From the NCBI RefSeq assembly GCF_014191775.1, contig NZ_JACHXA010000005.1, positions 62,001-126,000 on the forward strand: a DNA stretch of 64,000 bases, in the 5' to 3' direction. The DNA comes from Limibacillus halophilus. Lineage in GTDB: Bacteria; Pseudomonadota; Alphaproteobacteria; Kiloniellales; CECT-8803. The notes below the pieces were generated by a model that searched no databases, had not been told where the DNA came from, and saw nothing but the letters and a program-made list of their open reading frames with translations. Numbering within the stretch: position 1 is the first letter of the stretch; every line of letters starts with the position of its first letter. A program made the position numbers and the translations under genes. This document shows positions 1-64,000 of this stretch, one piece after another.

Positions 1-641
1 GGTTGTTCCCTGACGTGGGTGGCTCATATTTTCTGCCGCGATTGCCAGGCAAATCGGGCCTCTACCTAGCCTTAACCGGGGCACGCCTGAAAGCCGCGGA
101 TTGTTGCTTTCTGGGTATTGCGACGGATCATTGCGACAGCGAGACGCTCTCCGGCCTGCTCGAATCCTTGGCCTCTGGTGACTATGAAGGGGGCGATGCC
201 AAGCGGGTCGCAAGCAACATTATTGGAGGGTTTCGTACCGACCCTGGCGAAGCCCCTATCGCCTCTGCGATGGCCTCGATCAACGATGCGTTCGGTGGGG
301 ACGATGTCTTCGCCATATTGCAGCGGCTCTCGGAGATGCCGGGCGACTGGGCTCGCGAGACGCTCGAGACCTTGCGCAAACGCTCGCCTTTCTCGGTGAT
401 GTTGGCCTTTGAACAGCTCCGTCGCGGCGCGGCGTTATCGTTCGATGACTGTATGATCATGGAGTACCGGTTGAGCCAAGCCATGATGAAGGACGGTGAT
501 TTTTACGAGGGAATCCGAGCTGTCTTGGTGGAGAAGGACCATGCGCCGCGCTGGAAGCCAGCTCGATTGGAAGATGTCGAGGCGGCAGAAATAGAGGCGA
601 GCTTTACCTCATTGGGCGCACGCGACTTGGCCTTCGCTTGA
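1..641 (+). CDS. 3-hydroxyisobutyryl-CoA hydrolase (HIBCH-like), 3' part only
   Basis: The 5' end lies outside the window; about 212 C-terminal residues are visible. The first residues, FPDVGGSYFLPRLPG, match the conserved stretch that follows the active-site loop of 3-hydroxyisobutyryl-CoA hydrolases in the crotonase superfamily. The C-terminal helical part (KRSPFSVMLAFEQLRRG, then a YRLSQ segment and an EGIRAVLVEKD block) is typical of HIBCH rather than of ordinary enoyl-CoA hydratases. The enzyme releases free 3-hydroxyisobutyrate from its CoA ester in valine catabolism. The gene 60 bp downstream encodes the next enzyme, 3-hydroxyisobutyrate dehydrogenase, which supports the call and suggests an operon. 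The catalytic N-terminal half cannot be checked. Confidence 0.85.
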   Translation, partial: LFPDVGGSYFLPRLPGKSGLYLALTGARLKAADCCFLGIATDHCDSETLSGLLESLASGDYEGGDAKRVASNIIGGFRTDPGEAPIASAMASINDAFGGDDVFAILQRLSEMPGDWARETLETLRKRSPFSVMLAFEQLRRGAALSFDDCMIMEYRLSQAMMKDGDFYEGIRAVLVEKDHAPRWKPARLEDVEAAEIEASFTSLGARDLAFA

Positions 642-700
642 GGCTTGTCGCCGCAAGAGTTAAATGACGAATCAATAAGAGCCGTTAGGGAGACGACGCC

Positions 701-1588
701 ATGCGCATAGCATTTATCGGTCTAGGCAACATGGGGGGCCCTATGGCCGCCAATCTCGTTGCGGCCGGTCACGAAGTGAGAGGCTTCGACTTGATGGCTT
801 CCAATCTGGAGGCCGCAGCAAAGAGAGGCGTGGGCGTGGAAAGCTCGATTTCGGCGGCCGTGTCGGGCGCCGACGCGGTGGTTACCATGCTGCCCGCCGG
901 ACGGCACGTGCGTGAGGTATACTGCGGAGATGATGGGGTCATCGCCGCCGCCGGCAAGGGAACGCTCCTTATCGACTCCTCCACCATTGACGTTGGCTCC
1001 GCACGGACGGTCCACGAAGCTGCGCAGGCCGCAGGCATGAAAATGCTTGATGCGCCGGTTTCGGGCGGCGTCGCAGGGGCCGAGGCCGGCACTTTGACAT
1101 TTATGGTGGGGGGTAGCGACGAGGCCTTCGAACTAGGTAAACCTCTGTTCGAGATCATGGGACGCAATGTGGTTCATGCGGGCGGCGCTGGAAATGGGCA
1201 GGTTGCCAAGGTCTGCAACAACATGATCCTGGGTATCTCGATGCTGGCGGTATCCGAGGCCTTTACTCTCGGCCAAACCCTAGGGTTGGATCCGGACAAA
1301 CTTTTCGCCATTTCCTCGAAATCCTCCGGTTCCTGTTGGGCCATGCTGAACCACCTGCCCGTTCCTGGAATTGTCGAAACCTCGGCGGCAAACCGAGATT
1401 TCAAGCCTGGCTTTGCGGCGGCGATGATGCTGAAGGATCTTAGGCTTTCGCAACAGGCCGCGAGCGAGGCCGGAGTGGCAACACCTTTGGGTGCAGAAGC
1501 CGCCGCGCTATTCTCGATGTTCGTGAATGCAGGGAACGGCGAATTGGATTACTCAGCCATTATCAAGATGATAAGCGGCGAGAAGTAA
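701..1588 (+). CDS. mmsB: 3-hydroxyisobutyrate dehydrogenase
   Basis: This 295-residue protein oxidises 3-hydroxyisobutyrate to methylmalonate semialdehyde with NAD+ in valine degradation. Residues 1-20 hold the Rossmann glycine motif GLGNMGGPMAANL. The substrate-binding signature DAPVSGGVAGAEAGTL follows in the middle, and the catalytic lysine is K170 in GQVAKVCNNM. Length is normal for the beta-hydroxyacid dehydrogenase family. The ATG is preceded by GGGAGACG, a fair ribosome binding site. It follows the HIBCH-like gene, so consecutive steps of one pathway are adjacent. Tartronate semialdehyde reductase is the nearest alternative, but the neighbour favours mmsB. Confidence 0.9.
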   Translation: MRIAFIGLGNMGGPMAANLVAAGHEVRGFDLMASNLEAAAKRGVGVESSISAAVSGADAVVTMLPAGRHVREVYCGDDGVIAAAGKGTLLIDSSTIDVGSARTVHEAAQAAGMKMLDAPVSGGVAGAEAGTLTFMVGGSDEAFELGKPLFEIMGRNVVHAGGAGNGQVAKVCNNMILGISMLAVSEAFTLGQTLGLDPDKLFAISSKSSGSCWAMLNHLPVPGIVETSAANRDFKPGFAAAMMLKDLRLSQQAASEAGVATPLGAEAAALFSMFVNAGNGELDYSAIIKMISGEK

Positions 1589-1616
1589 CCCAACGCACTC
1601 CTTCTAAGATAGCTGG

Positions 1617-1650
1617 CGGCGGCCTGTTTTGCGGCTGTCGGTCTTTTTTC
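1617..1650 (+). terminator. Rho-independent terminator after mmsB
   Basis: An 8-bp stem with two G-U pairs (CGGCGGCC at 1617-1624 with GGCTGTCG at 1633-1640, loop TGTTTTGC) is followed by GTC and a run of six T. It closes the valine-degradation operon before the MarR-type gene. Confidence 0.6.
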
Positions 1651-1733
1651 CGCGCGTTAAGCCGTCGTTAACGCCTGTTTGCCTAAAATTTTACGACAAG
1701 CAGAGGCAATGCCCTCTTAGGCGCAACGAGGAG

Positions 1734-2228
1734 ATGCGGGCCGTGACGGAATCTTATGTAGAAACGATCGCCTTGGTGGAGAGACTCCATCGTCAGGTGC
1801 AGGAAGTGGTAAAGGCCGAACTGGAGCGGATCGACGTGCGCGATCTGAATAGCGTTCAGGCGCTCATCCTGTTCAATCTGGGCTCTATGGAACTGAGCGT
1901 TGGCGAGTTGATGCAGCGCGGTTACTACCAGGGCTCGAATGTGTCGTACAACGTGAAGAAGTTGGTCGAGAACGAATATCTTTTGCAGCGCCGCTGTCCC
2001 CACGACCGCCGTTCCATTTTTGTGCGGGCGTCGGAGAAGGGTGTTGAGATATCAAACCGCTTGGCGCACCTCTTCGCGGAGCAAGCGAAACTTCTTGCCC
2101 GCGATCCAAGAGCGGAAGAAGCGCTCGATCAAAGCTCCAAAGGATTGGCGTTGCTCCAACGTTTTTGGGCGGCGGACGGTCTGGTCGGAGTGCCGCAGGA
2201 ACAGCGCCGAATCTTTACAGCAGCCTGA
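1734..2228 (+). CDS. MarR-type winged-helix regulator, LdtR-like
   Basis: A DNA-binding protein of about 164 residues. The N-terminal helix ESYVETIALVERLHRQ, the segment NSVQALILFNLG, the recognition region RGYYQGSNVSYNVKKLVEN and the wing with HDRRSIFVRASEKG match the alphaproteobacterial MarR-like group that includes LdtR. Members of that group control cell-wall remodelling genes. The ATG at 1734 touches GAGGAG, whereas an in-frame GTG at 1743 is 9 nt from it and may be the real start. The longer reading frame from 1629 has no family-like sequence. The 3' end overlaps the convergent lrgB by 14 bp. Confidence 0.8.
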   Translation: MRAVTESYVETIALVERLHRQVQEVVKAELERIDVRDLNSVQALILFNLGSMELSVGELMQRGYYQGSNVSYNVKKLVENEYLLQRRCPHDRRSIFVRASEKGVEISNRLAHLFAEQAKLLARDPRAEEALDQSSKGLALLQRFWAADGLVGVPQEQRRIFTAA

Positions 2229-2934
2229 ACAACAGGGGCACGAGGATCGCTGTCGCCAAAGCGTTGAGGCCGAGAGCCAAGCTCGAATAGGCGCCAGCGA
2301 CCTCATTCAGCTGAAAAGCTCGTGCCGTTCCAATTCCGTGAGAGGCGACACCCACAGCGAAGCCTCTTGCGCGCCAATCCCGAACCTTCAAAGCATTCAA
2401 CGTCCAGGTGCCAAAAGTCGCGCCAAGGATTCCAGTTATAATCACCAGAACTGCCGTCAGTGAAGGCAAACCGCCCAGTTGTTCGGTGACGCCCATTGCG
2501 ACGGGTGTGGTCACCGACTTCGGCGCCAGGGACAACAGAGTTTGCTCGCTGACGCCGAGTAACCACGCTACGGCCACCGCGCTAATGCTAGCGGTCAGAG
2601 AGCCGAAGATCAGGCAGAGTCCTAGCGGAAGTGCCACTTCCTTCATGCGCTGAAGATTGCGGTAGAGTGGCACTGCAAGGGCCACGGTCGCCGGCCCGAG
2701 GAGGAAGTGTACGAATTGAGCGCCCTTGAAATAGGCCTCGTACTCGGTTTGCGTGACCCAAAGCATGCCGACCAGCACGATCACGGCGATCAAGACCGGA
2801 TTGACCAGAGGACTCCGCCCGGATTTTCTATGCAGCCAATCTCCGAGAAGATAGGCAACTAGGGTCACCGTTAAACCGAGCAACGGTTCCTGTGACAGAT
2901 ATACCCAGAGTTCGAAAAATACTTCCTGCTGCAT
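2215..2934 (-). CDS. lrgB: LrgB/CidB family membrane protein
   Basis: A 239-residue integral membrane protein. It shows several hydrophobic segments, the motif NPVLIAVIVL near residue 45 and the diagnostic LAPKSVTTPVAMGVTEQLGG in the centre. ASHGIGTARAF near residue 200 completes the LrgB family signature. LrgAB/CidAB systems are linked to murein hydrolase control and to export of small organic acids. It lies 4 bp downstream of the lrgA-like gene on the same strand, forming a two-gene operon. Its 3' end runs 14 bp into the 3' end of the MarR-type gene. Confidence 0.92.
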   Translation of the reverse strand: MQQEVFFELWVYLSQEPLLGLTVTLVAYLLGDWLHRKSGRSPLVNPVLIAVIVLVGMLWVTQTEYEAYFKGAQFVHFLLGPATVALAVPLYRNLQRMKEVALPLGLCLIFGSLTASISAVAVAWLLGVSEQTLLSLAPKSVTTPVAMGVTEQLGGLPSLTAVLVIITGILGATFGTWTLNALKVRDWRARGFAVGVASHGIGTARAFQLNEVAGAYSSLALGLNALATAILVPLLFRLL

Positions 2935-2938
2935 CGGG

Positions 2939-3310
2939 CTAATCCTTTAGCTCGGGGCCAGTGGGGTCTTTCTTCGAAATTCTGAAGAGCCAGGAAAGCA
3001 GCAACCCTGTGGCACCGATGGTAAAGACCGTGCTGAAGATCAGAGCCGCAGAGAGGCTGAGCCATTCCTCGCGTACCAGGCTCAGATGAACAACGACACC
3101 GACACCGGCGGGGACAAACAGCAAGGACAGATGATCAAGCAACCCTTTTGTTAAGCGGCTAAGGTCATCAGGCACGCTGCCCCGAACCAGCAAGCCAAAG
3201 AATAACAGAACCATGCCAATCACAGGGCCGGGCAGAGGAAGGCCGCTGGCTTTGTGCAGGACCTCACCGACAAGTTGGCAAATCAGAAGGACGGCGATGA
3301 AATTCAGCAT
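2939..3310 (-). CDS. lrgA: LrgA/CidA family holin-like protein
   Basis: A 123-residue membrane protein with four predicted hydrophobic segments. The family motif GLPLPGPVIGMVLLF is near residue 25 and DHLSLLFVPAGVGVV near residue 60. A longer open frame runs upstream, but the start at 3310 follows a clear AGGAG ribosome site and gives the normal CidA/LrgA length, so the 42-residue extension is rejected. It is the partner of the downstream lrgB. Confidence 0.88.
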   Translation of the reverse strand: MLNFIAVLLICQLVGEVLHKASGLPLPGPVIGMVLLFFGLLVRGSVPDDLSRLTKGLLDHLSLLFVPAGVGVVVHLSLVREEWLSLSAALIFSTVFTIGATGLLLSWLFRISKKDPTGPELKD

Positions 3311-3422
3311 GGCCAATTCTCCTCTTCTCGACGACCGAAAAAGCGGCCGCCTCACTACCAGGGCCAATTGGCCCGACGCTAACCGAATATCTGACCGTAA
3401 GGGTGTTTGTTCACCGCGTTGT

Positions 3423-4055
3423 TCACTGTCGATCAAGCGCCAGATTCAGTCCCAGTGCTATCAGTATGCCGCCGCCTGCGCGGCGGATGATCATCCCGCG
3501 CGCCGGTCTGTTACGGATTAGATCGGATAGGCGCGCAGCAAGAAGCACGCAGAGCACATCCGCGCTAGAGAATACAAAATTGACGATTGTGCCTAACACG
3601 AACAACTGCGCCCAAAGCGGCAACAGTGCATCGGTAGCGGTAAACTGCGGCAGAAACGCTAGGTAAAAGAGGGCAGTCTTGGGGTTGAGCACCTCAACTG
3701 CCACACTTTGCCGAAAGGCCTGGACGCCGGAGTGCTTGGAAACATGTAGAGATTCGGTGGCTGTGCCGCTTCGATTGAGTATGAGCCGGGCGCCAAGCCA
3801 GATTAGATAACCCGACCCTATGATCTTCATGAGGGCGTAGAGCAGTGGAACGGTCTCGAAAAGGGCGGCTAGTCCGAGGGTAGCGGAAAGAACATGAACA
3901 TAACCGCCAACGTGAATTCCCAATGCCGCCATCCAGCCAGCCTGTTTCCCGCGTGCCAGCGTTTGAGCCGTTGCATAAAGCATCGCTGGGCCCGGCATGT
4001 ACGCAAAAACGGCGGTTGCCAGAAGGAAGGCCAGTAGAATTTCAGTTGACGGCAT
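3423..4055 (-). CDS. LysE/RhtB family amino-acid exporter
   Basis: A 210-residue inner-membrane protein of the LysE superfamily. The N-terminal segment has MPGPAMLYATAQTLARGKQAG, close to the family signature PGP-x6-Q-x4-G. GSGYLIWLGARL near residue 80 and LNPKTALFYLAFLPQF near residue 125 are also characteristic. Members export amino acids or related small solutes by proton antiport; the substrate cannot be read from sequence. The ATG is preceded by GCGGAGG. It lies 12 bp downstream of the enolase-superfamily gene and is probably cotranscribed with it. Confidence 0.9.
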   Translation of the reverse strand: MPSTEILLAFLLATAVFAYMPGPAMLYATAQTLARGKQAGWMAALGIHVGGYVHVLSATLGLAALFETVPLLYALMKIIGSGYLIWLGARLILNRSGTATESLHVSKHSGVQAFRQSVAVEVLNPKTALFYLAFLPQFTATDALLPLWAQLFVLGTIVNFVFSSADVLCVLLAARLSDLIRNRPARGMIIRRAGGGILIALGLNLALDRQ

Positions 4056-4067
4056 AGTTCCTCCGCT

Positions 4068-5177
4068 TCAATTGACGCGCGTATTGGCCAACAGGTTTTC
4101 GTCGAGTTCGAGGCCAAGTCCGGGATTATCTGTCAACTCGACCCAACCCTCCTTATTGGGCTTGATCGGAACCGTCAGGCCGAAGTCTCGCCGCTCGGCA
4201 GTCCAGACCGGGGGGTCGTGCGGAAGCTCAAGGAAAGCCGACCCCGCAACACCGGCCGCTAGATGGGCATTGGCCATCAGCCCAATCCCGTGCCCCCAGG
4301 TGTGCGGCGTGAAAGCTAACCCTGAATCGATTGCCATGCGGGCAATCCTCGACAGTCCCGATAGGCCGCCGGTGACAGCCGCGTCGGGCTGTATCACATC
4401 CAGACAACGCGCTTCGATAAGGTGTCGGATTTCATGCAGTTCGCGGGTCATTTCGGCGCCTGCGATACGAATATCAGTCTGCGCGCGTAGTTGCTGCATG
4501 CCTCGGTAATCACCTCGGTGCAAAGGCTCTTCCATCCAGTAGACCGCAAGTTTTTCCAATTCCCGAGCAACGGTGGTTGCTTCCTTAAGAGTCCAGGGCT
4601 GCGCGGTGTCCCAGGGCATCCTCCAACCCTGATTGCAATCGACCATCAACTCCAATCTATCGCCGATAGCGGTCCGCAACTTCTCCAGGATTGCTATATC
4701 CTCGCGCCAGTGCGGCCGATGAAACCGCACTTTCATTGCCTCCATGCCCGCGTCCCGTACCGAGAGAGCGAGCTCAACCAGTTCATCGGGGCTTCTGAGG
4801 GACCCGGAGGACGCATAAACCCGAACTTTGTTGCTGTGGCCACCCAATAACCGCCATACGGGTTGACCAAGTATCTTCCCGGCAAGGTCCCAAAGCGCAA
4901 TATCAAGGGGCCAGCAACGCCCATGGTGAAACGAGATATTCTCGATCACGCGTGCATGACGATCCAGATTCATTGGATCCTGGCCGATGAAAAGATCTTC
5001 ATGACCGGCAAAGCCTGCCATGGAATCACCCGCTCCGAATCCGCAAAGCCCCTCATCGGTTTCAACTCGGACGAGGTCCAAATCGAAATGGTGCCGCGGC
5101 CGCGTATCCCACGAAGGAACAAAGGGCGGGTCAAGCGGCAAACGATGCCGCGATTGCTTGATCCCCGTGATCTTCAT
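4068..5177 (-). CDS. Mandelate racemase/muconate-lactonizing enzyme family protein
   Basis: A 369-residue member of the enolase superfamily, which abstracts the alpha proton of a carboxylate substrate using Mg2+. The barrel shows MKVRFH (lysine strand), VDCNQGW (first metal ligand), MEEPL (second), AGAEM (third) and HTWGHG with the general-base histidine. The lysine strand reads K-V-R rather than the common K-x-K. The product is probably a sugar-acid or related dehydratase or racemase; the substrate is unknown. Its neighbours are a LysE exporter and glutaryl-CoA dehydrogenase. Confidence 0.85.
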   Translation of the reverse strand: MKITGIKQSRHRLPLDPPFVPSWDTRPRHHFDLDLVRVETDEGLCGFGAGDSMAGFAGHEDLFIGQDPMNLDRHARVIENISFHHGRCWPLDIALWDLAGKILGQPVWRLLGGHSNKVRVYASSGSLRSPDELVELALSVRDAGMEAMKVRFHRPHWREDIAILEKLRTAIGDRLELMVDCNQGWRMPWDTAQPWTLKEATTVARELEKLAVYWMEEPLHRGDYRGMQQLRAQTDIRIAGAEMTRELHEIRHLIEARCLDVIQPDAAVTGGLSGLSRIARMAIDSGLAFTPHTWGHGIGLMANAHLAAGVAGSAFLELPHDPPVWTAERRDFGLTVPIKPNKEGWVELTDNPGLGLELDENLLANTRVN

Positions 5178-5200
5178 CCGCCGCTACCTCGGCCAGATGC

Positions 5201-6421
5201 CTAGAAGAACGCGTTCAGGCCGGTTTGCGCGCGCCCCAGGATTAACGCGTGGACGTCATGGGTCCCTTCATAGGTGTTGACCGCTTCCAAATTCATGACG
5301 TGACGGATGACATGGTACTCGTCGGAGACACCGTTGCCGCCGTGCATGTCACGCGCATTTCGTGCAATCTCCAGCGATTTGCCGCAGGAATTGCGCTTGA
5401 TCAGCGAGATCATCTCCGGTGTAGCCTGGCCGTCATCCAGCAGGCGGCCTACGCGCAGCGAGCCCTGCAAACCCAGAGCAATCTCGGTCATCATGTCGGC
5501 CAGCTTTTTCTGGATGAGTTGGTTCTGCGCGAGCGGGCGTCCGAACTGTTTGCGATCCAGCGTGTAACTGCGTGCGGCGTGCCAACAGAACTCGGCGGCG
5601 CCCAGCGCACCCCAGGCAATTCCATAGCGTGCTTTGTTAAGACACCCAAACGGTCCCTTCAAACCCTTCACATTGGGTAGAAGGTTCTCATCGGGAACGA
5701 AGACGTCATCCATGGCGATTTCGCCGGTAACGGACGCACGCAGCGAAAACTTGCCCTCGATCTTGGGGGTCGTGAGTCCCTTCATCCCACGTTCCAGGAT
5801 AAAGCCCCGGATATCGCCTTCCGGTTCAGCCTTGGCCCATACCACGCAAACATCGGCGATGGGTGAATTCGTGATCCACATCTTGGCGCCCTTGAGCTGC
5901 CAGCCGCCATCCACTTTCCTGGCGCGGGTTTTCATGCTGGCCGGGTCCGATCCCGAATCCGGTTCCGTCAAGCCGAAGCAGCCGACAATCTCACCGCTCG
6001 CCAGACGGGGTAAATACTTCTGGCGCTGCTCTTCATTGCCGTAGGCATGAATTGGGTGCATGACGAGGCTGGACTGGACGGACATCGCCGAGCGATAGCC
6101 GCTATCGACCCGCTCGACTTCCCGCGCGATGAGGCCGTAGGCCACATGGTTGACGCCGGCGCCGCCATACTGATCAGGAATTGTGGGGCCTAGAAAACCA
6201 AGCTCCCCCATCTCGTTCATAATGGAACGGTCGAAACTCTCGTCGCGGTTTGCTTTCAAGACGCGCGGCATCAGTTTATCCTGGCAGTAAGCTCGGGCCG
6301 CCTCCTGGATCATCCGTTCCTCTTCGCTGAGTTGATCATCCAAACGAAAGGGGTCATCCCAAACAAAACTAGGTTTATCAACGTTTGGAACGGTTTTAGG
6401 TGCGGATTGGACCGAACTCAT
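5201..6421 (-). CDS. gcdH: Glutaryl-CoA dehydrogenase
   Basis: A 406-residue FAD acyl-CoA dehydrogenase. It converts glutaryl-CoA to crotonyl-CoA in lysine and tryptophan breakdown. The N-terminal [18 protein letters not shown] and the substrate-region [11 protein letters not shown] are typical of Gcd[14 protein letters not shown] is the FAD-contact signature, and [15 protein letters not shown] holds the catalytic base E385. Length matches the family. It precedes the enolase-superfamily gene by 23 bp on the same strand. Confidence 0.92.
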
Positions 6422-6715
6422 GAAATATCTCCGGGCGTTGTGTTGGTACGCACATCAGGGTTTTGGCATTTGTTGCCTGGGCCGTCGTTCGTCGCTCATA
6501 ATAGTCGGTGCATTCATCTAGTCGAGGGGCTGAATCTCAATAGCGGCCAAAATGATCGGCTATTGGTCCGACGGTTGGAGGGCGCAAATACGGTTTTTAT
6601 TGACGCTGGCGGGGCGGTTGACTCTGCGTTCTTATGGCTTCTTTCATGCCGCGAGTCAGCGTGATAGGTTCCGCCAAAATTTCTCGGTTGCTGTCAGTGA
6701 AGGGGTTACCACCGG
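6422..6715. other. Intergenic region between divergent gcdH and rpiB
   Basis: This 294-bp stretch separates divergent genes and should hold both promoters. A 6-bp inverted repeat (AATAGC and GCTATT, around 6539-6564) is visible. No convincing paired -35/-10 or open reading frame was found. Confidence 0.4.
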
Positions 6716-7153
6716 ATGAACGCTAAAGTTATCGCCGTTGCTTCGGACCATGCGGGGTTCGATCTCAAGGAAGCATTGAAAAGCGAACTTGAAGCCGATG
6801 GCTATGCGGTTCTCGATCTTGGAACCCACAACGGTGATTCGGTGGACTATCCAGACTTTGGCATAGCACTTGCAAACGCGATTGCGGAAGGGAAAGCGGG
6901 ACAAGGATTATTGGTCTGCGGAACGGGGATCGGCATTTCGATCGCGGCCAACCGTAACCCCGCGGTACGGGCCGCTGTGTGCCACGATGTAACGACCGCA
7001 CGCCTTGCGCGCCAGCACAATGACGCGAATGTGCTCGTTCTCGGTTCCAGAATTATCGGCGCGTCGGTCGCCTCTGAGACGCTGCGAGCGTTCCTTTGCA
7101 CGGAATTCGAAGGTGGGCGTCACGCCCGCCGAGTGGAAAAACTGGGCCTTTGA
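6716..7153 (+). CDS. rpiB: Ribose-5-phosphate isomerase B
   Basis: A 145-residue RpiB/LacA-type isomerase interconverting ribose-5-phosphate and ribulose-5-phosphate. Visible signatures are [10 protein letters not shown] (residues 8-17), [14 protein letters not shown] with the phosphate-binding region, and [17 protein letters not shown] with the catalytic cysteine. Length is normal. AAGGGG lies 11 nt before the ATG. glyA follows 88 bp downstream on the same strand, an arrangement common in alphaproteobacteria. Confidence 0.95.
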
Positions 7154-7241
7154 GGCCTGCTTCGATAGCACTCCTAAGGTAACATTTTTGAGGGTTCCCG
7201 GTTTCCGATCGGCCGCCGGGGAAGAGGAGAGGAAACACATT

Positions 7242-8552
7242 ATGAGTCAATCGACCGCCGCGAAGATCAAGGAAGAAGGTTTCTTCAGCGCCCATTTGAA
7301 TGAGAGCGACCCCGCTCTGGCAGATGCTATTCGCGGAGAACTCCGTCGCCAGCAGGACCAAATCGAGCTAATTGCGTCGGAGAACATCGTGTCCCGAGCA
7401 GTGCTGGAGGCTCAGGGCTCGGTCCTGACCAACAAATATGCCGAAGGCTATCCCGGTCGCCGTTACTATGGCGGTTGCGAGTATGTCGACGTAGCTGAAC
7501 AATTGGCGATCGACCGCGCCAAGGCGCTGTTTGATTGCACCTTTGCCAACGTACAGCCGCATTCCGGCGCGCAGGCGAACCAATGCGTTCTACTGGCGCT
7601 CTGCAGCCCAGGCGACAAGATCATGGGGCTGTCGCTTTCTGCTGGCGGCCACCTGACGCACGGAGCGCCGCCCAACTTGTCAGGCAAGTGGTTCGAGGCT
7701 GTTCAGTATGGCGTTCGCCAGGAAGATGGTCTGATCGACTACGATGATCTTGAGCGCGTAGCCAAGGAACAGCGCCCCAAGCTGATCATTGCAGGCGGGT
7801 CGGCCTATCCACGGTTCCTTGATTTCGAACGTTTTCGCAAGATTGCGGATACAGTCGGCGCTTACTTTCAGGTCGATATGGCTCATTTCGCGGGGCTTGT
7901 TGCGGGCGGCGTGCATCCCAGCCCCTTACCGCATGCCCATGTTGTAACGACGACCACACATAAAACACTGCGTTGTTCGCGTGGCGGCATGATCCTTTCC
8001 AACGACGAGGATTTGGGGAAGAAGATCAACTCTGCGGCTTTTCCTGGCTTGCAGGGTGGACCCTTGATGCATGCTATAGCCGGCAAGGCAGCCGGGTTGG
8101 GTGAGTGTCTCAAGCCAAGCTTCAAGGCCTATGCCAAGCAGGTGGTCGAAAACGCCAAAGTGCTGGCGAACGGCATGCTCGAGGGTGGTTTCGATATCGT
8201 TTCCGGCGGTACGGATACACACCTCATGCTTGTCGATCTGCGCCCGAAGAAGCTGACAGGCAATATAGCCGAGAAGAGCCTCGACCGGGCGGGCATCACC
8301 TGTAACAAGAATGGCATTCCCTTCGATCCGGAGAAACCGACCGTCACTTCGGGCATTCGCCTTGGGACACCAGCCGCAACCACCCGTGGTTTCGAGGCCG
8401 CGGAATTCAAACAGGTGGCGCAGCTGATCACGCGGGTTCTGGATGGTCTGGCTGTCAATCCAGAGGACAACAGCACCACCGAGCAGGCAGTTCGGAAAGA
8501 GGTCAAGGACTTGTGTGATCGTTTCCCCATCTACCAAGATGTAGCGATCTGA
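7242..8552 (+). CDS. glyA: Serine hydroxymethyltransferase
   Basis: A 436-residue PLP enzyme that interconverts serine and glycine while loading one carbon onto tetrahydrofolate. It carries [20 protein letters not shown] near the N terminus, [21 protein letters not shown], and the PLP lysine K241 in [10 protein letters not shown]. The open frame extends upstream, but only the ATG at 7242 has a ribosome site (GAGGAGAGGAA) and gives the family length. It is the second gene of the rpiB-glyA-nrdR-rib block. Confidence 0.95.
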
Positions 8553-8604
8553 GGTAAGGATAGACTCGGATCGGCAGTGGAGTCGTCTGTCGGCGAAGGA
8601 ATGC

Positions 8605-8646
8605 CGGTGACTTGGGGTCGGTGACTTGGGGCCGGTGAACTGAGGG
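8605..8646 (+). repeat. Three tandem 14-bp repeats upstream of nrdR
   Basis: CGGTGACTTGGGGT, CGGTGACTTGGGGC and CGGTGAACTGAGGG follow one another without spacers. The first two are identical but for the last base; the third is degenerate and reaches the nrdR ribosome site region. Confidence 0.8.
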
Positions 8647-8656
8647 GAGGTCGGAC

Positions 8657-9115
8657 ATGAGGTGCCCTTTCTGCGGGAACGAAGATACGCAGGTGAAGGA
8701 TTCGCGTCCGACGGAGGATCATTCCTCCATCCGACGCCGTCGTCAGTGTTCTAACTGCGCGGCGCGTTTCACGACCTTCGAGCGCGTGCAGATCCGGGAA
8801 CTCACGGTGGTCAAGGGGAGTGGGAAACGCGAACCCTTCGACCGTGAGAAACTCGTGCGGTCGATGCGAATTGCCCTTCAGAAACGCCCGGTTGAGGTGG
8901 AGCGGGTAGAGCAGATTGCCAGTTCAATTCAGCGACAGCTTGAGTCTCATGGTGAAACCGAAGTTCCCAGCAAAGCCATCGGCGAGTTGGTGATGGATCG
9001 TTTGGCGCAGCTTGATCCGGTTGGGTATGTGCGCTTTGCGTCTGTGTATCGGAATTTCCACGAGGCTCGGGACTTCGAGAAGTTCGTCGGCGAACTTGGC
9101 GCCGACCAAGACTAG
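8657..9115 (+). CDS. nrdR: Transcriptional repressor NrdR
   Basis: A 152-residue zinc-ribbon plus ATP-cone repressor of ribonucleotide reductase genes. The zinc ligands are C3, C6, C31 and C34 (MRCPFC and QCSNC). The ATP-cone begins at [29 protein letters not shown] near residue 120 is the conserved C-terminal block. The gene sits directly upstream of ribD, as in many proteobacteria. No ribonucleotide reductase gene is in the window. Confidence 0.96.
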
Positions 9116-9119
9116 TCCC

Positions 9120-10244
9120 TTGACCGATAGCGCCGCTGATCTTGGCTATATGCGAGCGGCCTTGTCGCTTGCTCGTAGAGGCCTGGGCCGTGTCGCGCCG
9201 AACCCCGCGGTCGGCTGTATCATCGTTAGCCAGAATCAGATTGTCGGGCGTGGATGGACACAACCGGGCGGGCGCCCGCATGCCGAAACCGAAGCGCTGG
9301 CCCAAGCAAGCATCGCTGCGCGCGGTAGCACCGTTTACGTTACCCTGGAACCCTGTTCCCATCATGGTCAGACCGGTCCTTGTGCTGAGGCTTTGGTGAA
9401 GGCCGGCGTCGCCCGTTGCGTGGTGGCTATGAACGACCCGGATGAAAGAGTGCGTGGGCGCGGCGTTAAAATGTTGCGTGAAGCGGGAATCGCTGTTGAA
9501 ACCGGATTGCTGCGGCATGAGGCCGAACGGGTGAACGCAGGCTATCTGCTGCACCGGTTGCATGGTCGGCCGTTAGTGACGCTCAAACTTGCGACGACTT
9601 TGGATGGTCGCATCGCAACACACACCGGAGAAAGTCAGTGGATCACCGGCAATAGTGCGCGGGCCTTCGGGCATCGTTTGCGGGCGACCCACGATGCCAT
9701 ACTGATCGGCGGGCGAACGGCTCTCTACGATAATCCGCGTTTGGACTGTCGCCTACCTGGCCTGGAAACGCGGTCGCCGCTGCGCGTCATCATGGATGGC
9801 AGTTTGGTTTTGCCGTTAACCCATCATCTTGTCGCAAATGCGGGGGCCAGGGCGGGAAATTGTTCGACGTTGTTGTTCACGAGGGAAGGACATCCCAAGG
9901 AGCGTGTGGCTGCCTATCGGAGTGCCGGTGTCGAGGTCATCGAACTGCGGCCGGATCAACCGGGCGGGCTTTTGCCACCGGATGGTGTTCTAGAAGCGCT
10001 GGCGGCGCGCGGCGTGACACGTGTGCTGTGCGAAGGCGGCGGCGGTTTGGCCGCAAGTTTGGTGCGGGCGGGGTTGGTCGATCGCTTGATCTGGTTCCGT
10101 GCGGCGCGGCTGCTGGGGGACGACGGACGGGCGGGATTGTCGGCATTGGGGATAGACAGCCTGAAAGATTCACCTCGGTTCCGGCTTGATTTCCTGCGCT
10201 GTCTGGGCGAAGACCTGCTGGAAAGCTATAGCAAGGCCACCTAG
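9120..10244 (+). CDS. ribD: Bifunctional riboflavin deaminase/reductase RibD
   Basis: A protein of about 374 residues carrying two consecutive steps of riboflavin synthesis. The N-terminal deaminase has zinc ligand H54 with E56 (PHAETEAL) and C79 and C88 (EPCSHHGQTGPC). The C-terminal reductase starts at PLVTLKLATTLDGRIA. The start is uncertain. A TTG at 9120, 4 bp after the nrdR stop, yields an N terminus typical of the family; an ATG at 9150 would remove ten residues. Upstream frame overlapping nrdR is rejected. Confidence 0.93.
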   Translation: MTDSAADLGYMRAALSLARRGLGRVAPNPAVGCIIVSQNQIVGRGWTQPGGRPHAETEALAQASIAARGSTVYVTLEPCSHHGQTGPCAEALVKAGVARCVVAMNDPDERVRGRGVKMLREAGIAVETGLLRHEAERVNAGYLLHRLHGRPLVTLKLATTLDGRIATHTGESQWITGNSARAFGHRLRATHDAILIGGRTALYDNPRLDCRLPGLETRSPLRVIMDGSLVLPLTHHLVANAGARAGNCSTLLFTREGHPKERVAAYRSAGVEVIELRPDQPGGLLPPDGVLEALAARGVTRVLCEGGGGLAASLVRAGLVDRLIWFRAARLLGDDGRAGLSALGIDSLKDSPRFRLDFLRCLGEDLLESYSKAT

Positions 10245-10253
10245 ATCAAGCTC

Positions 10254-10856
10254 ATGTTTACAGGCATCATTACGGATCTCGGCCGCATTCGAGAGCGAAA
10301 GGACGGCGGTGTTTCGCGATTTGTCGTAGAAACCCGCTATCCGACATCGGAAATTTCCTTGGGTGCTTCAATCGCTTGCAACGGTTGTTGCCTCACGGTC
10401 GTGGAGACCGGGAGCGATTACTTTGCCGTCGATGTCTCCGCCGAAAGCTTGGCCAAAACCAACCTGGATAGCTGGCAGCCTGGCACGGCAGTGAATTTGG
10501 AGCGCGCCTTGGCGTTGGGCGAGGAACTGGGCGGACATCTGGTGTCCGGGCATGTCGACGGACTGGCCGAAGTAACCGAGCGCCGCCGTGAGGGCGATTC
10601 CTGGCGGTTTTCCTTTGTCGTGGAAGCCGCGCTGGGCCGTTTTATTGCGCCGAAAGGGTCGATTTGCCTCAACGGTGTATCGCTGACCGTCAATGAGGTG
10701 GCGGATCTGGACGACGGTCGCTGCCGCTTCGGCGTTAACATCATCCCTCACACAGCTGAGGTCACGACTTTCGCAACGACTCAAGTAGGCGACAGGCTCA
10801 ACCTGGAAATAGACCTCGTTGCACGCTACCTTGAACGACTTTCCAGCCGGGAGTAA
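10254..10856 (+). CDS. ribE: Riboflavin synthase alpha chain
   Basis: A 200-residue enzyme that dismutates two 6,7-dimethyl-8-ribityllumazine molecules to riboflavin. It starts with the near-invariant MFTGIITDLG and consists of two similar lumazine-binding barrels. ACNGCCLTV lies in the first barrel and GSICLNGVSLTVNEV in the second, with GHLVSGHVDG between them. It lies 9 bp after ribD, and its stop codon abuts the ribB start, so translation is probably coupled. Confidence 0.95.
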   Translation: MFTGIITDLGRIRERKDGGVSRFVVETRYPTSEISLGASIACNGCCLTVVETGSDYFAVDVSAESLAKTNLDSWQPGTAVNLERALALGEELGGHLVSGHVDGLAEVTERRREGDSWRFSFVVEAALGRFIAPKGSICLNGVSLTVNEVADLDDGRCRFGVNIIPHTAEVTTFATTQVGDRLNLEIDLVARYLERLSSRE

Positions 10857-12011
10857 ATGATGGACCGCACCAAGGCCGAGATCGAACGCGACGAAGCATG
10901 GCGCGTTACCTTCCGGGAAATAATCTCGCCGATCGAAGAGATCATCGAAGAAGCGCGCAATGGCCGCATTTTCATTTTGGTCGATGACGAGGATCGAGAG
11001 AACGAAGGTGACTTGGTCGTACCGGCACAGATGGCGACCCCTGAAGCGATCAATTTCATGGCAAAGTTTGGGCGGGGTCTGATTTGCCTGGCTTTGACAC
11101 ACGAGCGGATCGACCAACTTGGCTTGAAGCTGATGGAGCAGCGCAACGAGAGCCGCCACGCAACGGCATTCACCTTGTCAATCGAAGCGCGTGAGGGGGT
11201 GACCACCGGAATTTCGGCGCCTGACCGGGCACGGACGATTTCGGTTGCGATCGATCCTGCATCGAGCCCACGCGATATCGTGACGCCAGGGCATGTCTTT
11301 CCCCTGATGGCGCGGGAGGGCGGGGTGCTGGTGCGGACCGGCCACACGGAGGCGGCTGTCGATTTGGCGCGTCTTGCGGGCTTGAACCCTTCGGGTGTGA
11401 TCTGTGAGATCATGAACGATGACGGCACTATGGCGAGGCGCGACGACTTGATCGCCTTTGCACAAACCCATGGTCTGAAAATCGCGACCATTGCCGACTT
11501 GATTGCCTATCGCCGCCGCAACGAGCGTATTGTGGAACGCACGCTTGAAACATCCTTCGAAAGTCGCCACGGCGGCACTTTCAACATGGCGGTCTACACA
11601 AACAAACTGGCCTACGCCGAGCATGTAGCCTTATGGAAGGGTGAGATAGACGCCAGCGCGCCGGTGCTGGTTCGGATGCACGCATTAAACGTGCTGGACG
11701 ATGTGCTGGGCGATGGCGAAAGCGGTCGCGGCGGTGAACTACAAAGAGCAATGGAGATCATCGGTGAAGCGGGAAGAGGGGTCGTCGTGTTGCTGCGTGA
11801 GCCTTCGGCCACGAGCCTATCCGATCGACTGCGTAAACGCATGGGTCATGAGGTGAGCAAATCCGTGGAACTTCGCGATTATGGCGTTGGCGCTCAGATT
11901 CTGTTGGACCTGGGTGTAAAGGACATGGTGCTGCTGTCCAACAGCCGTAAAACGGTGATTGGGCTTGAGGGCTACGGCCTGTCTATCGTAGACCAGCGCC
12001 CTATTGAGTAA
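10857..12011 (+). CDS. ribB: 3,4-dihydroxy-2-butanone-4-phosphate synthase with degenerate GTP cyclohydrolase II domain (RibBX-type)
   Basis: A 384-residue two-domain protein. The N-terminal half is a complete DHBP synthase: ILVDDEDRENEGDLV, the FMAKFGRGLICLAL segment, and TPGHVFPL with RTGHTEAAVDL. The C-terminal half aligns with GTP cyclohydrolase II (VRMHALNVLDDVLG ... LRDYGVGAQILLDLGV ... GLEGYGLSIV). It lacks the zinc cysteines and the RQEGRGIGL catalytic segment. Such hybrids are known in proteobacteria as RibBX, so cyclohydrolase activity is unlikely. It sits in the rib operon between ribE and ribH. Confidence 0.92.
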   Translation: MMDRTKAEIERDEAWRVTFREIISPIEEIIEEARNGRIFILVDDEDRENEGDLVVPAQMATPEAINFMAKFGRGLICLALTHERIDQLGLKLMEQRNESRHATAFTLSIEAREGVTTGISAPDRARTISVAIDPASSPRDIVTPGHVFPLMAREGGVLVRTGHTEAAVDLARLAGLNPSGVICEIMNDDGTMARRDDLIAFAQTHGLKIATIADLIAYRRRNERIVERTLETSFESRHGGTFNMAVYTNKLAYAEHVALWKGEIDASAPVLVRMHALNVLDDVLGDGESGRGGELQRAMEIIGEAGRGVVVLLREPSATSLSDRLRKRMGHEVSKSVELRDYGVGAQILLDLGVKDMVLLSNSRKTVIGLEGYGLSIVDQRPIE

Positions 12012-12034
12012 CTGATCTGGAAAGAAGGGCCGTG

Positions 12035-12481
12035 ATGGCGCATGTATTGATCGTTGAGGCGCGGTTCTATGAGGACATCGCCAACGAAATGGTAAAGGGC
12101 GCCGAGGCAGCGCTAAAGCAAGCGGGCGTGACCTGGGAGCGGATCGCTGTGCCGGGCGCCTTCGAGATACCTGCCGCTGTGTCTCTGGCGGCTGAAAGCG
12201 GGCTTTTCGACGGTTTTGTCGCCTTGGGTTGCGTGATCCGCGGCGAAACAACGCATTACGACTATGTTTGCCAGGAAAGTGCGCGCAAGCTTCAAGACTT
12301 GGCTGCGGACGCGGGCTTGCCCATCGGCTATGGAATCCTCACCTGCGAGAACGACGCCCAAGCTTGGGAGCGGGCCGCAGTTGATCGAAAGAACAAAGGC
12401 AAGGATGCCGTCGAAGCTTGCCTCGCGATGATCGCACTGCGAGAGCGCTTTCTGTCGGACGACGTGGAAGCAGGCGAATGA
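12035..12481 (+). CDS. ribH: 6,7-dimethyl-8-ribityllumazine synthase
   Basis: A 148-residue enzyme condensing the RibB and RibD products into lumazine. Signatures are VPGAFEIPAAVSLAA (residues about 46-60), ALGCVIRGETTHYDYVC and GILTCENDAQAWERA. A GTG at 12032 directly precedes the ATG at 12035 in frame; either may be used after GAAGGG. The 3' end overlaps nusB by 4 bp (ATGA). Confidence 0.95.
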   Translation: MAHVLIVEARFYEDIANEMVKGAEAALKQAGVTWERIAVPGAFEIPAAVSLAAESGLFDGFVALGCVIRGETTHYDYVCQESARKLQDLAADAGLPIGYGILTCENDAQAWERAAVDRKNKGKDAVEACLAMIALRERFLSDDVEAGE

Positions 12482-12981
12482 CCGGACCGCAAGCACCTCA
12501 AACGACCCGAAATGCCAGTCCGCGCCGTCTTGCGCGATTGGCTGCGGTGCAAGCTTTGTACCAACTGGACGTCAATGGTGGAGAGCCGTCGCGGGTCATT
12601 CTCGAGTTCCTGCAGCATCGCTTGAACGATGTTGTCGAAGGCCTGGACCTGACGCAATTGGATCGGCAGCTTTTCAACGATCTCGTAGCTGGTGTCGCAC
12701 AAGACCGTGAGGCGCTCACCCAGATGGTGGCGCCTGCGTTGGTCGAAGGTTGGCCGCTGGAGCGCTTGGAGGTGCTTTTGCGCCTGATCCTGTGTTGCGG
12801 TGCGTTCGAGCTTTGGCAGCGCTCCGATGTGCCGGCTCGGGCAGTTATCAGCGAGTATCTGGAGGTCACGCACGCCTTTTTTGATGGCAAGGAGCCATCG
12901 TTCGTTAACGGCGTACTCAATCGCCTCGCCCATAGCCTGCGGGAAGACGAGTTTGGCACGGCTGCGGGCGAGGGCAAGTGA
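12478..12981 (+). CDS. nusB: Transcription antitermination factor NusB
   Basis: A 167-residue all-helical RNA-binding protein of the rRNA antitermination complex. It has RRLARLAAVQALYQLDVNG near the N terminus and VISEYLEVTHAFFDGKEPSFVNGVLNRLA near the C terminus, both family hallmarks. The start is the ATG in the ATGA overlap with ribH; the longer upstream frame would overlap ribH substantially. The ribH-nusB-thiL order is standard in many bacteria. Confidence 0.95.
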   Translation: MTGPQAPQTTRNASPRRLARLAAVQALYQLDVNGGEPSRVILEFLQHRLNDVVEGLDLTQLDRQLFNDLVAGVAQDREALTQMVAPALVEGWPLERLEVLLRLILCCGAFELWQRSDVPARAVISEYLEVTHAFFDGKEPSFVNGVLNRLAHSLREDEFGTAAGEGK

Positions 12982-12985
12982 GACG

Positions 12986-13972
12986 GTGAACGAAGTGACG
13001 GGCGAATTCGATATGATCGCTCGTCTATTTGCGCCGCTGACCGACGGTCGGCCTGGAACATTTGACCTCCGGAACGATGCCGCAACCTTCGTTGCCTCAC
13101 CCGGACATGAAACTGTCATCACCCTGGATACGCTTTGTGAGGGTATTCATTTCTTTGGTGATGACGATCCAGCGGGTGTTGCCCGTAAGCTCTTGCGAGT
13201 CAATCTCTCCGACCTGGCCGCAATGGGCGCGCGTCCTTTCGGTTATCTGCTGAGTCTGGCCCGGGGAAAGTCTCAAGACGACCCCTGGTTGGAGGCTTTT
13301 GCCGCTGGTCTCAAGGAGGACCAGAAGCTGTTCGGCGTCACATTGCTGGGTGGAGACACCACGCGGACGGAGAAGGGCCTTGTGCTCTCCCTTACAGCAC
13401 TGGGCGAAGTCCCCATGGGCAAAGCGTTGCCCAGGAGCGGGGCTCAACCGGGTGACAGCGTCGTGGTATCGGGAACGCTCGGCGATGCGGCGCTCGGCTT
13501 ATGCATTCTCCAGGGCAAGAATTTTGGCCTTGATGCGGCGAACCGAGCCCATCTTGTCGACAGGTACCATCTACCCCAACCCCGATTGCAACTGGGACAC
13601 AGGCTCGTTGGAGTGGCGCATGCCTGTCTGGATGTGTCCGACGGCTTGCTTGGTGACCTGGAACATATTGCACAGGCCTCAGAGGTGACGATTCAACTTG
13701 ATGCTTCAGCGCTGCCGTTGTCAGCCGCTGCAAGGTCGGTGTTGAACGCAGATGCGCAACTTTTGAGTAACGTTGTGGGCGGCGGTGACGACTACGAACT
13801 GGTTTTCACAGTCCCCGCGTCCGCACGGCCTGAGCTGGCGAGGATAGAAGGCGAATCGGGTATCCCGCTGACGGTCATTGGAGACGTGCTACCGGGCCCC
13901 GCGCGGGTGGAAGTGTTGGACAGCGAGAGGCAAGTCCTGCAGTTCGAAAGGCGCGGTTGGACTCATTTTTAG
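12986..13972 (+). CDS. thiL: Thiamine-monophosphate kinase
   Basis: A 328-residue ATP-dependent kinase making thiamine diphosphate from thiamine monophosphate. It has TLDTLCEGIHFF (substrate loop), RKLLRVNLSDLAAMGARP, LLGGDTTRT and the C-terminal LDVSDGLLGDLEHI. The GTG start at 12986 follows GAGGGCAAG and lies 4 bp after nusB. One oddity is the N-terminal metal motif, usually D-D-A, which reads N-D-A here (DLRNDAATF). Confidence 0.92.
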   Translation: MNEVTGEFDMIARLFAPLTDGRPGTFDLRNDAATFVASPGHETVITLDTLCEGIHFFGDDDPAGVARKLLRVNLSDLAAMGARPFGYLLSLARGKSQDDPWLEAFAAGLKEDQKLFGVTLLGGDTTRTEKGLVLSLTALGEVPMGKALPRSGAQPGDSVVVSGTLGDAALGLCILQGKNFGLDAANRAHLVDRYHLPQPRLQLGHRLVGVAHACLDVSDGLLGDLEHIAQASEVTIQLDASALPLSAAARSVLNADAQLLSNVVGGGDDYELVFTVPASARPELARIEGESGIPLTVIGDVLPGPARVEVLDSERQVLQFERRGWTHF

Positions 13973-14067
13973 GCCACTTTGATCGCTTTAACCGCGACAT
14001 GGGGTCCAGACTGTTGCTTTAAGGCGCGGCTTCTGGCATTTTCCGCGCGATTTATCAGGGGAAACGT

Positions 14068-14132
14068 AGTCCGAATTAGGGAGTCCCCCGCACTTCGGAC
14101 TGACAGTGGGGTCGGCGATTTAGCGCGCCGAC
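14068..14132 (+). promoter_or_regulatory. Two stem-loops in the hppA 5' leader
   Basis: A perfect 8-bp stem (AGTCCGAA at 14068-14075 with TTCGGACT at 14094-14101) is followed by a perfect 7-bp stem (GTCGGCG at 14111-14117 with CGCCGAC at 14126-14132). Neither has a T tract. They lie between thiL and the hppA ribosome site, so they are leader structures or the processed end of the upstream message. Confidence 0.5.
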
Positions 14133-14156
14133 GACTGTTCTAGGAAGGGAAGTTCC

Positions 14157-16241
14157 ATGACATTGGTATTGCTATTCGTCATTGCTTGCGGGCTGGCGGC
14201 GATTGCTTACGGGTTCGTAACCGGAAAGGCTGTCGTCTCGGCTGATGCCGGGTCCGCCAGGATGCAGGAAATCGCAGGCGCCATTCAAGAAGGCGCAAAC
14301 GCCTATCTGAAGCGTCAGTACACAACGGTTGCCGTTGTTGGTGTGGTGATCTTCGTAATTGGTTTCTTTCTGCTTGGGTGGGAAGTCGCCGTCGGTTTTG
14401 CCATCGGTGCGATCCTTTCGGGCGCCGCAGGCTTCATCGGTATGAATGTCTCCGTGCGTGCCAATGTGCGCACCACGCAGGCGGCCGCCACCGGCGGGCT
14501 TGAGGCCGGGCTTTCGATGGCTTTTCGGTCTGGCGCGGTGACTGGAATGTTGGTTGCCGGCTTGGCGTTGCTGGCGATTGCGATCTACTTTTCCCTGCTG
14601 ACCGGTATCGGCAATGAAGCCGGTTCTCGGACGGTTGCGAATGCACTGATCGGCTTGGCCTTTGGCGCGTCGCTGATCTCTATCTTTGCCCGTCTTGGCG
14701 GCGGTATCTTCACCAAGGGCGCGGATGTCGGGTCCGACTTGGTCGGTAAGATCGAAGCGGGCATTCCCGAGGACGATCCGCGTAATCCGGGTGTTATCGC
14801 CGATAACGTCGGTGACAATGTGGGCGATTGCGCCGGTATGGCCGCTGATCTCTTCGAGACCTACGTGGTGACCGTTGGCGCGACGATGGTTCTGGCTTCT
14901 ATCCTTTTCAATGCCAGTGGTGTGGTGAACGAACTGATGCTTTATCCGCTCTTGATTGGCGGCGTTTGCATTCTGTCTTCGATCGCAGGCACCTATTTCG
15001 TCAAGCTGGGCGCTAACAAGTCGATCATGGGCGCGCTTTACCGTGGCCTGATCGTCACGGCGGTACTGACCATTCCCGGCGTTCTGATCGCCAATCTCCT
15101 GTCAATCGGCTTTGGTGAGCCTTTCGCTGGTGCTGGCTTCACCGGTTGGTCGCTGTTTGCCTGTGCGTTGATTGGGCTTGCTGTTACCGCGGGCATCGTC
15201 GTGATCACCGAGTACTACACCGGGACCGACTACCGCCCGGTCCGGTCGGTCGCAAAGGCTTCCGAGACTGGCCACGCGACCAACATCATTCAGGGCTTGG
15301 CAGTCTCAATGGAATCGACTGCGCTTCCTGTGCTTGTGATCGTGGCGGGACTGCTTTCGACTTTTGGCCTGGGCGGTCTCTATGGTGTCGGCATCGCCGT
15401 GACCACCATGCTTGCATTGGCCGGCATGATCGTGGCGCTGGATGCTTTCGGCCCCGTTACGGATAATGCCGGTGGTATTGCCGAAATGGCCGATCTCGAC
15501 GCCAGCGTGCGTGAAACCACGGACGCGTTGGATGCCGTAGGGAACACAACCAAGGCGGTGACTAAGGGTTACGCGATCGGTTCGGCGGGTCTGGGTGCTC
15601 TGGTGCTCTTTGCGACCTATACGGAAGACTTGGCGTTTTACTTCAAAGACGTGCCGGTGAATTTCTCGCTTTCCAGCCCCTACGTGGTTTCCGGGTTGTT
15701 GGTTGGTGGGTTGCTGCCGTTCCTGTTCGGTGCCATGGGCATGATGGCCGTGGGCCGCGCCGGCGGTGCGGTTGTTGAGGAAGTGCGCCGTCAATTCCGT
15801 GAAGATAAGGGTATCATGGCCGGGACTTCAAAACCCGACTATGCACGCTGCGTGGACATGCTGACCAAATCGGCAATCAAGGAAATGGTTGTACCATCGC
15901 TGCTGCCACTCCTTTCGCCGATCGTCTTCTTCTTCGTGATCGATCTGGTCGGTGGCCGGGCCGCTGCCTTCTCGGCTCTGGGCGCCATGCTCTTGGGTGT
16001 GATCGTGACCGGTCTTTTCGTAGCCCTGTCCATGTGTTCGGGCGGCGGTGCTTGGGACAACGCGAAGAAGTACATCGAGGACGGCCATCATGGCGGCAAG
16101 GGGTCAGATGCCCATATGGCCGCTGTAACCGGTGATACCGTGGGTGATCCCTACAAAGATACCTCCGGTCCGGCCGTTAACCCGATGATCAAGATCACGA
16201 ACATCGTTGCCTTGTTGCTGTTGGCTATTCTGGCCCACTGA
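14157..16241 (+). CDS. hppA: K+-insensitive H+-translocating pyrophosphatase
   Basis: A 694-residue membrane pump with about 16 hydrophobic segments that couples pyrophosphate hydrolysis to proton export. The catalytic core is visible as [18 protein letters not shown] followed by [18 protein letters not shown], and a second acidic cluster [18 protein letters not shown] lies at the C terminus. The stretch [12 protein letters not shown] carries the K-x-x-T pair (about K466 and T469) that marks the K+-independent subclass. GGAAGGGAAG precedes the ATG. Confidence 0.96.
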
Positions 16242-16264
16242 TCTTCACAGGCACGGTCCTAAAC

Positions 16265-16300
16265 ATAAGCCCCGGAGAGTCATCTCCGGGGCTTATTTTA
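16265..16300. terminator. Bidirectional terminator between hppA and bamE
   Basis: A 14-bp perfect stem (ATAAGCCCCGGAGA with its complement from 16283) encloses the loop GTCA and is followed by TTTTA. On the minus strand the A-rich side also gives T residues, so it can serve both convergent genes. Confidence 0.85.
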
Positions 16301-16328
16301 TGTTCTGTACCGATTTGTTTGGCGGTTG

Positions 16329-16832
16329 CTACTTGGTGTTCTTGCTGCGGCTGGAGATCGGCTGGCGCCAGAGATTGCCCAGCATCTGCTCAAGGATCGT
16401 CAACTCGCGGCCCTCGGTTGGGGTTTCGCGGTCGATCAACTCAACCTCTTGGGCATCTTCAAGCGTATAGAGCTTGGTCTCCTGGACGATCCCAGCCGGT
16501 GTAAAGCTTATTGCAAAAACGGAGCGTTCAATTTCTTCGGCCGGGAATACCGATGGTCCTTGTTCGGCTCGCGATCCGATGTAGTACCAAATGTTATCCT
16601 GGAATGTGGAAAGCGTCGAAGGGCTGCCCAGCTTGTTGAGAACGTCATTGCGGTTGTCGACTCCAGGGTGAATCTCGGCCAGCACCTCCGGGTCCGGCAT
16701 ATTGCCATGAACCTTGATCTCGTTGCTGCAAGCCCCCAGTAGGAGAACACTCGAAAGCAAGAGGACACGTAGTCTCCTGTTTCTAACGGTTCGGTGGGTC
16801 GCAATGGATAGGTGCATCATCGGGTCCGCCAT
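16329..16832 (-). CDS. bamE: Outer membrane assembly lipoprotein BamE (SmpA/OmlA)
   Basis: A 167-residue lipoprotein. The signal peptide ends in a lipobox LLGAC with the lipidated C35 if the first ATG is used; in-frame ATGs at 16820 and 16817 are alternatives. The mature part holds EIHPGVDNRNDVLNKLGSPS, the SmpA/OmlA signature, then WYYIGSR. BamE is part of the BAM complex that folds outer-membrane proteins. It is transcribed divergently from the UQCC chaperone gene. Confidence 0.9.
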   Translation of the reverse strand: MADPMMHLSIATHRTVRNRRLRVLLLSSVLLLGACSNEIKVHGNMPDPEVLAEIHPGVDNRNDVLNKLGSPSTLSTFQDNIWYYIGSRAEQGPSVFPAEEIERSVFAISFTPAGIVQETKLYTLEDAQEVELIDRETPTEGRELTILEQMLGNLWRQPISSRSKNTK

Positions 16833-16951
16833 TGTCTGCGCCGTTCACCCAAGGGGTTCATGGCGCCATTTCATGCTACCCATTGATTACCGCCTTCCGA
16901 GGCCTTATTGCAAGCACAGCAGCACTGGATTTCCCGTTAGGAAGGTTACCA

Positions 16952-17503
16952 ATGCCCCTCAAGGACATTATCTTCGGTAAAGATCGCTACAGCAAAAGCG
17001 CTCATAGGCTCTATGTCGCCGTGGTCGAGCAAGCGCGTAATCCGGTTTTCTATAGCGATCTTGGGGTGCCGGACAGCTTGGACGGCCGGTTCGAATTGAT
17101 CTCGCTGCACACTTTTTTGGTGCTTCATCGCTTGAAGTCCGAGACTGGTGAGGCCGGTCTCGCCATAGGTCAAGGTCTCGTCGATCTGATGTTTGCCGAT
17201 ATGGATCAGTCGCTGCGCGAAATGGGCGTTGGCGACATGGGTGTGGGAAAGCGCGTGAAAAAGATGGCGGAAGCCTTTCAGGGGCGTGTTGCAGCTTATT
17301 CTTCGGCGCTTGTAGCGGATGAGGAAACCCAGCTCCATGATGCGCTGCGCAGAAACCTCTTTGGCACCAGAGATCAAGTCGAAGCGCACGATCTCGGACA
17401 GATTTCAGATTATCTGCGCCATCAGGCAGCTTTCTTGGGCCAACAGAAAAGCGCTGATATACTGCAAGGCATCATTGCCTTTTCGCAGCCGGGACAGAAG
17501 TAA
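16952..17503 (+). CDS. Ubiquinol-cytochrome c chaperone family protein (CBP3-like)
   Basis: A 183-residue soluble protein. The blocks AHRLYVAVVEQARNPVFY (residues about 15-32), RFELISLHTFLVLHRLK, and LFADMDQSLREMGVGDMGVGKRVKKM match the UQCC1/CBP3 family, which in mitochondria assists cytochrome bc1 assembly. The ATG at 16952 has an AGGAAGG site and matches homologue N termini; the upstream open frame lacks family sequence. It precedes the DUF177 gene as in many alphaproteobacteria. Confidence 0.9.
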   Translation: MPLKDIIFGKDRYSKSAHRLYVAVVEQARNPVFYSDLGVPDSLDGRFELISLHTFLVLHRLKSETGEAGLAIGQGLVDLMFADMDQSLREMGVGDMGVGKRVKKMAEAFQGRVAAYSSALVADEETQLHDALRRNLFGTRDQVEAHDLGQISDYLRHQAAFLGQQKSADILQGIIAFSQPGQK

Positions 17504-17581
17504 TGCCGATTGGTGGTTATCGGCATTGACCCTGACGGGCCGCTCTTCTATGTTCGCGCCCTTCCGCCGCCTGCGGAAGTA

Positions 17582-18151
17582 ATGGGAACGTTCTTCATGG
17601 TTGAGGCAACTTCAGAGTTTCATCGCCCTTTTGACCTGGAGGGTTTGGGGCAGGCTGGCCGCATCGTTCGGATCGATGCGCGGGCCGAGGAATGTGAAGC
17701 CCTGGCGCGTCGATTGGGCTTGGTGTCGCTCGAAGCGCTAGGCGGAGACCTTGAGTTACGGCGACTGGGCGGCGGTATTTATGAGGTGACCGGGCGTTTT
17801 ACGGCGCGCATTTCGCAGAGTTGCGTCGTAAGCCTGGAGGCATTCGATAGCATGCTGGAAGGTGACTTCGAGCAGCGTTATGTTGTTGGTGGGGCAGGTG
17901 CCGAGGACAGCGATCTCCTGGACCCGGAGGGCGATGAGCCGCCGGAGGTACTGGAAGAATCGACTCTGGACTTGGGCGAGGCTATGACACAGGAACTAGC
18001 GATTATGCTGGATCCACATCCCAGGAGGCCCGGTGCCAACCTGGATCAGTCGGAATTTGGACCGCGCATTGCGGTCGAAGAGGAAGGCGAGCGGGCAAAT
18101 CCCTTTGCGGACCTTGCGCGTTTGGTAAAAGGCTCCAAAAGCGAACCCTGA
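17582..18151 (+). CDS. DUF177 (YceD-like) protein
   Basis: An acidic protein of about 189 residues in the DUF177 family, members of which sit next to rpmF and are implicated in large-subunit ribosome or 23S rRNA maturation. The N-terminal EFHRPFDLEGLG and the central GRFTARISQSCVVSLEAF with EGDFEQRYV are recognisable. Only one cysteine remains where many homologues have a C-x-x-C. ATG at 17582 follows GGAAG; ATG at 17597 would also fit homologue N termini, and a TTG at 17510 is less likely. Confidence 0.85.
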   Translation: MGTFFMVEATSEFHRPFDLEGLGQAGRIVRIDARAEECEALARRLGLVSLEALGGDLELRRLGGGIYEVTGRFTARISQSCVVSLEAFDSMLEGDFEQRYVVGGAGAEDSDLLDPEGDEPPEVLEESTLDLGEAMTQELAIMLDPHPRRPGANLDQSEFGPRIAVEEEGERANPFADLARLVKGSKSEP

Positions 18152-18277
18152 TTGGGATGCTGGCAGAGTATGGTGGCAGCGGCTGTCCATAGCTTGGACT
18201 TGCTGCATGCTGGCTTTTTGGCTACAAGCGGGCGTTTCAAGGCGCTCTCTATTAGAATACTATGAGGATGACGAGCG

Positions 18278-18460
18278 ATGGCCGTTCCTAAGAAGAAAGT
18301 ATCCAAGTCAAAGCGTGACATGCGTCGGTCGCACCACGCTCTTGGAAAGTCGAATCCGAATGAATGCCCGAACTGTGGCGAATTGAAGCTGCCGCACCAT
18401 GTTTGCACCTCTTGCGGCCACTATGATGGCCGTGACGTGGTCGAGACGGAAGCGGTCTGA
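18278..18460 (+). CDS. rpmF: 50S ribosomal protein L32
   Basis: A 60-residue basic protein starting [20 protein letters not shown], the universal L32 N terminus. A complete zinc ribbon is present: C30, C33, C43 and C46 (the C+ form). It lies between DUF177 and plsX, the conserved order that couples ribosome and membrane lipid synthesis. Confidence 0.98.
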
Positions 18461-18539
18461 GGCCCTGCATCGTGCTTCTGGCAGTCTCTTTGGCCGGAAG
18501 CACGACTGAAGGCTTCGCATTTGCCATGAAAGCCAGACC

Positions 18540-19586
18540 TTGAGTGCGTCACTGACAATCGCATTAGACGCCATGGGCGGCGATGCCGCGCCTGAAATGG
18601 TTCTGCGCGGCGCGAATATCGCACAGCAGCGGTTTCCCGACGTGCGGTTCCTGTTGTTCGGGCGCGAGGGCGAGGTAGCCCCGCTTTTGGCGAAGTACAA
18701 GAAGCTCCAGGCAGTTGCCGAGGTGATCCATACGGACGACGTGGTGAGCTCTGAAGAGCGCCCCTCGGTCGCCTTACGCAGCGGCCGGAACTCCTCCATG
18801 CGTCTGGCGATCAACGCCGTGCACGATGGGCGGGCGCAAGGTGTGGTTTCTGCGGGAAACACAGGCGCCCTTATGGCCATGGCCAAGTTCGTGTTAAAGA
18901 CCCTGCCTGGGATCGACCGCCCGGCCATTGCGTCCTTTTTCCCGACGCTGAAAGGCGAGTCGGTCATGCTGGATTTGGGCGCGAACGTGCATTGCGATAC
19001 CAACAATCTGGTGGATTTTGCCATTATGGGCAGCGTCTTCTCGCATCTCGTTCTGGGCCGCATCGAGCCAAGCATCGGCTTGTTGAACGTGGGCTCTGAG
19101 GACAAGAAGGGGCATGACGCGCTTTGGGACGCGGCTGCAGTTCTGCGCGGGGCAGACTCTTTGCCTGGCCGTTTTCACGGTTTTGTTGAAGGCGACGATA
19201 TCGCCAAGGGGACCGTGGATGTGATCGTGACCGATGGGTTTACCGGCAATGTGGCGCTGAAGACAGCGGAGGGCACGGCAAAGCTGGTCAGCGAGTACCT
19301 GCGTCAGTCGTTCCGGTCATCGCCTTTGGCCTCTATCGGCTACCTGCTTGCCAAGAGTGCGATGAACAAGCTGCGTAAACGTCTCGATCCGCGCCGCTAC
19401 AACGGCGCGATCTTTCTTGGCCTCAACGGTGTGACTGTAAAGAGCCATGGTGGAACGGACGCTTTGGGTTTTGCCAATGCAATTGGTTTGGCGGTCGATC
19501 TCGCCAAGGGCGATTTCGTCAAGCGCTTACAGGAAGATTTTGCGAAATTAGGACGCGTCCAAGCCAACGCAAGGGCGGCGGTCTGA
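18540..19586 (+). CDS. plsX: Phosphate acyltransferase PlsX
   Basis: A 348-residue enzyme making acyl-phosphate from acyl-ACP for phospholipid synthesis. It has [19 protein letters not shown] at the start, [32 protein letters not shown] and the C-terminal [20 protein letters not shown]. The start is a TTG at 18540; no ATG or GTG in frame lies between the previous stop and the conserved DAMGGD. fabH follows 2 bp later. Confidence 0.95.
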
Positions 19587-19588
19587 CG

Positions 19589-20563
19589 ATGCCGATCCGT
19601 ACACAGCTTACAGGTTGTGGGGCCTACCTGCCCGAACGCATCGTAACCAATGCCGATCTGGCGCACGTCATCGATACCTCCGATGATTGGATCAGACAGC
19701 GCACCGGTATCTGCGAGCGCCGGGTCGCTGCGGAGGGTGAGATGACCTCCGATATTGCGCTTCACGCTGCTCAGGCAGCTCTGGAGAATGCTGGGCGGCA
19801 GGCGACGGATATCGATCTGATCGTACTCGCTACCTCGACACCGGACGAGACGTTTCCTGCAACGGCAACCCGCGTGCAACATGCCTTGGGCATAACCCGT
19901 GGTGCCGCATTCGACGTTCAGGCCGTTTGTTCGGGCTTCGTGTATGGGCTGGCGGTCGCCGACAACTTCATTCGTTGCGGACAGGCGAACCGAGCGCTGG
20001 TGATTGGCGCCGAGACCTATAGCCGCATCCTCGACTGGCAGGACCGCACGACTTGCGTGTTGTTTGGCGACGGCGGTGGCGCTGTCGTCCTTGAACGGGG
20101 CGAGGGAGAGGGCGATAAGGCCGATACCGGCATCCTTTCCACCCATATTTATTCGGATGGCCGGCATCATGACGCGCTTTACGTCGATGGTGGTCCTTCC
20201 AGCACCCAGACGACCGGACATCTGCGCATGCAAGGCCGCGAGGTCTTCCGTCACGCGGTTACCAATATGGCCGAGGCGATTGACGCCGCACTTGCTCACA
20301 ACAAGGTTGCGGAGAGTGAAATCGATTGGTTGGTGCCGCACCAGGCAAACTCCCGGATCATCGAAGCAATGGCCCGTAAACTCTCCATGCCGATGGAGCG
20401 GGTCATAATGACGGTGGACCGTCACGCCAACACTTCTTCCGCTTCCATACCCCTTGCGCTGAACGAGGGAATGCAGGACGGACGCATCGGAAAGGGCGAC
20501 CTTGTACTGATGGAAGCGATGGGTGGCGGCTTCACATGGGGTTCAGCATTAGTAAGGCTTTAA
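19589..20563 (+). CDS. fabH: 3-oxoacyl-ACP synthase III
   Basis: A 324-residue condensing enzyme that starts fatty-acid synthesis by joining acetyl-CoA to malonyl-ACP. The catalytic triad is visible: C114 in [10 protein letters not shown], a histidine near residue 251 in VPHQANSRI, and an asparagine near 281 in [25 protein letters not shown] is the CoA-binding N-terminal motif. It is coupled to plsX with a 2-bp gap. Confidence 0.96.
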
Positions 20564-20659
20564 CGCTTATTATTAATGTAATAAATTAAGAGTGCTCCTG
20601 ACGTCATTTTTGCCTTAACCGTTAATTTTCCCCGCTATCCATCTGACTTTATTAAATAA

Positions 20660-20687
20660 TTGACCAATCTTACGAGATTGGTATAGC
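20660..20687 (+). promoter_or_regulatory. Probable ihfA promoter with overlapping palindrome
   Basis: TTGACC (20660-20665) and TATAGC (20682-20687) are separated by 16 bp. The spacer is almost filled by a perfect 8-bp inverted repeat, ACCAATCT-TACG-AGATTGGT (20663-20682), which could be an operator covering the promoter. The surrounding 150 bp is AT-rich, unlike the neighbouring genes. Confidence 0.6.
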
Positions 20688-20721
20688 ATTCGCTCAAAAG
20701 CTTTTAGGGCAGGGGGAATAA

Positions 20722-21018
20722 ATGGCAGAACAAACCGTTACTAGAGCGCAGCTGGGTGAGGCTGTTTATCACGAGGTCGGGCTCTCTCGGAACGAGTCCG
20801 CCGATCTGGTGGAAAGCGTGCTGGAAGAAATCTCCGATGCTTTGATTCGTGGGGAGACGGTCAAGATCTCCTCCTTTGGCAGTTTCTCGGTTCGCTCGAA
20901 GGGGGAGCGGATAGGGCGTAATCCCAAGACGGGCGAGGAGGTTCCTATCCTGCCGCGCCGTGTTTTGGTTTTCCGCCCGTCACATGTGCTCAAGGAACGT
21001 ATCAACGACGGATCCTGA
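20722..21018 (+). CDS. ihfA: Integration host factor alpha subunit
   Basis: A 98-residue DNA-bending protein. The HU/IHF signature [21 protein letters not shown] is complete, followed by [20 protein letters not shown]. The N-terminal helices [26 protein letters not shown] place it with the alpha subunit, and its position before a MerR-type gene agrees with the usual ihfA-merR order. Confidence 0.93.
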
Positions 21019-21066
21019 CCGACCGTGCGATAATGATTGCGCGTTCCAGAATACGAGGAGACCAGA

Positions 21067-21531
21067 ATGGCGACCGCCAGGGGAAATGGGAAATCCGCCG
21101 CGGCTTTTCGCACGATCAGTGAAGTAGCCGACGAATTGGACGTCCCACAGCACGTGCTCCGATTTTGGGAATCGAAGTTCACACAGGTTAAACCGCTCAA
21201 GCGTGGCGGTGGGCGGCGCTACTATCGCCCGGAAGATGTCGAGTTGTTGCGTCAGATTCGCGAGCTTCTTTACGACGACGGTTATACCATCAAGGGCGTT
21301 CAGAAGTTGCTCCGTGAAGGTCAGTTGACGCGGGCGGGCGCTGCCAGCGCCGCCGAGCAGTCCTCCGAACCCTTGGCCCGTTCGGGACACCCCAAAGCCA
21401 AGGAAGCGGCCAAGGCGGGCCGCGAGGCCGCAGCAAGCGCACTGCCGCGCGAAAAGCGGAAGGAACTCGAAGGAATCATGCGCGATCTTCTCAACCTGCG
21501 CGCTGAATTGAAGCGCCTCCCGCGCAATTGA
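21067..21531 (+). CDS. MerR-family regulator
   Basis: A 154-residue protein with an N-terminal MerR helix-turn-helix: [22 protein letters not shown], then [38 protein letters not shown]. The rest is alanine-rich and ends in a predicted helix, [17 protein letters not shown]. No sensor domain is visible. The ATG at 21067 has GAGGAG in front. This orphan MerR after ihfA is conserved in alphaproteobacteria; its targets are unknown. Confidence 0.9.
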
Positions 21532-21618
21532 TTACGAATTCAGCTTTTGCGTCACGGGCGATTGCATTGCTCTGACTGCGCCGTTATATAGGGTCCGTCC
21601 GGCGCCGCCGGACACGGT

Positions 21619-21695
21619 CGGAGCGTAGCGCAGTCTGGTAGCGCACCACGCTGGGGGTGTGGGGGTCGCAGGTTCGAATCCTGCCGCTCCGACCA
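21619..21695 (+). tRNA. tRNA-Pro(GGG)
   Basis: A 77-nt cloverleaf: acceptor CGGAGCG with CGCTCCG, D stem GCGC, anticodon stem CCACG with TGTGG, and T arm GCAGG-TTCGAAT-CCTGC. The anticodon loop CTGGGGG gives anticodon GGG. The discriminator is A, and CCA is encoded. Confidence 0.96.
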
Positions 21696-21729
21696 ATTCT
21701 AAAGCCTGGAAAACATGCAGTAAGCAAGA

Positions 21730-21757
21730 ATAGCTCCCACCTCGGGAGCTTATTTTT
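21730..21757 (+). terminator. Terminator after tRNA-Pro
   Basis: A 7-bp stem AGCTCCC/GGGAGCT with loop ACCTC is followed by TATTTTTTG. It lies 35 bp after the tRNA CCA end. Confidence 0.85.
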
Positions 21758-21851
21758 TGCCTTTTCGCCGCACCAATTAATTGAACTAGGTGAGAAGGCG
21801 GTTGGTACGACAGGGGAACGAACCAACCGCCTTGCTCGTGCGCGCGATTGT

Positions 21852-21904
21852 CCGCAAACAGGTGCCGAGTGACCGGAGGGTGTGTCGTCGGCACTTGTTT
21901 GCGG
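21852..21904. repeat. Long imperfect palindrome, 17-bp arms
   Basis: CCGCAAACAGGTGCCGA (21852-21868) pairs with TCGGCACTTGTTTGCGG (21888-21904) with one G-T mismatch and a 19-nt loop. It lies 17 bp downstream of the isochorismatase-like gene stop. No T tract follows on either strand. Confidence 0.75.
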
Positions 21905-21921
21905 TGCTGCCTGTCGCGGGG

Positions 21922-22776
21922 TCAGGCGTTGAGCGCGCGCATGTGCTCCACGGCTTCATCTGTGCTCCAGAGCGCATTTGCTATCATGCGGAAGTTGATG
22001 AGCGCAGCGAGATAGCCGTCACCTTCCGGCACCTTGGCGCCAGCCGTGGCATCGCGGACGACCGCAACCTCGAAGCCTTGCTCAAGAAACTCCCGCATGT
22101 GGCTTTCCACACAAAGGTTTGCGGACATGCCGGCGAGGATGATCTGGTCTACTTTCAGCTTGCGGAGCTGCAGCCCGGCATCGTTCTGCTCGGGACCATA
22201 AACCTTATGTGGCGAGGCGATGATGGTCTTTCCGTCGAAGATGTAGTCCTTGTACTCGGCCATGAAATCAGCGCCGGAGCCTTCGAGACCATCGACATCG
22301 AGCGGACCGGGCCGATCGAACATGCCGATCGAGTGCATTACCTTCTCGAGGGCGCCTTCAAATTCCCAGCCATGGTCATGCGGATAGTAGTAGTGGGGGG
22401 AGATCACGACGGGCATGTTGGCGGCTTTGGCGGCGCGGAACAGGCGGCCGATGTTCTCGACCACGTTGTGTTCCGTGACACTTTCTCCGACGACACCCCA
22501 TGTCACGCCCTGTGGGCTGAGAAAGTCGATTTGCGGATCGACGACGAGAAGCGCGGCACGGCCCTTTTCTAAAGCCATGCTAGAGGGCGGCAGGGCGGGC
22601 TCGGCCGGGTCAGCATAGGCGCTCATGCCGGCAGCCTCGGCTTTTGACGCGCCCAGGATGGATGTCGCTGCTGCCGCACCGGCGACGCCGGCAACACCGG
22701 TCGTCAGGAAGCTCCGGCGGTTGATGTCGCCGTCATGATTGTCGTGATGATGATGGTGATCGCATGTCTTTCTCAT
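21922..22776 (-). CDS. Isochorismatase-family cysteine hydrolase with Tat signal
   Basis: A 284-residue protein. Residues 19-24 are NRRSFL, a twin-arginine motif, followed by an alanine/glycine-rich hydrophobic stretch, so export to the periplasm is likely. The hydrolase domain shows D80 (VVDPQIDF), K191 and C222 (GMSANLCVESHMREF), the catalytic triad of the cysteine hydrolase family. The reaction is probably amide or ester hydrolysis; the substrate is unknown. The N terminus before the Tat motif contains five consecutive histidines, which is unusual. Confidence 0.87.
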   Translation of the reverse strand: MRKTCDHHHHHDNHDGDINRRSFLTTGVAGVAGAAAATSILGASKAEAAGMSAYADPAEPALPPSSMALEKGRAALLVVDPQIDFLSPQGVTWGVVGESVTEHNVVENIGRLFRAAKAANMPVVISPHYYYPHDHGWEFEGALEKVMHSIGMFDRPGPLDVDGLEGSGADFMAEYKDYIFDGKTIIASPHKVYGPEQNDAGLQLRKLKVDQIILAGMSANLCVESHMREFLEQGFEVAVVRDATAGAKVPEGDGYLAALINFRMIANALWSTDEAVEHMRALNA

Positions 22777-23062
22777 TGTTTCTCTCTCCTCTAATGAAGC
22801 GAATTAGCCCGGTTGCTGGGATGGCGGCCCCTATCTGGACCGGCACCATGCGTGTGAAGTGTGGCGGGCTTGGGGGTTAGCGCCCTGTCATCCTGGTTTC
22901 TCGGTCAGGCCTCCCGCCGAGAATCAGGAGCAACCATTCCCGCCAACGGACTTTGCCGTTGATCCGAGTTGAGGACGGGCGCGGGTCCTGTACTCCTCGC
23001 AAAACGACAGCCAAAAATGTGACGGGAATGATCCGAGTCATTGTTTGCGTTCCTTCGTTAGC
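22777..23062. other. Intergenic region, no feature recognised
   Basis: This 286-bp stretch separates the isochorismatase-like gene start from the DUF1348 gene end. It must contain the isochorismatase promoter. No open frame, hairpin or clear promoter pair was recognised. Two TGATCC words occur (near 22960 and 23029) but lack a suitably spaced TA-type -10. Confidence 0.4.
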
Positions 23063-23527
23063 TCAAAGGCCTAGGTCGGAGAGGCCCGGATGGTCGATGG
23101 GCCGTGGACCGAGGGGCCAGTGGAAGAGGCGCTCGTCTTCGGAAATCTGTAAGTCGTTGATCGAGGCGTGACGAACGGCCATTAGCCCATTGCGCGCGAA
23201 CTCCCAGTTCTCGTTTCCGTAGGCCCGGAACCATTTTCCGTCTTTACCTATTGCCTCATAGGCGAAGCGGACAGCGATCCGTGAGTCGTCGAAGCTCCAG
23301 AGTTCCTTGATTAATCTGTACTCTCGCTCGGCTTGCCATTTTCTGGTCAAGAAACCTTCGACTTCGGCTCGTCCGGTCAGGAATTCATTGCGGTTTCGCC
23401 AACGCGTGTCCGGTGTGTAAGCACGCGCAACGCTAGCCGGATCACGGCCATTCCAAGCGTCCTCTGCGGCACGTACCTTGGCTTTCGCGGAGTCTATATT
23501 GAAGGGGGGGAAGGGTGGTCGGACCAT
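23063..23527 (-). CDS. DUF1348 / SnoaL-like (NTF2 fold) protein
   Basis: A 154-residue cytoplasmic protein. [38 protein letters not shown] and the C-terminal [19 protein letters not shown] are the DUF1348 signature within the NTF2-like fold. The biochemical role is unknown. The upstream 26-residue extension in the open frame is rejected because it runs through operator-like repeats. It is divergent from a TetR gene that probably regulates it. Confidence 0.85.
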
Positions 23528-23543
23528 TGTGGCTCTCCAAAAG

Positions 23544-23721
23544 TGAACAGAACGGTACAGTTTGATAATTTGAAACTGGACCGATCGGTACACTTTTTCA
23601 AGCAAAAAATTACCGAATCAACATCCTTTTTAAGAGAAAACGCTATAACATATTATTTTATAATAATATTTTTTTCGTTTAAAACGATAACGCCAGTGTT
23701 ATATATATACCGTTCTGTTCA
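23544..23721. promoter_or_regulatory. Divergent promoter region with TetR-type operator repeats
   Basis: TGAACAGAACGGTA (23544-23557) and TACCGTTCTGTTCA (23708-23721) are perfect inverted copies 150 bp apart, one in front of each divergent gene. A related palindrome GACCGATCGGTAC lies at about 23579-23591. The intervening DNA is strongly AT-rich. The arrangement fits a TetR repressor binding in front of both its own gene and DUF1348. Confidence 0.65.
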
Positions 23722-23735
23722 TAAATGGAGATATC

Positions 23736-24296
23736 ATGCGTCCGAGTAAGCGGGATGAACTGGTCCGGAAGGCGCTCGAAGTTTTCTATCGCGAGGGATT
23801 CCACGCGACGGGAATGGACCGATTGTCGGAAGAGACGGGAATTTCCAAGACCACTATGTTCAAACATTTTCGCAGCAAGGACGAGCTGATCCTTGCGGTG
23901 CTTCGGTTGCGTGATCAGGATTTCAGAAACTGGCTGTTTCGCCGAATGGAGCAGGCGGGAGCTCCTCAAGCTCAGTTGTTGGCAATGTTCGATGCCTTGG
24001 CGGAGTGGTTTTCGTCTCCCCGATTTCGGTCATGCATGTTCATCAAAGCCGCTTCCGAGTATCCGGACCCTGGGCACCCCATTCACGCTCAGGCTGCCGA
24101 ACATAAGCGGCTTTTGTGCCTGCAGCTTTCAAAACTTACCGCAGAAGCGGGGGCCCGCGATTCGGTGCAATTGGCCCGTGCGTTGCTGTTGTTGAAGGAG
24201 GGGGCGATTGTCACCGCTCACATGGGGCACGAGACCGACCCTGCCGGTGATGCCAAAGTCGTCGCCGCAAAACTGATATCGGATGCTTTGACCTGA
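23736..24296 (+). CDS. TetR-family transcriptional regulator
   Basis: A 186-residue repressor. The N-terminal helix-turn-helix is RDELVRKALEVFYREGFHATGMDRLSEETGISKTTMFKHF (residues 6-45), followed by SKDELILAVLR. The C-terminal ligand domain contains FRSCMFIKAASEYPDPGHPIH, typical of the TetR_C_6-like group. A terminator follows at 24327. It is divergent from the DUF1348 gene. Confidence 0.92.
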   Translation: MRPSKRDELVRKALEVFYREGFHATGMDRLSEETGISKTTMFKHFRSKDELILAVLRLRDQDFRNWLFRRMEQAGAPQAQLLAMFDALAEWFSSPRFRSCMFIKAASEYPDPGHPIHAQAAEHKRLLCLQLSKLTAEAGARDSVQLARALLLLKEGAIVTAHMGHETDPAGDAKVVAAKLISDALT

Positions 24297-24326
24297 TATT
24301 GTTGACGGCGTCGGCCGCTAAATGCC

Positions 24327-24365
24327 GGCCAGTCGGAGCTGAATCCTCCGCTGGCCTTTTCCTTT
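24327..24365 (+). terminator. Terminator after the TetR gene
   Basis: The stem GGCCAG-T-CGGAG pairs with CTCCG-CTGGCC (11 bp with one bulged T) and is followed by TTTTCCTTT. Confidence 0.8.
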
Positions 24366-24393
24366 AGGGATATCAAAAAATGACGCTTGAGGA

Positions 24394-24699
24394 TTACCCA
24401 GCGCGGCGCTGATGCTTGTCGTCGCTGTTGCCGGACCCGAGTTTCTCAGCGGCATCTTCGGCAAGCAGTCGGCCGCTGTCGCTTAGCTTGCAGACCAGCC
24501 AATCGGGTTTCAGGAAATTATGGAACCAAGGCTCGGCCCAGCCATTCTCCAGGCAGCTCCGCACGGTATGAGCATTCATTTCCTGCCCATCCCTGTCGAA
24601 GAGTGGCAGCTTGCCGCCTGGTTGATCGAGCCCACGTTGCAGCCAATCAAGCTGATGCGGCGTGGGCCTCGGGCCCCTGCTTGCCTTGGTCTCAGCCAT
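24394..24699 (-). CDS. Small hypothetical protein, winged-helix-like
   Basis: A 101-residue protein not assigned to a named family. PTPHQLDWLQRGLDQPGGKLPLFD ... CLENGWAEPW ... DWLVCKLSDSGRLLAEDA has the pattern of a winged-helix repeat, with helix, turn, variable helix and a hairpin ending in a T/S-x-x-GR-type segment. The start at 24699 is chosen because GGGGAAAAG precedes it; a longer frame reaches 24819. It is divergent from the MFS gene. Confidence 0.55.
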   Translation of the reverse strand: MAETKASRGPRPTPHQLDWLQRGLDQPGGKLPLFDRDGQEMNAHTVRSCLENGWAEPWFHNFLKPDWLVCKLSDSGRLLAEDAAEKLGSGNSDDKHQRRAG

Positions 24700-24841
24700 C
24701 TTTTCCCCGTTCCTTCCCAAGTCCTCGGCAACGATCCTAACCCAGATTGCCAAAGAATGGCAGCCATGCAGCCTTCCGGCTGTTCGATTTCGTGAAGTCG
24801 GGACATAATGACGCTCCATCTTCGATAGAGCAGGACAGTCA

Positions 24842-26053
24842 ATGAAGCCCAGTTCGGCGCAACTTGCGCTCGCATTTTCAAGTATCGGCCATAGTTTCGT
24901 GCACCTCTTTGCGGGTTTTTACTTCATTATTGTGGTGAGCTTGGAGGACGCCTGGAACCTGCCGTATGCCGATCTGGTCGAGCTATGGACTCTGGGCGCC
25001 TTGATGATCGGTCTAGCGGCTTTGCCCGCCGGTTGGCTCGGTGACCGCTGGAGCCCGGCCGGCATGATGGCTTTGATGTTCATCGGGATGGGTTTGGCAT
25101 CCATAACCTGCGGCCTGATCGATGGCCCGACGGCGCTTCTGGTTGGCCTGACAGCACTCGGATTGTTCGCTGCCATTTATCATCCGGTCGGCATCGCCTG
25201 GGTTGTGCGTAACGCCAAGTCGCGCGGCAAGGCCCTGGGCATCAACGGCATCTTTGGCGGCATGGGTGTCGCGTCCTCCGGTTTGGTGGCGGGATCCTTG
25301 ATTGACCTTTATAGCTGGCGGGCGGCCTTTATCGTTCCCGGGGTTGTATCGCTTGTCATTGGCCTGGCGTTGGTGTTCTGCCTGCTAAAGGGGTGGATGG
25401 TCGAAGAAAAGCGGGTTCAGGCGCCAGACAACGAACACCACAGCCGGGCGGATCGCTTTCGCGCCTTCTTCCTTTTGATGTTCTGCATGTTCTGTATCGG
25501 CCTTGTGTTCCAGGCAACTCAGACGGCGCTGCCCAAGCTGTTCGATCTGCGGCTCAAGAGTTTTGTCGGGGAGGGGTTGTTCGGTGTCGGGGCCCTGGTC
25601 GCTGCGGTTTATGGATTCGGCGCCATCATGCAGGTGGTTGGTGGGCATCTGGCGGACCGCTACAACGTCAAATACATCTATCTGTTCGGGCTGTTCTTCC
25701 AGGTCCCCTGCCTGTTTTTCATCGCTTACGGCCTAGGTGTTCCCTTGGTTTTCGCGGCGATGGGGGCCGTACTCCTCAATTCCTCGGCGCTACCGGCGGA
25801 GAACATGCTGCTGGCACGATTCACGCCGCAGCACCGTCATGGGCTGGCCTATGGCATGAAGTTCGTCCTTGCTTTCTCGGCTGGCCCTCTGGCCGTGCAG
25901 ATCGTGTCATTCATCCAAGGGCGCACGGGCGAATTTACCCAGCTGTTCATTTTCTCGGGCTGCGTGATGCTGCTGGCCTTCCTTGCGGCCAACTTCATCC
26001 CCAATCGCCGACAAACCGGCGGGAGCACCACACAACCTCAGCCCGCCGAGTAG
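24842..26053 (+). CDS. MFS transporter
   Basis: A 403-residue inner-membrane protein with 12 predicted hydrophobic segments. The loop between segments 2 and 3 contains GWLGDRWSPAGMM, a variant of the MFS G-x-x-x-D-R motif, and the second half repeats it as GGHLADRYNVKYIY. The N-terminal SFVHLFAGFYFIIV resembles fosmidomycin-resistance-type transporters. The substrate is unknown. It ends 1 bp before the convergent metY stop. Confidence 0.88.
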   Translation: MKPSSAQLALAFSSIGHSFVHLFAGFYFIIVVSLEDAWNLPYADLVELWTLGALMIGLAALPAGWLGDRWSPAGMMALMFIGMGLASITCGLIDGPTALLVGLTALGLFAAIYHPVGIAWVVRNAKSRGKALGINGIFGGMGVASSGLVAGSLIDLYSWRAAFIVPGVVSLVIGLALVFCLLKGWMVEEKRVQAPDNEHHSRADRFRAFFLLMFCMFCIGLVFQATQTALPKLFDLRLKSFVGEGLFGVGALVAAVYGFGAIMQVVGGHLADRYNVKYIYLFGLFFQVPCLFFIAYGLGVPLVFAAMGAVLLNSSALPAENMLLARFTPQHRHGLAYGMKFVLAFSAGPLAVQIVSFIQGRTGEFTQLFIFSGCVMLLAFLAANFIPNRRQTGGSTTQPQPAE

Positions 26054-26054
26054 G

Positions 26055-27359
26055 TCAGGCCTTCGAAGCCGCTTGAAGACCTGCTTCCAGATCTGCGATC
26101 AGGTCGGCAACGGTTTCCAGACCAATGGACAGCCGGATGACGTTGTTACCCGCGCCGGCGTTTTCGCGCTGTTCTTCGGTCAACTGCCGGTGTGTGGTTG
26201 AGGCCGGGTGCAGGATAAGGGAACGTGTGTCTCCGAGATTTGCCAGATGGGAGAAGAGGTTGACGCTCTCGACCAATTTCAGGCCGGCCTCATACCCGCC
26301 TTTCAAGCCGAAGGAGAAAACCGAACCAGCTCCTTTGGGCATATACTTGTCTGCCAGAGCGCGGTACTGGCTCGACGGTAGACCCGCATAGGAAACCCAT
26401 TCCACACCCTCGTGAGTCTCCAGATACTCCGCGACCGCTAGTGCATTGGCGCAGTGACGCTCCATGCGCAGGCTCAGCGTTTCGATGCCCAGCAGGGTCT
26501 GAAAGGCGTTCATCGGGGCCAACGTCGCACCCAGGTCGCGCAGACCCACAGCATGGGCATGCATGGTAAAAGCCATGTCGCCAAAGGTTTCATAGAAAAT
26601 CAGACCGTGATAGGCGGCCTCGGGCGCAGTCAATGCGCCAAACTTGTCGTTGCGGGCCCAATCGAACTTGCCGCTGTCGACCACCGCGCCACCCATGGAG
26701 GTGCCGTTACCGGAAAGGAACTTGGTCGTTGAGTGAGTGATGAGTGAAGCGCCCCACTCGAAGGGCCGACAGAGGTAAGGGGTCGCCATGGTGTTGTCGA
26801 CAATCAGCGGCACCTCGGCTTCCTCGGCGATCGCCGCGACGGTTTCCAGATCGCAGACCGAACCGCCTGGGTTGGCCAAGCTCTCGACGAAGATTGCTTT
26901 CGTCGTCGGTTTGATCGCCTTGCGGATCGCGGTGGGATCGTCGATGTCGACGAAGTCGCAGTTCCAGTTGAATTTCTTGAAGGTCTTGCCGAACTGCGTG
27001 ATTGAGCCACCGTAGAGGCGTGACGAGGAGATGAAGGAATCCCCAGGTTCCATGAGCGTGAAAAGCGCAAGTTGCTGAGCGGCATGGCCGGAGGCAGTAC
27101 AGGTCGTGCCGCGGCCGTCCTCGAGATTTGCGATACGCTCCTCCAGGACGGCAACGGTTGGGTTGTTGAGCCGGGTATAGATGAACCCGAAGGTCTGCAG
27201 GTTGAAAAGAGAGGCTGCGTGATCGGAATCGTGAAAAGCATAAGCCGTGCTTTGAAAGATCGGCGTCTGGCGCGCACCGGTGATGGGTTCCGGTTGGCTG
27301 CCTGCATGGATCATGCGGGTTTCAAACCCGTAGTCCTCGTCGTTCTTTTTGCTGGTCAT
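26055..27359 (-). CDS. metY: O-acetylhomoserine sulfhydrylase
   Basis: A 434-residue PLP enzyme of the Cys/Met metabolism family. FETRMIHAGSQPEPITGARQTPIFQSTAY is the MetY N-terminal hallmark, IYTRLNNPTVAVLEERIA follows, and the PLP lysine is in HSTTKFLSGNGTSMGG. It forms homocysteine from O-acetylhomoserine and sulfide. The gene is 5 bp downstream of the CoA-binding protein gene, in a three-gene minus-strand operon. Confidence 0.94.
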   Translation of the reverse strand: MTSKKNDEDYGFETRMIHAGSQPEPITGARQTPIFQSTAYAFHDSDHAASLFNLQTFGFIYTRLNNPTVAVLEERIANLEDGRGTTCTASGHAAQQLALFTLMEPGDSFISSSRLYGGSITQFGKTFKKFNWNCDFVDIDDPTAIRKAIKPTTKAIFVESLANPGGSVCDLETVAAIAEEAEVPLIVDNTMATPYLCRPFEWGASLITHSTTKFLSGNGTSMGGAVVDSGKFDWARNDKFGALTAPEAAYHGLIFYETFGDMAFTMHAHAVGLRDLGATLAPMNAFQTLLGIETLSLRMERHCANALAVAEYLETHEGVEWVSYAGLPSSQYRALADKYMPKGAGSVFSFGLKGGYEAGLKLVESVNLFSHLANLGDTRSLILHPASTTHRQLTEEQRENAGAGNNVIRLSIGLETVADLIADLEAGLQAASKA

Positions 27360-27364
27360 TGCGA

Positions 27365-27898
27365 TCAGATCCTACGGCGTTTGGCTGTGATGATCCTGGA
27401 GTTGAAGCCACCCCAGGAAAGTTCGTTGTTGAGACGGCCCCACTCGATCTTCGGGCAGCGGTTCATGACGACCCTTAGCCCTGCTGCTTCGGCACGCGCC
27501 GCAGCGGCATCGTTGCGCACACCCAACTGCATCCAGATCACCTGAATGCCTTTGTCCTGGGCCAGGGCAATAGCCTCGTCCGTAATCGGGCCGGCAGCAT
27601 CGGAGTTGCGGAATACATCGACCATCTGAAAGGGAGCGGGGACGGCATCGAGCCGCTCATAGACCTTCTCTCCGAGAATCGTCTGTCCGGCGGCGCGCGG
27701 ATTCACCGGGATCACACGATACCCCTTTTCCTGCAGGTACTTCATGGCGAAGTAACTGGGGCGGCTCCAGTCCGGGCTGGCACCCACCATGGCGATGGTT
27801 TTCGTGCTTGCCAGGATACGACGGATGTAATGATCGGGATAACGATCATGGTCATGTGCGGCGTTGGGGCTGTTCATAGTGTCGACAACCATCGTCAT
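27365..27898 (-). CDS. CoA-binding domain protein (YccU-like)
   Basis: A 177-residue single-domain protein of the CoA_binding_2 family. TIAMVGASPDWSRPSYFAMKYLQEKGYRVIPVNP holds the Rossmann glycine turn. The C-terminal QLGVRNDAAAARAEAAGLRVVMNRCPKIEW is the conserved cysteine-containing block. Function is not firmly known. Its ATG overlaps the upstream enoyl-CoA hydratase stop by 4 bp. Confidence 0.88.
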   Translation of the reverse strand: MTMVVDTMNSPNAAHDHDRYPDHYIRRILASTKTIAMVGASPDWSRPSYFAMKYLQEKGYRVIPVNPRAAGQTILGEKVYERLDAVPAPFQMVDVFRNSDAAGPITDEAIALAQDKGIQVIWMQLGVRNDAAAARAEAAGLRVVMNRCPKIEWGRLNNELSWGGFNSRIITAKRRRI

Positions 27899-28680
27899 GC
27901 GTCTTGCCAGACCGGCGGACGTTTCTCGATGAAGGCATCGATGCCCTCTTCGGCGTCGCGCGCCATCATGTTCTCGACCATGACTTGCCCGGTAAAGCGG
28001 TAGGCTTCCTCCAGGCCCATTTCAGCCTGACGGTAAAATGCCTTCTTGCCGATTTTGAGAACATGGGAGGACTTGCTTTTTATAGCGGCCGCCAGGGCCT
28101 CCACGCTTCGGTCGAGGTTGTCGGCAGGAACGGCCTCGTTGATGAGTCCAAACGAGAGTGCAGTCGCACAATCCACGGTTTCTCCGGTCAGCAACATCTG
28201 CATCGCCTGCTTGCGTCCAACGTTTCGCGATAGCGCCACCATGGGTGTGGAGCAGAACAGGCCAATGTTGACGCCCGGCGTGCCGAAGCGCGTATCATCG
28301 GCCGCCACGGCCAGATCGCAGGTTGCCACCAGTTGGCAGCCGGCGGCGGTGGCGATTCCGTGGACACGCGCGATAACCGGCTGCGGCATCCGGGTGATAG
28401 TGAGCATCAGCTTGCTGCAGTGGGCGAAAACGGATTCATAGAATTGACGAGACGGGTTGGCACGCAGTTCCTTCAAATCGTGACCCGCACAAAACCCGCG
28501 GCCCGCCGCGCCGATGACGACAGCGCGTATGTCGGCGTTTTCGCCGATACTCTCAAGCTCCGCCTGCAAGGCGGTCATCAAACCGATGGACAGTGCATTG
28601 TATGCACGGGGCCGGTTCAAGGTCAGCCAGGCTACGCTTTCCCGGTCTTCGCGTAACAGGATTGGCGCTTCGTCGTTCAT
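27895..28680 (-). CDS. Enoyl-CoA hydratase/isomerase family protein (ECHDC3-like)
   Basis: A 261-residue crotonase-family protein. VAWLTLNRPRAYNALSIG opens the fold, AGRGFCAGHDLKEL forms the first oxyanion-hole strand, and ATAAGCQLVATCDLAVAADD the second. The position of the usual catalytic glutamates holds G-V-N-I-G-L-F-C, so hydratase activity is uncertain, as in ECHDC3-like proteins. The start at 28680 has GGAGCGAG upstream; 22 extra residues are possible. Confidence 0.88.
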   Translation of the reverse strand: MNDEAPILLREDRESVAWLTLNRPRAYNALSIGLMTALQAELESIGENADIRAVVIGAAGRGFCAGHDLKELRANPSRQFYESVFAHCSKLMLTITRMPQPVIARVHGIATAAGCQLVATCDLAVAADDTRFGTPGVNIGLFCSTPMVALSRNVGRKQAMQMLLTGETVDCATALSFGLINEAVPADNLDRSVEALAAAIKSKSSHVLKIGKKAFYRQAEMGLEEAYRFTGQVMVENMMARDAEEGIDAFIEKRPPVWQDA

Positions 28681-28809
28681 TAGGTCTCGCTCCAACAAAA
28701 AGGCATCAAACACACCCTCTTGCAGGAGAGGGCCCGTTATTGGCAATTTGGCCCCTAGGCAGAGCCCGCTTCAAGGGTTATCAGGAGACCATAGGGAAGA
28801 GGGGTTGCC

Positions 28810-29235
28810 ATGGCCAGGATCACAAGGGAAGAAATTCAGGATATTTGCGCCAAAGAGCTGCCGTGGGTAGTCGAGCTTGGGATGACCGTGGAATCCCTCG
28901 AGGAGGGCGCTTGCACCGTTCGTTTGCCTTACCGCGAGGTTCATCTGCGGCCCGGCGGTACGATCTCCGGACCAGCCATGATGACTGTCGCCGATTTCGC
29001 GATGTATGGCGCCGTCCTTTCGGCGGTTGGCCGTGTTGAACTGGCTGTGACAATTAATCTCAACATCAATTTCCTTCGTCGCCCCAAACCGGGAGACATT
29101 ATAGCCAAAGCGCGGTTGCTGAAGCTCGGTAAACGTCTCGCTGTAGGTGATGTCTTGATCCATTCGGATGGCGAAGAGTCAGGCGAACCCGTTGCACACG
29201 CAACTTCGACCTATTCGATCCCGCCAAACCGATAA
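28810..29235 (+). CDS. PaaI-family hotdog thioesterase
   Basis: A 141-residue hotdog-fold protein, probably hydrolysing an acyl-CoA thioester. VESLEEGACTVRLPY, then RPGGTISGPAMMTVADFAMYGAVLS (the PaaI active-site helix with its aspartate) and ELAVTINLNINFLRRPKPGDI are typical. The substrate is unknown. It starts at ATG 28810 after GGGGTTGCC. It is divergent from the enoyl-CoA hydratase-like gene. Confidence 0.88.
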   Translation: MARITREEIQDICAKELPWVVELGMTVESLEEGACTVRLPYREVHLRPGGTISGPAMMTVADFAMYGAVLSAVGRVELAVTINLNINFLRRPKPGDIIAKARLLKLGKRLAVGDVLIHSDGEESGEPVAHATSTYSIPPNR

Positions 29236-29295
29236 ATTAAAAATGGGGTATCTAAATACCTCATCTCTAAGTCTATAATTTTAAGACGTTTTCCT

Positions 29296-29324
29296 TTGAC
29301 AAGATCGTTTTAGTTCCTTAGAAC
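29296..29324 (+). promoter_or_regulatory. rplM-rpsI promoter
   Basis: TTGACA (29296-29301) and TAGAAC (29319-29324) are 17 bp apart. The preceding 60 bp is AT-rich. A leader of about 110 nt would follow before the rplM ATG. Confidence 0.65.
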
Positions 29325-29370
29325 TCGCCGCCGATAGGAGAGGGCCGCGGGTTTAGTCATTTGCCATGCT

Positions 29371-29417
29371 GGCGGTCGTCACCAACGAGTTCGAGAACCG
29401 CCCCGGATATCGGGGCG
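29371..29417 (+). promoter_or_regulatory. Mutually exclusive hairpins in the rplM leader
   Basis: GGCGGT (29371-29376) can pair with ACCGCC (29397-29402). Bases 29399-29402 are also needed for a 7-bp stem CGCCCCG/CGGGGCG (29399-29405 with 29411-29417, loop GATAT). Both cannot form together. The second stem lies 21 bp before the start codon. Confidence 0.5.
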
Positions 29418-29438
29418 ACCTTGCGAAGGAGCAGAGCC

Positions 29439-29903
29439 ATGAAAACCTACTCCGCCAAACCGGCTGAGGTGGAAAAGAAGTGGTTCGTCGTCGACGCAGA
29501 GGGTGTTGTCCTCGGCCGCCTTGCCAGCCAGATCGCTTTGATTCTGCGCGGCAAGCATAAGCCGACCTTCACCCCGCATGTCGATTGCGGCGACCACGTT
29601 GTCGTCATCAACGCCGAGAAGGTGCAGATGACCGGCAAGAAATGGGACGATAAGAAGTTCTTCTGGCACACCGGTCATCCCGGCGGCATCAAGGAGCGTA
29701 GCATGGGGCAGATTTTGTCTGGTGCGCATCCGGAGAGAGTCGTCCTCAAGGCCGTTGAGCGTATGGTGCCGAGTGGACCCCTTGGGCGCCAGCAGATGAA
29801 GAACCTCCGCGTCTATGCGGGCAGCGATCATCCACATGAGGCTCAACAGCCGACCGTGCTGGACATTGCTTCCATGAACCCGAAGAACAAGAGGAGCGCG
29901 TAA
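29439..29903 (+). CDS. rplM: 50S ribosomal protein L13
   Basis: A 154-residue ribosomal protein. [42 protein letters not shown] and the C-terminal [22 protein letters not shown] are characteristic. The ATG at 29439 follows AAGGAGCAGAGCC; the open frame upstream is non-homologous. rpsI follows 4 bp later, the universal arrangement. Confidence 0.97.
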
Positions 29904-29907
29904 GGGC

Positions 29908-30399
29908 ATGGCCGACGAACAGCAAACCCTAAACGACCTCTCCGAACTGGGCGGTGCAGCGGCTGTGACTGCTGTAGCCGAGGAGGAGACGCGCGAGCCG
30001 CAGATCGATGCCCAGGGCCGCTCCTACGCGACCGGTAAGCGTAAGAACGCCATTGCTCGCGTCTGGATCAAGCCGGGCAGCGGCAAAGTAACAGTCAATG
30101 GCCGCGACGTGGAGACCTTCTTTGCCCGTCCGGTGTTGCGGATGATCATCTCGCAGCCCTTTTCGGTCGCCGGGCGTGTCAACCAGTATGACGTTGTCTG
30201 CTCGGTTACCGGTGGTGGTCTCTCCGGACAGGCGGGCGCCGTACGCCACGGTATCTCGAAGGCCTTGACGCTTTACGAGCCGGACCTGCGAGCCGTGCTC
30301 AAGAAGGAAGGCTTCCTGACCCGCGATTCGCGTGTCGTCGAGCGTAAGAAGTATGGCCGCGCCAAGGCGCGCCGGAGCTTCCAGTTCTCCAAGCGTTAA
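29908..30399 (+). CDS. rpsI: 30S ribosomal protein S9
   Basis: A 163-residue protein. After an acidic 35-residue N-terminal extension typical of alphaproteobacteria, the core starts at [20 protein letters not shown] and ends with [18 protein letters not shown], the strictly conserved tail that reaches the P-site tRNA. It is cotranscribed with rplM. Confidence 0.97.
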
Positions 30400-30428
30400 T
30401 TCGCAACGGGAATTGCCGAACGAAAGAA

Positions 30429-30456
30429 GGGTCGCTCGCTTGGGCGGCCCTTTTTT
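30429..30456 (+). terminator. Terminator of rplM-rpsI
   Basis: A 7-bp stem GGGTCGC/GCGGCCC (one G-T pair) with a short loop is followed by TTTTTTC. Confidence 0.85.
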
Positions 30457-30494
30457 CATGTAGGGCGAGATATAGGGTTTTCGAGAAACAGCCG

Positions 30495-30737
30495 TCAGGC
30501 GAAAGCCTTGAAGGTGATAAGTGTGAAGGTGTCGCGCACGCCTTCCAGGGTTTGCAGCCGCTCCGTGACGAAGCGTCCGATGTCGGAGTCTTCCGGTAAA
30601 TAGCATTTCACCAGCAAGTCATAGCTTCCCGAAGTCGAATAGACCTCCGAGACCTCCTCCAAGGTATCGACCGCTTGTGCGGCGACATCGTAGGCGCGAC
30701 CCAGATCGCATTTGACCATGACGAAGATGGCGTGCAT
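30495..30737 (-). CDS. Stand-alone Lrp/AsnC ligand-binding (RAM) domain protein
   Basis: An 80-residue protein that equals the C-terminal RAM domain of Lrp/AsnC regulators without the DNA-binding part. HAIFVMVKCDLGRAYDVAAQAVDTLEEVSEVYSTSGSYDLLVK and RLQTLEGVRDTFTLITF are typical. Such proteins usually oligomerise and bind amino acids. The partner regulator is not in the window. Confidence 0.88.
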   Translation of the reverse strand: MHAIFVMVKCDLGRAYDVAAQAVDTLEEVSEVYSTSGSYDLLVKCYLPEDSDIGRFVTERLQTLEGVRDTFTLITFKAFA

Positions 30738-30870
30738 CGCTAGGCTCCTTCCGACAGCTTATAATGTCTTGCTAATACTGACCCGCGACGGGAGCGACGG
30801 CAAGGGTGGCAGGGGGCTGTCGTGACGGGCATGATGGGTGACCGACGGTCAGCAGAAAGGGAAGTGCGCC

Positions 30871-31248
30871 ATGGAGCAGATCACCTTCGTTTACACCACG
30901 CAACCGGAAGCCATGTGGCGGTTTTATGGTGACACGCTTGGTCTGGGTCTGACTTTTGAGAAAGGCGGTTGTCGGATCTACCGTGTAACGCCCAACAGCT
31001 ATATTGGGGTCTGTCATAGAGCCGACAGAGAGGTTCATCCAAAGGGTGTCTGCCTTTCCTTCGTGGCGCATGAGGTTGATGGCTGGTATCAGCGCTTGAA
31101 TGACGCGGGAATTCCGACCGATGGGCCGCCGCGAGAAACCGAGGCCTATGGTATCTATCATTTCTTCGCCTATGATCCGGAAGGACATGCGGTGGAGTTT
31201 CAGCGCTTCACCGACCCAGCCTGGCCCGGTGCTCGCGAGGTGCTCTGA
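30871..31248 (+). CDS. Glyoxalase/VOC-family protein
   Basis: A 125-residue vicinal-oxygen-chelate fold protein. FYGDTLGLGLTFEKGG lies in the first half, and YHFFAYDPEGHAVEFQRF, with the C-terminal metal-type glutamate, in the second. The reaction is unknown; dioxygenase-like or isomerase roles are possible. The ATG at 30871 follows GGGAAG. The gamma carbonic anhydrase gene follows after 22 bp. Confidence 0.85.
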   Translation: MEQITFVYTTQPEAMWRFYGDTLGLGLTFEKGGCRIYRVTPNSYIGVCHRADREVHPKGVCLSFVAHEVDGWYQRLNDAGIPTDGPPRETEAYGIYHFFAYDPEGHAVEFQRFTDPAWPGAREVL

Positions 31249-31270
31249 CGGCAAAGCAGGAGAGGGGATC

Positions 31271-31822
31271 TTGGCGGCAATCATAAAAGCTTTTAAGGGC
31301 GTTAGTCCGCGTATTCACGAGACGGCCTTCATCGCCGACGGCGCCGTTGTTATTGGCGATGTGGAGATAGGACCGGAAAGTTCGGTCTGGTATGGCTGCG
31401 TCATTCGCGGCGACGTCAATCGGATTCGGATCGGCGCGCGCACCAATATCCAAGACGGCTCGATTATCCACTGCAATCATGACCCCAAGGGGGATTACCG
31501 CGAGACAGGTGGCGGAATGCCGACCCTGATAGGTGACGGAATCACGATTGGGCACATGGCCTTGTTGCATGCCTGTACGTTGGAGGATGGCTCGTTTGTG
31601 GGTATGCGTGCGGTCGTTATGGATCAAGCGGTTGTACAAGAGGGCGCAATGTTGGCCGCCGGGGCATTGCTGACTCCCCGTAAGGTCGTCGAAAGCGGTA
31701 CCTTGTGGGCGGGGAGCCCCGCCCGTCATGCACGGGCGCTGACCGAAGCGGAGCGCGGCTTTCTTCCATACTCTGCTGCCAACTACGCCAAGCTTGCCGC
31801 CGCTCACAAGCAAGCGTCATAA
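31271..31822 (+). CDS. Gamma-class carbonic anhydrase family protein
   Basis: A 183-residue left-handed beta-helix hexapeptide-repeat protein. IGDVEIGPESSVWYGCVIRGDVNRIRIGARTNIQDGSIIH and ITIGHMALLHACTLEDG show the repeats, with three metal-ligand histidines (in IIHCNHD and IGHMALLHA). The start is a TTG at 31271 after GAGAGGGGAT; the upstream open frame overlaps the VOC gene and is rejected. Confidence 0.88.
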   Translation: MAAIIKAFKGVSPRIHETAFIADGAVVIGDVEIGPESSVWYGCVIRGDVNRIRIGARTNIQDGSIIHCNHDPKGDYRETGGGMPTLIGDGITIGHMALLHACTLEDGSFVGMRAVVMDQAVVQEGAMLAAGALLTPRKVVESGTLWAGSPARHARALTEAERGFLPYSAANYAKLAAAHKQAS

Positions 31823-31942
31823 AGCCATTAGGTAGTCAATCAACGGCCCTCTGACATCATGCAGGTTGAATCTATGCATCGATACGGGCTCCTCGCTACC
31901 AGGTAGCGGCACTCCGTTTACGTCGATCGGCTCAAGCATCAT
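31817..31942 (-). CDS. Possible 41-residue hypothetical protein
   Basis: A short open frame downstream of phaC on the same strand, reading MMLEPIDVNGVPLPGSEEPV and continuing to FNLHDVRGPLIDYLMAL. No ribosome site is visible, and it overlaps the end of the gamma carbonic anhydrase gene by 6 bp. Composition is protein-like, but support is weak. Confidence 0.25.
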   Translation of the reverse strand: MMLEPIDVNGVPLPGSEEPVSMHRFNLHDVRGPLIDYLMAL

Positions 31943-31993
31943 ATTATAAGCTTGGCCATTGCCATGCTACTTTGACGTGTTTTCTTGGTGTAG

Positions 31994-33823
31994 CTATTTT
32001 TTAATGGCGTGAGCATCTTCGGGTGTGGCCTTGACCTGGACGTAACTGCCGGGCGCGTCTTCAATCGCCTTTAGTTTGCCATCTCCCGGCTGGCGGGCAG
32101 GGACCTTGGTGCCGCTTTTGCGACCGACCCATTTTGCCCATTCCGGCCACCAGGAGCCTTCATGCTGCTCGGCACTTTGCAACCAAGCTTCGGGATCCTT
32201 CGGCGTGCGGTTGTTGGTCCAGTAGCAGTATTTGCCCGAAGCCGGTGGGTTGACGACCCCGGCGATGTGTCCGGAGGCCGCGAGACAGAATTTTTTCGGA
32301 CCCGAAAGCTGTTGCGTCAGTGCGTAGGTTGAATCCCAGGGCGCGATGTGATCCTCGCGCGTTGAAAGCATGAACACAGGAGTCTTGATCTTCGTCAAAT
32401 CGATCGGTGTACCCAACAAGGTTATACCACCTGGTTCCGCCAGTTTGTTCTCGTGGTACATCTTGCGCAGATAGAAGGAATGCATGGCCGCGGGCATGCG
32501 CGTGGAATCCGAGTTCCAGTAGAGAAGATCAAAGGGGAAGGGATCTTTCCCCAAAAGGTAGTTGTTGACCACGAACGACCAGATGAGATCGTTTGCCCGG
32601 AGCATGTTGAAGGTCTTCGCCATTTCCGCGCCTTCGAGGTATCCGCGCTGGTTCATCGACTCTTCGAGTGCGCTGAGTTGCTCTTCATCGATAAAGACAC
32701 CGAGTTCGCCAGGCGCGGTGAAGTCCGTCATGGTGGTGAAAAGCGTCGCGGACTTGACGCGATCATCGCCCTTTTGCGCCATGATCGAAAGCGTTGCCGA
32801 CATTAAGGTGCCGCCAAGACAATAGCCGATGACATTGGCGTCTTTTTCGCCGGTGGCGGCTTCAATGGCTTCGAGAGCCGCCAAGGGCCCTTCAACCAAG
32901 TAATCCTCGAAGGATTTCTTCGCCAGCTTCTCGTCAGGGTTGACCCAGGACACCATGAAAACCGTAAAGCCTTGGTCCACCGCCCATTTAACGAAGGAAT
33001 TTTTCTCGCGTAGATCCAGGATGTAGAACTTGTTGATCCAGGGCGGGACGATAAGCAGCGGGCGTTTGTAAACTTCCTCGGTTGTCGGGCTGTATTGGAT
33101 GAGTTGCATCAGATCGTTTTGGAAGATCACCTTGCCTGGGCTCACGGCAATGTTCTCGCCCAGCTTGAAGGCCTGGTCATCGACCATCTTGATGCGAAGC
33201 TTGCCCTTACCTTTTTCCATATCCTCCAGCAGGTTTTCCAAGCCTTTGATCAGGTTTTCGCCACCGCTTTCGACGGTCGTGCGCAAGACCTCTGGATTGG
33301 TCACCGCGAAATTCGACGGCGCCATGGCGTCGACGAACTGCCTTGTATAGAAGTCCACCTTCTGAGCGGTTTTGTCGTCCAGCCCTTCAACGTCGTTCAC
33401 CGTGTTCTGCATCCAGCGCGCCGTCAGCAGATAGGATTGCTTGATATAGTCGAAAATCTGATTCTCTTCCCAGGCAGGGTCCTTGAAACGCCGGTCACCG
33501 CGATCTGGGGCCGCTACCGGATCGCTCTCGCCGCCCAGCATGCGCTGCGTGGTGTTCTGCCATAGTTTCATGTAGTCCTGCCACAACGACATCTGCGCCT
33601 GAATCAACTTGGCCGGGTCGCGCATCATGCGTGTCGTCATCTCGTAGAAAGCGCCACCAATGTTCAGCGGATCGACCGATCCCTTGCCCTCAAGATCCTG
33701 GTTTTGCAGAAAATCGGTCACCAAGCGCTGGCTGCGCTCGGCAATGTTCGCCATGGTCTTGGTAAACTCCACCGGGTCTGGCAGGTTGATATCCGGTGAC
33801 GGCTGTTCCTTCTGATCCGACAT
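31994..33823 (-). CDS. phaC: Class I poly(3-hydroxyalkanoate) synthase
   Basis: A 609-residue polymerase making PHA from hydroxyacyl-CoA at the granule surface. The catalytic nucleophile is C335 in the lipase-like box GYCLGG. The N-terminal region has QAQMSLWQDYMKLWQ and the core LIVPPWINKFYILDL; SGHIAGVVNPPASGKY near the C terminus contains the catalytic histidine. Length fits class I, which needs no second subunit. No phasin or phaA/phaB genes are nearby. Confidence 0.95.
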   Translation of the reverse strand: MSDQKEQPSPDINLPDPVEFTKTMANIAERSQRLVTDFLQNQDLEGKGSVDPLNIGGAFYEMTTRMMRDPAKLIQAQMSLWQDYMKLWQNTTQRMLGGESDPVAAPDRGDRRFKDPAWEENQIFDYIKQSYLLTARWMQNTVNDVEGLDDKTAQKVDFYTRQFVDAMAPSNFAVTNPEVLRTTVESGGENLIKGLENLLEDMEKGKGKLRIKMVDDQAFKLGENIAVSPGKVIFQNDLMQLIQYSPTTEEVYKRPLLIVPPWINKFYILDLREKNSFVKWAVDQGFTVFMVSWVNPDEKLAKKSFEDYLVEGPLAALEAIEAATGEKDANVIGYCLGGTLMSATLSIMAQKGDDRVKSATLFTTMTDFTAPGELGVFIDEEQLSALEESMNQRGYLEGAEMAKTFNMLRANDLIWSFVVNNYLLGKDPFPFDLLYWNSDSTRMPAAMHSFYLRKMYHENKLAEPGGITLLGTPIDLTKIKTPVFMLSTREDHIAPWDSTYALTQQLSGPKKFCLAASGHIAGVVNPPASGKYCYWTNNRTPKDPEAWLQSAEQHEGSWWPEWAKWVGRKSGTKVPARQPGDGKLKAIEDAPGSYVQVKATPEDAHAIKK

Positions 33824-34153
33824 CTTTTACCCTTCTAACCTTCTAATGAGCGCAACTGTCACCCGAACATGTAAGCGCATTCGGGTCGCGCTTCAAAGGT
33901 ACTGAAAATTGTGCGGTGCAATATTTCTAGGTTGATAGCCGATTGCGGGCAATATCGCCAGGATTTTCCCATGCAGTATTCTGCAAGCCTTGGGATATGC
34001 GGGTGCCACCGCTTCAGCATTGTTGCGAGTGCTACCCGGCTTTTCTATGCTGCTTTCCGCCAGAGATGCTCCGACACCATGTTTCGGGGGGCAGGAGAGA
34101 AGGGAATAGGCGTGACGCAGGTCTTGAGGAAATCCTCGGATATCCGGTGTGAA

Positions 34154-34891
34154 ATGCACAAGAACAGGTGGCATCGTTTGTCGCCGATACGAGGGGGCTG
34201 GCGGGTGGCTCTAGCAATAGCGCCCCTCCTTTTCCTGGGGGCTTGTGCGTCAGCTCCTGAGTGGGCAGATCCAACCGGTTGGCTCGATGATTCCGAGCCG
34301 GTGCCGGAGAACCAAACGGTCGTTGTGCCCGAAGGCCAGGAGGAGAGCTTCCCGAATTTGGCATCGGTCCCCGACGAAGCACCCGAAGCGAGCAGCAAGG
34401 AAGAACGCGAGCGCCTTACTAAGGAACTGACTGCCGATCGCGATTCCGCCAATTACAGCACTGAGCCTTTGCGCTCAAGCATCCGCCGAACCGCCAGCGC
34501 CGGGCCAGCGGTCGCAGGGGCCACTGAGCAGATCGCGGTTATTTACTTCGATAGCGCGTCCGCGGATTTGGACAGCGAGGATCTAGAGGTCCTCCGCCAG
34601 GTATTCTTGATTCACCAAGCTGAAGGCGGCGTCTTGAAGGTGCAGGGACACGCGAGCGGCAAAACAGGCGCGGTTTCCGCCCCAGATCGTGAGAGAATTA
34701 ACCTTGAGATGTCAGCTAGGCGGGCCGATTCCGTGGCGCAGGCTTTGCGCAACTTTGGTGTATCACCTGCCGCGATCCTGGTCGAAGCGCTCTCCGACAG
34801 CAAGCCGGTCTATGAGGAAAGTACGGCAAACGGCGAAGCCTGGAATCGGCGCGCCGAAATCTTTCTGGAATTACAGTCCAGCAAGCGCTAG
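34154..34891 (+). CDS. OmpA-family lipoprotein
   Basis: A 245-residue protein. A signal peptide ends in the lipobox FLGAC with lipidated C31. After a proline/glutamate-rich linker, the C-terminal OmpA-like domain starts at IAVIYFDSASADLDSEDLEVL. It contains HASGKTGAVSAPDRERINLEMSARRADSVAQAL and EALSDSKPVYEES, where canonical proteins have more typical peptidoglycan-binding residues. The start is uncertain; an in-frame GTG at 34113 also exists. Confidence 0.82.
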   Translation: MHKNRWHRLSPIRGGWRVALAIAPLLFLGACASAPEWADPTGWLDDSEPVPENQTVVVPEGQEESFPNLASVPDEAPEASSKEERERLTKELTADRDSANYSTEPLRSSIRRTASAGPAVAGATEQIAVIYFDSASADLDSEDLEVLRQVFLIHQAEGGVLKVQGHASGKTGAVSAPDRERINLEMSARRADSVAQALRNFGVSPAAILVEALSDSKPVYEESTANGEAWNRRAEIFLELQSSKR

Positions 34892-34957
34892 ACCACTGTC
34901 GCGCCTTTGTTCCCGAGCGTAGCGCGATCACTGTAGGATTATAATGGAGCGAATTTC

Positions 34958-36256
34958 ATGAGCGACCCTTTGCGTCTAGGTCTTGCCGGTCTTGGGACGG
35001 TCGGAATTGGCACTCTCGAGTTACTGGAAACGCAAAGGAACCTCATTGAGATTCGCTGCGGTAAGTTTCTCGAGGTAACGGCGGTATCAGCGCGTGATCG
35101 CGGAAAGGATCGCGGCTTTGATATCTCCAAGCTGCAGTGGCATGACGATCCTGTGGCGTTAGCGACATCCGACAAGGTTGATATTGTCGTCGAGTTGATG
35201 GGCGGCACAGACGGGGCCGCCAAGACCCTGGTTGAAACGGCACTGGCGGCAGGGAAGCCGGTCGTCACGGCGAACAAGGCCTTGATGGCGCACCATGGCA
35301 CGGCGCTCGCGCATCTCGCCGAAAGTAGCGGCGCCAGCCTGCATTTCGAAGCTGCGGTGGCTGGCGGGATTCCGGTAATCAAGGCTCTTAGGGAAGGCTT
35401 GGCCGGAAACAGAATTCATTCGATCACCGGCATCTTGAATGGCACGTCCAACTACATCCTGACAACCATGCGCGAGACCGGGCGTGATTTCGGTTCTGTC
35501 TTGGCTGATGCTCAAGCCTTGGGATACGCTGAAGCCGATCCAAGCTTCGATATTGATGGTGTTGATGCGGCTCATAAACTTGCGCTTTTGACAGCGCTCG
35601 CCTTTGGTTGTGAAGTTGATTTTCCGGGCGTTTATGTGGAAGGCATCCGTAACATTGGGGCTGAGGATATAGCCTTCGCGGAAGAACTCGGTTACCGCAT
35701 CAAGCTGCTGGCCATTGCTGAGTGTAACAATGGCAGCGTGTTTCAGCGGGTGCATCCTTGTTTGGTTGACCGCAAGGCGCCGATTGCCAGCGTCGACGGT
35801 GTTTTTAATGCGGTCGTCGCCGAAGGTGATTACGTTGGTACGACCCTGTTCGAGGGCAGAGGGGCGGGAGCTTATCCGACCGCTTCGGCTGTTGTTGCGG
35901 ACATCATCGATGTGGCGCGAGGGCAGCAACTACCGACCTTCTCCCTCCCGGTTGAGCGCCTGAACAAGTTGTCGACCCGGCCAATGGCGGAGCACGTGGG
36001 TGCTTATTATCTCCGTCTGGCGTGCCTGGACGAAGCCGGCGTGATTGCTGATATCACGGCGACTTTGCGGGATGAAAACATTTCGGTCGAAACCATGGTG
36101 CAGCGGGGGCGCTCATCCAAGGAAGGCCAATCCGTGCCTGTGGTTATCACCACGCACGAGACGAACGAGGCGGCGATGTTGCGTGCGCTTGCGCGCATTG
36201 AACAACAAAAGAGCGTGCTGGAGCCTCCGCACTTGATCCGGATCGAAGCACTCTAG
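34958..36256 (+). CDS. hom: Homoserine dehydrogenase
   Basis: A 432-residue three-domain enzyme reducing aspartate semialdehyde to homoserine. GLAGLGTVGIGTLELL is the NAD(P) motif, GKPVVTANKALMAHHG holds the conserved lysine, and GILNGTSNYILTTM and YAEADPSFDIDGVDAAHKL form the active site. The C-terminal ACT domain (AYYLRLACLDEAGVIADIT) suggests threonine feedback. glpX follows. Confidence 0.96.
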   Translation: MSDPLRLGLAGLGTVGIGTLELLETQRNLIEIRCGKFLEVTAVSARDRGKDRGFDISKLQWHDDPVALATSDKVDIVVELMGGTDGAAKTLVETALAAGKPVVTANKALMAHHGTALAHLAESSGASLHFEAAVAGGIPVIKALREGLAGNRIHSITGILNGTSNYILTTMRETGRDFGSVLADAQALGYAEADPSFDIDGVDAAHKLALLTALAFGCEVDFPGVYVEGIRNIGAEDIAFAEELGYRIKLLAIAECNNGSVFQRVHPCLVDRKAPIASVDGVFNAVVAEGDYVGTTLFEGRGAGAYPTASAVVADIIDVARGQQLPTFSLPVERLNKLSTRPMAEHVGAYYLRLACLDEAGVIADITATLRDENISVETMVQRGRSSKEGQSVPVVITTHETNEAAMLRALARIEQQKSVLEPPHLIRIEAL

Positions 36257-36387
36257 ATCGGCTTCGTCCATGACCCCTTGCCGCGCGGCAGTGAATGGGG
36301 CAAGAACGGTCAATAAGAAATCAAGGGCGCCTGTTGTCGCGCATGGCATCGTGGCGGCCCACATCAATCCGAGGGGAGTAACCATAC

Positions 36388-37368
36388 ATGACCGACAGTT
36401 GGACTGATCGCAATCTTGCATTGGAATTGGTGCGTGTCAGCGAGGCTGCGGCAATAGCCGCCTCGCGGTTGATGGGGCGCGGGGACGAGAAGGCCGCTGA
36501 CCAGGCTGCTGTGAATGCTATGCGGGAAACACTGAACAGTCTACCGATCGATGGCACGATCGTGATCGGCGAAGGCGAGCGTGATGAAGCGCCGATGCTC
36601 TATATCGGTGAAAAGGTTGGCAGCGGCGGCGGGAAATTCGATATTGCCCTTGATCCGCTTGAAGGCACCACTTTGACCGCTAGGGGCGATCACAATGCGC
36701 TGGCAGTGATCGCTCTGGCCGAGGAGGGTGGTTTCCTCTTCGCCCCGGATATTTATATGGACAAGATCGCAGTCGGCGGCGGCCTGCCGGAAGGCATCGT
36801 CGATCTCGATGCTACGCCGAAGGAAAACCTGACCGAACTGGCCAAGGCCAAGAAAGTCGATGTCGCCGATCTCGTGGTTTGTATCCTGGACCGTCCCCGT
36901 CACCAGGACCTAATCCAACAGGCGCGCGACGCTGGCGCGCGTATCATGCTGATCCGGGACGGTGATGTCTCCGGTGTGATGGCCACCAGCAACCCCAAGG
37001 CGGCGGTGGACATCTATCTGGGTCAAGGCGGCTCGCCCGAGGGCGTGCTGGCTGCTGCGGCGCTGCGTAGTATCGGCGGGCAAATGCAGGGTCGTCTCAT
37101 CTTCAAGAATGAAGAGCAGATTGCCCGGGCGCGGACGATGGGCATTGAGGACCCGGATCGCAAGTACAACCTCATGGATCTGGCCAAGGGTGATGTTATG
37201 TTCGCGGCGACCGGCGTCACCGATGGGGCCATGTTAAAGGGCGTGCGCCGTTACGGCGGTGGCGCGTACACCAATTCCATTGTCATGCGCTCCAAGACAG
37301 GGACGGTCCGCACCATCGACACACACCACAATTTCGAGCGTAAGGTTTGGTACAGCCCCTTTATCTAG
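36388..37368 (+). CDS. glpX: Class II fructose-1,6-bisphosphatase
   Basis: A 326-residue GlpX-type phosphatase of gluconeogenesis. DEKAADQAAVNAMRETLN, IVIGEGERDEAPMLYIGEKVG and ALDPLEGTTLTARGDHNALAV carry the metal and phosphate ligands. SGVMATSNPKAAVDIYLGQGGSPEGVLAAAAL is typical of the family. The hom-glpX-recJ order is found in many Rhodospirillales and relatives. Confidence 0.95.
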   Translation: MTDSWTDRNLALELVRVSEAAAIAASRLMGRGDEKAADQAAVNAMRETLNSLPIDGTIVIGEGERDEAPMLYIGEKVGSGGGKFDIALDPLEGTTLTARGDHNALAVIALAEEGGFLFAPDIYMDKIAVGGGLPEGIVDLDATPKENLTELAKAKKVDVADLVVCILDRPRHQDLIQQARDAGARIMLIRDGDVSGVMATSNPKAAVDIYLGQGGSPEGVLAAAALRSIGGQMQGRLIFKNEEQIARARTMGIEDPDRKYNLMDLAKGDVMFAATGVTDGAMLKGVRRYGGGAYTNSIVMRSKTGTVRTIDTHHNFERKVWYSPFI

Positions 37369-37392
37369 GAAATCTCTCTGAAAGGATTTGGG

Positions 37393-39186
37393 ATGGCGGC
37401 GGCGGAGGAGCGACGAGCAGGATTCCTGGGGGTCGAAACCTCGCTGAAAGGACGGCGTTGGGAAGCGCGTTGCAACGATGAGCGCCTGGCGCTGGCGCTT
37501 AGCCAGCGTGGAGATCTTCCGGAGATATTGGGTCGTATCCTAGCAGCCCGTGGCGTGACGCTTGAGACCTTGGAAGCCTTTCTCGAACCGACTCTCCGCA
37601 GAGATCTTCCAAATCCCTCCGGCCTTGCCGGGATGGAACAAGCGACCACACGCATTCAAAGTGCTTTGGAACAGGGGGAAAGCCTTGGCGTCTTTGGTGA
37701 CTATGACGTGGATGGGGCAACGTCCTCCGCGCTGATCCTCCGGTATTTTCGCGCACTCGGCGTGGCGGTAGAAGCTTATATTCCCGATCGCATTACCGAA
37801 GGGTATGGCCCCAATCCCCAGGCCATGCGCACACTTGCTGAGCGTGGTGTAAAGGTTCTGATGACGGTGGATTGCGGCATCACTTCCTTTGAGGTGCTGG
37901 AAACGGCGGCGGAGGTTGGCCTCGATGTCATTGTGATCGACCATCACAAAGCAGAGCCGAAGCTGCCAATAGCAGCAGCGGTAATCAACCCGAACCGCCT
38001 GGATGACGAGTCCGGCCAGGGGCACTTGGCCGCCGTCGGGGTTACATTCCTGTTGCTGGTGGCGCTTAACCGGCGCCTGCGTGAAGCTGGTTGGTTTTCC
38101 GGAGACCGCCCGGAGCCAGATTTGAAGAATCTACTGGATTTGGTTGCGTTGGGAACGGTCTGTGACGTCGTGCCTTTGACAGGCGCTAACCGCGCGTTCG
38201 TGGCCCAGGGCCTGAAGATAATGGCTGCGCGCCGAAACCAGGGTGTCGCCGCTTTGTCCGAAGTAGCCCGCGTCGATAGTCGACCGGGAAGCTATCATCT
38301 CGGTTTCCTTTTGGGTCCCAGGGTCAATGCCGGTGGGCGTGTCGGCAAGGCCGATTTGGGCGTTCGGCTACTCAGCAGCGAAGACCCCTCGGAAACCCGG
38401 GCGCTTGCTCAGGAACTTGATGCGTTGAACGCCGAACGCCGCGAGATCGAAAGGCAAGTTCTGGACGATGCGCTCTTGCAGGTAGAGGCAGGCGAAAAGC
38501 CGCGCGGCATGGTTTTTGCCGCAGGGGAGGGGTGGCACGCGGGAGTCATCGGCATTGTCGCTAGCCGCCTCAAGGAGCGCTATGACCTGCCATGCTTGGT
38601 CATTGCCCTTGAGGATGAAGTGGGGAAGGGTTCAGCCCGTTCGGTCCGTGGCGTTGATCTGGGCAGCGCCGTAATCGCCGCGCGTCAGGCCGGTCTTCTC
38701 ATTAATGGTGGCGGACATCGCATGGCGGCCGGCCTGACAGTTGCCAGGGGAGCATTGCGCGATCTCCGGGCCTTTTTGGAAGATCGTTTGCAGAAGGAAA
38801 TTGAGCGCAGTAGCTATCAGGCAGCAATAGGAATCGATGCGGTTCTACAGCCCGGGGCGGCTACTGGCAGTCTCGTTGATTTGCTAGAGAAAGTCGGCCC
38901 TTTCGGAACTGATAACCCGGAGCCTCGCTTTGCGTTTTCCGGTGTGGGCGTGATCCAAGCGCAGGTCGTGGGCGATGACCATGTGCGTTGCCGTATCGTC
39001 GGTAGCGATGGCAAATCAATCAAAGCCATAGCCTTCCGCGCGCTTGATACGGATTTAGGGCAGGCACTCTTGTCTGGAGGTGGTGGCCGTTTTCATCTCG
39101 CCGGCAAACTGCGTTTGGATGAATGGGCTGGCGGTGATGCGGTGCAGTTCCTGATCGACGATGGCGCGCTGGCTAGCTCTAGCTAG
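37393..39186 (+). CDS. recJ: Single-stranded-DNA-specific exonuclease RecJ
   Basis: A 597-residue 5'-3' exonuclease. DHH-family motifs are present in order: FGDYDVDGATSSALIL (motif I), VDCGITSFE, VIDHHKAEPKLP (motif III), and GPRVNAGGRVGKADLGVRLL. The DHHA1 domain has LLINGGGHRMAAGLTVARG. Length is normal for proteobacterial RecJ. It follows glpX by 24 bp. Confidence 0.95.
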   Translation: MAAAEERRAGFLGVETSLKGRRWEARCNDERLALALSQRGDLPEILGRILAARGVTLETLEAFLEPTLRRDLPNPSGLAGMEQATTRIQSALEQGESLGVFGDYDVDGATSSALILRYFRALGVAVEAYIPDRITEGYGPNPQAMRTLAERGVKVLMTVDCGITSFEVLETAAEVGLDVIVIDHHKAEPKLPIAAAVINPNRLDDESGQGHLAAVGVTFLLLVALNRRLREAGWFSGDRPEPDLKNLLDLVALGTVCDVVPLTGANRAFVAQGLKIMAARRNQGVAALSEVARVDSRPGSYHLGFLLGPRVNAGGRVGKADLGVRLLSSEDPSETRALAQELDALNAERREIERQVLDDALLQVEAGEKPRGMVFAAGEGWHAGVIGIVASRLKERYDLPCLVIALEDEVGKGSARSVRGVDLGSAVIAARQAGLLINGGGHRMAAGLTVARGALRDLRAFLEDRLQKEIERSSYQAAIGIDAVLQPGAATGSLVDLLEKVGPFGTDNPEPRFAFSGVGVIQAQVVGDDHVRCRIVGSDGKSIKAIAFRALDTDLGQALLSGGGGRFHLAGKLRLDEWAGGDAVQFLIDDGALASSS

Positions 39187-39251
39187 CGCAAGTCCTGTAA
39201 TTGAAGAACCGGTACCGTGCTTAGGGCGCGACCATCGAGTGCGGGCCTGCT

Positions 39252-40025
39252 ATGCTTGTGCCTATGAGATCGGCGTGCGGGATTTCTCAAACCCTGTCGG
39301 CTGCTGTGACGATGCCCCTGCTGCTGCTGGCGTTGCTGGTGCCGCGCATGGCGGTCGCGCAGCAGGTCGATCTGGAACTACTGCTGGCGATCGACGGCTC
39401 TTCCAGCATTGATGCCCGGGAGTTCGATCTTCAGATGCAGGGTATAGCAGCCGCTTTCCGCCATCCAGGGGTCAAAGGCGCGATCCAGGCTTCTGGCGAC
39501 CTTGGGATCGCTGTCGCCTTGATGCAATGGTCGGACAGCCGCAATCAGTCATTGTCACTGGATTGGCGCGTGGTCAAGGACGAGGTGACCGCCGAGGCCT
39601 TTGCGCAGGCCGTGGAGAACACGGCCCGATTCGTTGTCGGCGGCGGAACGGCCATCGGTAGTGCTATCGATGTCGGCGTTGATTTTGTTTTGAAAAGCCC
39701 CTTTCAAGGGCGTCGTCAGGTCATCGATGTGTCCGGCGACGGCCGTGCGAATCAGGGACGCCTGCCGCCGCGCGCGCGCGATGATGCCGTCGCGAAAGGG
39801 TTTACGATCAATGGCTTGGCTATTCTAAATGAGGACCAGGCAGTTGATAGCTACTACCTCTACAACGTGATTGGCGGGACCGGTGCTTTCATCATCACGG
39901 CGCAGGATTTTCAGGACTTTCAGGTGGCTATCGTACGCAAGCTGATCCAAGAGATTTCCGGTGTCCCGATTGCTGGAATCAGAAAGGGCAGCGAAGGGCT
40001 TGCATTTGAAGCTCAGACCGATTAG
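39252..40025 (+). CDS. DUF1194 protein (secreted vWA-like)
   Basis: A 257-residue protein with an N-terminal signal peptide ending near AVAQQ. The domain begins LELLLAIDGSSSIDAREFDLQ, the metal-site D-x-S-x-S of a von Willebrand factor A fold, and contains VIDVSGDGRANQG. It is probably periplasmic; the role is unknown. It is the last host gene before tRNA-Glu. Confidence 0.85.
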   Translation: MLVPMRSACGISQTLSAAVTMPLLLLALLVPRMAVAQQVDLELLLAIDGSSSIDAREFDLQMQGIAAAFRHPGVKGAIQASGDLGIAVALMQWSDSRNQSLSLDWRVVKDEVTAEAFAQAVENTARFVVGGGTAIGSAIDVGVDFVLKSPFQGRRQVIDVSGDGRANQGRLPPRARDDAVAKGFTINGLAILNEDQAVDSYYLYNVIGGTGAFIITAQDFQDFQVAIVRKLIQEISGVPIAGIRKGSEGLAFEAQTD

Positions 40026-40070
40026 GTCTTTGCGCCGTCGAGCCGGTTTGGCCATCGGTTCGGTCATTGC

Positions 40071-40146
40071 GTCCCCATCGTCTAGAGGCCTAGGACATCA
40101 GCCTTTCACGCTGAAGACACGGGTTCGATTCCCGTTGGGGACGCCA
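40071..40146 (+). tRNA. tRNA-Glu(TTC), integration target
   Basis: A 76-nt cloverleaf: acceptor GTCCCCA with TGGGGAC, anticodon stem TCAGC/GCTGA, loop CTTTCAC with anticodon TTC, T arm ACGGG-TTCGATT-CCCGT, discriminator G and encoded CCA. The 3' end is the left attachment site of the adjacent element. The antisense strand of most of this gene encodes the end of the recombinase. Confidence 0.97.
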
Positions 40147-41751
40147 TCCGCCCATAGAAGTGGGCACTCCCTCGCAAAAAGAAGGATGGTCGCCATCGTT
40201 GGCGGCCACGGCCTGTGCCAGGATGGCCTTTGAGCCGGTGATGCGCACTTCTTTGCCTTGCACCTCAATCCGATCAATGAGGAGCCGCAGATAGCTCTTG
40301 CGGAGCGGCGAGTTATCGTTCGCGAACTCGCGCCTGAGAGCGCTTGCAAAGGCTTTGACGCGCTTAGGCGTGATCTTCTGGTCAATGGTTTCCTGAGCGC
40401 GGCTCTGGATCGAGAGCTGCCGGATAATCTCCTCACGTTCGCTCTTGCGTGTGCGGATACGGATTGCCAGGGATTCATCGTTGTCCAGATGGCCGCTCTC
40501 GACAGCCTTATAGAGGTTATCCAACGCTTGGTCGTGCGTACGCAGCTCGCGCTGGAGGTGGGCTACTGTCTCGCGCCTTGTATCTTTCTTATCAGAAGAT
40601 CGCTGCGTTAATTCCTTGAGGATCACAGTCAAGCGCGCTGGTTCCAAGATGCGCTCCAGGAGGCTATCGACCACAAGCCGGTCCAGGTCCTTCATGGGAA
40701 TAGGATGGCCTTTGCAGGCGCTGCTGCCGTGGCGAATCTTGTTGGCGCAGTCGTAGTAGCGATAGCGACCGCCTTTGCCGGTACGGATCGTAATCCCTGC
40801 GCCGCAGCGACCGCATTTCAGGAGCCCTGTGAGCAGGGTCGGGCCATTGGTAATGCGCGCCGGGGTCTTGCGCGGGCTGCGCGCTTTGAGGCGGCTCTGG
40901 ACCGTCTCAAAAGTCTCCGGCTCGATGATCACAGGGACGGGAAGGGCGATCCATTCCTCACGTGGTTTTTCCTTCTTGCTGCGACTGTCGAACCTGTTGA
41001 AGAAGTATTCGCCCCTGTAGGCAGGGTTGCGCAGGGTTTCATGCACCTTCTTGATGCTGAAACGCGCACCTTTTCGTGCCTTGAGACCCCTGGCGCCTAG
41101 ATGATTGACGATGGCCTTGATACCGAGCGGACCGCTTTTGCCGTCGCCGTTCCTGTAGAGGTCAAAGATCAGCTTAACGGTCTGCGCCTCGTTAGGGTCG
41201 ATCTCCAGGCGCTTCTTTTCCTTTGCGCCGCGTAGTTCTGCTGTGTAGGTGCGGTAGCCATAGGGTGGCGATGCGCCGTTCCAAAAGCCTTGGCGCGCGT
41301 TCTCCTTCATGGCGCGCAGGGTGTGCTTGGCGTTCTCCGCACTCTGTTGCTCATCGAAGGCTGCGACAACGGTATAGAGAAAATTGCTTGTGGTTTCGTC
41401 GCCATAATCCTGGGTGATAGCCACGAGCCGGATATCGTTCTTTTCCAGCATTCTGCGGTAGATGCAGGAATCAGCAACCGAGCGCGCGAAGCGCGAAAGG
41501 CTATGAACAAGCACCACATCGAAGGGCCGTGGCGTCTGCCGGGCGTCGGCTATCATTTCCTGGAAGGCTGGTCGCCTGTCGTCGGTGCCCGACGCGCCAG
41601 GCTCTATATAGACATTGGTGACCTGATAGCCGTTGGCTTTGGCGTAGGCCTCGCATTGGCTTTGCTGGTCGGGAAGCGAGAGGTCTTGCTCTGCTTGCCT
41701 CGTCGTTGAAACCCTCAGATAGAGAGCCGCCCGCATTCCCGTTCCAGCCAT
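40090..41751 (-). CDS. Serine recombinase (resolvase/integrase), tail encoded in tRNA-Glu
   Basis: A 553-residue large serine recombinase. The catalytic domain has YLRVSTTRQAEQDLSLPDQQ with the nucleophilic serine near residue 15 and HSLSRFARSVADSC. The recombinase domain follows (PPYGYR ... GIKAIVNHLGARGL), then a zinc beta-ribbon (CGRCGAGI ... YDCANKI ... SACKG) and a coiled coil. The final 18 residues (from W536) are encoded by the att core and the antisense strand of tRNA-Glu. In the circular form the same frame would continue into 49692-49601 and end after 33 residues instead. AGGAG precedes the start. Confidence 0.93.
   Translation of the reverse strand: MAGTGMRAALYLRVSTTRQAEQDLSLPDQQSQCEAYAKANGYQVTNVYIEPGASGTDDRRPAFQEMIADARQTPRPFDVVLVHSLSRFARSVADSCIYRRMLEKNDIRLVAITQDYGDETTSNFLYTVVAAFDEQQSAENAKHTLRAMKENARQGFWNGASPPYGYRTYTAELRGAKEKKRLEIDPNEAQTVKLIFDLYRNGDGKSGPLGIKAIVNHLGARGLKARKGARFSIKKVHETLRNPAYRGEYFFNRFDSRSKKEKPREEWIALPVPVIIEPETFETVQSRLKARSPRKTPARITNGPTLLTGLLKCGRCGAGITIRTGKGGRYRYYDCANKIRHGSSACKGHPIPMKDLDRLVVDSLLERILEPARLTVILKELTQRSSDKKDTRRETVAHLQRELRTHDQALDNLYKAVESGHLDNDESLAIRIRTRKSEREEIIRQLSIQSRAQETIDQKITPKRVKAFASALRREFANDNSPLRKSYLRLLIDRIEVQGKEVRITGSKAILAQAVAANDGDHPSFCEGVPTSMGGWRPQRESNPCLQRERLMS
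40137..40147 (+). repeat. Left attachment repeat (tRNA-Glu 3' end)
   Basis: GGGGACGCCAT, comprising the last acceptor-stem bases, discriminator and CCA of tRNA-Glu plus one base. It is identical to 49693-49703. Confidence 0.85.
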
Positions 41752-41760
41752 TATGGTCTC

Positions 41761-42009
41761 CTAATTTTCCAGACTGCTAACCAGCAAACTATCAAAGAAA
41801 CCGGAAAGCATTTCGATTTCCTCGCCTGTCACCGGCAGGACTTCGGGTAGATCGTGACTGACCCGGAGTCCGGTTTCACTATTATACTCGCCGCTATTAT
41901 ACCTGCCCTTGCTCGTGGCTTTTGCGACGGGCCGCCTTGTCTTTTTGGACGAGGCCGCTTTGCTTTGGCCGTCGCTATTATGCTCGGGCGTATGATGGCT
42001 GTCGCTCAA
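41761..42009 (-). CDS. Small element protein of unknown function (82 aa)
   Basis: An 82-residue hydrophilic protein. The first half is rich in S, K, R and N (SKKTRRPVAKATSKGRYNSG), the second half is acidic and ends hydrophobic (EEIEMLSGFFDSLLVSSLEN). No family was recognised. The start is a TTG at 42009, 9 nt after a strong AAGGAGG. An out-of-frame ATG (42013) between that site and the TTG would make an 11-residue peptide. It lies 9 bp upstream of the recombinase in the same operon; a recombination accessory role is conceivable but unsupported. Confidence 0.6.
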   Translation of the reverse strand: MSDSHHTPEHNSDGQSKAASSKKTRRPVAKATSKGRYNSGEYNSETGLRVSHDLPEVLPVTGEEIEMLSGFFDSLLVSSLEN

Positions 42010-42070
42010 CCATGAAAACCTCCTTTCCTGCCTGGATCAATTCCGGCCCTTGCCATGCCATACCCGCCCT

Positions 42071-42244
42071 TTAACGCTCTGCCCGGAAGAGGGCGCGCAA
42101 ATCGGCTATCAGGCCGCGCTCGCCAAACTCCTCCAGGGTGATCTTTCTGAAAGCCTGGAACTGCTCCGGCGGCAGGGAGGCCTGCGCCAGGTCGATGATC
42201 CGGGTCTTGCGATGGTTGATGAGAGAGAGAATCGACTTATACAT
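42071..42244 (-). CDS. 57-aa element protein translationally coupled to Rep
   Basis: A 57-residue reading frame starting MYKSILSLINHRKTRIIDLA and ending ADLRALFRAER. Its ATG overlaps the Rep stop as TAATG, an arrangement typical of reinitiation. Predicted helical and basic. No family was recognised. The open frame on the opposite strand here looks like a shadow. Confidence 0.6.
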   Translation of the reverse strand: MYKSILSLINHRKTRIIDLAQASLPPEQFQAFRKITLEEFGERGLIADLRALFRAER

Positions 42245-43323
42245 TACCAAAGCCCATAGCTGTATTTGGTGATCCGTGCGGCCACGTCTTGCTCCCAGGT
42301 GTAGGGGTCGTGGTGCAATTTGAGGTGGCTCAGAAGCTCTGCGTGGACCTCCTCAATCGTCAGGGGTGCAGTTGCACCCTTGAGAAGGCCAAGAACTGCT
42401 GCGAGGCCTTTTAAGCCGCCGTGGAGGGACTTCGTCTGCTGAAAGAGCCGCCAATTCAGGGGCGCTTGCCGGTCGATCTCCCGGATCAGGCCTGTTTGAT
42501 CGAGGGCGCTAATATCTTGCAGAAGTCCCTGCCAGAGAGGATGGAGCGGCCAGCGAGAGCGGTTGCTGTCGCCCGAAGGCTTGCGCAGGGTCGTGTGACT
42601 GTTCGCCAGCTCACGCAGGATATCGCCTTGATGGATGCCGATCTCGGTCGGATTGGTGATGCCGCCGGGCGCCAGGCGCTCGCGCCGTATTTGAAACTCG
42701 ACCCGCCAGACATTTTCTTTCTGACCCCAAAGCTGATGGAAGAAAACCTTGCCGCTTTCCTGCTCGATCTCCGCCGATTTGTCATAGAGACGCACCACCA
42801 CCTCGCCGCGCCCGAAGGTGAGGGTCTGCACCAGGCCATGCTCCCGGTAGATGGCGTCCTTGCTAGCGCGTGTGACGAAGTGATCCGCCGCGAAATCGAC
42901 CAGCGGCAAGTCATAGTCAAAGCTCCAATCAATACGGGATACGGAGCTGGGCCTGTATAGTGCGCCATTGATGGCTTCCAGCCAGGCGTTCAGGCGCGCC
43001 AGGAGCGCGGCATAGCCATGGCTCCAGAGACCCTTGCTAGAGAATCGCACATGGCAGCTTGGCTGCATCTTCTCAGTCAGACGGATTTCGAAGTCTTCAT
43101 TCACCAGCACGTAACGGTAGGGATGGAGACCATAGGGCATGAGGGCGAAGCTCTCGCCACCAATCGTTATCTTGGCGACCTCATCGCGGCGGCTCTCTTT
43201 GAGGCGCTGCTGCTGATAGGCCAGCTCATCGAAGTCCAGCCAGCTTTCGCCCATGGAGACGAAGTAGGAGACATAGAGACTGTCGATGCCGCTCAGAAGC
43301 AGGCGCGGGCGCTCACTGGTCAT
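42244..43323 (-). CDS. Replication initiation factor (Rep_trans-like)
   Basis: A 359-residue protein. LLLSGIDSLYVSYFV, SVSRIDWSFDYDLP, EVVVRLYDKSAEIEQESGK and NVWRVEFQIRRERL follow the pattern of plasmid/phage rolling-circle initiators of the Rep_trans type (R-x-D, then YDK-x-x-E, then W-R-x-E). It probably nicks an origin to start replication of the excised element. The ATG at 43323 is chosen from the family-like start; 43356 is an alternative. It overlaps the upstream HTH gene by 11 bp. Confidence 0.75.
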   Translation of the reverse strand: MTSERPRLLLSGIDSLYVSYFVSMGESWLDFDELAYQQQRLKESRRDEVAKITIGGESFALMPYGLHPYRYVLVNEDFEIRLTEKMQPSCHVRFSSKGLWSHGYAALLARLNAWLEAINGALYRPSSVSRIDWSFDYDLPLVDFAADHFVTRASKDAIYREHGLVQTLTFGRGEVVVRLYDKSAEIEQESGKVFFHQLWGQKENVWRVEFQIRRERLAPGGITNPTEIGIHQGDILRELANSHTTLRKPSGDSNRSRWPLHPLWQGLLQDISALDQTGLIREIDRQAPLNWRLFQQTKSLHGGLKGLAAVLGLLKGATAPLTIEEVHAELLSHLKLHHDPYTWEQDVAARITKYSYGLW

Positions 43324-43855
43324 GGTCGCCGCGATCCGCAGTGGCTCCAGCGCCATAGAGCTTATCCATGACCTGGGTGAGATTGATCAGGATCGAGCTG
43401 ACAGGCGCGCTTTCCAGGACTGTCTCATCGCCATCGAAGGCTTCTATGCCGTGGAAGAAATGAATGCTGGCCTTTGTGAAGCGTCCGCTATCTGGATCGA
43501 CCTGCCAGGAGACCTGGGCAAAGGCCGGTCCTTCCTGAGTCTCCGAGGCCATCACCAGGTCGTTGTCATCCTCCCAGGCGTCATAGAGAGCCTGGGCGGC
43601 AGGCTTGAGGACTTCCAGGGTCGCGCCGTAGCGCGCCAACTCCAGAAGGATCGCCGCGATCCAGGGTGTCGGCTCGGTCTCATAGAGGCGCGGGATGCCG
43701 GTGCCGGTTTCCTTGCCGCCGACCGTCTCCAGAAGGTCGTTCTGCGTCCAGTGGCGAAGCTGGCGCATGGTCTTGGCGATGTTCGCCGCGCTCAAGGAAG
43801 GGGCGATCAACTGTGCCAGCGCCTTGACGGTGAGATAGTGTCTTTCTGTAACCAT
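43313..43855 (-). CDS. HTH-containing element regulator (hypothetical)
   Basis: A 180-residue protein. The N-terminal YLTVKALAQLIAPSLSAANIAKTMRQLRHWTQNDLLETVGGKETGTGIPRLYE resembles a MerR-like winged helix (variant recognition helix then H-W and a wing with G-x-x-x-G-x-x-R-x-Y). The C-terminal half is not recognised. It is the first gene of the minus-strand operon, directly downstream of a promoter covered by paired inverted repeats, so autoregulation is likely. Confidence 0.65.
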   Translation of the reverse strand: MVTERHYLTVKALAQLIAPSLSAANIAKTMRQLRHWTQNDLLETVGGKETGTGIPRLYETEPTPWIAAILLELARYGATLEVLKPAAQALYDAWEDDNDLVMASETQEGPAFAQVSWQVDPDSGRFTKASIHFFHGIEAFDGDETVLESAPVSSILINLTQVMDKLYGAGATADRGDHDQ

Positions 43856-43883
43856 GTCCTACGATTCCCAAAGTGATAATCCC

Positions 43884-43936
43884 TTATAAGACAAACAATG
43901 TCTTTCAATCAAGCTTAAAAGACATTCAGTGTCTTT
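43884..43936 (-). promoter_or_regulatory. Promoter with two AAGACA-N5-TGTCTT operators
   Basis: On the minus strand TTGATT (43912-43907) and TTATAA (43889-43884) are exactly 17 bp apart. Inverted repeat 1 (43888-43904, AAGACA-AACAA-TGTCTT) fills the spacer; repeat 2 (43918-43936, AAAGACA-TTCAG-TGTCTTT) lies just upstream. Both have 5-bp spacers. This should be the regulated promoter of the Rep-recombinase operon. Confidence 0.75.
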
Positions 43937-44209
43937 CATCCTCCTTTGGAGCAAACAGGGCAGGGCTCAGTCATAAGCGCCAGGAGAACGTGCGGCTGCC
44001 GTCTCCCTCAAGGCCAGGCCGTGCTGCGCACGGTCGCTGGCGCGAGCCTTGACCGAGCCGGAGCCTGCACGTTAGGGGCTTGGCATGACTAAGCCAGAGT
44101 CTACCCCCATGGGGTGAGAGTTCTGGACAGAACAGTCCTATCGGTAGCAATGTAACGTAATGTATTTTAAACCCCCCGTGTTACTGATCACGGGGGAAAG
44201 GGGAAAGTA
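43937..44209. other. Central intergenic region of the element, inverted repeats, possible origin
   Basis: Several inverted repeats occur here: GCCGTGC/GCACGGT near 44020-44036, AACGTGC/GCACGTT around 43988 and 44070, CCCCATGGGG near 44105-44114, and the perfect palindrome GTTCTG-GA-CAGAAC (44120-44133). An 8-bp stem CCCCCGTG/CACGGGGG (44173-44196) lies just before the ribosome site GGGGAAAG of the helicase gene. The region must hold the promoter of the plus-strand operon and may hold the replication origin; neither was pinned down. Confidence 0.45.
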
Positions 44210-47200
44210 ATGCCCAAGAGGTCGAGGCGTCGTCGCAGCCAGTTTTTAAGCCCATATCGTCTCGACGACACATATTTGCGCAGGCCTGACCGCAAATATG
44301 GCCGCCCAGGCATCCTTTCAGGTATTGATGATCACGGCAATCCCGTGTTGGTCAAAATATGGCCAAAGGCCAAACACACCTCGGACTCAGAACTAAGAGA
44401 GATTTGGCATCACGAAGTCCGCCAGCTCCATCGTTTGGGGGGGTACCCTAACGCTTTTGATGCTATAGCAACGCTCCAACAAACTGGCTTTGACGACGAC
44501 GGATTCTATCTAGTATTGGACCCTGGTCAAAGAAAGCCTCTTTCAAGTGTTCTCGCACATGCTTCTTCTATTCACTGGATAAAGAATCAACGTGTGTCTC
44601 TCAACAGAGCAAAGTTGTGGAGAAACTTACTTCGAATTTCTACAGGATTAGAAACCTTACACACACAAGGTCTCCTTCATAAGAACCTAGACAATTGGGC
44701 AATATTAACCACTGGTGGGGAGGAGCCTGATTTCCAGCTGACTGGATTTGAATGGTCCATACGTTTAATCGGGGCTGCCGCCGGTAGACGCTCCGCACGC
44801 GGACCGGACAGCGCTTATGGTGAGCAAGTATCATTCTTGCAAGACTGGAGAGATTTTGGTCGGCTAGCAGCTGAATTAATGAATCTTTCGGTTTGCCGCC
44901 TTGAAGATCCAAAAATACCGCTATCTGCGGTCTCAGAAAATCTAGTGCTGGACGAAATTCGGCTCCTTAGACACCTCGTTCAGGTGGAACACTTGGACCG
45001 CTTGGATGGCGAAGTGGTTGAAAGACGGATTCAGGAGGTTCTTCGGGTCTTAGAAGCCGATATTGCGCATCAAGACGTCAAGTTTCATCTCGTCGTCTCA
45101 CTGGGAACAAATTCTAGGTTATCTCAAAATATTAGAGAGGCATCAGAAGATGTGATCGAAATTACATCTGACCGAGAGCAAATAGAATTTATTGAAGATG
45201 ATTTGAGCGAAGTTCCTATTTTGTTTGCTATTAGAATCGGAGATGGCTCGAATTTCAGATTAGCCATTCGAGGGACAAAATTAATCTATCGTATAAAGGA
45301 ATATTCGCCTAGATCAGAAGGCGCTGCACTAACTTGGGAGCTCGCATATTGCGATAGTGTGGAGCTTCAAAGCCCCAATCCAAATAAGATCGTCGATTCA
45401 ATTCCCCTGCAATCAAACTCGCTTGAAATTTTACAATTGAGAGAGGCGCACGAACGATTCAGCCGTATGCGTGGAAAAGTCCGTAGTTGGGACACACTGC
45501 GGCGGGTGTTTAAGGTTGATAAAAAGTTCGCGGCTCGTGACAAACAGCATCATAAAGCCTTCGCAATTACCCAGTTCCTTGAAGCGCTGTATGCCGCCAC
45601 AGACGCTTTTCCTGTGAATGTACGAAATGTAACTGGCAATTCTGAAAATGAAATGAACGCAATTATGATTACCGTTCGGGAGGACTTGGGGCGCGAGGCA
45701 CTCGCAAAAGAAATGGGGTTTAAGTCACCATCTATACGCCTAAATGAAGCGCTAATGCAGGACCGACGGAGTGACGAATGGGTTCTTACCGAAGCGCAGC
45801 ATGTTGGCAAAAGTGAATTCACAGATACGTCATGGCGTTTCGACAAGGAATTTGCAGGGTCGAAAAAAGCGCCAGAGTATCGATTTGTTGGAACTGATCT
45901 GTCTCCACCCCTTCATAATCCCATCTTGATTCCAGGCGACTTTGTGGGAAGAGATAAACAGCTCCAGCGTCGGCTTAAAGCGCTCAGAGCACTTGCAGAT
46001 CATGCCGAATTACTATGGATGCTAGTCGATCCTAGGAGGCGGATATTAGACACGCATGATTCCATCGATAATGGCAATGTTCTTGCTAACTTAGACGATT
46101 CAAAAATACAGGCGCTGAACGCTATTGTTGAAACTTTGCCGCTTTTTTTAGTTCAGGGTCCCCCGGGCGTCGGGAAAACTCACATGATAAGAGAGCTTGT
46201 CAAATACATATTCGAAAAGGACCCAACAACGCGATTGCTTCTTAGCGCACAAAGCAATGCGGCCGTAAACCATCTTATGGAAACTCTTGACAAGGCTCTG
46301 GTAGGCGACCGAGACGATATACTGATTGTCAGATGCCGACCCCGCGACAGTCACAAGGACGCCGGTCCATATGAAATTGGAAGCCAAGTTGGCAGTATAA
46401 TTCAACGATTTGCGCAAAGCGAACTGGTCTCTAGTTCACCAGATAACCTGCGTGAATCTGTCATGGCGCTCAAGGCAGAACTGAGCGGCGATGATACCAA
46501 CGATGAGAATTTGAAGGGCCGGGGAGTGGCACCTCGATACTCAAAACAAGCCGTAGAAGGGCTAATAGTGAGAGCCGCAAACGTTGTCTTTGCCACCACC
46601 AACTCTTTTGAGTTAGAGCGTCTAATTGAAGAACGTGGTCAGTTCGACTGGTCGATCATAGAAGAAGCTGGGAAGGCAACGGGTGGAGAGCTTGTTGCCC
46701 CGTTACTTTTGTCATACCGGCGGCTTATGATTGGGGATCATAAACAGCTGTCCCCCTTTGGTTCGGAACAAATCATTCGGCTCCTTGAAGAACCAGATAC
46801 TCTGCGCAATGCAATGATCACTGGGAAGGAATTTGTAAGCCGTACACTGCGTGATCCATCTACTGACGAAATATTGGATGAAATTGATGAAGAGGCGGGA
46901 GAGGATTTTGCAGCACTATGTGCGACCGCAATCGATTGCCTTCTTTTGTTCGAGTCGCTTATCGAAGCCGAGTTTAAATTGTATGCCCGTGGAGCTAAGG
47001 CGCGGCAAATAGCCCATCGACTTAATCAACAACATAGGATGCATCCGGCGATCGCTCGCGTAATCTCTCGGTGTTTCTATGATGGCGATCTGCATACGCA
47101 TCCGTCCGCAAAAAAACGCTTCGAGAAGGAGCCTTGTCCGATCAAGTCTCTTGACCCAAAGCGCTTGCCGGATGCGCCGATCATGATGATTGACATGCCA

Positions 47201-47782
47201 TACGTTCAAAGCACAGTCGGCATGCTCGGCGCAGAAGCCCACCCCCGGTGGCACAACCCTGATGAAATCGAAGCTATACTAAAAGCTGTTATGTTGATTG
47301 GGCGGAACCCAAAGTCCTCAGAAATACCGACCATGGCGATCCTGTCGCCTTATCGTGAGCAAGTCATCCGACTGCAAAATCGAATAGACGAAGATTCTTC
47401 AGTGGGTTCACATTTGAGTCAATTTTGCGCTGCCGTGAGTCCAGGAAACTACTGCGGGACAGTTGATTCATTCCAGGGAAATGAGGCTGATGTTGTCGTT
47501 GTATCATTGGTCCGAAACAATCACCATTCAGGTATCAGAAGCGCTCTCGGATTCTTAAGCGATTCGCGCAGAATGAATGTTCTGCTTAGTAGAGCTCGAT
47601 GGCGTTTAATCTTGGTCTGTTCATCCAAATTCCTTGAGCACGTATTAAGAGCAGAACAGTTCAAAGGTGAGCGGTGTAATACCTATTTCTTATCAGAGAT
47701 GCTCAAAGCAATTGAAGATGAGCGCAAAAATAGTAATGCGGTAGTAGTTCCTTCCGATAGGCTTTTGAGGCTTGCAAGATGA
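44210..47782 (+). CDS. mkoA: Kinase-like/Upf1-like helicase fusion, Mokosh MkoA-like
   Basis: A 1190-residue protein. Residues about 30-230 look like a Ser/Thr kinase lobe pair (VLVKIW with K49, E69), but the catalytic loop reads HKNL (157-160) instead of HRDL, and DFG reads GFE (179-181). The C-terminal half is an SF1 Upf1-like helicase: GPPGVGKT near residue 650, IIEEAGKA near 816, IGDHKQLSPF near 841, QQHRMHP near 940, GTVDSFQGNEAD near 1083, and NVLLSRAR near 1122. Kinase plus COG1112-type helicase followed by a PLD gene is the known Mokosh type I anti-phage layout. The next gene overlaps it by 4 bp (ATGA). Base composition is visibly AT-richer than the host. Confidence 0.82.
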   Translation: MPKRSRRRRSQFLSPYRLDDTYLRRPDRKYGRPGILSGIDDHGNPVLVKIWPKAKHTSDSELREIWHHEVRQLHRLGGYPNAFDAIATLQQTGFDDDGFYLVLDPGQRKPLSSVLAHASSIHWIKNQRVSLNRAKLWRNLLRISTGLETLHTQGLLHKNLDNWAILTTGGEEPDFQLTGFEWSIRLIGAAAGRRSARGPDSAYGEQVSFLQDWRDFGRLAAELMNLSVCRLEDPKIPLSAVSENLVLDEIRLLRHLVQVEHLDRLDGEVVERRIQEVLRVLEADIAHQDVKFHLVVSLGTNSRLSQNIREASEDVIEITSDREQIEFIEDDLSEVPILFAIRIGDGSNFRLAIRGTKLIYRIKEYSPRSEGAALTWELAYCDSVELQSPNPNKIVDSIPLQSNSLEILQLREAHERFSRMRGKVRSWDTLRRVFKVDKKFAARDKQHHKAFAITQFLEALYAATDAFPVNVRNVTGNSENEMNAIMITVREDLGREALAKEMGFKSPSIRLNEALMQDRRSDEWVLTEAQHVGKSEFTDTSWRFDKEFAGSKKAPEYRFVGTDLSPPLHNPILIPGDFVGRDKQLQRRLKALRALADHAELLWMLVDPRRRILDTHDSIDNGNVLANLDDSKIQALNAIVETLPLFLVQGPPGVGKTHMIRELVKYIFEKDPTTRLLLSAQSNAAVNHLMETLDKALVGDRDDILIVRCRPRDSHKDAGPYEIGSQVGSIIQRFAQSELVSSSPDNLRESVMALKAELSGDDTNDENLKGRGVAPRYSKQAVEGLIVRAANVVFATTNSFELERLIEERGQFDWSIIEEAGKATGGELVAPLLLSYRRLMIGDHKQLSPFGSEQIIRLLEEPDTLRNAMITGKEFVSRTLRDPSTDEILDEIDEEAGEDFAALCATAIDCLLLFESLIEAEFKLYARGAKARQIAHRLNQQHRMHPAIARVISRCFYDGDLHTHPSAKKRFEKEPCPIKSLDPKRLPDAPIMMIDMPYVQSTVGMLGAEAHPRWHNPDEIEAILKAVMLIGRNPKSSEIPTMAILSPYREQVIRLQNRIDEDSSVGSHLSQFCAAVSPGNYCGTVDSFQGNEADVVVVSLVRNNHHSGIRSALGFLSDSRRMNVLLSRARWRLILVCSSKFLEHVLRAEQFKGERCNTYFLSEMLKAIEDERKNSNAVVVPSDRLLRLAR

Positions 47783-49533
47783 CAATCGTCCAGGTCGCGG
47801 TTCCAGTTCTACAAGGTCGCCGCAACTTTCATTTTGACAAGGGCCGCCCTTGGAGCATTGTTGAACATGTTTTGCTCGCCGGGCTTATCGATGAGCCATT
47901 GACTGCTGCGGAGCTTGCTGAACGTGGCAATATTCCAAAGCGCGTCGCAATTGAGGCTTTGATACGTTTAATGCGTGCTGGTTGGGTGGAGATGTCGCAA
48001 AAAAGCGCTGCTGTTCGTTTTGTTGTCACTCACCGAGGAGCCGCCGCCGCTACATATAATGAACTACCGAATGCGTCTAGACGATTGAGTCGGAGGATGA
48101 ACTTTGTCATAGACCAAGTTACCGGCACAGTATACCGCAGTCGCGAGCTACCTTTCGTTCATGAACATGTCTTGGACGAACGAGCCAAGCGCGAAAGAAT
48201 AGTGAAGCTTGAGCGAGCTGAGAGAGAATATTTAGACGAGGTAAAACCACTCGTTGAAGCATTATTTTTAGACGACGAAAAATTCATTTCTGTAGATCCG
48301 CATGGCGACCGATTATCAAAGCGATGGTCTCTTGTTACTGTCCGTGATGGCGAACCTGATGGACTCACAACTCGCGCTCCTGCGTCACTAATAGAGATCA
48401 TAAAATGTGCAGCAAAGGCCGCGCCCAATCTTCCAGCAAAAGGAGATTTCGCGTTCTTTGAGCCACCTCAAATTGCGGTTCCTTCTGCAAGTTTATTGCC
48501 AGGGGAGCACTTCATCGATTTTTCGGCTCGAGATATTATTCTTGGAGGTTCAGATCACCGTGCGGTGTTTGAAGCAGCCGTGAAAAAAGCGCGACACCGA
48601 ATACTTATTCATTCGACCTTTATCTCGGAGAACCGTTTCAACGAACTGCTGCATCTTCTAAAGGAGGCTGTTAACCGAGGGGTCAAAGTTGACATTCTTT
48701 GGGGACAGGAGGCGCAATCAGAAAGCAATAGCACCACGCGTCATGCAGTTGGCCTAATCAGGCGTATGTTGCGCGAGGAAGGTATCGAAATGCTGCGCGT
48801 ACATCCGTTCTCTACAGGGTCACACTCTAAGGTTCTGATTGCCGACGAAGGCTCGACAGATAAATTCTTTAGCATTGTCGGCTCCTGCAACTGGCTTTCT
48901 ACCCAGTTTCAATCCTTTGAGGCTTCAGTTCGACTGAAGGATCCAGCCATTGTTGCTGATGTTGTTTACCAAATGGCCGAGTTGTCGAAAGGCTCGCGCG
49001 GCATATGGACTGACTTCACAAATGAACTTGCTGCGCTTGCTGCTCATCTTAGAGCTAAACCCATAAAATCAAATGGCGGAGCTCTTGCCCAAATTGTCAT
49101 AGGTTCACGCCATGCTGATCTCGTTAGGCAAGCACGCGATGTTTGCGAAAGGCGAATGTTTGTTGTCAGCCACCGTTTCGGCGTAGCTGGCGAGTCAGCA
49201 ATATTAGCCCCGGCACTAGCTGCTGCAAAAGCGAAAGGTGTTGATGTTAATGTGTTTTATTGCACCACGAGCGGCCTCTTAGGTGGCGATGCTGCAGCAG
49301 ATATGACAATAGATGTGCGCGAGATGGGGGTAGAGATCAGACCTGTTCGAAAACCACGCATTCATGCCAAGATATTAGCATGGGATGATGATGCAGTAGT
49401 AATCACTAGCCAGAATTGGCTATCTGCAGATCCTCCCGATACCAAGCCCCGACAAGAGATTGGTGTTTTTATTAAGGCGCGCGGTTTGGCCAAAAACGTT
49501 ATTGAGCGGTTTGCGGCGGCTCACTTGGAATAA
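47779..49533 (+). CDS. mkoB: Dual-HKD phospholipase D-family protein, Mokosh MkoB-like
   Basis: A 584-residue protein. An N-terminal winged-helix-like segment (LTAAELAERGNIPKRVAIEALIRLMRAGWVEM, about 38-70) is followed by an unassigned middle part. Two PLD motifs are complete: GSHSKVLIAD near residue 350 with GSCNWLS after it, and RIHAKILAWDD near 528 with TSQNWLS after it. PLD-family proteins with this spacing are usually nucleases. It starts inside the helicase stop codon, so the two are probably made together. Paired with the kinase-helicase it fits Mokosh type I. Confidence 0.82.
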   Translation: MTIVQVAVPVLQGRRNFHFDKGRPWSIVEHVLLAGLIDEPLTAAELAERGNIPKRVAIEALIRLMRAGWVEMSQKSAAVRFVVTHRGAAAATYNELPNASRRLSRRMNFVIDQVTGTVYRSRELPFVHEHVLDERAKRERIVKLERAEREYLDEVKPLVEALFLDDEKFISVDPHGDRLSKRWSLVTVRDGEPDGLTTRAPASLIEIIKCAAKAAPNLPAKGDFAFFEPPQIAVPSASLLPGEHFIDFSARDIILGGSDHRAVFEAAVKKARHRILIHSTFISENRFNELLHLLKEAVNRGVKVDILWGQEAQSESNSTTRHAVGLIRRMLREEGIEMLRVHPFSTGSHSKVLIADEGSTDKFFSIVGSCNWLSTQFQSFEASVRLKDPAIVADVVYQMAELSKGSRGIWTDFTNELAALAAHLRAKPIKSNGGALAQIVIGSRHADLVRQARDVCERRMFVVSHRFGVAGESAILAPALAAAKAKGVDVNVFYCTTSGLLGGDAAADMTIDVREMGVEIRPVRKPRIHAKILAWDDDAVVITSQNWLSADPPDTKPRQEIGVFIKARGLAKNVIERFAAAHLE

Positions 49534-49600
49534 GAACTATTCTGCAAACCAAGTGGAAAAATCATACACAGATTTCAACTGAAACGCGGGCCATTGGATA

Positions 49601-49692
49601 TCAGCCACCATTTTTAAATTGAATACCTCGCTTGACTTGTATCCTACCAGGTAGAGCCAGTTTTACCTCCCAGTGCCCACTTTCATCCCCTA
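49601..49692 (-). other. Alternative C-terminal coding segment for the recombinase (circular form)
   Basis: Read on the minus strand after the att core in the recombinase frame, this segment gives L-G-D-E-S-G-H-W-E-V-K and continues as a basic tail to a TGA at 49603-49601. Joined through the att core it would replace the tRNA-encoded tail and make a 568-residue recombinase. It has no start codon of its own that makes biological sense. Confidence 0.7.
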
Positions 49693-49703
49693 GGGGACGC
49701 CAT
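49693..49703 (+). repeat. Right attachment repeat
   Basis: GGGGACGCCAT, identical to the 3' end of tRNA-Glu at 40137-40147. It lies 25 bp from the stop codon of the next host gene. Confidence 0.85.
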
Positions 49704-49728
49704 TTCTTTCCCTTTCCAGCAGATCCCT

Positions 49729-51165
49729 TCACTCCGGTAGTCCGGCCCGGCGCAAACAGTCGCGGAGTTGTTGCATTCTGGTCGCGTCCTTCAAGGGTAC
49801 ACGATCGAGGTCTGCGATGCTTGCGTGGGGCAAGGCCTCGTGGCAGTAGGCAATCGCAGCTCTCGCTTGTTCCAGCCGACCAGACATCACATGGCCAGCG
49901 GCTAGAAGGTAATGTCCAAAATACCATTGTGGCATGCGATGGACCGCGCGATTCGCCCACTCAATGCAAGTGTCGTAGCGTCCGGCTAGAAAGTGGGCGA
50001 GGGCGATTCCGGTAAAGCGGAAGAATATACTGGGGTCGCGGGGGTTCGACCGGATTGCGATTTCCTGATTGGCAATTGACTCCTCCAAGCGGCCAACCAA
50101 GCTCAGTGCAGTGCCTAGGCTACCATAGGCGAGGGAACAATTTGGGTTTAGCTCCACAGCGCGTTCCAATGCCGCGATGGACTCCTCGTGCTTATGGAGG
50201 CCCCAGCAGGTGATGCCCAGAGCCCAATGGGCATATTCGTTCCTGCCGTCCAGTCGTGTTGCTCGGCGCGCCAGTTCGTGCGCAAGGGTCATTGTTTCGA
50301 CGAAGTCGTCGGCAAAGCCCAGGATTGCACTGTGGTGGTGAATCAGCGCGAGGACCATGTTGGCTTCTGCGCTTTCGGGGGCGTGGTCCTGCGCGCGTTT
50401 CAGCAGGACTTTTGCGGTTGTGAAGCTTTCCGGCGTGAAATCGTAGAGCAAATGCCAGGCGCGCATTGTCAACTCCCAGACCGTTAGATCCGGACGCGTA
50501 CTACGCTCGACCGCGCCACTCGCAGTCAACTGAACGCGGGTTTGTATGGATGCCACGACGTTACGGGTAATCTCGTCCTGGAGATCAAAGACATCTGCAA
50601 GTTGCCGGTCGTAGCGTTCAGACCAGATATGGCCACCGGTCGTTCCGTCGATGAGCTGCGCGGTAACGCGAACCCGATTACCGGCCTTGCGAACGCTGCC
50701 TTCCAGTACATACCTGACGCCTAACTCCCGGGCGATCTGCGGGACACCGATGTTAGTGCCCTTGAAAGTGAACGTTGTGTTGCGCGCGATGATAAAAAGC
50801 CAGGGAGATCGAGATAACGCGGTGATGATGTCTTCTGATATGCCGTCCGAGAAAAATTCCTGTTCCGGGTCGCCGGACATGTTTTCAAAGGCCAACACGG
50901 CGATTGAGGGCTTGTCCGGCCGGCTTGGGAACGCCTTGGGCCGATCAACGAGAGTTGCGTTAGTCGTTTCGAAGAACCTGTGCAATTCCAACTTCGAGGA
51001 AACACCTAGCTTACGGTAAACAGTTGTTAAATGCGTTCTTACGGTCGAAGGCGCGATGCAAAGCCGGTCCGCAACCTGCCTGTAGCTTTCGCCGTTGGCA
51101 AAAGCCTGTGCAATTTCCTGTTCTCTAGGGCTCAGCGGTTCGATTTTCACCTCGGTATGTTCCAC
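49729..51165 (-). CDS. LuxR-type HTH regulator with TolB-like and TPR domains
   Basis: A 478-residue protein. Residues about 10-65 form a LuxR/GerE helix-turn-helix (LSPREQEIAQAFANGESYRQVADRLCIAPSTVRTHLTTVYRKLGV). Residues about 85-200 match the TolB-N/FlgO-like module often attached to adenylate cyclases and CadC-like regulators (SIAVLAFENMSGDPEQEFFSDGISEDIITALSR). The rest is TPR repeats (YAHWALGITCWGLHKHEESIAALERAVELNPN). Signal and targets are unknown. It is divergent from a SnoaL-like gene. Confidence 0.88.
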   Translation of the reverse strand: MEHTEVKIEPLSPREQEIAQAFANGESYRQVADRLCIAPSTVRTHLTTVYRKLGVSSKLELHRFFETTNATLVDRPKAFPSRPDKPSIAVLAFENMSGDPEQEFFSDGISEDIITALSRSPWLFIIARNTTFTFKGTNIGVPQIARELGVRYVLEGSVRKAGNRVRVTAQLIDGTTGGHIWSERYDRQLADVFDLQDEITRNVVASIQTRVQLTASGAVERSTRPDLTVWELTMRAWHLLYDFTPESFTTAKVLLKRAQDHAPESAEANMVLALIHHHSAILGFADDFVETMTLAHELARRATRLDGRNEYAHWALGITCWGLHKHEESIAALERAVELNPNCSLAYGSLGTALSLVGRLEESIANQEIAIRSNPRDPSIFFRFTGIALAHFLAGRYDTCIEWANRAVHRMPQWYFGHYLLAAGHVMSGRLEQARAAIAYCHEALPHASIADLDRVPLKDATRMQQLRDCLRRAGLPE

Positions 51166-51340
51166 TCCGCTCCTACAAGAAACCTCTAGTAACGATCGCC
51201 CATTCCTGAACTATAGCTAAATTACCGGTCGCAAAATACAGCATTTGCAGGATGCCAATTACTGCAACTGCTTGATTCTAATCATGTTTGAAGCGTCGTA
51301 GTCTAACAAGTGTACCTACTGTAATGTATGGAGGTTGGAA

Positions 51341-51742
51341 ATGTCCTACGCAAAGGCTGCAAACATGAACAATGATCGAGTGAATAGCGCCGCGATCGTT
51401 CAGCGAGGCTGGGAGGCCGTTGCTCGGGGCGATTGGGATGCGGTGGTAGCGGATTATACCGAGGATATGGTTTTCGTAATGCCGGGCCAGAATGATCTAT
51501 TGAAAGGGAAGTCGGCGTTCCGGGATGTATTGGATAACTTGGGTGCTGGTTTGCCGGTAGGTTTCAGCATCGATTCTATCCGCCAAATCGGCGACGGAGA
51601 TGAAGTGGTGTCGATCGTCGAATGGAAGAGCGAAAAAGTCCCTGAGGGAAGCCAGCTCAGCGTGCTTTTCAGGTTTTCTGATGGAAAGATTGCCGAAGAG
51701 CGCTGGTTCGTCGATACCGAGCAGTGGAAAGCCGCGTTCTAA
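51341..51742 (+). CDS. SnoaL-like (NTF2 fold) protein
   Basis: A 133-residue protein. AAIVQRGWEAVARGDWDAVVADYTEDMVFVMPGQNDLLKGKSAFRDVL is the typical N-terminal half of a SnoaL/ketosteroid-isomerase-like fold, and VLFRFSDGKIAEERWFVD the end. No catalytic assignment is possible. The ATG at 51341 is 6 nt after GGAGG; a TTG at 51335 is less likely. Confidence 0.85.
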   Translation: MSYAKAANMNNDRVNSAAIVQRGWEAVARGDWDAVVADYTEDMVFVMPGQNDLLKGKSAFRDVLDNLGAGLPVGFSIDSIRQIGDGDEVVSIVEWKSEKVPEGSQLSVLFRFSDGKIAEERWFVDTEQWKAAF

Positions 51743-52001
51743 TGATCGGATCGTTCTGAGCAGGCGTGGGGATGTCGTAACAGGCATCCCTGCGGCTTCG
51801 GTAATCCTAGTCATCGAGCAGTGGCAAAGAAGAACCAGACTGCCAGGCGTTGATCGCTTTATTCCACTGGTCGGCCGATCACATCCCCTTTACCTTACTT
51901 ACAATTCTAACTTCCGGTTCGTCGGCATCTGACGCGGCGGATTGGCTCGCGAAGAATTGGCAGGCCAAATGCCAACTGCGTGAGATTGAAGGGCGAAAGA
52001 A
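51743..52001. other. Intergenic region
   Basis: This 259-bp stretch contains one 7-bp stem (GGGGATG at about 51769 with CATCCCT at about 51784) that may end the SnoaL-like transcript. No other feature was recognised. Confidence 0.4.
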
Positions 52002-53243
52002 TTGACCGTCGCAAAGGGTAAATCCGTCGCGGTAATCGGCGGTGGAATACAGGGATTGTGTGTGTCTCTTGCGCTGGCCCAACGCGGCTGCAAGATTGAT
52101 CTCTTTGAGGAGAATGCGTGCCTTATTTCCGAGGCCAGCCTGTGGAACGAAGGGAAAATTCACCTAGGGTTCGTTTTTGGGAATGATTCCACGTCTCGGA
52201 CTGCCGCCTTCCTGATGAAAGGGTCGCTACGCTTCAACGAATTGCTGAGCCATTGGAGTGGCGGAACACTGACGGAGAGCGAGATATCTACCCCATTCCG
52301 CTACGCGGTTCATAGGGATTCTCTCCTTTCTCCTGAGCAGGTTGATGCGCATTTTTCCAGCATACAATCGCTCATCGAGCACTATGATGAAGATCAGCGC
52401 CGCGCCTATTTCGGGTTCTCCGACAGGCGGATTTTTCGGCGTCTTGACGACACTGAAACAGCACGGGATTTTGACACAGACCGTGTTGCGGCTGTCTTTG
52501 AAACCGGGGAGCGTTCGGTCGATCCTCAAGCGGTGGCGAGGCGTCTTACCCAGGCTGTTATGGCTGAAGCCGGGATCACCGTATTGCTCGGCCAGCGGGT
52601 GGACTCCTGCGTACAGGACGACAAGGGGACACCCAGCATTTCACTGACTGCCGATCCCGGTCAGCGACATTCCTACGACGCGGTTGTCAACGCCACCTGG
52701 CGTGACCGCTTGAGGCTGGATGCGACATTCGGCTGGAAACCGGACCGGCCCTGGCTATTTCGCTATAAGGTGGCTCTGCACACGGAAAGCCTCTGTGATA
52801 CCGATGATCCCAGGCTGCCTTCGACCACCTTCGTACTGGGCCCCTACGGGGCTATCGTCAACTTCGGCAAGGGCCGCTACTACCTCTCCTGGTATCCGAC
52901 CGGTTGTATCGCGTCCACCCAGGCGCTGGTTCCCAGCAATCCCTTGCTCGGGCTCTGCGACAGTGCCAGAGCGAAGCTAGAAAGTGATATCATCAAAGGG
53001 CTTGCACAGCTCGTACCAGCCTGTGCCGATCTCGACTTGCGGGCTGCGCAAACTAAGCTCGGCGGCGGACAGATTTTTGCTTGGGGCCAGGGAGATATCG
53101 ACGATCCACAAAGTCAGTTGCACCAGCGATTCGATATCGGCCCGCGCAGCGCCGGGCGTTATCATTCGGTCGATACAGGCAAGTATTGCATGGCACCGTT
53201 GTTCGCCGAACAGATCGCTGAGGGCATCTGCCCGAAGAGCTAA
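52002..53243 (+). CDS. FAD-dependent oxidoreductase (DAO-like)
   Basis: A 413-residue flavoprotein. VAVIGGGIQGLCVSLALAQRGCKIDLFEE is the FAD-binding Rossmann start, and SLWNEGKIHLGFVFGND follows where DAO-family enzymes hold the flavin. A second FAD contact is in SYDAVVNATW. The substrate is unknown. The start is a TTG at 52002 after GAAGGG. The glycosyltransferase gene starts 16 bp after it, suggesting joint function on a surface glycan or nucleotide sugar. Confidence 0.82.
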   Translation: MTVAKGKSVAVIGGGIQGLCVSLALAQRGCKIDLFEENACLISEASLWNEGKIHLGFVFGNDSTSRTAAFLMKGSLRFNELLSHWSGGTLTESEISTPFRYAVHRDSLLSPEQVDAHFSSIQSLIEHYDEDQRRAYFGFSDRRIFRRLDDTETARDFDTDRVAAVFETGERSVDPQAVARRLTQAVMAEAGITVLLGQRVDSCVQDDKGTPSISLTADPGQRHSYDAVVNATWRDRLRLDATFGWKPDRPWLFRYKVALHTESLCDTDDPRLPSTTFVLGPYGAIVNFGKGRYYLSWYPTGCIASTQALVPSNPLLGLCDSARAKLESDIIKGLAQLVPACADLDLRAAQTKLGGGQIFAWGQGDIDDPQSQLHQRFDIGPRSAGRYHSVDTGKYCMAPLFAEQIAEGICPKS

Positions 53244-53259
53244 GGAGATCAGCGCAGCC

Positions 53260-54561
53260 ATGGCAGAAGTATCAATCTGTATCCCAGCTTACCGGGCCGC
53301 CGGTTTCATTAGGCAAACGCTGGACTCGGTGCTGAATCAAACACACTCCGAAATTCGTGTGCTGGTATCGATTGATAGTAATGACGACGACACGGAAACG
53401 ATTTGCCGAGGCTACAGCCCGCCGGGTGGCTTGCGTATCTGGGTTCAGGAAAGAAACCTCGGTTGGGCGGGGAACGTGAACTTCCTGCTTGATCAGGTCG
53501 ATACGCCGTACTTCGCGTTACTACCGCATGACGACCTGCTGGAACCGGACTACATCGCAGCGCTGCTGGAGGCTTTGAAGCAAGCGCCAGATTGTGTTTT
53601 CGCGCAATCACATATGCAGCAGTTCGGCACAAATGAGAATTTGAGAGTCGCCACGGAGTTGCGCGGCAATCTGGATGAGCGCCTGTTACAGTTTTATCTG
53701 AAAGGCGCAAGCGGCCTTCCTTTGCGTGCCGTAACCGACTCCGGCATCCTGAAACAGGGGCACAGGTTGCGCTACAACCGTCACGACAGTTTCGCAGCAG
53801 AGGTTCTTTGGGGTCTGGAAGCGTTGTGTTATGGCGGCGGATGCGTGGTGCCTCGCCCTCTTTACCTCAAGCATACACGGCCTGACAGTCTTATTCCGGG
53901 CCGTAAAGTATGGTCACCGGCGAAGCGCCTCGATGCTCTGCGGATTCATTCTGCGCAGGCCAAGCGGGTTCTCATTGAACATATTGAGAATCCACAAATG
54001 CGGGTGCTTGCATTGATGGCCTGTGATGCCTGGGGGCAGAAGTACATTGAAACTGCAAAGTATTTCGAGCTTGAGAACGCACCCAAGCATGGAGAGGTAT
54101 TGCTACCGGTTCTTTCGCAAATGCCCGTCGAAGGGGACGCGGCCATCGATCAAGCTGGGATCGACAGTCTGCTCAAAGACCCCAGAACGAGCATGATAAA
54201 ATCACGTATGCGGTTTGCTGACGGTCTTCGGCTAATGCACGACGGAAAGATGGCCGATGCCGCCCGTTTATTTAGAGAGGCCTTTGAATTGGATCGGAAC
54301 AGCCCGCAGGCGCTCTTGCGGCAGGGGCACTGCCTGATCAAGAACAAGCAGTTCGATGACGCTCTAGAAATCGCTGACTCCGGAGGATCTCTTTTCCCCA
54401 TGAATGGAGAGTTCGCTGTCCTGGGAGCCCGAGCGGCATTTGGATTACATCGATTGGACGAATCCCGAGCGTTTGCCGAATTGGCTCTAGAATACCCTCA
54501 GCAGCGGCGCTCAGCGGAAGCGTTCTTGGCGATGATCGCAAAAATGCAATCAGCCTGTTGA
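53260..54561 (+). CDS. Family 2 glycosyltransferase with C-terminal TPR-like repeats
   Basis: A 433-residue protein. VSICIPAYRAAGFIRQTLDSVLNQTHSEIRVLVSIDSNDD is the GT-A donor-binding start, and YFALLPHDDLLEPDYI contains the metal-binding D-D motif. The last 110 residues look like TPR repeats (ADAARLFREAFELDRNSPQALLRQGHCLIK). Donor and acceptor are unknown. The ATG at 53260 follows AAGGAG; the longer frame overlaps the FAD enzyme and is rejected. Confidence 0.87.
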   Translation: MAEVSICIPAYRAAGFIRQTLDSVLNQTHSEIRVLVSIDSNDDDTETICRGYSPPGGLRIWVQERNLGWAGNVNFLLDQVDTPYFALLPHDDLLEPDYIAALLEALKQAPDCVFAQSHMQQFGTNENLRVATELRGNLDERLLQFYLKGASGLPLRAVTDSGILKQGHRLRYNRHDSFAAEVLWGLEALCYGGGCVVPRPLYLKHTRPDSLIPGRKVWSPAKRLDALRIHSAQAKRVLIEHIENPQMRVLALMACDAWGQKYIETAKYFELENAPKHGEVLLPVLSQMPVEGDAAIDQAGIDSLLKDPRTSMIKSRMRFADGLRLMHDGKMADAARLFREAFELDRNSPQALLRQGHCLIKNKQFDDALEIADSGGSLFPMNGEFAVLGARAAFGLHRLDESRAFAELALEYPQQRRSAEAFLAMIAKMQSAC

Positions 54562-54633
54562 GCCAAAGGCCTCTGGCGGCCTAATCTGCAGCATCACTAT
54601 TCGTATCCCCTTGGGGTCGAGATCGATTTGACG

Positions 54634-55023
54634 ATGGAATTGCCATGGAAAGCAAAACCCGCAGCCGCTGATCAGCCGCGCGCTGGTCGGTCCGGCGGGC
54701 ACTCCGTGCTCGACGATACGGCTGTGCTCGAAGGGCACATGGCTGGAACCGGATCATTGGAGATACACGGCCGTATGCAGGGCGACATCATGGCCGGTGA
54801 TATCTACATCGCACCGGGTGGGTCGTTGGAAGGCGAGGTAGATGTGTTGCGATTTCGTATTGCCGGGCACTATGTGGGCCGGGCGGACGCGGATAGCGTG
54901 ATCATCGAAAGCACAGCCGAAGTGGAGGGAACGATTCATCATCATGAGATTGTTGTTGAGTCCGGAGCTAAGCTAAAGGGCTTGAAACCCTGGCGGCCGA
55001 CGCGCAAAGCTGAGATGGCGTGA
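54634..55023 (+). CDS. Bactofilin-family protein (1)
   Basis: A 129-residue polymer-forming protein. Short beta-helix repeats are visible: SVLDDTAVLEGHMAGTGSLEIHGRMQGDIMAGDIYIAPGGSLEGEVDV. Bactofilins form membrane-associated filaments linked to cell-wall shape. The flanks are poorly conserved. A TTG at 54628 is a possible alternative start. A second bactofilin follows 62 bp later. Confidence 0.82.
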   Translation: MELPWKAKPAAADQPRAGRSGGHSVLDDTAVLEGHMAGTGSLEIHGRMQGDIMAGDIYIAPGGSLEGEVDVLRFRIAGHYVGRADADSVIIESTAEVEGTIHHHEIVVESGAKLKGLKPWRPTRKAEMA

Positions 55024-55085
55024 TGAAATCTAAAGAGGACTGATCGGGACAGTCGCACCTACAGTCATAATGGGAGAAAAAGATA

Positions 55086-55616
55086 ATGTTCAAACCACAG
55101 CGACCGGAAGAATCCAGTGCCCAGACCACCGCATCGGTACGGGAAGGGACGGCTCGTCCCGCCGGTGGTGGCCGTTCGGTGATTGCATCGGATATGAAGG
55201 TTGTCGGCAATCTGGCCAGCCGCGGTGAGTTGCAGATTGATGGCGAGATTGACGGAGATATCAAAGCGACCACAGTGACCGTGGGTCGTGGCGCTACCAT
55301 ATCTGGATCCATCCTCGCCGATCGGGTCGATGTTCATGGAACCGTCAAGGGGCAGATTGATGGTGCAACCGTCAGTCTTTCGGCAAACGCGAGGATCGAG
55401 GGCGATGTTGTTCATGACTCGCTGGCGGTGGAGGCAGGCGCTTATTTGAACGGCCATGTTCGCAGACGCAATAGCAAGCCTGCTGCCAGTACCGCGACGG
55501 CAAGTACCAGCAGCGCCACAACCGGCCAGGCGACCGCGTCGCCAAGTCATAGTAGCTCGACGGGTGCTTCTTCTTCCGGCAGCAGTGCAACAAGCGGCAG
55601 TTCATCCAAACCCTAA
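55086..55616 (+). CDS. Bactofilin-family protein (2)
   Basis: A 176-residue protein. The core SVIASDMKVVGNLASRGELQIDGEIDGDIKATTVTVGRGATISG is a canonical bactofilin, with DRVDVHGTVKGQIDGATVSLSANARIEGDVVH completing the helix. The last 45 residues are a low-complexity S/T/A tail. It is probably cotranscribed with the first bactofilin. Confidence 0.92.
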   Translation: MFKPQRPEESSAQTTASVREGTARPAGGGRSVIASDMKVVGNLASRGELQIDGEIDGDIKATTVTVGRGATISGSILADRVDVHGTVKGQIDGATVSLSANARIEGDVVHDSLAVEAGAYLNGHVRRRNSKPAASTATASTSSATTGQATASPSHSSSTGASSSGSSATSGSSSKP

Positions 55617-55642
55617 AAACAGCGACTAATTACCCGGTGCTG

Positions 55643-55672
55643 TGATCCGAGCCAGTTTTTACCTCGTAGAGG
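55643..55672 (+). promoter_or_regulatory. Sigma-E (RpoE/ChrR)-type promoter for the SDR operon
   Basis: TGATCC (55643-55648) is followed after exactly 18 bp by TAGAGG (55667-55672). The same -35 and spacing occurs at three other places in the rpoE region. It would start the SDR-SnoaL transcript with a leader of about 120 nt. Confidence 0.65.
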
Positions 55673-55798
55673 ACGAGGTAGGAGGTTGGTGAATCATATG
55701 CAGCACAACTATTTTTCTGAACGCGCCGTGGCCGTGTTTCGACGTCTAGACTTTGACGCTCGATCTGATTGCAACCGCGCTCTCAGGGACGACAACGC

Positions 55799-56593
55799 AT
55801 GAACCTAAAGCCGGTAAAGCCGGAGGACGGGTTTGCGTGGATCACCGGTGCGGGGAAGGGGCTTGGCCGTGCCTTAACCGTTAGACTGGTGGAAGCCGGT
55901 TGGACGGTGTTGGCATCGGCCCGGACAGTAAGCGATTTAGAAGCACTTGCGGACGACACTCGAACGTTCGCGGGTAAGCTGGTGCCACTGCCTCTCGATA
56001 TTACCAACGCAGCAGCCATACAGGTTGCTTTAGATGAGGCTCTGCGGGATCAGCCTCTAGCGTTGGCGGTGCTGAATGCAGGCACTCATGTCGCAACGGA
56101 TTTGAGTAACTTCAAACCTGAAACGGTGAAGATGCTTGTCGATACAAATCTCCTTGGGACCCTGAACTGCCTCTATGCCGTCTTGCCAAGAATGCGGAGC
56201 CAACGGCGCGGACAAATAGCAGTTGTCGGGTCCATGGCTGGATTTTTAGGCCTGCCGAGCGCATCGGTATATGGAATGACCAAGGCGGGATTGATCAACC
56301 TCTGTGAGGCGTTGCAACCCGAACTAGCCGTTGAAGGTGTTCATCTTCAGGCCGTCAACCCGGGGTTTGTGCGGACACCGCTGACAGACAAGAACACTTT
56401 TCCAATGCCCTTTCTAATGGAACTTGATGCGGCGGCAAGGGCCTTCGAGCGCGGGCTAGCGTCACGCCGCTTCGAAATCGTCTTTCCCATGCGGCTTGCG
56501 GTGATCATGAAACTACTGCGCTGTCTTCCCTATGCCCTGTCGCTTCGGGTCACAGCTCAATTCCTTCCTGGAGGCACGAGAGACAATGGCTAG
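55799..56593 (+). CDS. Short-chain dehydrogenase/reductase
   Basis: A 264-residue SDR enzyme. TGAGKGLGRALTVRLVEAGW is the cofactor motif, LNAG the following signature, GSMAGFLGLPSASVYGMTKAGL holds the serine and the Y-x-x-x-K pair. The C terminus is basic and hydrophobic. Substrate unknown. The start at 55799 is chosen over 55769 from the N-terminal pattern. The next gene overlaps by 8 bp. Its placement suggests membership of the RpoE/ChrR regulon. Confidence 0.88.
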   Translation: MNLKPVKPEDGFAWITGAGKGLGRALTVRLVEAGWTVLASARTVSDLEALADDTRTFAGKLVPLPLDITNAAAIQVALDEALRDQPLALAVLNAGTHVATDLSNFKPETVKMLVDTNLLGTLNCLYAVLPRMRSQRRGQIAVVGSMAGFLGLPSASVYGMTKAGLINLCEALQPELAVEGVHLQAVNPGFVRTPLTDKNTFPMPFLMELDAAARAFERGLASRRFEIVFPMRLAVIMKLLRCLPYALSLRVTAQFLPGGTRDNG

Positions 56594-57038
56594 TATTAAG
56601 AAGGATGAGGAAAGTGGGTTCGATCCTCTGCAAAGATATGTTTCCTATCTCGAAGGATTTTCGCCAGATAGCCTCGATGTGCTTGAGGACTATTGCACGT
56701 CCGATATGGTCTTCTCAGATCCTTTCAACTTAACCCGTGGTCGATCGGCTTATCGTCGTGTTTTAGAGAAGATGTACGAGGATGTTCCGAGTATCTCCTT
56801 CGTGGTAACACGATCCTGCGGCACGTGTGTTTCCGGCTACATTACTTGGCAGTTCTCCGGTACAACCAGACAGGGAAACAACATTTCCTTCGAAGGGGTC
56901 TCCGAACTGCTGTTCGATGCCGAAGGGAAGGTCTCCTCACACCGCGATTTCTGGGATCCGGCGGCCGGGCTTTACGAGACGCTTCCCGTGATTGGTTGGC
57001 TGTTACGCAAAATTCGCCGAAAGCTATCGGCCAACTAA
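56586..57038 (+). CDS. SnoaL-like (NTF2 fold) protein, stress operon
   Basis: A 150-residue protein. LQRYVSYLEGFSPDSLDVLEDYCTSDMVFSDPFN, RGRSAYRRVLEKMYEDVPS and FEGVSELLFDAEGKVSSHRDFWDPAAGLYETLPVIGWLLRKIRRKL match the SnoaL-like proteins found beside CFA synthase, DUF1365 and amine-oxidase genes. Function unknown. It overlaps the SDR gene end and converges on the CFA synthase gene with 15 bp between. Confidence 0.86.
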   Translation: MASIKKDEESGFDPLQRYVSYLEGFSPDSLDVLEDYCTSDMVFSDPFNLTRGRSAYRRVLEKMYEDVPSISFVVTRSCGTCVSGYITWQFSGTTRQGNNISFEGVSELLFDAEGKVSSHRDFWDPAAGLYETLPVIGWLLRKIRRKLSAN

Positions 57039-57053
57039 CAGGCAGCGCGATTG

Positions 57054-58265
57054 TTAGCTGCGGGCTAGCGATATTTGGCGAACATCGATGCGCCCTGTGG
57101 AGAAGCCCGCCTCGCAATAAGCGAGATAAAATTTCCACAAACGTCGAAACCTCTCGTCAAACCCGTAACCGCTGATCTGAGGCCAGGCTAAATCGAAGCG
57201 TTCATGCCAGCGCGATAGCGTGGTGGCGTAGTGTTCAGCAAAGCTCTTGCTGTCTTGCCAAGCCAGACCCGCCCGATCGATTTGTTCCCGCAGAGCCGTG
57301 ATGGAAGGCAACATTCCACCAGGGAACACATAGCGTTGAATGAAATCAGCGCCACGTCGGTACTGATCGTAAACTTGGTCTGCAATGGTGATGATCTGCA
57401 ATCCGGCGCGACCCCCGGGTTTCAGATTGTTGCGGACCGTCGAAAAATAATGAGGCCAATAGGCCTCCCCAACCGCTTCGAACATTTCAATGGAAACGAT
57501 GCGATCAAAGAACCCGTGCGTGTCTCTGTAATCTTGCAGCAGAACCTTGACGCGATTTCCCAAACCCTCGCGTTGCAGGCGTTCGGCTACATGGTCGTGC
57601 TGAGCTTTGGATATGGTGATTGCCGTCACGTCGCATTGCAACTCCCGCGCGGCCCAGGTTGCGAAACCGCCCCAACCACAGCCAATTTCAAGCAGGCTAT
57701 GGCCGCGTTCGATCCCTGCGGTCGCAGCCAGGTGTTTGTATTTGGCTTCCTGGGCCTGTTCCAAAGTCATGTCCTGCCGTTCAAAAATCGCCGAGGAATA
57801 GGTCATGCTGTTATCCAGCCAAGTTTGATAGAAAGCATTTCCCAGATCGTAATGCGCGCGGATGTTCTGCTTAGCGCCGAAACGGCTATTGGGGCGCAGC
57901 AGGTGGATCACCCGTTCAGCTACGCGTGACCATCGTCGGCCTTCCAACTGCTGCTCGATTTCCTCGTGGTTTACAGCAATGAGTTTTAAAAATGTTGTGA
58001 TGTCCGAACTATCGCACTCACCAGCAATATAAGCTTCGGCAAATCCGTTGGCGCCACTCGTGAAAAGGCGCCGGAAAAAGCTGCTTTGAAAGATTTGAAG
58101 ATCGGCGTCGGGGCCAGGCTCCTGACCTTTGATCGTTTGCCGGTGCCCGCTCGGTAGCGTCAGATGGAGGCGCCCGCGTGAAAGGCGCGACGTGACGGCC
58201 AGAAATTTACACTCAGATTTGGGCAGGTCTTTCGGTTCCTCGCCTGGGGACAGACAATTCGACAT
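57054..58265 (-). CDS. cfa: Cyclopropane-fatty-acyl-phospholipid synthase family protein
   Basis: A 403-residue methyltransferase using S-adenosylmethionine on unsaturated acyl chains. NIRAHYDLGNAFYQTWLDNSMTYSSAIF is the CFA signature, LLEIGCGWGGFATWAA the SAM-binding loop, and FDRIVSIEMFEAVGEAYW follows. The last gene of the FAD oxidase-DUF1365-CFA operon. In Rhodobacter-type RpoE/ChrR regulons similar genes are induced by singlet oxygen. Confidence 0.92.
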   Translation of the reverse strand: MSNCLSPGEEPKDLPKSECKFLAVTSRLSRGRLHLTLPSGHRQTIKGQEPGPDADLQIFQSSFFRRLFTSGANGFAEAYIAGECDSSDITTFLKLIAVNHEEIEQQLEGRRWSRVAERVIHLLRPNSRFGAKQNIRAHYDLGNAFYQTWLDNSMTYSSAIFERQDMTLEQAQEAKYKHLAATAGIERGHSLLEIGCGWGGFATWAARELQCDVTAITISKAQHDHVAERLQREGLGNRVKVLLQDYRDTHGFFDRIVSIEMFEAVGEAYWPHYFSTVRNNLKPGGRAGLQIITIADQVYDQYRRGADFIQRYVFPGGMLPSITALREQIDRAGLAWQDSKSFAEHYATTLSRWHERFDLAWPQISGYGFDERFRRLWKFYLAYCEAGFSTGRIDVRQISLARS

Positions 58266-58279
58266 CAGCGAACCCCCCT

Positions 58280-59113
58280 TTACTCGGCGGCCTGATCTAA
58301 AGGCGGCCTCACCACGCTGACCTCAGATTGCGGTGCATCTGGCCTCCGGTAGAAACGAGCCCCTAAACGCCACAGCTTGAAAGCTTCCCAATGAATCGCG
58401 GCAATAACTTTAACTGTCATCAGTGGATAGGAAAAGAAGGCCTTGAAGAGGGCCATGTCGGTGAGCGCATGTCGCCTGCCTTTCTGAACCGCGACTAGCG
58501 TTTCACCTTCCGCGGTTGTGTGCCGTATTGCTATCGACAAGCGATCGCCGGGAACCTGGAGGCGAAAGGCATAGGCGCCTTCGGTCGACAGAAAGGGGGA
58601 GACATGCAGCACCTTGTTGCAATATTGCAGCAAGGTTCTCTCGGGACGGAAATCAGGCGGCGTGGGGATCAAATAGCAATGGCAATCGCCGAAGGTGTTT
58701 CTGACCTCGTAGAGCATTGCGGCGAGGTGGCCGCTGCGGTCATAGCAGTACCAAACGCTCAAAGGATTGAAAACGAACCCCAGAATTCGCGGGAAGCAAA
58801 GCAGCATGACACGGCCGCCTTGGAGATTGATACCCGCATCGGCAAGTTGCCTATCAATCCAAGGCCTTAACGCCGTCTGGTCCTTGCTGCCATGATCATG
58901 ATTCCAAACACTAAACAGGTTGAAACGATCGTGGCTGAACAACCGTAACCGGCGGTCCAGAACCGGGAGTGCATCGATGTCCACCAGAAGTGAGAACACG
59001 CGATAAACAAAATGGTTTCCGAAGGGATGCAGGCGTCGATGCATGACATGCCCACGGTAAAGGCAGCTACCGTAAGCTGGCGGTCCAGGTTGAAGTTTTT
59101 CTTCGAGAGACAA
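58280..59113 (-). CDS. DUF1365 protein
   Basis: A 277-residue protein of unknown biochemical role, regularly found between an FAD amine-oxidase-like gene and CFA synthase. LYRGHVMHRRLHPFGNHFVYRVFSLLVDID, FNPLSVWYCYD, EVRNTFGDCHCYLIP and VSPFLSTEGAYAFRL are the family blocks. The start is a TTG at 59113, 3 bp after the upstream stop. The C-terminal helix (ALFKAFFSYPLMTVKVIAAIHWEAFKLW) may touch the membrane. Confidence 0.9.
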   Translation of the reverse strand: MSLEEKLQPGPPAYGSCLYRGHVMHRRLHPFGNHFVYRVFSLLVDIDALPVLDRRLRLFSHDRFNLFSVWNHDHGSKDQTALRPWIDRQLADAGINLQGGRVMLLCFPRILGFVFNPLSVWYCYDRSGHLAAMLYEVRNTFGDCHCYLIPTPPDFRPERTLLQYCNKVLHVSPFLSTEGAYAFRLQVPGDRLSIAIRHTTAEGETLVAVQKGRRHALTDMALFKAFFSYPLMTVKVIAAIHWEAFKLWRLGARFYRRPDAPQSEVSVVRPPLDQAAE

Positions 59114-59116
59114 GGC

Positions 59117-60451
59117 TCACTCCGCCGCGTTATGAAGACGTTCCGACAGGGACTCGACACCGCGCAAGGCAGTGCTTGGTGGCCGGAAGTATTTTGCCCA
59201 GGGGCGATTGACACCGAACTGTTCGGCTACGGTCAGCCCGGACTGTAAAGCGTCTTCGTGAAAACCATAACCGCAGTAGCTTCCACAAAACCAGAACCCG
59301 TCTTGCCCTTGAATTTCGCCGAGCAGGCTCTGAGCCACGGCTGTATGCTCATCGAATTGAGGATGACGGTAGGTGAAAGCCGCGTGTACGAGTTCGGGAC
59401 GTGGCTCCCGATAAGGGTTGAGCGTTACAAAGAGCGGAAAGGAGCGGTCCAGTTTTTGCAACCTGTTCATCCAGTAGGTGACGGCCAGTTGTTGTTCTTT
59501 GTTTCGCCTGTGATTCGACAAATAGTTCCAACTCGCCCAAAGGTGGCGCCGCTGAGGCATCATTGATGGATCGCTATGGAGAACTGCCCGGTTCGGCAGG
59601 TAACGGAAAGTGCTTAGTATTTTTCTGTGCAAGGGGCTCGCCGTAGAGCCCATGATCTTCAGCGCTTGATCTGCGTGGGTTGCGAAAATGACGGAATCGT
59701 ACCTTTCAGCTTGGCCACCAGCGGTGACAACTTCGATGCCGCGCTCCATCTTTTTTACTGCCTGAACTGGTGTACGCAGACGGATTGCGGAACGAAACCC
59801 TTTCGCCATGCGTTCCACATAGCAACGGCTACCGTTCGTGACCGAGCGCCATGTTGGGCGATCGGCGAATTGCAGCAAACCATGATTGGCATAAAAGTTG
59901 ACGAAGCTTGTCGCAGGGAAGGACAAAATATCCTTCAAAGAGCATGACCAGATCGCAGAGGCCATAGGCAGAAGGTGGTCGTAAGCAAAGTCCTGTGAAT
60001 AGCCGTTTTTATTCAGATAATCGCCAAGCGACAAGCCGCTGCACGGTTGCGTCAATAGATGTGGCGCTTCACGAAAGAAACGTTTGATTTCAAAAAGTAA
60101 AAGCCACTGGCTGGGCTTAATCAGATTGCGCTTTTGCCCAAAAAAGCCACTTCTCGACCCCTCATACTCGTACCTGCCGGAAGCAAGCGATACCGCAAAA
60201 GACATGTCGCTGCGTTGGGTCTCTATCCCAAGGTGCTCAAACAGGCAGGTCAGGTTCGGGTAATTGAGTTCATTATAAACGATGAAGCCGGTGTCGACCG
60301 CAACAGGTCCATTCGGCCCGCTCACATCAACCGTGTTTGCGTGCCCTCCGAGTTTTGAATCTGCTTCATACAGCGAAATGTCATGCTTCTGCGCCAGAAG
60401 CCAGGCTGCGCCCAGACCTGCGGCCCCGCTTCCGATTATGGCAATACGCAT
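59117..60451 (-). CDS. NAD(P)/FAD-dependent oxidoreductase, amine-oxidase fold
   Basis: A 444-residue flavoprotein. IAIIGSGAAGLGAAWLLAQKHDISLYEADSKLGGHANT is the FAD motif, and VDTGFIVYNELNYPNLTCLFEHLGI is typical of the group coupled to DUF1365 and CFA synthase. C-terminal WFCGSYCGYGFHEDALQSGL completes the flavin site. It is first in a three-gene operon. The 34-residue upstream extension runs through the promoter region and is rejected. Confidence 0.9.
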   Translation of the reverse strand: MRIAIIGSGAAGLGAAWLLAQKHDISLYEADSKLGGHANTVDVSGPNGPVAVDTGFIVYNELNYPNLTCLFEHLGIETQRSDMSFAVSLASGRYEYEGSRSGFFGQKRNLIKPSQWLLLFEIKRFFREAPHLLTQPCSGLSLGDYLNKNGYSQDFAYDHLLPMASAIWSCSLKDILSFPATSFVNFYANHGLLQFADRPTWRSVTNGSRCYVERMAKGFRSAIRLRTPVQAVKKMERGIEVVTAGGQAERYDSVIFATHADQALKIMGSTASPLHRKILSTFRYLPNRAVLHSDPSMMPQRRHLWASWNYLSNHRRNKEQQLAVTYWMNRLQKLDRSFPLFVTLNPYREPRPELVHAAFTYRHPQFDEHTAVAQSLLGEIQGQDGFWFCGSYCGYGFHEDALQSGLTVAEQFGVNRPWAKYFRPPSTALRGVESLSERLHNAAE

Positions 60452-60486
60452 ATCAGCATCAGATCCCTTACGAGTAATTACTTTAG

Positions 60487-60516
60487 CTAGTACGAGCTTC
60501 TGGGCGGATCGGATCA
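60487..60516 (-). promoter_or_regulatory. Sigma-E-type promoter for the FAD oxidase-DUF1365-CFA operon
   Basis: On the minus strand TGATCC (60516-60511) is followed after 18 bp by TACTAG (60492-60487). The predicted start is about 30 bp before the FAD oxidase ATG. It faces away from the rpoE promoter 20 bp away. Confidence 0.7.
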
Positions 60517-60536
60517 GAAAAAAATCCAAAAGTAAG

Positions 60537-60566
60537 TGATCCGGTGGTCTCACTTTGACGTAAATC
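60537..60566 (+). promoter_or_regulatory. Sigma-E-type promoter for rpoE-chrR (autoregulation)
   Basis: TGATCC (60537-60542) is followed after exactly 18 bp by TAAATC (60561-60566). It is the mirror partner of the promoter at 60487-60516. RpoE/ChrR systems are known to activate their own operon. Confidence 0.72.
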
Positions 60567-60667
60567 AGAGTGTAACCAAGGAGACGCTGGTGGAAATTCA
60601 GCAGAACTTAAGCTGTTTACCCTTTGCCACGGTTGTATTGCGTTGCAGCTCGGCGCAGCATGTCACT

Positions 60668-61246
60668 ATGCCACCGCAGGATGCGAAATACCGGCCGACG
60701 CCAGAGCAGTTGCTAGACCTTATGATGGCTGTGTCGGTCAGCCGTGATCGAGATGCCTTTGCGCAGATTTTTCATTATTACGCGCCGCGGGTGAAATCCT
60801 ATATCCGTAGTTTGAAGGTCGAGGAGAAATCGGCGGAGGACATCGCGCAGGAAGTATTGCTAACGGTATGGCGCTGCGCAGACCAGTATGATCCGCAGAA
60901 ATCCGCTCTTTCCACTTGGATTTTCACGATTGCTCGAAACAAAAGGATCGATGTGGCCCGCCGGGAGAAGCGACCAGAAATCGATCTGAACGATCCTGCC
61001 CTCGTGCCTGAAGGGCCTGCGTCTCCCGACCGAGCTTACGATGCAGCGCAGGTAGCTTTGCGGGTCCGTGCTGCGATCGATACTTTGCCTCAGGAGCAGG
61101 CCACGTTATTGCGTTCTTCTTTTTTCGAGGAAAAATCACACAGCGAACTGGCTGATGAACTTCTGATGCCGCTAGGGACCGTCAAGTCGCGCCTCCGATT
61201 GGCTATCACAAAACTCCGTTCGGCTTTGGAGGATATGAACCAATGA
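60668..61246 (+). CDS. rpoE: ECF sigma factor RpoE (ChrR-controlled)
   Basis: A 192-residue sigma factor. Region 2 is DRDAFAQIFHYYAPRVKSYIRSLKVEEKSAEDIAQEVLLTVWRCADQYDPQKSALSTWIFTIARNKRIDVARR, region 4 LPQEQATLLRSSFFEEKSHSELADELLMPLGTVKSRLRLAI. This is the group that pairs with cupin anti-sigma ChrR. The start is uncertain: ATG at 60668 lacks a strong ribosome site, and the frame is open upstream. It overlaps chrR by 4 bp. Confidence 0.93.
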   Translation: MPPQDAKYRPTPEQLLDLMMAVSVSRDRDAFAQIFHYYAPRVKSYIRSLKVEEKSAEDIAQEVLLTVWRCADQYDPQKSALSTWIFTIARNKRIDVARREKRPEIDLNDPALVPEGPASPDRAYDAAQVALRVRAAIDTLPQEQATLLRSSFFEEKSHSELADELLMPLGTVKSRLRLAITKLRSALEDMNQ

Positions 61247-61899
61247 CTTCTCATCACCCTGATGAGTCCTTACTGCAGGCCTATGCGATTGGGAATCTTG
61301 GTGAGCCTCTCGCGTTGTTGGTTGCAACTCACACGGCGCTTTGCCCTCTTTGTCGGAACGCGGTGCGTGACTTGGAGAGCATTGCTGGCACGCTGCTGGA
61401 CGACCTATCGCCGACGGCGCTTTCCGAAGACAGTCTGAGTTCAGTCTTGGCTCAGTTGGATGGGCGCGAGACCGCAGCCGCAAGTGAAGCATCAAGTCCT
61501 GTAGCGGAAGGGGCGGATACAATCTTGCCTCAGCCATTGCGCGGCTATCTGGGCCGCCGATTATCGGACCTACCTTGGCGGCAAAGAGGTGTCGTTGCCG
61601 ATGTTGCCTTGTTTCCGGATCGCAAGGATTTCACCACCCGGCTTCTTCGCATTCGTAAGGGGTGCAGAGTGCCGCTCCATAGACATGAGGGATTGGAATT
61701 GACCTTGGTCCTCTCAGGTGCGTTCTCCGACAGCCAGGGGCATTATTTGCGCGGTGATATCGCAGTTGCAAACAGTAGCGTCGTGCACCAGCCGGTCGCC
61801 GACGACGATGAGGACTGTATTTGTTTGGCAGTCACAGATGCGCCGGTCTATTTGGCTGGCCCAATCGGGCGTTTGCTAAATTTTGCCTTTAAGTACTGA
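61243..61899 (+). CDS. chrR: ChrR zinc anti-sigma factor with cupin domain
   Basis: A 218-residue protein. The N-terminal anti-sigma domain carries the zinc motif H-T-A-L-C-P-L-C (about residues 30-37), preceded by HHPDESLLQAYAIGNLGEPLALLVA. The C-terminal cupin has VPLHRHEGLELTLVLSGAFSD and NSSVVHQPVADDDE with its metal-type histidines and glutamate. ChrR holds RpoE until singlet oxygen or similar stress. The stop codon TGA is also the first part of the -35 element for rpoH. Confidence 0.94.
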   Translation: MTSHHPDESLLQAYAIGNLGEPLALLVATHTALCPLCRNAVRDLESIAGTLLDDLSPTALSEDSLSSVLAQLDGRETAAASEASSPVAEGADTILPQPLRGYLGRRLSDLPWRQRGVVADVALFPDRKDFTTRLLRIRKGCRVPLHRHEGLELTLVLSGAFSDSQGHYLRGDIAVANSSVVHQPVADDDEDCICLAVTDAPVYLAGPIGRLLNFAFKY

Positions 61900-61926
61900 T
61901 CCATTTTCTTCCTGGGTGCGTAGATA
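61897..61926 (+). promoter_or_regulatory. Sigma-E-type promoter for rpoH, overlapping the chrR stop
   Basis: TGATCC (61897-61902) starts at the chrR stop codon; after exactly 18 bp comes TAGATA (61921-61926). A leader of about 50 nt would precede the rpoH ATG. Confidence 0.72.
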
Positions 61927-61983
61927 AATTAAGGGAAAGGCATAGACTTTCCCGAATGAACAGGAACCCAGGAGTGCGGAATT

Positions 61984-62847
61984 ATGCCAGGGACGGAAAT
62001 CCAACAAGACAGCCGGCAAGCAAATCGACGGCTCGTTCGCAAGGCGATGAGCGCGCCGATCCTCTCGCGTGAACAAGAGAGGATGCTAGCCACGGCCTGG
62101 GCCGTGGGTGGCGATGAAAAGGCGATGCATCAACTCGTGAGCGCGCACGCGCGCCTGGCGGTGAGCATATCCACCAAGTTTGGTGGCTATGGATTGCCGC
62201 AATGGGATCTTATCCAGGAGGGTTTTGTGGGGCTGTTGCAAGCTGCGATGCGGTTCGACCCCAACCGCGACGTGCGCTTTTCCACCTATGCGGTCTGGTG
62301 GATCCGGGCAGCGATCCAGGACTACATCCTGCGCAACTGGTCGATTGTTCGGATCGGTACGACCACGTCCGAGAAAAGCCTCTTCTTCAATCTTCGGCGC
62401 TTACGGGCAAAGATCGCGAGAACGAGCAATCCCTACATGTCCTACGAAGCGGCGGGGCAGATTGCGGAGGAACTTAAGGTAAGGCCCGATCAGGTTCAGC
62501 GAATGGAGGTCCGATTGGGGGTGCCTGATCTATCCGTCAATCTGCCGACTGGTGAAGACGGTGACATGGAGTACCAGGACACGATGATTGACAGCCGACC
62601 TGGGCCAGAGGAGATCGTGACGGAACTACGCGATAACCAAACCCGGGCACAGTGGCTTAGTCAGGCGCTCAGGCGATTACCCCAACGCGAAGCCCGGATC
62701 ATACGCCAGCGTCACCTCGGAGAGGGGGCGGTCACATTGGAAAACTTGGGACAGGAACTGGGCGTCAGCAAAGAGCGGGTCCGTCAACTTGAGCAACGCG
62801 CGTTGAAGACCCTAAGGTCACTGCTCGCTGAGCGGATAGGGGAGTAG
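61984..62847 (+). CDS. rpoH: RpoH-type (sigma-32 family) sigma factor
   Basis: A 287-residue group 3/heat-shock-like sigma factor. Region 2 includes LPQWDLIQEGFVGLLQAAMRFDPNRDVRFSTYAVWWIRAAIQDYILRNWSIVRIGTT. The RpoH box is SEKSLFFNLRRLRAKI, and region 4 ends GVSKERVRQLEQRALKTLR. In several alphaproteobacteria a second RpoH (RpoHII) is switched on by RpoE/ChrR, matching its position here. AGGAG lies 13 nt before the ATG. Confidence 0.92.
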   Translation: MPGTEIQQDSRQANRRLVRKAMSAPILSREQERMLATAWAVGGDEKAMHQLVSAHARLAVSISTKFGGYGLPQWDLIQEGFVGLLQAAMRFDPNRDVRFSTYAVWWIRAAIQDYILRNWSIVRIGTTTSEKSLFFNLRRLRAKIARTSNPYMSYEAAGQIAEELKVRPDQVQRMEVRLGVPDLSVNLPTGEDGDMEYQDTMIDSRPGPEEIVTELRDNQTRAQWLSQALRRLPQREARIIRQRHLGEGAVTLENLGQELGVSKERVRQLEQRALKTLRSLLAERIGE

Positions 62848-62868
62848 CCGGTCAGTTCGTCGTTTAAT

Positions 62869-63393
62869 TTACTGCGCCAACCCTACTTCCAGCGTCAGGC
62901 GGTAAGCCACGGTGACCGCGCCCGCGCAGATAGCTATTCCATACGGCAAGAAAATCATGCGTTTCTTGCCGTCTTCCTCGGTGATCTCGGGTGGGGGAAG
63001 GGGCATCCAGGGGATGCGTCGCAAACGATCAGCAACCAGGTAGCCCAAACCTAGGACACCACCGGCAATCGCCGTCACAAGTATCAGCGTGGAAAGGTGG
63101 GCAAGACCGGCCCAAAGCCCGGCCGCCGCCAAAAACTTCACGTCGCCTGCACCGATCAGTCCGCCAGCAAAAATCAGAAAGCCTATTGCCAGGATTCCGG
63201 CACCCACAGCTAGGCCTGATATCCAATCCACCGGAAAGGGCGCGCTCATGACGAAGATTGGGTAAAGCAAGGCGATTAGCAGCGTGAAGCTATTTGGAAT
63301 CTTCAATCGCTGAGCGTCTGTAACGGCACAGGCGAGCGATAGGGAAAAGAATCCGAACAAGCCGAGATAGGTTGCGAGGGATGAAAGCGTCAT
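62869..63393 (-). CDS. cpaA: Prepilin peptidase CpaA/TadV (A24 family)
   Basis: A 174-residue membrane protein. The two catalytic aspartates are in ACAVTDAQRLKIPN (about D26) and GLIGAGDVKFLAAAG. Several hydrophobic segments follow. It processes Flp-type pilins of the Tad secretion/pilus machine. The Flp pilin gene lies upstream in the same direction. Confidence 0.92.
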   Translation of the reverse strand: MTLSSLATYLGLFGFFSLSLACAVTDAQRLKIPNSFTLLIALLYPIFVMSAPFPVDWISGLAVGAGILAIGFLIFAGGLIGAGDVKFLAAAGLWAGLAHLSTLILVTAIAGGVLGLGYLVADRLRRIPWMPLPPPEITEEDGKKRMIFLPYGIAICAGAVTVAYRLTLEVGLAQ

Positions 63394-63464
63394 GGGTAAC
63401 CGATCTATAGTTTTATCTTTTTATAATGGAAAGAGGTCGCCGTGAATATCATCACGGTTGGCAA

Positions 63465-63641
63465 CTATAGAGGTTTTCCGTCCGCCATATGAGACTTGAA
63501 GGACACAAAAAAGTGTCCCAACTGACCGCCAAAGTCAGTCATGGCCAAAACAGCGAATATGACAGCCATTGCTGTAAGCAATCCCACCTCGGTGCGTGTT
63601 GCACCACTGTCCGTGGACAGAAAGGCGGCGGCGGCTTTCAT
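63465..63641 (-). CDS. flp: Flp-type pilin
   Basis: A 58-residue pilin. STDSGATRTEVGLLTAMAVIFAVLAM has the short leader, the G-A-T-x-x-E-x-G-L processing pattern (E at +5) and the single hydrophobic helix of Flp/Fap pilins. ATG at 63641 is 10 nt after AGGAGG; ATG at 63650 is too close to it. The downstream cpaA gene probably cleaves it. Confidence 0.87.
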   Translation of the reverse strand: MKAAAAFLSTDSGATRTEVGLLTAMAVIFAVLAMTDFGGQLGHFFVSFKSHMADGKPL

Positions 63642-63818
63642 CAAGAGCATTCCTCCTAGAGCAATCTCCTAAGGTTAACATTAAGCAAGGTAATATTAAC
63701 AAAGGCTTAAAGGAAATATCTGAAGTGTAGTCATAGTTTACGTTTCGGCGTTGCCTCCGGCCCCCTGAAAGGCTCATTCTAGACGCCTTGTTGACCAAAT
63801 TCAGTGGCGGTGTATCCG

Positions 63819-64000
63819 ATGGGCAAAGAACCAATGCATAGCCAGGCAGAGCAAATGAACCTTCGGGACCTAAGTATCTCGGAAGATGGCCGAACGCTTT
63901 GGCTGGATATGACTAGCGGGCGGCGGCTTCAGATACCGGCACTTCAGGTCCGCGACCTTTGTGATTGTGGTGCTTGCCGACATGCTAACGGACAGCGGCT
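63819..64000 (+). CDS. Gamma-butyrobetaine hydroxylase-like (DUF971 N-terminal domain), 5' part only
   Basis: The first 60 residues of a gene cut by the window end. LRDLSISEDGRTLWLDMTSGRR followed by VRDLCDCGACRHANGQR has the pattern of the DUF971/GBBH N-terminal domain, with the zinc-type cysteines of C-D-C-G-A-C. In that family a TauD-like dioxygenase domain usually follows; here it lies outside the window. Two further in-frame ATGs (63834, 63855) are possible starts. Confidence 0.6.
   Translation, partial: MGKEPMHSQAEQMNLRDLSISEDGRTLWLDMTSGRRLQIPALQVRDLCDCGACRHANGQR

Follow-up and report, generated by a model that had tools for sequence, protein, structure and literature searches.

A large serine recombinase gene in the 64,000-nucleotide stretch of Limibacillus halophilus DNA analyzed here (the window) appears to span the attP site of its own mobile element, such that integration would swap a native C-terminal tail for one read antisense from a tRNA gene. 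We put the probability of this account at roughly 0.7; it draws on the reading frame, the att core, the attP arms, the phase shared by relatives, the pattern of the alternative tail, and the protein-level constraint in one subgroup, all of which can be read directly in the DNA.

Results

Two C termini from one recombinase frame

The recombinase of the integrated form (40090..41751, minus strand; 553 aa) has Pfam matches to the Resolvase N-terminal (PF00239, 5.1e-33), Recombinase (PF07508, 4.2e-19), and zinc-ribbon (PF13408, Zn_ribbon_recom, 2.2e-17) domains, in the order typical of a large serine recombinase, and residue S15, which we take to be the catalytic serine, is invariant in 26 of 26 aligned recombinases. 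The frame leaves the element through an 11-bp att core, GGGGACGCCAT (40137..40147), at the 3′ end of tRNA-Glu(TTC), and stops at 40090 within the tRNA gene, giving the C terminus GVPTSMGG-WRPQRESNPCLQRERLMS. As the original prediction had it, the tRNA-encoded tail (40090..40146, minus strand; W536–S553 and the stop) thus adds 18 residues from W536, and our own codon-by-codon reading confirms this. When the inner ends of the element are joined in silico through GGGGACGCCAT, the same frame instead reads GVPTSMGG-WRPLGDESGHWEVKLALPGRIQVKRGIQFKNGG and reaches a TGA at 49601; the resulting circular form has 568 aa, with 33 residues from W536. The continuity of this frame through the core, its clean TGA, and the difference between 553 and 568 residues had all been predicted, and all three hold codon by codon in silico. 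The circular-form tail (W-R-P-L-G-D-E-S-G-H-W-E-V-K-L-A-L and onward; 33 codons plus TGA; 49601..49702, minus strand), also delineated by the family comparison below, falls in the recombinase frame only once the element ends are joined. Of the coordinates initially assigned, those of the tail beyond the core (49692–49601) stand, while the second core copy was one base off and in fact occupies 49693–49703, offset by 9556 from the first.

The three Pfam domains end by residue 364, and the exchange affects only residues after the core at W536. An AlphaFold2 model of the integrated form, computed from a shallow alignment of 29 rows (the window and IMG/VR sequences only), has a folded body up to about residue 517, and residues 521–553 have pLDDT values below 50.

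The att site and its element

Symmetric arms around the core are the expected layout of a serine-integrase attP, and the assembled attP of the window element is short and has such arms on both sides of a small crossover, in the form of an 11-bp inverted repeat, AGTGCCCACTT (49672..49682) and AAGTGGGCACT (40158..40168), with each arm exactly 10 bases from the core. A repeat this long at any position between the two 60-bp inner ends was found in 3 of 5000 shuffles, and the symmetry therefore supports a junction inside the core. One arm is consequently coding within the G-V-P-T-S codons at the 3′ end of the recombinase gene, and the other within the alternative tail.

The target gene, tRNA-Glu(TTC) (40071..40146, plus strand; ARAGORN), is complete after integration, and the element has an intact tRNA at one end and a 3′ tRNA fragment at the other, as tRNA-gene islands do. 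In G001, a genome of the same family, the left flank matches up to tRNA-Glu(TTC), directly after which other sequence follows; the right flank has no match and the locus ends about 190 bp further on, such that attB is only half confirmed. Elsewhere in the window's own genome, 17 nt of tRNA-Glu(CTC) (TGGCGTCCCCTAGGGGA, G000:C2:440338-440354) recur in the far half of the window attP (49686–49702), and the element nonetheless occupies tRNA-Glu(TTC), with only the 11-bp core in common. Another match in the same genome, to a distant serine recombinase (30% identical; G000:C2:139217-140308), has a tRNA gene roughly 1 kb away (C2:137979-138067).

Upstream of the recombinase lies a gene for a Rep_trans-like replication initiator of the rolling-circle type (42244..43356, minus strand; Pfam E = 1.4e-5, 25.2 bits, which is below the gathering score of 29.6). 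Rep relatives are present in 12 of the 72 stretches examined, the window included, and this neighbor hints that the circle could be a replicating stage. The cargo (44210–49533) is a Mokosh-type anti-phage system, with an MkoA-like helicase (44210..47782, plus strand; PADLOC E = 3.4e-263) and an MkoB-like PLD nuclease (47779..49533, plus strand; PADLOC E = 2.4e-99). A scan for promoters and terminators at the far end of the element found none.

Most relatives read through the att site in the same phase

Relatives of the recombinase, mostly 40–49% identical, were drawn from genomes, plasmids, one gut phage record, and IMG/VR; a scan of genome contigs gave distant recombinase relatives only (28–34%). 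In these relatives, the frame passes through the corresponding site and keeps its phase, with the Trp codon TGG being the complement of the tRNA CCA. A uniform pass over 79 loci yielded 26 in which the Trp codon is the antisense reading of the CCA of a tRNA called by ARAGORN, and in these the offset is 0 in 26 of 26 (an offset of up to ±2 was allowed). Their targets are tRNA-Glu (TTC, CTC), tRNA-Arg (CCG, TCT, ACG, CCT), tRNA-Ser (TGA, CGA, GCT), tRNA-Asn (GTT), and tRNA-Thr (CGT). In another 28 loci, no tRNA was called but the tail resembles a T-arm under a loose motif (W-x4-[DE]-S-N or close to it), and in 9 the Trp core is followed by another tail; 8 are lost before the core (several being disrupted copies), 7 are cut by contig ends, and 1 is a duplicate. 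Setting aside the cut loci and the duplicate leaves 71 evaluable loci, of which 62 are open through the TGG core and 9 are not; L010, initially among the 9 with another tail, is counted here as lost (hence 62 rather than 63), its match reaching only to query residue 402 of 534.

Four further loci have an antisense tRNA near the recombinase end: L030 is in phase, with the gene disrupted upstream, and L049, L064, and L067 are out of phase, giving 27 in-phase loci among the 30 with a called tRNA at that end. L064 (39% identical) and L067 (32–33%) stop about 54 and 8 bases short of the tRNA, and these sister recombinases may possibly represent a state before the gene grew across attP. In frame 0, the 22 codons preceding TGG are open in all 29 members compared, a figure conditioned on membership; in the other two frames they are open in 11 and 17 members. 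These in-phase tRNA and open-frame counts led us to reject a purely local accident.

Counted after W-R, the integrated tails are between 2 and more than 60 residues long and vary with the target; the T-arms of tRNAs are conserved, which is why a tRNA-derived tail recurs, while its length and sequence follow the target. Three recombinases that are 96–97% identical to one another (L009, L027, and L028) share the end SSVLKWR and then diverge completely, into unrelated tails of 32, 11, and 3 residues, which fits a target site that would supply the protein's last residues. No tRNA is called at the junction in any of the three, and other targets seem to be used as well. One of them lies behind a trb operon on an Enterobacter IncR plasmid, one near resistance genes on a Brevundimonas plasmid, and one in a genome; the Enterobacter copy has no near match among 20,395 E. 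coli records.

A similar tail waits at the far end of related elements

The far ends of relatives encode a tail similar to that of the window element and in the same frame, W-R-x3-D-E-x-E-[NH]-[WY]-x-phi-x-[IV]-x-L. Far ends were located first by direct repeat and arm symmetry, and some by the tail motif or a DNA pattern. Six first-ranked far ends read WRPLGDESGHWEVKLAL (window), WRAGEDENENWLLTVHL (G736), and WRAKGNKDENLWVIVEK (G537), each running on, and WRAVEHKNANWKMICSL (G187), WLAKTDKSGHWIMQVRI (G526), and WRTGEDEKENWEVIVPF (G796), each followed by a stop. Hydrophobic residues fill 17 of the 18 places at tail positions 13, 15, and 17 of these six, whose ends had been noticed by their tails.

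We also ranked the candidate far ends of 29 elements automatically by direct repeat and arm symmetry, ignoring the tail. Eleven elements score at least 19 (the six above and G516, G031a, G756, G778, and G644), and positions 13, 15, and 17, a post hoc choice made after the tails had been seen, are hydrophobic in 21 of 33 cases, a value matched by 5 of 100000 random draws of TGG sites. At a score of at least 20 the count is 17 of 27 (27 of 100000 draws), and at 18 or more it is 23 of 48 (219 of 100000). Only 6 of the 11 top-scoring far ends carry the tail: it ranks second among the candidates in G516 and G031a, and it is absent from the top-scoring far ends of G778 (score 24), G756, and G644.

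Over 15 tails, including motif- and pattern-found ones, D6 is present in 13, [NH]10 in 15, and [WY]11 in 14, with the proviso that positions 10, 11, 15, and 17 were part of the search motif for several; it was by motif or pattern that the tails of G603 (two), G260, L115, L143/L146, L144, and L148 came to light, and their residues at motif positions prove nothing. A stop follows after exactly 17 codons in 9 of the 15, unlike the window's own circular tail of 33 residues. The loose tail motif, run over 1.48 Mb, matches 16 times on the int strand and 4 times on the control strand; among the int-strand matches, three seem to be chance hits and one duplicates another. Recombinase identity and tail similarity are uncorrelated among 9 elements (Mantel r = −0.05).

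Some loci hold more than one such end. In the oriented stretch of G603, two far-end tails (5600 and 15382) lie 9.8 kb apart upstream of one recombinase, which suggests stacked elements. In that of G736 (L057 with L076–L078), two extra upstream cores (48222 and 52807) each join a short int-like 3′ arm in frame to a far-end tail, making attP-type junctions in a chromosome; no int body was found with them, and they look like accretion or att-only satellites.

Codon-level constraint on the circular tail

Codons 1–10 overlap the attP half-site, and conservation there may therefore be at the DNA level. In an AIAL-type subgroup of six tails (the two of G603, G516, G031a, L115, and L146; the DNA-pattern-found L144 and L148 were left out), pN/pS over codons 1–17 is 0.39, compared with 1.02 and 1.58 in the other frames. 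Over codons 11–17, frame 0 gives 0.26 and the other frames 1.39 and 1.14; over the motif-free codons 12, 13, 14, and 16, the corresponding values are 0.37, 4.11, and 1.03. Third positions are more variable in this subgroup (Fisher p = 0.011 and 0.021), and G603a, G516, and G031a alone give a pN/pS of 0.23 over codons 11–17. The six top-ranked, more divergent tails give 0.65 over the same codons (0.82 and 1.29 in the other frames), and the third-position test over all 15 tails is not significant (p = 0.46; p = 0.67 for codons 11–17). Either saturation or weak constraint would produce this weaker signal. Taken together, the codon patterns suggest protein-level constraint on the circular tail that is clear in one subgroup and weak elsewhere, and it is the circular-form tail, more than the tRNA-encoded one, that seems to behave like a part of the protein.

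The original prediction had named, as the finding that would count against it, relatives that conserve the tRNA-encoded tail and not the alternative one; in the comparison carried out here, the relatives do not show this pattern, and the constraint falls on the circular tail. Its central proposal, of different encoded C termini in the integrated and circular forms, has good support and extends from a single element to the family.

A contiguous native-tailed gene or circular junction was sought directly, and none was found in 40 IMG/VR loci, among 60 listed of 340 matching plasmid records, or in 398 genomes (19 with a match). Two candidates for a native-tailed gene were rejected: H62 is a tRNA-Ser(GCT) insertion, and H67 is a distant recombinase with an unconvincing tail match.

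Discussion

Together, these comparisons suggest that the circular form probably encodes the native C terminus and that integration swaps it. In the mechanism that would account for the data most simply, the recombinase gene would span its own attP, and the excised circle, perhaps replicated by the neighboring Rep, would encode the native protein, with a strand-like tail (D-E-x-E-[NH]-[WY]-x-phi-x-[IV]-x-L) beyond the crossover. Recombination of attP with the 3′ end of a tRNA gene would then cut the native tail off the gene, stranding it at the element's far end, and would fuse the recombinase to an antisense tRNA frame encoding an unconserved, probably unstructured tail, leaving the catalytic, DNA-binding, and coiled-coil parts untouched. 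Because the tail is exchanged at integration, the two states would make different recombinases. We further suppose that each of the two forms is expressed, that the native tail either promotes integration or serves some other need of the circle, and that the tail-swapped form excises with a directionality factor, the loss of the tail being a built-in record of state. One candidate for such a factor is the 82-aa ORF at 41761–42009.

One alternative is that the overlap is incidental: attP sits at the element's edge beside int, descent has left no stop before attP, and both tails are inert baggage. Such a history would accommodate integrated tails of such different lengths that follow the target, the predicted lack of structure in the tail region, the unrelated tails of three nearly identical recombinases, and the null Mantel test. 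It is harder to reconcile with circular tails that share a hydrophobic pattern and a stop position, with a frame kept open through a variable linker in 62 of 71 loci, and with protein-level constraint beyond the att arm in one subgroup, and we regard it as unlikely, if still deserving of some weight. That same constraint bears on the idea that the tail is conserved merely as attP DNA, through sites bound by the recombinase and zinc-ribbon domains. The inverted repeat and a tRNA-like GGAT motif do coincide with the arm and roughly codons 6–11, and constraint on the protein is weak outside one subgroup; codons 12–17, however, lie beyond the arm, and within the subgroup synonymous sites vary while residues are kept, which makes a purely DNA-level reading improbable.

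A function of another kind would be that of a degradation signal, whereby the far-end tail makes circle-derived Int short-lived and integration stabilizes Int by removing the tag. In the mycobacteriophages with integration-dependent immunity, integration removes a degradation tag and thereby stabilizes the protein. Many of the tails have a hydrophobic C terminus (AIAL, CSL, VRI, VPF, VAL), and the G516 tail DDNYAYAIAL seems to resemble the tmRNA tag of its host, ANDNYAPVAQAA (ARAGORN gave a tag for 5 of the 8 tmRNA loci scanned and none for the window's own genome). Yet no tail ends in the AA of tmRNA tags, and other endings differ altogether (QNED and QNDA in G603, KLNG in G537, FKNGG in the window), so we consider this role rather unlikely, though still a live alternative.

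Going back to a native tail that is exchanged on integration, any effect of the tail on reaction direction, activity, or stability would be a further step. In its broadest form, the proposal is of a tRNA-targeting family of large serine recombinases with a detachable C-terminal module laid across attP, in which the protein would report the circular or integrated state and bias the reaction, being integration-competent with the native tail and altered in direction, stability, or specificity without it; we advance this tentatively, at slightly worse than even odds. The enzyme's form may thus tell a free element from an inserted one. For serine integrases, which have many uses in DNA editing, the way in which direction is kept is under active study, and a natural family that rewrites the C terminus of its own enzyme by recombination would provide a direct and testable handle on it. 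If the account is correct, sequence records of integrated elements contain the tail-swapped rather than the native enzyme.

Comparison with known systems

Like Islander-type islands in tRNA genes, the window element keeps the tRNA whole and has a displaced 3′ fragment at its far end; unlike the tyrosine integrases of such islands, its enzyme is a serine recombinase by Pfam. According to the 2014 Islander paper, serine integrases were not known to use tRNA genes, and a 2019 Paracoccus paper predicts one serine-recombinase phage in tRNA-Met (PMC6536676); in the present family, several tRNA isotypes serve as serine recombinase targets. Among the matches listed in the open-licence literature, we found no serine recombinase whose own gene contains attP, nor does one appear in the portions available of PMC12884075, PMC9203015, and PMC11476347.

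The loss of a C-terminal extension from an element-encoded regulator on integration recalls the mycobacteriophages BPs and Brujita, with the difference that attP lies in the repressor gene there and in the recombinase gene here. Both phages, which have integration-dependent immunity, use a tyrosine integrase. The Int of Myxococcus phage Mx8 is likewise a tyrosine recombinase. Its attP lies within the int coding sequence, and integration creates a new int 3′ end and a changed specificity, according to two reports (PMC6070905, PMC4383910). The window int also holds attP inside the gene and acquires a new 3′ end in frame on integration, in silico and for the window and its family alike. The differences are that Mx8 is a single phage with a tyrosine recombinase, whereas the three Pfam matches here are to serine-recombinase domains, in a family found on small elements and ICE-like regions, and that the tail here is read antisense from tRNA genes and accompanied by a far-end tail common to the family. 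The "suicidal" integrases of archaeal SSV-type viruses also have attP inside the integrase gene, which is altered on integration (PMC8371274), and a 2021 review describes self-disrupting recombinases as found only in archaea. The SSV-type enzymes are tyrosine recombinases from which integration splits off the part bearing the catalytic domain, whereas the window recombinase keeps its domains, the catalytic one included, in one piece and exchanges no more than a short C-terminal tail. The principle of an attP inside an integrase gene is thus already established by Mx8 and the archaeal suicidal integrases; to it, the present family would add a serine recombinase whose tail is exchanged for one read from a tRNA gene.
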